NCBI GenBank assembly: GCA_012841565.1
Contig: DUUM01000172.1
Location: forward strand, 1 to 9,101
Source of the DNA: Candidatus Epulonipiscium sp.
GTDB lineage: Bacteria > Bacillota_A > Clostridia > Lachnospirales > Cellulosilyticaceae
Direction: 5' to 3'
DNA length: 9,101 nt
Positions 1 through 9,101 of this stretch are shown here, piece by piece (positions within the stretch are counted from its first letter, which is position 1; each line of letters opens with the position of its first letter). The notes beneath the pieces were generated by a model. It did not search any database and was not told the origin of the DNA. It worked only from the letters and a program-made list of their open reading frames with translations. A program made the position numbers and the translations under genes.

Positions 1-95
1 ACAAGTTCCTCTTTTTCGCCATCTGCCATTTTCTCATACTCTTCATAGCTAACCCCATAAGTGGTTATAAACTTTCTAAATTCTAAATTGTCCAT
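1..95 (-). CDS. Partial tail-region protein (N-terminus only)
   Basis: This reading frame starts with ATG at 95-93 and stays open for 31 codons to the left edge, so only the N-terminus is present. The protein begins MDNLEFRKFITTYGVSYEEY and continues with an acidic, charged stretch. I do not recognise the family. It follows the major tail protein, the place where siphoviruses usually encode a small tail-assembly protein or gpG-type chaperone before the tape measure; that role is inferred from position only. The SD is purine-rich (GGGAGGGG) and close to the ATG, but it lies inside the 3' arm of a long hairpin (97-146), so translation is probably controlled. It lies 59 bases after the stop of the major tail gene, a wide gap for this operon. 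Confidence 0.7.
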   Translation of the reverse strand, partial: MDNLEFRKFITTYGVSYEEYEKMADGEKEEL

Positions 96-96
96 A

Positions 97-146
97 ATAC
101 CCCTCCCTTTTACCACATTATACTCTAATATAAAAGAAAGGGGTAT
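97..146 (-). promoter_or_regulatory. SD-sequestering hairpin between major tail gene and next gene
   Basis: Read as minus-strand RNA, the 5' arm AUACCCCUUUCUUUUA (146-131) pairs over 16 positions with the 3' arm UAAAAGGGAGGGGUAU (112-97), around an 18-base loop. Fourteen pairs are Watson-Crick and two are G-U. The two wobbles work only in minus-strand RNA; in plus-strand RNA they would be C-A mismatches, so the structure belongs to the transcribed strand. The 3' arm contains the SD of the gene starting at 95, and the ATG begins just past the helix. No U-tract follows, so this is not a terminator. The 5' arm starts 8 bases after the major tail stop codon, within reach of a terminating ribosome. 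Translational coupling is therefore a plausible inference. Confidence 0.7.
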
Positions 147-154
147 ATCAAGTC

Positions 155-730
155 TTAGGCTGCACTTATTGCATCATCAATTTGTACTTTCTTAAAGAAA
201 TCTTCTGCCAACGAAGGTGTTATTTCTTCATCTTCTGTATCAATGAAAGTGTAAAATCTTCCTAAGCTATCATGTTCTAATGCTGTGATAGTTACGCTAT
301 CAGTTGAATAGTTGATATTATCCTCCGATTGGGTAACAGTTTCTTGAATAGGCTCTGTTTTACAATATAAAAACCATATCAATTCTTTAGCTCCGCCTGT
401 TTTCTCAACCGTCCATCCAATAGCAAAGGGTTTTGGTTCGTCTTTTGATGTTCCACTTTCCACCCCACCTGTAACTGTTTTTCCCTCCATATACCTTCTC
501 CATTTTGAAGGTAGCTTGTTTTGATTTACTGATATTTGGTACGAATTTACTCTTGAAGTGGAGTGCGATACCTTTCCGTCACCGTAAAGTCGACCTTGTG
601 AAATTTGAGGGTTTCTTCCCACTTCCATAGCACCTGGTATATGCTCTGGTTTTCCAAATACTAATTCGCCCTCTTCGGACTCTGTAATTTCTGCAAAATG
701 CAGACCTTCTACATTTATTTTAAATTCCAT
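155..730 (-). CDS. Major tail (tube) protein, phi13-type
   Basis: At 191 aa this is the usual length for phi13-family major tail proteins of Firmicute siphophages, which polymerise into the tail tube. It begins MEFKINVEGLHFAEI, has the conserved GAMEVGRNPQ stretch followed by GRLYGDGK (about residues 33-53), then a beta-rich, Thr/Ser-rich core typical of the tube fold. No C-terminal Ig-like domain is present. The ATG at 730-728 overlaps the end of the upstream gene by 11 bases, with a GAGG about 9 bases upstream. A long hairpin follows the stop and leads into the next gene. Family assignment is by sequence feel and gene order. The structural role is fairly secure because it lies after the tail terminator-like gene. 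Confidence 0.85.
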   Translation of the reverse strand: MEFKINVEGLHFAEITESEEGELVFGKPEHIPGAMEVGRNPQISQGRLYGDGKVSHSTSRVNSYQISVNQNKLPSKWRRYMEGKTVTGGVESGTSKDEPKPFAIGWTVEKTGGAKELIWFLYCKTEPIQETVTQSEDNINYSTDSVTITALEHDSLGRFYTFIDTEDEEITPSLAEDFFKKVQIDDAISAA

Positions 731-1079
731 TCTTCAATACCTCACTTTCTACGTAATTAAATATTAGCACCTTATGGTATAACTGTTCTGTTTCGGATAA
801 TTTCTCTATGTCGTCACTCCCGTCAAAGTACCTAAATTTAGCGCCTGCAAGTAAAGCTTTAACCTCACTTACGGTACTTGAATAATCTGCTTTCTTGCTA
901 AACAAATCTACTTGTAGTGCCCCGCCACTTCTATTAGGTTTCCCATCACCATACATCAAGTTGCCTTCATTGAAAAAGTGATAAGACATAACCATTTGGC
1001 TTGTTCCGAACTGTGGCCTTTTTAAAAAAGTCGTTGGTATATTTAAAGCTTTTAAGGTGCTGTATACTGCCATTACCAT
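720..1079 (-). CDS. Probable tail terminator / tail completion protein
   Basis: This 119-aa protein lies directly before the major tail gene, where SPP1 gp17-like or HK97-like tail terminators (head-tail completion) are normally encoded. A stretch around GGALQVDLFSKKADYSSTV followed by a later YHKVLIFNYVE strand resembles a family of small Firmicute prophage proteins with the pattern of a beta strand QVD-[IL]-[WF]-SK, a helix, then a LYHK strand. Tail terminators form a ring that stops tube growth and joins tail to head. Two in-frame ATGs (1079 and 1073) are possible starts; the first directly follows the TAA of the upstream gene (TAAATG). The 3' end overlaps the major tail gene by 11 bases. 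Family recognition is moderate, and the role rests largely on position. Confidence 0.65.
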   Translation of the reverse strand: MVMAVYSTLKALNIPTTFLKRPQFGTSQMVMSYHFFNEGNLMYGDGKPNRSGGALQVDLFSKKADYSSTVSEVKALLAGAKFRYFDGSDDIEKLSETEQLYHKVLIFNYVESEVLKNGI

Positions 1080-1478
1080 TTAATCACCAACCTTTGATAG
1101 CTCTGCATCAATAACAGCTTGTATTTCTTGCTCTGCTTCTTGCAGTGCTTTATCCATAAAGTGAGTTGCACCAGTGTTGTAATTTCCATCATTTACGATA
1201 TGCCACAATGTGCCAGTTTTCTTACCACCTTGAATTTTTGTAACTTTATCTCCGAATGAATCTTTGACAGTTCTAATACTTACATCATCGGCCATGTGTT
1301 TGTGGTTTGCATCTTTTGTTTTAGTTCTTAATCTGTTCAGTTGACCTACCACTCTAGCTTTAATGATTTTAGCGGATTCTTTTTGTATTTCCTCGCCCGC
1401 CATTTTGCAATCTGTTTCTAACCTACCTAGAAATAATTCAAGTTTATCGGAGTCGGTATAGTTCATACTCATGCTCAT
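1080..1478 (-). CDS. HK97 gp10-like head-tail / tail completion protein
   Basis: The 132-aa product has the hallmark C-terminal segment of the HK97-gp10-like family: LWHIVNDGNYNTGATHFMDK, about residues 91-110, then a helix. The N-terminal half is helical and lysine-rich, as is normal for the family. These proteins act at the head-tail interface during siphovirus assembly; their exact step differs between phages. The ATG at 1478 overlaps the upstream stop in an ATGA junction, and an AGGTGA SD lies 4-5 bases upstream. ATGs at codons 3 and 5 (MSMSM) are alternative starts, less well spaced from the SD. The stop is followed immediately by the ATG of the tail terminator-like gene, implying tight translational coupling. 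Confidence 0.85.
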   Translation of the reverse strand: MSMSMNYTDSDKLELFLGRLETDCKMAGEEIQKESAKIIKARVVGQLNRLRTKTKDANHKHMADDVSIRTVKDSFGDKVTKIQGGKKTGTLWHIVNDGNYNTGATHFMDKALQEAEQEIQAVIDAELSKVGD

Positions 1479-1804
1479 AAAATCACCTGCTTTTTAATCG
1501 TTGCTATAAGCATATAATCTCGGTTATCTTTAAGTTCTTCGTAGCCTACAATATTGTAAATAACATCTTCGTGCCTTATAAACACAGTTTCGTTTATGTC
1601 ACTTCTGTATCTGATAATGAAATTAACTTGTATGATATTATGCTCTGCTCCTAGGGCTATATTCTCCTTACCTAGTAACTTTACTCTCTTAGCCCATATA
1701 TTAGTTATGGTTGGGTCGTAACTAGGCTCTAAGTCCTCGAAAGGACCATCCTGTGCCACCTCCACCATGAAATCTATCTTAGTATTGAGTTCTGCTATTT
1801 TCAT
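1475..1804 (-). CDS. Phage head-tail joining protein (head closure, SPP1 gp16-like)
   Basis: This 109-aa, beta-rich protein matches the head-tail joining (H_T_join) pattern. It starts with LNTKIDFMVEV, has a central IWAKRVKLLGKE, then VNFIIRYRSDIN, and ends in the strand pair VIYNIVGYEELKDNR and YMLIATIKK. Members form the head-closure ring below the connector and stop DNA leakage. The ATG at 1804 overlaps the preceding connector stop by 4 bases (ATGA), and its own stop overlaps the gp10-like start in the same way. The three genes therefore form a translationally coupled run. Length and gene order agree with the family, so confidence is high even without a database search. Confidence 0.85.
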   Translation of the reverse strand: MKIAELNTKIDFMVEVAQDGPFEDLEPSYDPTITNIWAKRVKLLGKENIALGAEHNIIQVNFIIRYRSDINETVFIRHEDVIYNIVGYEELKDNRDYMLIATIKKQVIL

Positions 1805-2067
1805 ATGCTCAACTCCATTTGTAACTGTTGGATAAGAGTTCGTATCCCGAATGGTTGTTCTTTAACCTCTTTACTTGTTATTTCTCTATTGTCATACCAG
1901 TTTTTCACTAGCATACAGACACATAACCCATATCTATGCTTGTTATAATCTTTAGATATACCTGCTTCTTTCAAATATTCCTCTGCCCCTAGTTGTAGCA
2001 TTGTGATAAAACTATTTTCTAAATCTCCATCTACCTTAATAAACATCTTTATTTCTTCTAGTGTCAT
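1801..2067 (-). CDS. Head-tail connector protein, HK97 gp6-like
   Basis: This 88-aa helical protein begins MTLEEIKMFIKVDGD, followed by a helix with the LQLGAEEYLKEAGI motif. A second helix is rich in aromatic and basic residues (LVKNWYDNREI), and the protein ends FGIRTLIQQLQ. This is the standard layout of gp6-like connectors (Phage_connect_1 / DNA packaging protein families), which form the ring under the portal. It is the first gene after the capsid terminator (2082-2106), and I see no separate promoter in the 43-base gap, so it depends on read-through or antitermination. A strong AGGTGGTG SD lies 4 bases before the ATG. The stop overlaps the next start as ATGA. Confidence 0.88.
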   Translation of the reverse strand: MTLEEIKMFIKVDGDLENSFITMLQLGAEEYLKEAGISKDYNKHRYGLCVCMLVKNWYDNREITSKEVKEQPFGIRTLIQQLQMELSI

Positions 2068-2081
2068 ATTGCACCACCTTT

Positions 2082-2106
2082 AAAAAAGTAGCCCCGTAGG
2101 GCCACT
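2082..2106 (-). terminator. Intrinsic terminator after the major capsid gene
   Basis: In minus-strand RNA, AGUGGCCC (2106-2099) pairs with GGGCUACU (2094-2087) around a UACG tetraloop closed by C-G, which is a stable UNCG-class loop. Five further U residues follow at 2086-2082. One pair in the stem is G-U. It begins 4 bases after the capsid stop codon and ends 15 bases before the next start codon. In an operon that must continue into the tail genes it should be partial or antiterminated, giving capsid mRNA in excess over connector mRNA. Confidence 0.85.
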
Positions 2107-2110
2107 CTGT

Positions 2111-3217
2111 TTATTCTGCTGGAATTGTTAATTCTAAGTGAATCATTGCGCCTGTATCTACTTTTTGAGTATCGAAACGCTCAATAACTCTCATAAACGT
2201 TGCATTCTTAGTAAATCCTGCTTCTTTAGATACTGCCATTTCATAAGCGCCTCTATCGAAGAAAGCTAAGAACTCTTCCATATCACCCACAAAGAATGTC
2301 AATTTGACACCTGTGCTCTTTAATACGGCATTTGATAATGCAACAACTTCCCTACCTTTAAATAGCTTTTTTGTTTTATCCGCTAGTGATTCTGTGAGTA
2401 GCGGCCTGCCGTTCCCATCAACAAGATTATCTAAGTAATCAAAACCATCTTGATTGGTGATAATGATAGCTGTTGCAGAGATAGCTGGGTCTAATTCTTT
2501 GTTAAGCATAGTAATAATATCCTTATATCCTGTTCCCGTTTTCTTTGTTGCAGTTTTGAGTTGTGCAATTATATTTGTATTTTCCGTTCTTACTGCCTTT
2601 TTAGCAAAACGTCTACCAATAAAGTTAGTAAGATTAGCTGTTTCGTCTTGAAGCAATGTGTTTGAAATCGGAATAAGATCTCCATAATCAGTTAACTTCC
2701 ACTTAACTTGTCCGAACCGAATATCGCTCTGGGTAATTTCTTCTAGCTCATCAAAGTTTACAAGTTCGTCATCCGCTCCCACCTCAAGCGGCATAGAGCC
2801 AGCCAAAGTCCCAACTGGGATAACGTTACAGTACGCTTTAAGTGGGGTAAGCTCCCTTTTAAGTTCTTCAATTTGCGTTCTCTGGTCCTCTGGTACTAAG
2901 TATCCGCCTTGCTCTCCCACATGTTCAATTTGACCTGTTTCAGCAAGCGCCATTTCTGCATCTGTCATAGGTTTTCCTAATAGTGCCTTGTTGAAAGCTA
3001 CTGTATGGTTAGGTTTTGCCTTAGGAGCAACTGGCGTACCTGTGAAATTCTCTGCTTCAACTCTTTCAAGTTCTTCTTGAACCTCAATCTTATTTCTAAG
3101 TTCAGTTAACTCGCCTAGTTTTGCATGCGCTTCTGCTGTTTTACCTTCTTTTTGGTACACCACAATCGTATTTTTAAGTGCATCTAATTCTTTACGCATT
3201 TCTGTTGATAATTTCAT
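2111..3217 (-). CDS. Major capsid protein, HK97 fold, with N-terminal delta domain
   Basis: The 368-aa product is an HK97-family major capsid protein. Residues 1-57 form a charged coiled coil (MKLSTEMRKELDALK onward) like the HK97 delta scaffold domain, normally removed by the prohead protease. The mature part has the GGYLVPED entry to the N-arm (about 104-111), the SDIRFGQVKWKLTDYGDLIPIS stretch region (about 164-185), and a late P-domain and spine ending KVDTGAMIHLELTIP. Cleavage probably falls between residues 57 and 103; the exact site is not visible. The SD is the strongest in the window (AAGGAGGAG at 3233-3225, 7 bases from the ATG), matching the need for hundreds of copies. It follows the protease with a one-base gap and is followed by an intrinsic terminator. 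Confidence 0.95.
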   Translation of the reverse strand: MKLSTEMRKELDALKNTIVVYQKEGKTAEAHAKLGELTELRNKIEVQEELERVEAENFTGTPVAPKAKPNHTVAFNKALLGKPMTDAEMALAETGQIEHVGEQGGYLVPEDQRTQIEELKRELTPLKAYCNVIPVGTLAGSMPLEVGADDELVNFDELEEITQSDIRFGQVKWKLTDYGDLIPISNTLLQDETANLTNFIGRRFAKKAVRTENTNIIAQLKTATKKTGTGYKDIITMLNKELDPAISATAIIITNQDGFDYLDNLVDGNGRPLLTESLADKTKKLFKGREVVALSNAVLKSTGVKLTFFVGDMEEFLAFFDRGAYEMAVSKEAGFTKNATFMRVIERFDTQKVDTGAMIHLELTIPAE

Positions 3218-3218
3218 A

Positions 3219-4016
3219 TTATTTCTCCTCCTTGGAATTGAAAGAAATTACATCTGCTAATGCTAGTGCAATTTCAATCTCATTGTTTAAGTTGTTATTT
3301 ATTTTCTTATTAAATATCGTAAACTCTACGTTCGGACTTTCTTTTGGTGCGGTTGAGAAATTGAAAGGTTTAATTCCAGTTATTTTTTCAACTCTTAGGT
3401 TCTTCGGCAAATTCTTATACTTATCTAGCAAGTTGCTATCACATGCCACCGCCCCTAAACTGTCAGTTACGGTTACATTAAAGTATTCTGCCATATTATC
3501 ACCATGTAGCCATGTTTCTTCGTTGAGTAGTTGGTTAATGGTTTCAATCTCAACTCCATCTTTCAAATGCCTTTTATAAGCATTTAAAATACCTTCCTGC
3601 ATACGGTCTAGATCATCAGCCATCTTCCTGTGCTCATCGGCATTCCCGTATAACGAGTTAATAGGCTTGTGAATCATCACCAAACTGTCACTAGGAATAA
3701 CTATCTCACTGCAACCCATCAATATTACACTTGCGATACTAGCCGCAATCCCATCAACGTGACCCGTTGTTTTTCCATCGTGCCTTTGTAGCATATGAGA
3801 AATAGCAAGGCCTGCACTAACATGACCACCTCCACTATTGATATACACATCTATATCTTTACCTTTAACACCATCAAGCATCTCTTTAATGTTGCTAGGG
3901 AATACATCTTCTGTTTCATCCCAGTAGTAGCCTTTCCAGCTATCATCTACGATATCTCCATAGATATATAATTCTGCTGTGGTATCTGTTTGATTTTTTA
4001 AGTTATAGAAACTCAT
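3219..4016 (-). CDS. ClpP-like prohead (capsid maturation) serine protease
   Basis: The 265-aa protein has a ClpP-type (S14-like) core. The oxyanion-side strand DVYINSGGGHVSAGLAI lies at about 56-72. The nucleophile segment GHVDGIAASIASVILMGC is at about 85-102, with Ser93 as the likely nucleophile. MIHKP follows with His116 as the general base. The third triad residue is not clear: the EETWLHGD stretch stands where the phage members have a TWL motif. In this gene position the enzyme is expected to cut the scaffold domain from the capsid protein. Residues after about 195 extend past the protease fold as a low-complexity tail containing NKKINNNLNNEIE. ATG at 4016 has GGGGGTGA upstream. It lies between the 82-aa gene and the capsid gene. 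Confidence 0.93.
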   Translation of the reverse strand: MSFYNLKNQTDTTAELYIYGDIVDDSWKGYYWDETEDVFPSNIKEMLDGVKGKDIDVYINSGGGHVSAGLAISHMLQRHDGKTTGHVDGIAASIASVILMGCSEIVIPSDSLVMIHKPINSLYGNADEHRKMADDLDRMQEGILNAYKRHLKDGVEIETINQLLNEETWLHGDNMAEYFNVTVTDSLGAVACDSNLLDKYKNLPKNLRVEKITGIKPFNFSTAPKESPNVEFTIFNKKINNNLNNEIEIALALADVISFNSKEEK

Positions 4017-4020
4017 CTAT

Positions 4021-4269
4021 TCACCCCCTTTCCCTTAACCAGTTAAACTCAAATCCCACAATTTTAATGCCTTTAGCATGTCTGTGTTCTAAGTTTTCAT
4101 CGTAAACATCTTTGTAATATTCTAGTTTTTTCTTCAAATTAACTGCAGGGTTAATAATCAACTCTGGCTCCACGAACCCTGGCATCTCAATAGATAGGCC
4201 TAACGGTAAATCACACTCAAGTGCCTTTTCTATTATTCTTTCTAGGTGATTCATATCTTCGAGCTTCAT
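4021..4269 (-). CDS. Small conserved-position protein of unknown function
   Basis: I do not recognise this 82-aa protein. It begins MKLEDMNHLERIIEKALEC, a probable amphipathic helix, then a Pro/Gly-containing stretch (LGLSIEMPGFVEPELIINP), a lysine-rich helix, and ends in a strand with GFEFNWLRERG. No membrane segment, signal or Cys/His metal site is visible. Its ATG abuts the portal stop codon (TAAATG), with a GAGGGTG SD inside the portal gene's end. Its own stop lies 4 bases before the protease start. This tight packing argues that it is a true gene. Lying between portal and prohead protease, it could assist prohead assembly, but that is only a guess from position. Confidence 0.8.
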   Translation of the reverse strand: MKLEDMNHLERIIEKALECDLPLGLSIEMPGFVEPELIINPAVNLKKKLEYYKDVYDENLEHRHAKGIKIVGFEFNWLRERG

Positions 4270-5526
4270 TTATTCACCCTCTTTCTTGTATTGGTTACCC
4301 ACTTGCGTTACTGGAATGTAGTTACCGTTTACCATAAGCACATCCCCACCTAATTCCTCTTGTTGGTCTAATATCTTCCTAGCTTCGTTAGGTGTATAAA
4401 TGCCATTATTAACATACCTCGCCAAACATTCAGCTTGCGTTTTCAAGTCTCCACGCAAGATACTACTAACATTAAATTTAAAGTGTAGTCCTTCTTTTCT
4501 CTCATTGTTGGTTAATAACTTGTAATTCAATTCTTCTTCGTACTGTTTTAAGATAAACAAAAGAGTATCTACATAAAAGCTAAGATTTTGCATCTCACTA
4601 TTACTGTAACTACTCTTTTCATAATTGTTTATATGGTTTGGTTTGATTCCAAATGCTGCCGCTATCTGTAATGCGCTATACTTCCTTAACTCAAAGTACT
4701 GGCTGTCAGTTAGTTTTAAATCTAGTGGTGTAAGCTTCATGCCTAGTGGTATAGGAACTATTTTACCTGCATTATCTTGGCCCATTGCGTGTTCTTCTAT
4801 TGTGGCCACTAACGTTTTTCTTTTTGCTTGGTCTAAATCTCCGACATACTCGAGGACTGCTCTAGCTGTTAGCCCTTTTTCATTTAGGTTGTTTAGGAAA
4901 GCCTGACTAGCTTTGTTGCCCTTCATGGTACTTGCTAATATATCTTGAATAGATAAGCCTAGTATTCCATCTCTGCTAACTCCACCTTTTAAGTGTATAA
5001 TCTCACTTTGATGGAATAAGAATTTTTGTTGTGTTTTCGGGTTTGTGTATTCGTAGAACAACTTTTCTTCACTACTAAATAAATTGACATCATCTATGAT
5101 AACTTTAACATTATCATTTTCTAGTACCCATAAATCTGCTACACTAGCCCCTTTGTATCTCAGCCATATATAAGCATTACCGTAATGGTTACGGTTAAAT
5201 TCAACCAGTGACTTAAATGTAGAAGGTGACATATGAGGGTTTGGTCTATATTTAAACAAATTATAAGCTTCATGATCTTTAACTCTAACTGTACCTTTAT
5301 CTGTATCTTGCAATAAATCTATATTTAACTTACCAATACTTTCAGATAACATCTTAATACAAGTGAAATATGTTACCTCTGATAGATTTTCACCATTTCC
5401 ACCACTTAACCCAAACATTGCGTTTATTTCTTGCAATCCTATGTCACTTGTGGTTTGCTCTTGTACTTCGTTTCTAGCAAGGTCTTTCTTGACATAGTTG
5501 TATGCCATTTTTCGCACTATTCCCAC
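4270..5526 (-). CDS. Phage portal protein (HK97 family)
   Basis: This is the dodecameric DNA-entry channel at one capsid vertex, to which the terminase docks. Family marks are SVT-like helices near the N-terminus, YRPNPHMSPSTF (about 93-104), FNRNHYGNAYIWL (about 110-122), SEIIHLKG near the clip region, and the long helix with FGIKPNHINNY and SYSNSEMQ. I place the start at GTG 5526-5524, which gives 418 aa: it has a textbook GGAGGTG SD 6 bases upstream and begins one base after the large terminase stop. The frame is open further to a TTG at 5553, but that would place the SD inside the gene. Length fits the family. The C-terminus abuts the 82-aa gene. Confidence 0.93.
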   Translation of the reverse strand: MGIVRKMAYNYVKKDLARNEVQEQTTSDIGLQEINAMFGLSGGNGENLSEVTYFTCIKMLSESIGKLNIDLLQDTDKGTVRVKDHEAYNLFKYRPNPHMSPSTFKSLVEFNRNHYGNAYIWLRYKGASVADLWVLENDNVKVIIDDVNLFSSEEKLFYEYTNPKTQQKFLFHQSEIIHLKGGVSRDGILGLSIQDILASTMKGNKASQAFLNNLNEKGLTARAVLEYVGDLDQAKRKTLVATIEEHAMGQDNAGKIVPIPLGMKLTPLDLKLTDSQYFELRKYSALQIAAAFGIKPNHINNYEKSSYSNSEMQNLSFYVDTLLFILKQYEEELNYKLLTNNERKEGLHFKFNVSSILRGDLKTQAECLARYVNNGIYTPNEARKILDQQEELGGDVLMVNGNYIPVTQVGNQYKKEGE

Positions 5527-5527
5527 G

Positions 5528-7282
5528 TTACTCACCTCCATTCTTTTTATCAAACATACTCATAAAGCTATCAACTTCCGCATTTACATCATATTCACTT
5601 ACTGATTTATTCATAAAGTATATTTTCCAAGCATCTAAGATAGCATCAACTGGGTCAATCCTATTTTCTTCACTTAACTTATCAACTTTGATTTCTCCGA
5701 AACTATTTTTAGTAGTATGAGCATTAATAATTGACCATACTAATAGCGCATTATTCTTGTTATACAATAATTGGTTAGCTTTGACTGAAAGTTGGAAATC
5801 CACCGTTGCATCATTTAAACTTCTAGCCGATTGTAATACCTCTGTAAGAGGGCATCCTATAAACTCTAAATCTGCTAGGAATGCACTTGCATTATGATTG
5901 TCATATCCACATTCGGTAATGTTAATCTCATACTTATCTATTAGTTCTTTAAGATAGTTAACGATGAACTTATAGTCTGTTTTAACTCCAAATGCCCCAG
6001 AAGTTAGGGTTAATAAACCATCGTTCGCCCAAAGTCTGTAAGGCACATCATCTGTACGTTCGTGTTCCATTAGTCGCAACTCTGGCATAAATGAATGTGA
6101 GTGTATGAATATCTTGCCATTATCCAGTTCAAATAATAAAGCTATACTAGTTAAGTCACCACCACTCGAAAGGTCAAAGCCTAAGTAACAATCTCTGCCC
6201 TTTACATCTTCAAGTGTCATTTCGCTTTCGCATAACTTAAACTTATCTAAATCAATAAGGGCTCCTGCTTTCCAAGCTACCCACATATTAAGCCATTTCG
6301 TCATGAAATCTAAGAGATCAGTACCACCTTTTTCCTTTACTTCAACTGCGACTTCACTCATTTTCCTAACTTCATCCATGTTAATGGTGTTATCCCGATT
6401 AAAAAGTAAAAGCGGATTAGATTTCGCCCAGTTCTTGTAATCCCACATATCATCCTCGGGATCCATTTCAGTTATAAATACAAATTGACTTTCTTTTATT
6501 ACTAAGCCTCTTAGTATTCTCTTGCAAAACTCATAGTGTTCGTAACAAAAACCGTTTAGGTCAAACCCAGCGGTTGTGATTGCAAGTAGTAATGCGCTAT
6601 TTACCCTACGTTGACCCCCTAGGAGTAGCCTGTAAGTTTGATTGTTTGGATGCGCATGTAATTCATCGGGTATCGCCAAGATAGTTCTAAATCCATCTAG
6701 CGACTTTGTATCCCTACCTACCGCAACTATTCTAGTACCAGTTACTTTGCTTGTTATGGTATTCTTACTTTCAGTTATTTTATATAACTCCGATAAATCT
6801 TCATCGGCTTTTATAAATTTGGCAACTTCATTCCATACAATCTTAGCCTGGTCTTGCTTAGTAGCGGCACATATAATTAAACCCTCTTTGTAATCACTAA
6901 ACCCTGCATCCTCATTCGCTTTAGTACCCGACAAAAAAGACTTACCATTCTGTCTACCCAATTGAATGTAAGCCTCTCTAAATCTATTATATTTAGTTCT
7001 TTTTTGTTTCCATCCAGCTAATGACCCTAGTATGAATTCTTGAAATCCATATGTTTGTAGCTGTTGGGGTTCGTCACCTTCTAGAATAGTTAGTTCATTT
7101 GCAAGACTAATCGACTTCTCTGCTAAATCTACATGAAATTTATAATCAAAGTCTTTATTCTTCGATTTCTTCAAATCTTCTAAGTGCCTTTTACATGCCA
7201 AGATTTCAGATTCGCCTGCTACTTTTTTACCAGCAACTACAAGCTTGGCATATTCAGTAGTGCGGTCTACTTTCTTGGCCAC
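5528..7282 (-). CDS. terL: Terminase large subunit (packaging ATPase-nuclease)
   Basis: At 584 aa this is a full-length large terminase. With the GTG at 7282 as residue 1, the ATPase has a Walker A GRQNGKS (about 109-115), a Walker B TILAIPDE followed by LHAH (about 200-211), and a coupling motif AITTAG (about 234-239). The RNase H-like nuclease follows, with acidic residues in YLGFDLSSGGD (Asp about 370), CGYDNHN (Asp about 461) and DAILDAWK (about 546-553). It pumps DNA into the prohead through the portal and cuts concatemers. The frame extends to GTG 7291, but that codon lies inside the AGGGGGTG SD; GTG 7282 is correctly spaced and I prefer it. The SD overlaps the small terminase stop. All catalytic motifs look intact. 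Confidence 0.95.
   Translation of the reverse strand: MAKKVDRTTEYAKLVVAGKKVAGESEILACKRHLEDLKKSKNKDFDYKFHVDLAEKSISLANELTILEGDEPQQLQTYGFQEFILGSLAGWKQKRTKYNRFREAYIQLGRQNGKSFLSGTKANEDAGFSDYKEGLIICAATKQDQAKIVWNEVAKFIKADEDLSELYKITESKNTITSKVTGTRIVAVGRDTKSLDGFRTILAIPDELHAHPNNQTYRLLLGGQRRVNSALLLAITTAGFDLNGFCYEHYEFCKRILRGLVIKESQFVFITEMDPEDDMWDYKNWAKSNPLLLFNRDNTINMDEVRKMSEVAVEVKEKGGTDLLDFMTKWLNMWVAWKAGALIDLDKFKLCESEMTLEDVKGRDCYLGFDLSSGGDLTSIALLFELDNGKIFIHSHSFMPELRLMEHERTDDVPYRLWANDGLLTLTSGAFGVKTDYKFIVNYLKELIDKYEINITECGYDNHNASAFLADLEFIGCPLTEVLQSARSLNDATVDFQLSVKANQLLYNKNNALLVWSIINAHTTKNSFGEIKVDKLSEENRIDPVDAILDAWKIYFMNKSVSEYDVNAEVDSFMSMFDKKNGGE
5533..5539 (-). promoter_or_regulatory. Portal SD site that fixes a GTG start
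   Basis: GGAGGTG at 5539-5533 is followed by 6 bases and GTG at 5526. It overlaps the last codons of the large terminase gene, so the portal is probably translated by coupling. It supports the GTG over the upstream in-frame TTG (5553) and ATG (5541), neither of which has an SD at suitable distance. Confidence 0.75.
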
Positions 7283-7288
7283 GTTTTG

Positions 7289-7296
7289 CACCCCCT
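7289..7296 (-). promoter_or_regulatory. Large terminase SD overlapping the small terminase stop
   Basis: AGGGGGTG at 7296-7289 is followed by 6 bases and GTG at 7282. The SD shares bases with the TAG stop of the small terminase (7297-7295), so the two subunits are probably translated in a coupled manner. The GTG at 7291 is part of the SD and is an unlikely start. Confidence 0.65.
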
Positions 7297-7783
7297 ATAT
7301 ATATTTAAGAAACTTGTTTGTTGGTTTGTCTCCCGGTTGCCTAATTGCAATCTTAGCCCTAGCGGCAGGTGTTAACCCAAACTCAATACCTATTTTACGC
7401 ATTAGATCACTATATTTTATTTGTGCCTTAACCGCTGGATGCTCAATATTATTAGTAGCACCGCCTTTGTTGGTGTACTCCATAAACATACCTTCACTTT
7501 CTATCGTTTCCGTAGCCAGTAAATACTTAGAATAGGCATCACAATAGATTGCTAAAATTGATATGTCCACATTCGTCAAGAGTTCCAATTCTTCAAGTTC
7601 TGTTGCTATGCGCTCCCATTCTTCAAGCGCATTTTCGTCTAGCCAATTAGGTGCTCTTATGTTATCCGTGTTAGGTTTTAATTTTTCCTCATTGGCTTGC
7701 CTTCTTTTTATTTCAGCCTTAGTTAAATTGTTAGGATTGCCTTTTGCCATCTGTATGTTGATTGGAATAGCCTTTTTACTCAC
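7295..7783 (-). CDS. terS: Terminase small subunit, P27 family
   Basis: The 162-aa protein has the features of P27-type small terminases. It has a basic N-terminus (KKAIPINIQMAKGNPNNLTK), the PNWLDENALEEWERIATEL helix (about 45-63), a helical oligomerisation core with AIYCDAYSKYL, an EHPAVKAQIKYSDLMRKIG segment, and the near-invariant GLTPAARAKI (about 136-145) close to the end. It recognises the packaging start on concatemeric DNA and loads the large subunit. The start is GTG 7783 with an AAGGGGTGA SD four bases upstream. It stands 38 bases after the HNH gene with no terminator between, and its stop overlaps the SD of the large subunit. The cos or pac site recognised cannot be read from the sequence. 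Confidence 0.93.
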   Translation of the reverse strand: MSKKAIPINIQMAKGNPNNLTKAEIKRRQANEEKLKPNTDNIRAPNWLDENALEEWERIATELEELELLTNVDISILAIYCDAYSKYLLATETIESEGMFMEYTNKGGATNNIEHPAVKAQIKYSDLMRKIGIEFGLTPAARAKIAIRQPGDKPTNKFLKYI

Positions 7784-7821
7784 TTAATCACCCCTTTCAT
7801 TTTACAAGCAAAATAGCCAAC

Positions 7822-8811
7822 CTAGACTATGCTAAGTTGACCGTTTTCACTCTCTATATATCCATTACCTTTTTTAGAGTTACACTCCATGCAAGCTAAC
7901 CCTATGTTGCCCCATGTATGAGTACCGCCTTTTGAAACTGGGATTATATGTTCTATGCTCGGATATTTATCCTTTGCAATAAAAAACCCCTCTTTTGTTG
8001 TTGCGCAATCATTGTAATTACATCGCTCTCCACATATGTAACATATGCCTTTGTATTTCTTGTAAACCTTAGGTAATGTTATCGAACTATCATATTCGCC
8101 ATTTTCCATTAGTTTTTTCCCTCTTTTTTTATCACTCTTTTTTGAATATACATTTTTTTGTTTTTTTCTACATTCGTCCGAACAAAATACATGACTTTTT
8201 TTGTATTTTGTTTTAAACGTCACGCCACAATATTTACAGGTTACCGTTTTTTGTTTATATTTTTCAATCCTGCTAACCCTTAGTTTTTCTAATACCTCTA
8301 ATCTTTTTCTTTCCTCATACTCGTTTTCGCAATTATTACTACAAAAATCAGAAAACCCTTTTACAATCTTCTTTCCGCAACCTTTGCATTCTTTCGTGTT
8401 ATATTCTCTTTCGCAAGCACTGTCGCAAAACTCATCGTTACAGTCCCAGCTTATTTCCCTTTGGCATTGCAGGCATTCTTTTTTCTTACCTCTGCACCTC
8501 GGGCAACCAGGGTTTCCTTTTCTCGCTCTATCCGATAACGTGGTCGTTCTTACTCCCCACTCATGCCCGCACTCTTGGCACCGTACATCCGTAATTTCTC
8601 TGCCATTAATATATTTCCCTATTATTCTTATTCTACAAACATATATACTGTCCCACATCTCGTGCATGTGAGCTAATTTGTTAACATTGCCTTTGGCCGC
8701 TTCTTTTGCCGAGCATGTTTGTGAGCAATATTTATTTGGTTTATATATATTTCTAACTTCAAACATTCTCCCGCAATGCTCGCAAACCTTTTCTCTTGAC
8801 TCTTTACCCAT
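7822..8811 (-). CDS. HNH endonuclease with array of Cys-rich zinc knuckles
   Basis: Starting at ATG 8811 the product has 329 aa. The C-terminal HNH nuclease has CYICGERC (Cys257/260), the catalytic IEHIIPVSKGG (His288), WGN (Asn302) and LACMECNSKKG (Cys307/310, Asn311). Before it lie Cys pairs in series: CEHC/CSQTC (10-33), CQEC/CPRC (78-106), CLQC/CDSAC (113-133), CKGC/CSNNC (142-161) and CKYC/CSDEC (192-214). These are treble-clef or zinc-ribbon units likely to bind DNA. HNH genes beside terminases often help cos cleavage, but most are about 100-150 aa, so this one is unusually long. The frame extends to GTG 8820, but that codon is inside the GAGGTGATA SD. The sense strand is rich in A-runs (8124-8167). 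A homing-type nuclease is an alternative reading. Confidence 0.9.
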   Translation of the reverse strand: MGKESREKVCEHCGRMFEVRNIYKPNKYCSQTCSAKEAAKGNVNKLAHMHEMWDSIYVCRIRIIGKYINGREITDVRCQECGHEWGVRTTTLSDRARKGNPGCPRCRGKKKECLQCQREISWDCNDEFCDSACEREYNTKECKGCGKKIVKGFSDFCSNNCENEYEERKRLEVLEKLRVSRIEKYKQKTVTCKYCGVTFKTKYKKSHVFCSDECRKKQKNVYSKKSDKKRGKKLMENGEYDSSITLPKVYKKYKGICYICGERCNYNDCATTKEGFFIAKDKYPSIEHIIPVSKGGTHTWGNIGLACMECNSKKGNGYIESENGQLSIV

Positions 8812-8817
8812 ACCTAT

Positions 8818-8823
8818 CACCTC
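8818..8823 (-). promoter_or_regulatory. HNH gene SD that fixes the ATG start
   Basis: GAGGTG at 8823-8818 lies 6 bases before ATG 8811. The GTG within it (8820) would give a 332-aa product but has no SD of its own. The plus-strand gene at 8913 has the same GAGGTGATA sequence at the same distance from its start. Confidence 0.7.
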
Positions 8824-8829
8824 ACTTAT

Positions 8830-8858
8830 ATTATATCACACTTTGTAATACTTTTGAA
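8830..8858 (-). promoter_or_regulatory. Sigma-A-type promoter for the HNH gene
   Basis: A perfect TATAAT (8835-8830) with the extended TGA just upstream is preceded, 17 bases away, by TTCAAA (8858-8853; 4 of 6 match to TTGACA). The start of transcription would fall near 8824-8822, right at the SD, so the leader is minimal. The -35 box and spacer lie within the ACTT repeat array, which suggests repression by a protein bound there. No terminator separates the HNH gene from the terminase genes, so this promoter may also feed packaging genes. Confidence 0.7.
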
Positions 8859-8886
8859 TACTTTTAGCCACTTATTGATACTTTGT
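8837..8886. repeat. Five tandem 10-bp ACTT boxes, probable operator
   Basis: Five consecutive 10-base units are in exact phase: CACACTTTGT (8837), AATACTTTTG (8847), AATACTTTTA (8857), GCCACTTATT (8867) and GATACTTTGT (8877). ACTT is invariant at positions 4-7, and the consensus is close to AATACTTTTG. The array fills the space between the two divergent -10 boxes and ends on each side within 3 bases of them. Direct repeats at one helical turn are typical binding sites for cooperatively stacked ribbon-helix-helix dimers, and such a protein is encoded next door. Binding itself is inferred. Confidence 0.75.
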
Positions 8887-8894
8887 GTTATAAT
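8865..8894 (+). promoter_or_regulatory. Extended -10 promoter for the ribbon-helix-helix gene
   Basis: TATAAT at 8889-8894 carries the extended element TGT at 8886-8888. A weak -35-like TAGCCA (8865-8870, 4 of 6) is 18 bases upstream. Transcription would start near 8901, where the SD begins, so the mRNA has almost no leader. The upstream half lies in the ACTT array, consistent with autoregulation. Confidence 0.65.
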
Positions 8895-8912
8895 GTTTAT
8901 GAGGTGATAAAT

Positions 8913-9047
8913 GTGGGCAAAATTAAAACATCCATTAGTCTTGATAAAGAAGTGTACGATCAAATCAAAAAACTAGGAGACAAGGAAGATAGGAGCTTTA
9001 GTCAGCAAGTCAACAATATATTAAAGGACTACTTGAAAGATAAGTAG
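8913..9047 (+). CDS. Ribbon-helix-helix (Arc/CopG-type) DNA-binding protein
   Basis: This 44-aa gene is the only plus-strand gene in the window. It starts at GTG 8913, 6 bases after a GAGGTG SD. The short strand KIKTSISLDKEVY (3-15) is followed by helix DQIKKLGDKE and helix SFSQQVNNILKDYLK. That is the minimal ribbon-helix-helix fold, with the RSFSQQV turn typical of Arc/CopG-type repressors. The strand residues Lys5, Ser7 and Ser9 would face DNA. It acts as a dimer, and the ACTT array just upstream is the obvious candidate operator, making it autoregulatory and a likely repressor of the HNH promoter. No toxin gene is paired with it, so an antitoxin role is less likely. The ATG at 8911 is out of frame and gives only 21 codons. 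Confidence 0.88.
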   Translation: MGKIKTSISLDKEVYDQIKKLGDKEDRSFSQQVNNILKDYLKDK

Positions 9048-9060
9048 TCCTTGTTTTTTT
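9024..9060 (+). terminator. Intrinsic terminator overlapping the end of the ribbon-helix-helix gene
   Basis: AAGGACTACTT (9024-9034) and AAGTAGTCCTT (9042-9052) form a perfect 11-bp stem with a 7-base loop, followed by G and seven T (9054-9060). The last eight codons and the TAG stop (9045-9047) are inside the hairpin. On the opposite strand the stem is followed only by TTTAATAT, so it would be a weaker terminator there. Confidence 0.93.
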
Positions 9061-9101
9061 ACCCCTTTAGGTTTGATAAACGAAAATATCTTCAAGAAGG
9101 C

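What the first reader, a model, noticed from the sequence alone, without database searches (positions are those of the whole stretch)
8837..8886. Five 10-bp-phased ACTT boxes placed exactly between two divergent -10 elements
The spacing is perfect over five units, ACTT is invariant, and the array ends 1 base from the leftward -10 (8830-8835) and 2 bases from the rightward -10 (8889-8894). A ribbon-helix-helix gene sits at one end. This looks like a compact operator where stacked dimers would block both promoters at once, covering the -35 of the HNH promoter. That would tie a phage nuclease, and possibly packaging, to a tiny repressor that is not the usual lysogeny regulator.
Basis: partly seen in the sequence, partly recalled or inferred. 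Interest (0 to 1): 0.78.

Follow-up and report, generated by a model that had tools for sequence, protein, structure and literature searches.

The report
Mini-repressor cassette facing mobile endonucleases
A module of about 230 bases, made of a tiny repressor gene with its own terminator and a row of evenly spaced DNA sites between two back-to-back promoters, recurs in unrelated phages facing different DNA-cutting genes of the gene-jumping kind, so it looks like a portable switch for selfish genes.

Summary
In detail: ACTT five times at exactly 10 bp (8840-8883) between two extended -10 elements 53 bp apart, beside a 44-codon ribbon-helix-helix (RHH) gene; 0 of 400 simulated windows had five at period 10.

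Relatives change the meaning. Among nine loci, DNA homology is confined to a module of about 230 bp: divergent promoters, phased boxes, RHH gene, terminator at its stop. The left -10 and boxes 1-2 are more conserved than silent RHH sites. In 9 of 9 the facing gene is endonuclease-like, from mostly unrelated families (HNH, GIY-YIG, PD-(D/E)XK, CapR-type). Two cassettes lie where related phages have adjacent or overlapping genes. One relative fuses GIY-YIG to the RHH.

Best reading: a free-standing homing-endonuclease cassette with its own portable repressor/operator; RHH dimers on one DNA face would shut off endonuclease and RHH promoters together. Binding, repression and homing are untested, and more distant RHH relatives face other genes. 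Closest precedent: Arc-type repressors facing cas12k in CRISPR-associated transposons. My paper searches found no phage case.

The parts
8839..8888 (.). Operator: five 10-bp units (CACTTTGTAA TACTTTTGAA TACTTTTAGC CACTTATTGA TACTTTGTGT), ACTT in each
   Evidence: phased ACTT kept in 9 of 9 close loci
8830..8838 (-). Extended -10 (TGATATAAT) of the leftward endonuclease promoter
   Evidence: mean pairwise identity 0.90 over nine loci
8886..8894 (+). Extended -10 (TGTTATAAT) of the rightward RHH promoter
   Evidence: mean pairwise identity 0.82 over nine loci
8913..9047 (+). RHH (Arc/CopG-like) repressor gene, 44 codons, GTG start
   Evidence: phrog_3180 Arc-like repressor, E 2.8e-7; Pfam RHH_5 E 2.3e-4, below its cut-off; 57 relatives besides the window's own protein
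9024..9060 (+). Intrinsic terminator overlapping the RHH stop codon
   Evidence: -15.2 kcal/mol, z -4.79; a similar hairpin found by script in 8 of 9 loci
7822..8811 (-). HNH endonuclease with zinc-ribbon-like repeats (329 codons from ATG 8811), probable free-standing homing endonuclease
   Evidence: HNH PF01844 37.1 bits against cut-off 21.4 and HNH_5 (scanned without the first Met); phrog_1271 E 5.2e-33, phrog_144 not listed; start checked
7295..7783 (-). Terminase small subunit, phage gene on the left of the cassette
   Evidence: Terminase_4 E 2e-28, phrog_83

Best explanation
This is a free-standing homing-endonuclease cassette that carries its own mini-repressor. Shown by sequence comparison: a module of about 230 bp (leftward extended -10 promoter, 10-bp-phased boxes, rightward extended -10 promoter, RHH gene, terminator) is homologous between otherwise dissimilar phage loci, is joined to endonuclease genes of different families, and in two loci the whole cassette lies where related phages have none. 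Inferred: the RHH protein binds the boxes as dimers side by side on one face of the helix and, as it accumulates, shuts off its own promoter and the endonuclease promoter together. A genome entering a cell without the repressor would express both genes in a burst and then silence them, which would allow homing into a co-infecting or resident phage while limiting off-target cutting. In this window the endonuclease is the HNH gene next to terS.
For: Nine loci (W, L001, L003-L009; L002 is identical to L001 over the 3,193 bases of L001): 9 of 9 have ACTT repeated at 10 bp before the RHH gene, shuffled sets at most 3 of 9. In 36 of 36 pairwise DNA comparisons (1,500 bp each side where held; W has 189 bp to the right, L009 356 bp to the left) homology of 69.6-78.4% is confined to a stretch from -71..-166 to +106..+159 around the RHH start; the one other match is 53 bp inside the W and L002 HNH genes. 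Mean pairwise identity: left -10 0.90, boxes 1 and 2 0.75 and 0.84, right -10 0.82, against 0.49 at third codon positions of RHH, 0.43 in the left leader, 0.37 after the stop. The -10 hexamers are exactly 53 bp apart in 7 of 9 (L007 55, L009 61). In those seven loci TA or CA opens 34 of 35 decamers; next best phase 13 of 35. The facing gene is endonuclease-like in 9 of 9, the gene on the other side in 1 of 8, Fisher p 4e-4. Sites without the cassette: flank homologs 12 bp apart in SDFMU_Pfc (L003, 965 bp between them), overlapping in GBSV1 and phiRg519T2 (L007, 1,150 bp). A DNA scan blind to the protein (three boxes plus part of the leftward -10): 5 of 5 stretches lie beside an RHH gene, 4 of them already known from the protein search. 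L066 encodes GIY-YIG fused to this RHH type in one frame. The box pair is found at one site only in 11 of 12 phage records, none in the 12th, L004, whose boxes have mismatches.
Against: No binding, repression, cleavage or homing data. Over all 24 RHH loci looked at (L015, a 40% archaeal match, dropped) the divergent neighbour is endonuclease-like in 12; others face a second RHH or Arc-like gene (L010, L011, L013, L014, L070), an unknown gene near an integrase (L012), a C5 methylase (L065), or nothing evident (L019, L050-L052); L066 is the fusion. So the regulator is not bound to endonucleases. Boxes 3-5 are less conserved (0.64, 0.50, 0.65). Looser protein-blind scans are less clean: 10 of 15 and 5 of 17 beside an RHH gene. 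L008 and L009 lie in related phages, so the nine are not fully independent. The L009 gene is partial; L003 and L008 have no Pfam nuclease match and rest on PHROGs; L005 rests on Pfam. RHH_5 is below its Pfam cut-off; no fold match reached E 0.001. The window ends 54 bp after the RHH stop, so its own right flank could not be read. Strict operator pattern: 0 of 398 Bacillota genomes.
Confidence: 0.73

Rival explanations
1. The RHH-operator module is an independent small inserted gene (a 'moron') that merely tends to land beside endonuclease genes, because nuclease genes mark places of genetic exchange; it does not regulate them.
For: The module is discrete, with its own promoter and terminator. 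More distant RHH relatives sit beside other genes. A paper title and abstract opening report that nuclease genes lie at boundaries of genetic exchange between phages (PMC10448857, listing and passages only).
Against: In 9 of 9 loci the endonuclease is on the divergent side with a start codon about 100 bp from the RHH start, so the module supplies its promoter. The left extended -10 is the most conserved element measured (0.90). The other side shows an endonuclease in 1 of 8.
Confidence: 0.12
2. One reading: a phage regulator that ties a packaging-associated HNH nuclease, and perhaps packaging, to a small repressor.
For: In the window and in L001/L002 the HNH gene is followed by terS and terL; transcription from the leftward promoter could reach them.
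Against: Relatives of the cassette lie beside tail, portal/protease, scaffold-region or DNA-metabolism genes. The packaging-type HNH (phrog_144) is a separate gene in L002 and in Geobacillus phage GR1, where it adjoins terS.
Confidence: 0.06
3. Toxin-antitoxin-like pair: the RHH protein is an antitoxin and the nuclease a toxin.
For: RHH domains are common in antitoxins (passage in PMC8987985); weak Pfam matches to VAPB_antitox and BrnA_antitoxin; three sources name relatives 'CopG family antitoxin'.
Against: The genes are divergent rather than co-directional; the RHH is 44 codons with no evident extra toxin-binding tail; the same RHH type faces unrelated nucleases, which share no obvious binding surface.
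Confidence: 0.04
4. The phased T-tracts are a DNA-bending or promoter-strengthening element, not an RHH operator.
For: ACTTT at 10-bp spacing puts short T-tracts in helical phase, which can curve DNA (recalled, not computed).
Against: The array goes with RHH genes of two subfamilies and different leftward genes. YA and the C of ACTT are kept, and boxes vary while register stays.
Confidence: 0.05

Closest known systems
Arc_1 / Arc_2 mini-repressors of type V-K CRISPR-associated transposons (PMC9938897, passages read)
   Same: Small RHH (Arc-like, one type with RHH_5) genes encoded upstream of, and in reverse orientation to, the effector gene of a mobile element (cas12k); proposed repressors.
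   Different: Those proteins are 53-72 aa and tied to cas12k; here the RHH gene is 44 codons, the element is a phage endonuclease gene, the facing gene is swapped between nuclease families, and the operator is a 10-bp-phased array. Sequence relatedness was not tested.
T4 free-standing and intron homing endonucleases (Seg, Mob, I-TevI; PMC2988022, passages and section 14 read)
   Same: Endonuclease genes inserted between phage genes, held down by negative regulation.
   Different: In the passages read, regulation is by autorepression by I-TevI itself, promoter choice and RNA hairpins; no separate repressor gene is named. Here a separate RHH gene with an array is part of the cassette.
CapR and T5orf172 homing-endonuclease DNA-binding domains (PMC10448857, passages read)
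   Same: Two facing endonucleases (L004, L006) match the CapR homology domain.
   Different: CapR is a repressor derived from an endonuclease; here the repressor is an unrelated RHH protein.
RHH repressors with repeated operators (Arc, CopG, MetJ, omega, ParG; operator spacings recalled, not from a call)
   Same: Fold class and dimers side by side on repeated short sites; the best fold matches include CopG-DNA and Arc-DNA complexes, though not significantly.
   Different: 10-bp direct repeats of ACTT, one per helical turn, filling exactly the 53 bp between two divergent extended -10 elements.

Membership tests
Ribbon-helix-helix (Arc/CopG) regulators | Sequence match to a curated RHH family | tested here: inconclusive
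   phrog_3180 Arc-like repressor E 2.8e-7, but Pfam RHH_5 21.3 bits is below its cut-off of 26
Ribbon-helix-helix (Arc/CopG) regulators | Strand-helix-helix fold | tested here: inconclusive
   AlphaFold monomer: helices 12-22 and 29-43, only short strand pieces, pLDDT 76.8, pTM 0.48; 46 fold matches, mostly RHH proteins, none at E 0.001; best PDB sequence match AvtR E 0.036
Ribbon-helix-helix (Arc/CopG) regulators | Specific binding to its operator | not testable with these tools
   only co-conservation of boxes and gene was tested
Free-standing homing endonuclease | Known homing-type nuclease domain | tested here: met
   window HNH PF01844 above cut-off; GIY-YIG with NUMOD3 in L007 and L044; PDDEXK_5 in L005
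Free-standing homing endonuclease | Inserted where related phages have no such gene | tested here: met
   met for two relatives, L003 and L007; for the window itself the right flank is not held, so untested
Free-standing homing endonuclease | Cuts the cassette-free allele and is copied into it | not testable with these tools
   needs experiment
Packaging-associated HNH (HK97 gp74 type, label recalled; phrog_144) | Match to that family | tested here: not met
   phrog_144 is not among the 24 families listed for the window HNH at E 0.01; it is the best match of the second HNH in L002
Type II toxin-antitoxin | Antitoxin and toxin in one operon | tested here: not met
   genes are divergent
Arc_1/Arc_2 regulators of CRISPR-associated transposons | Next to cas12k | tested here: not met
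   the facing genes in the nine loci are HNH, GIY-YIG, PD-(D/E)XK or CapR-type

The most novel reading that the evidence does not exclude
A portable regulatory cassette (mini-repressor, 53-bp double promoter-operator, terminator) has been joined independently to several unrelated endonuclease families, giving selfish genes a built-in timer: expressed on entry into a repressor-free cell, then silenced, with the resident repressor also acting on incoming copies that carry the same operator.
Probability: 0.35. Interest if true: 0.85.

Novelty: new variant of a known kind. Interest (0 to 1): 0.66.

Why it matters
How free-standing homing endonucleases avoid harming the phage that carries them has mainly been studied in T4, where autorepression and RNA hairpins were found (PMC2988022). 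A repressor module of about 230 bp that travels with, and is swapped between, unrelated endonucleases would be another solution, would mark such genes in short contigs, and would be easy to test because the operator is compact and the protein has 44 residues. It would also be a small natural divergent-promoter switch.

Tried and rejected
Whole genome of the window: none held. The RHH protein alone was too short for a locus search, so an alignment was used. Phage records: no DNA match to 7822-9101; the two protein matches to the RHH at E 3e-3 are small viruses (41.5-42.5% identity) not followed up; none in plasmids or with P0005 in phages; with P0072 two Dulem virus 29 records at E 2e-3, not followed up. 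A search with the window HNH in viral contigs gave one short match, L016, not followed up; one with TerS gave L057 (31%), not followed up.

The looser three-box scan mostly returned stretches without an RHH gene: 5 of 17 with one, 11 without, L022 undecided because the held DNA ends 82 bases past the array start. In one search, 5 of 15 stretches are related coding sites without RHH. Genome searches: A1 4 of 398, A2 3 of 398, operator pattern 0 of 398 Bacillota genomes; the three genome loci other than L014 showed no endonuclease neighbour by reading the open frames, without a family scan.

Expected empty-site support from phage vB_BhaS-171 did not appear: neither flank protein of L003 matched its proteins at E 1e-3. 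Geobacillus virus E2, PM1 and TP-84 regions were fetched but used for no claim. The packaging gene in PV036453 (L056) matched no PHROG. Script one search found no terminator in L006, though the letters after its stop look like one.

Papers: 10 searches. Passages were read in PMC2988022 (12 of 23 places, plus section 14), PMC10448857, PMC10853773, PMC8987985 and PMC9938897; other papers were seen only as listings. None of these describes an RHH repressor facing a phage homing endonuclease; subscription papers and preprints were not searched.

Full report
Observation. The window is a phage structural and packaging region read leftward (major tail protein, capsid, protease, portal, TerL, TerS, HNH). 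At its right end ACTT stands at 8840, 8850, 8860, 8870 and 8880. Simulation shows this is not chance (0 of 400 windows with five at period 10). On both sides lies an extended -10 element, TGATATAAT leftward and TGTTATAAT rightward, 53 bp apart. The rightward gene is a 44-codon RHH gene, 8913-9047, whose terminator hairpin (9024-9052) includes the stop codon.

The protein. It matches the PHROG family of Arc-like repressors (E 2.8e-7); Pfam RHH_5 is below its cut-off. 57 other proteins were found, with K3, K5-S9 and E25-Q32 invariant among the columns of the 58-row alignment. The AlphaFold monomer has two helices and short strand pieces. Fold matches are mostly RHH proteins including CopG and Arc bound to DNA, but none is significant. 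RHH identity is therefore likely rather than proven.

Relatives. The alignment brought 13 loci from viral contigs and 2 from genomes. Upstream of the RHH gene in the nine closest distinct loci (W, L001, L003-L009) the same picture returns: a leftward extended -10, then decamers beginning TA or CA with ACTTT in the first ones, then a rightward extended -10. The two hexamers are 53 bp apart in 7 of 9; L007 has 55 and L009 61. In the seven, TA or CA opens 34 of 35 decamers, and in decamers 4-5 of the six non-window loci 11 of 12, a number that 0 of 20,000 shuffles reached. Conservation falls from 0.90 (left -10) and 0.75-0.84 (boxes 1-2) to 0.49 at third codon positions of RHH.

A discrete module. 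Between any two of the nine loci (36 pairs) DNA similarity starts near the left gene's start region and stops near the RHH terminator; the one other match is 53 bp in the HNH genes of W and L002. The left genes are mostly unrelated in protein sequence: blastp at E 1e-3 links only W-L001, L003-L007 and, weakly, W-L004. They are HNH with zinc-ribbon repeats (W, L001), GIY-YIG (L007) and a GIY-YIG-like homing-endonuclease family (L003), CapR-domain endonucleases (L004, L006), PD-(D/E)XK (L005), HNH of phrog_374 (L008) and a partial endonuclease (L009). On the other side of RHH lie a packaging-type HNH (L002), tail terminator, head morphogenesis gene, methylase remnant, unknown, portal, nucleotide kinase and unknown.

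Insertion. In L003 the cassette separates the homologs of two genes that are 12 bp apart in Bacillus phage SDFMU_Pfc (46.8% and 55.1% identity). In L007 it separates portal and protease homologs that overlap in GBSV1 (66.0%, 53.9%) and phiRg519T2 (57.3%, 52.4%). In L005 a 58-residue frame right of RHH repeats the beginning of the methylase left of the endonuclease (73% over 30 residues), as an insertion scar would. In all nine loci with readable flanks the RHH gene runs against the neighbouring phage genes (for W only the left side is visible).

Blind scans. A pattern of three boxes plus part of the leftward -10 finds 5 stretches in viral contigs, 5 of 5 beside an RHH gene, 4 of which the protein search had already found. 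Looser patterns give 10 of 15 and 5 of 17. Three new loci (L039, L044, L048) carry a second RHH subfamily (KKKIAITID type) with the same TACTTT boxes; their facing genes are an endonuclease VII/HNH-like gene, GIY-YIG with NUMOD3, and a replisome-organiser/HNH fusion. A scan with the second subfamily added L065, L066 and L070; L066 fuses GIY-YIG to the RHH domain. Over all 24 loci looked at, 12 have an endonuclease directly facing; the exceptions are listed under evidence against.

Mechanism. With one box per helical turn, RHH dimers would line up on one face. The first boxes lie 4 bp upstream of the leftward -10, so even partial filling should block the endonuclease promoter; full filling reaches the rightward -10. 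The single place of the box pair in 11 of 12 phage records speaks for local control. This step is inferred.

Comparison. T4 endonucleases are held down by autorepression, promoter choice and RNA hairpins (PMC2988022). The nearest precedent I found is the set of small Arc-like repressors encoded against cas12k in CRISPR-associated transposons (PMC9938897). I know of no description of a swapped RHH module on phage endonucleases, and ten paper searches showed none, within the limits of that library. I class it as a new variant of a known kind.

Noticed in passing
L066:2695-3132 (+): One open frame joins a GIY-YIG nuclease domain to the RHH domain; another small RHH-like frame precedes it.
   Followed up: partly
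L005:3110-3286 (-): A 58-residue remnant repeats the start of the methylase gene that lies beyond the endonuclease, as if the insertion had split or replaced an allele.
   Followed up: partly
L010, L011, L014: More distant RHH relatives face a second RHH gene across similar AATACTTTTGAATAC-type boxes in L010 and L014, in early or replication regions.
   Followed up: no
L022:82-108 (-): Three ACTTT boxes stand before a gene of phrog_1281 (unknown function); the held DNA ends before any RHH gene could be seen.
   Followed up: no
L048:4290-4832 (+): The facing gene fuses a phage replisome-organiser N-terminus to an HNH domain.
   Followed up: no
L065:1969-2901 (-): The RHH of the second subfamily faces a C5 cytosine methylase that appears as two separate frames.
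   Followed up: no
L052:1390-1420: In an unnamed Bacillota genome an RHH gene is preceded by a TACTACTTT repeat at 10 bp, with no endonuclease seen nearby.
   Followed up: no
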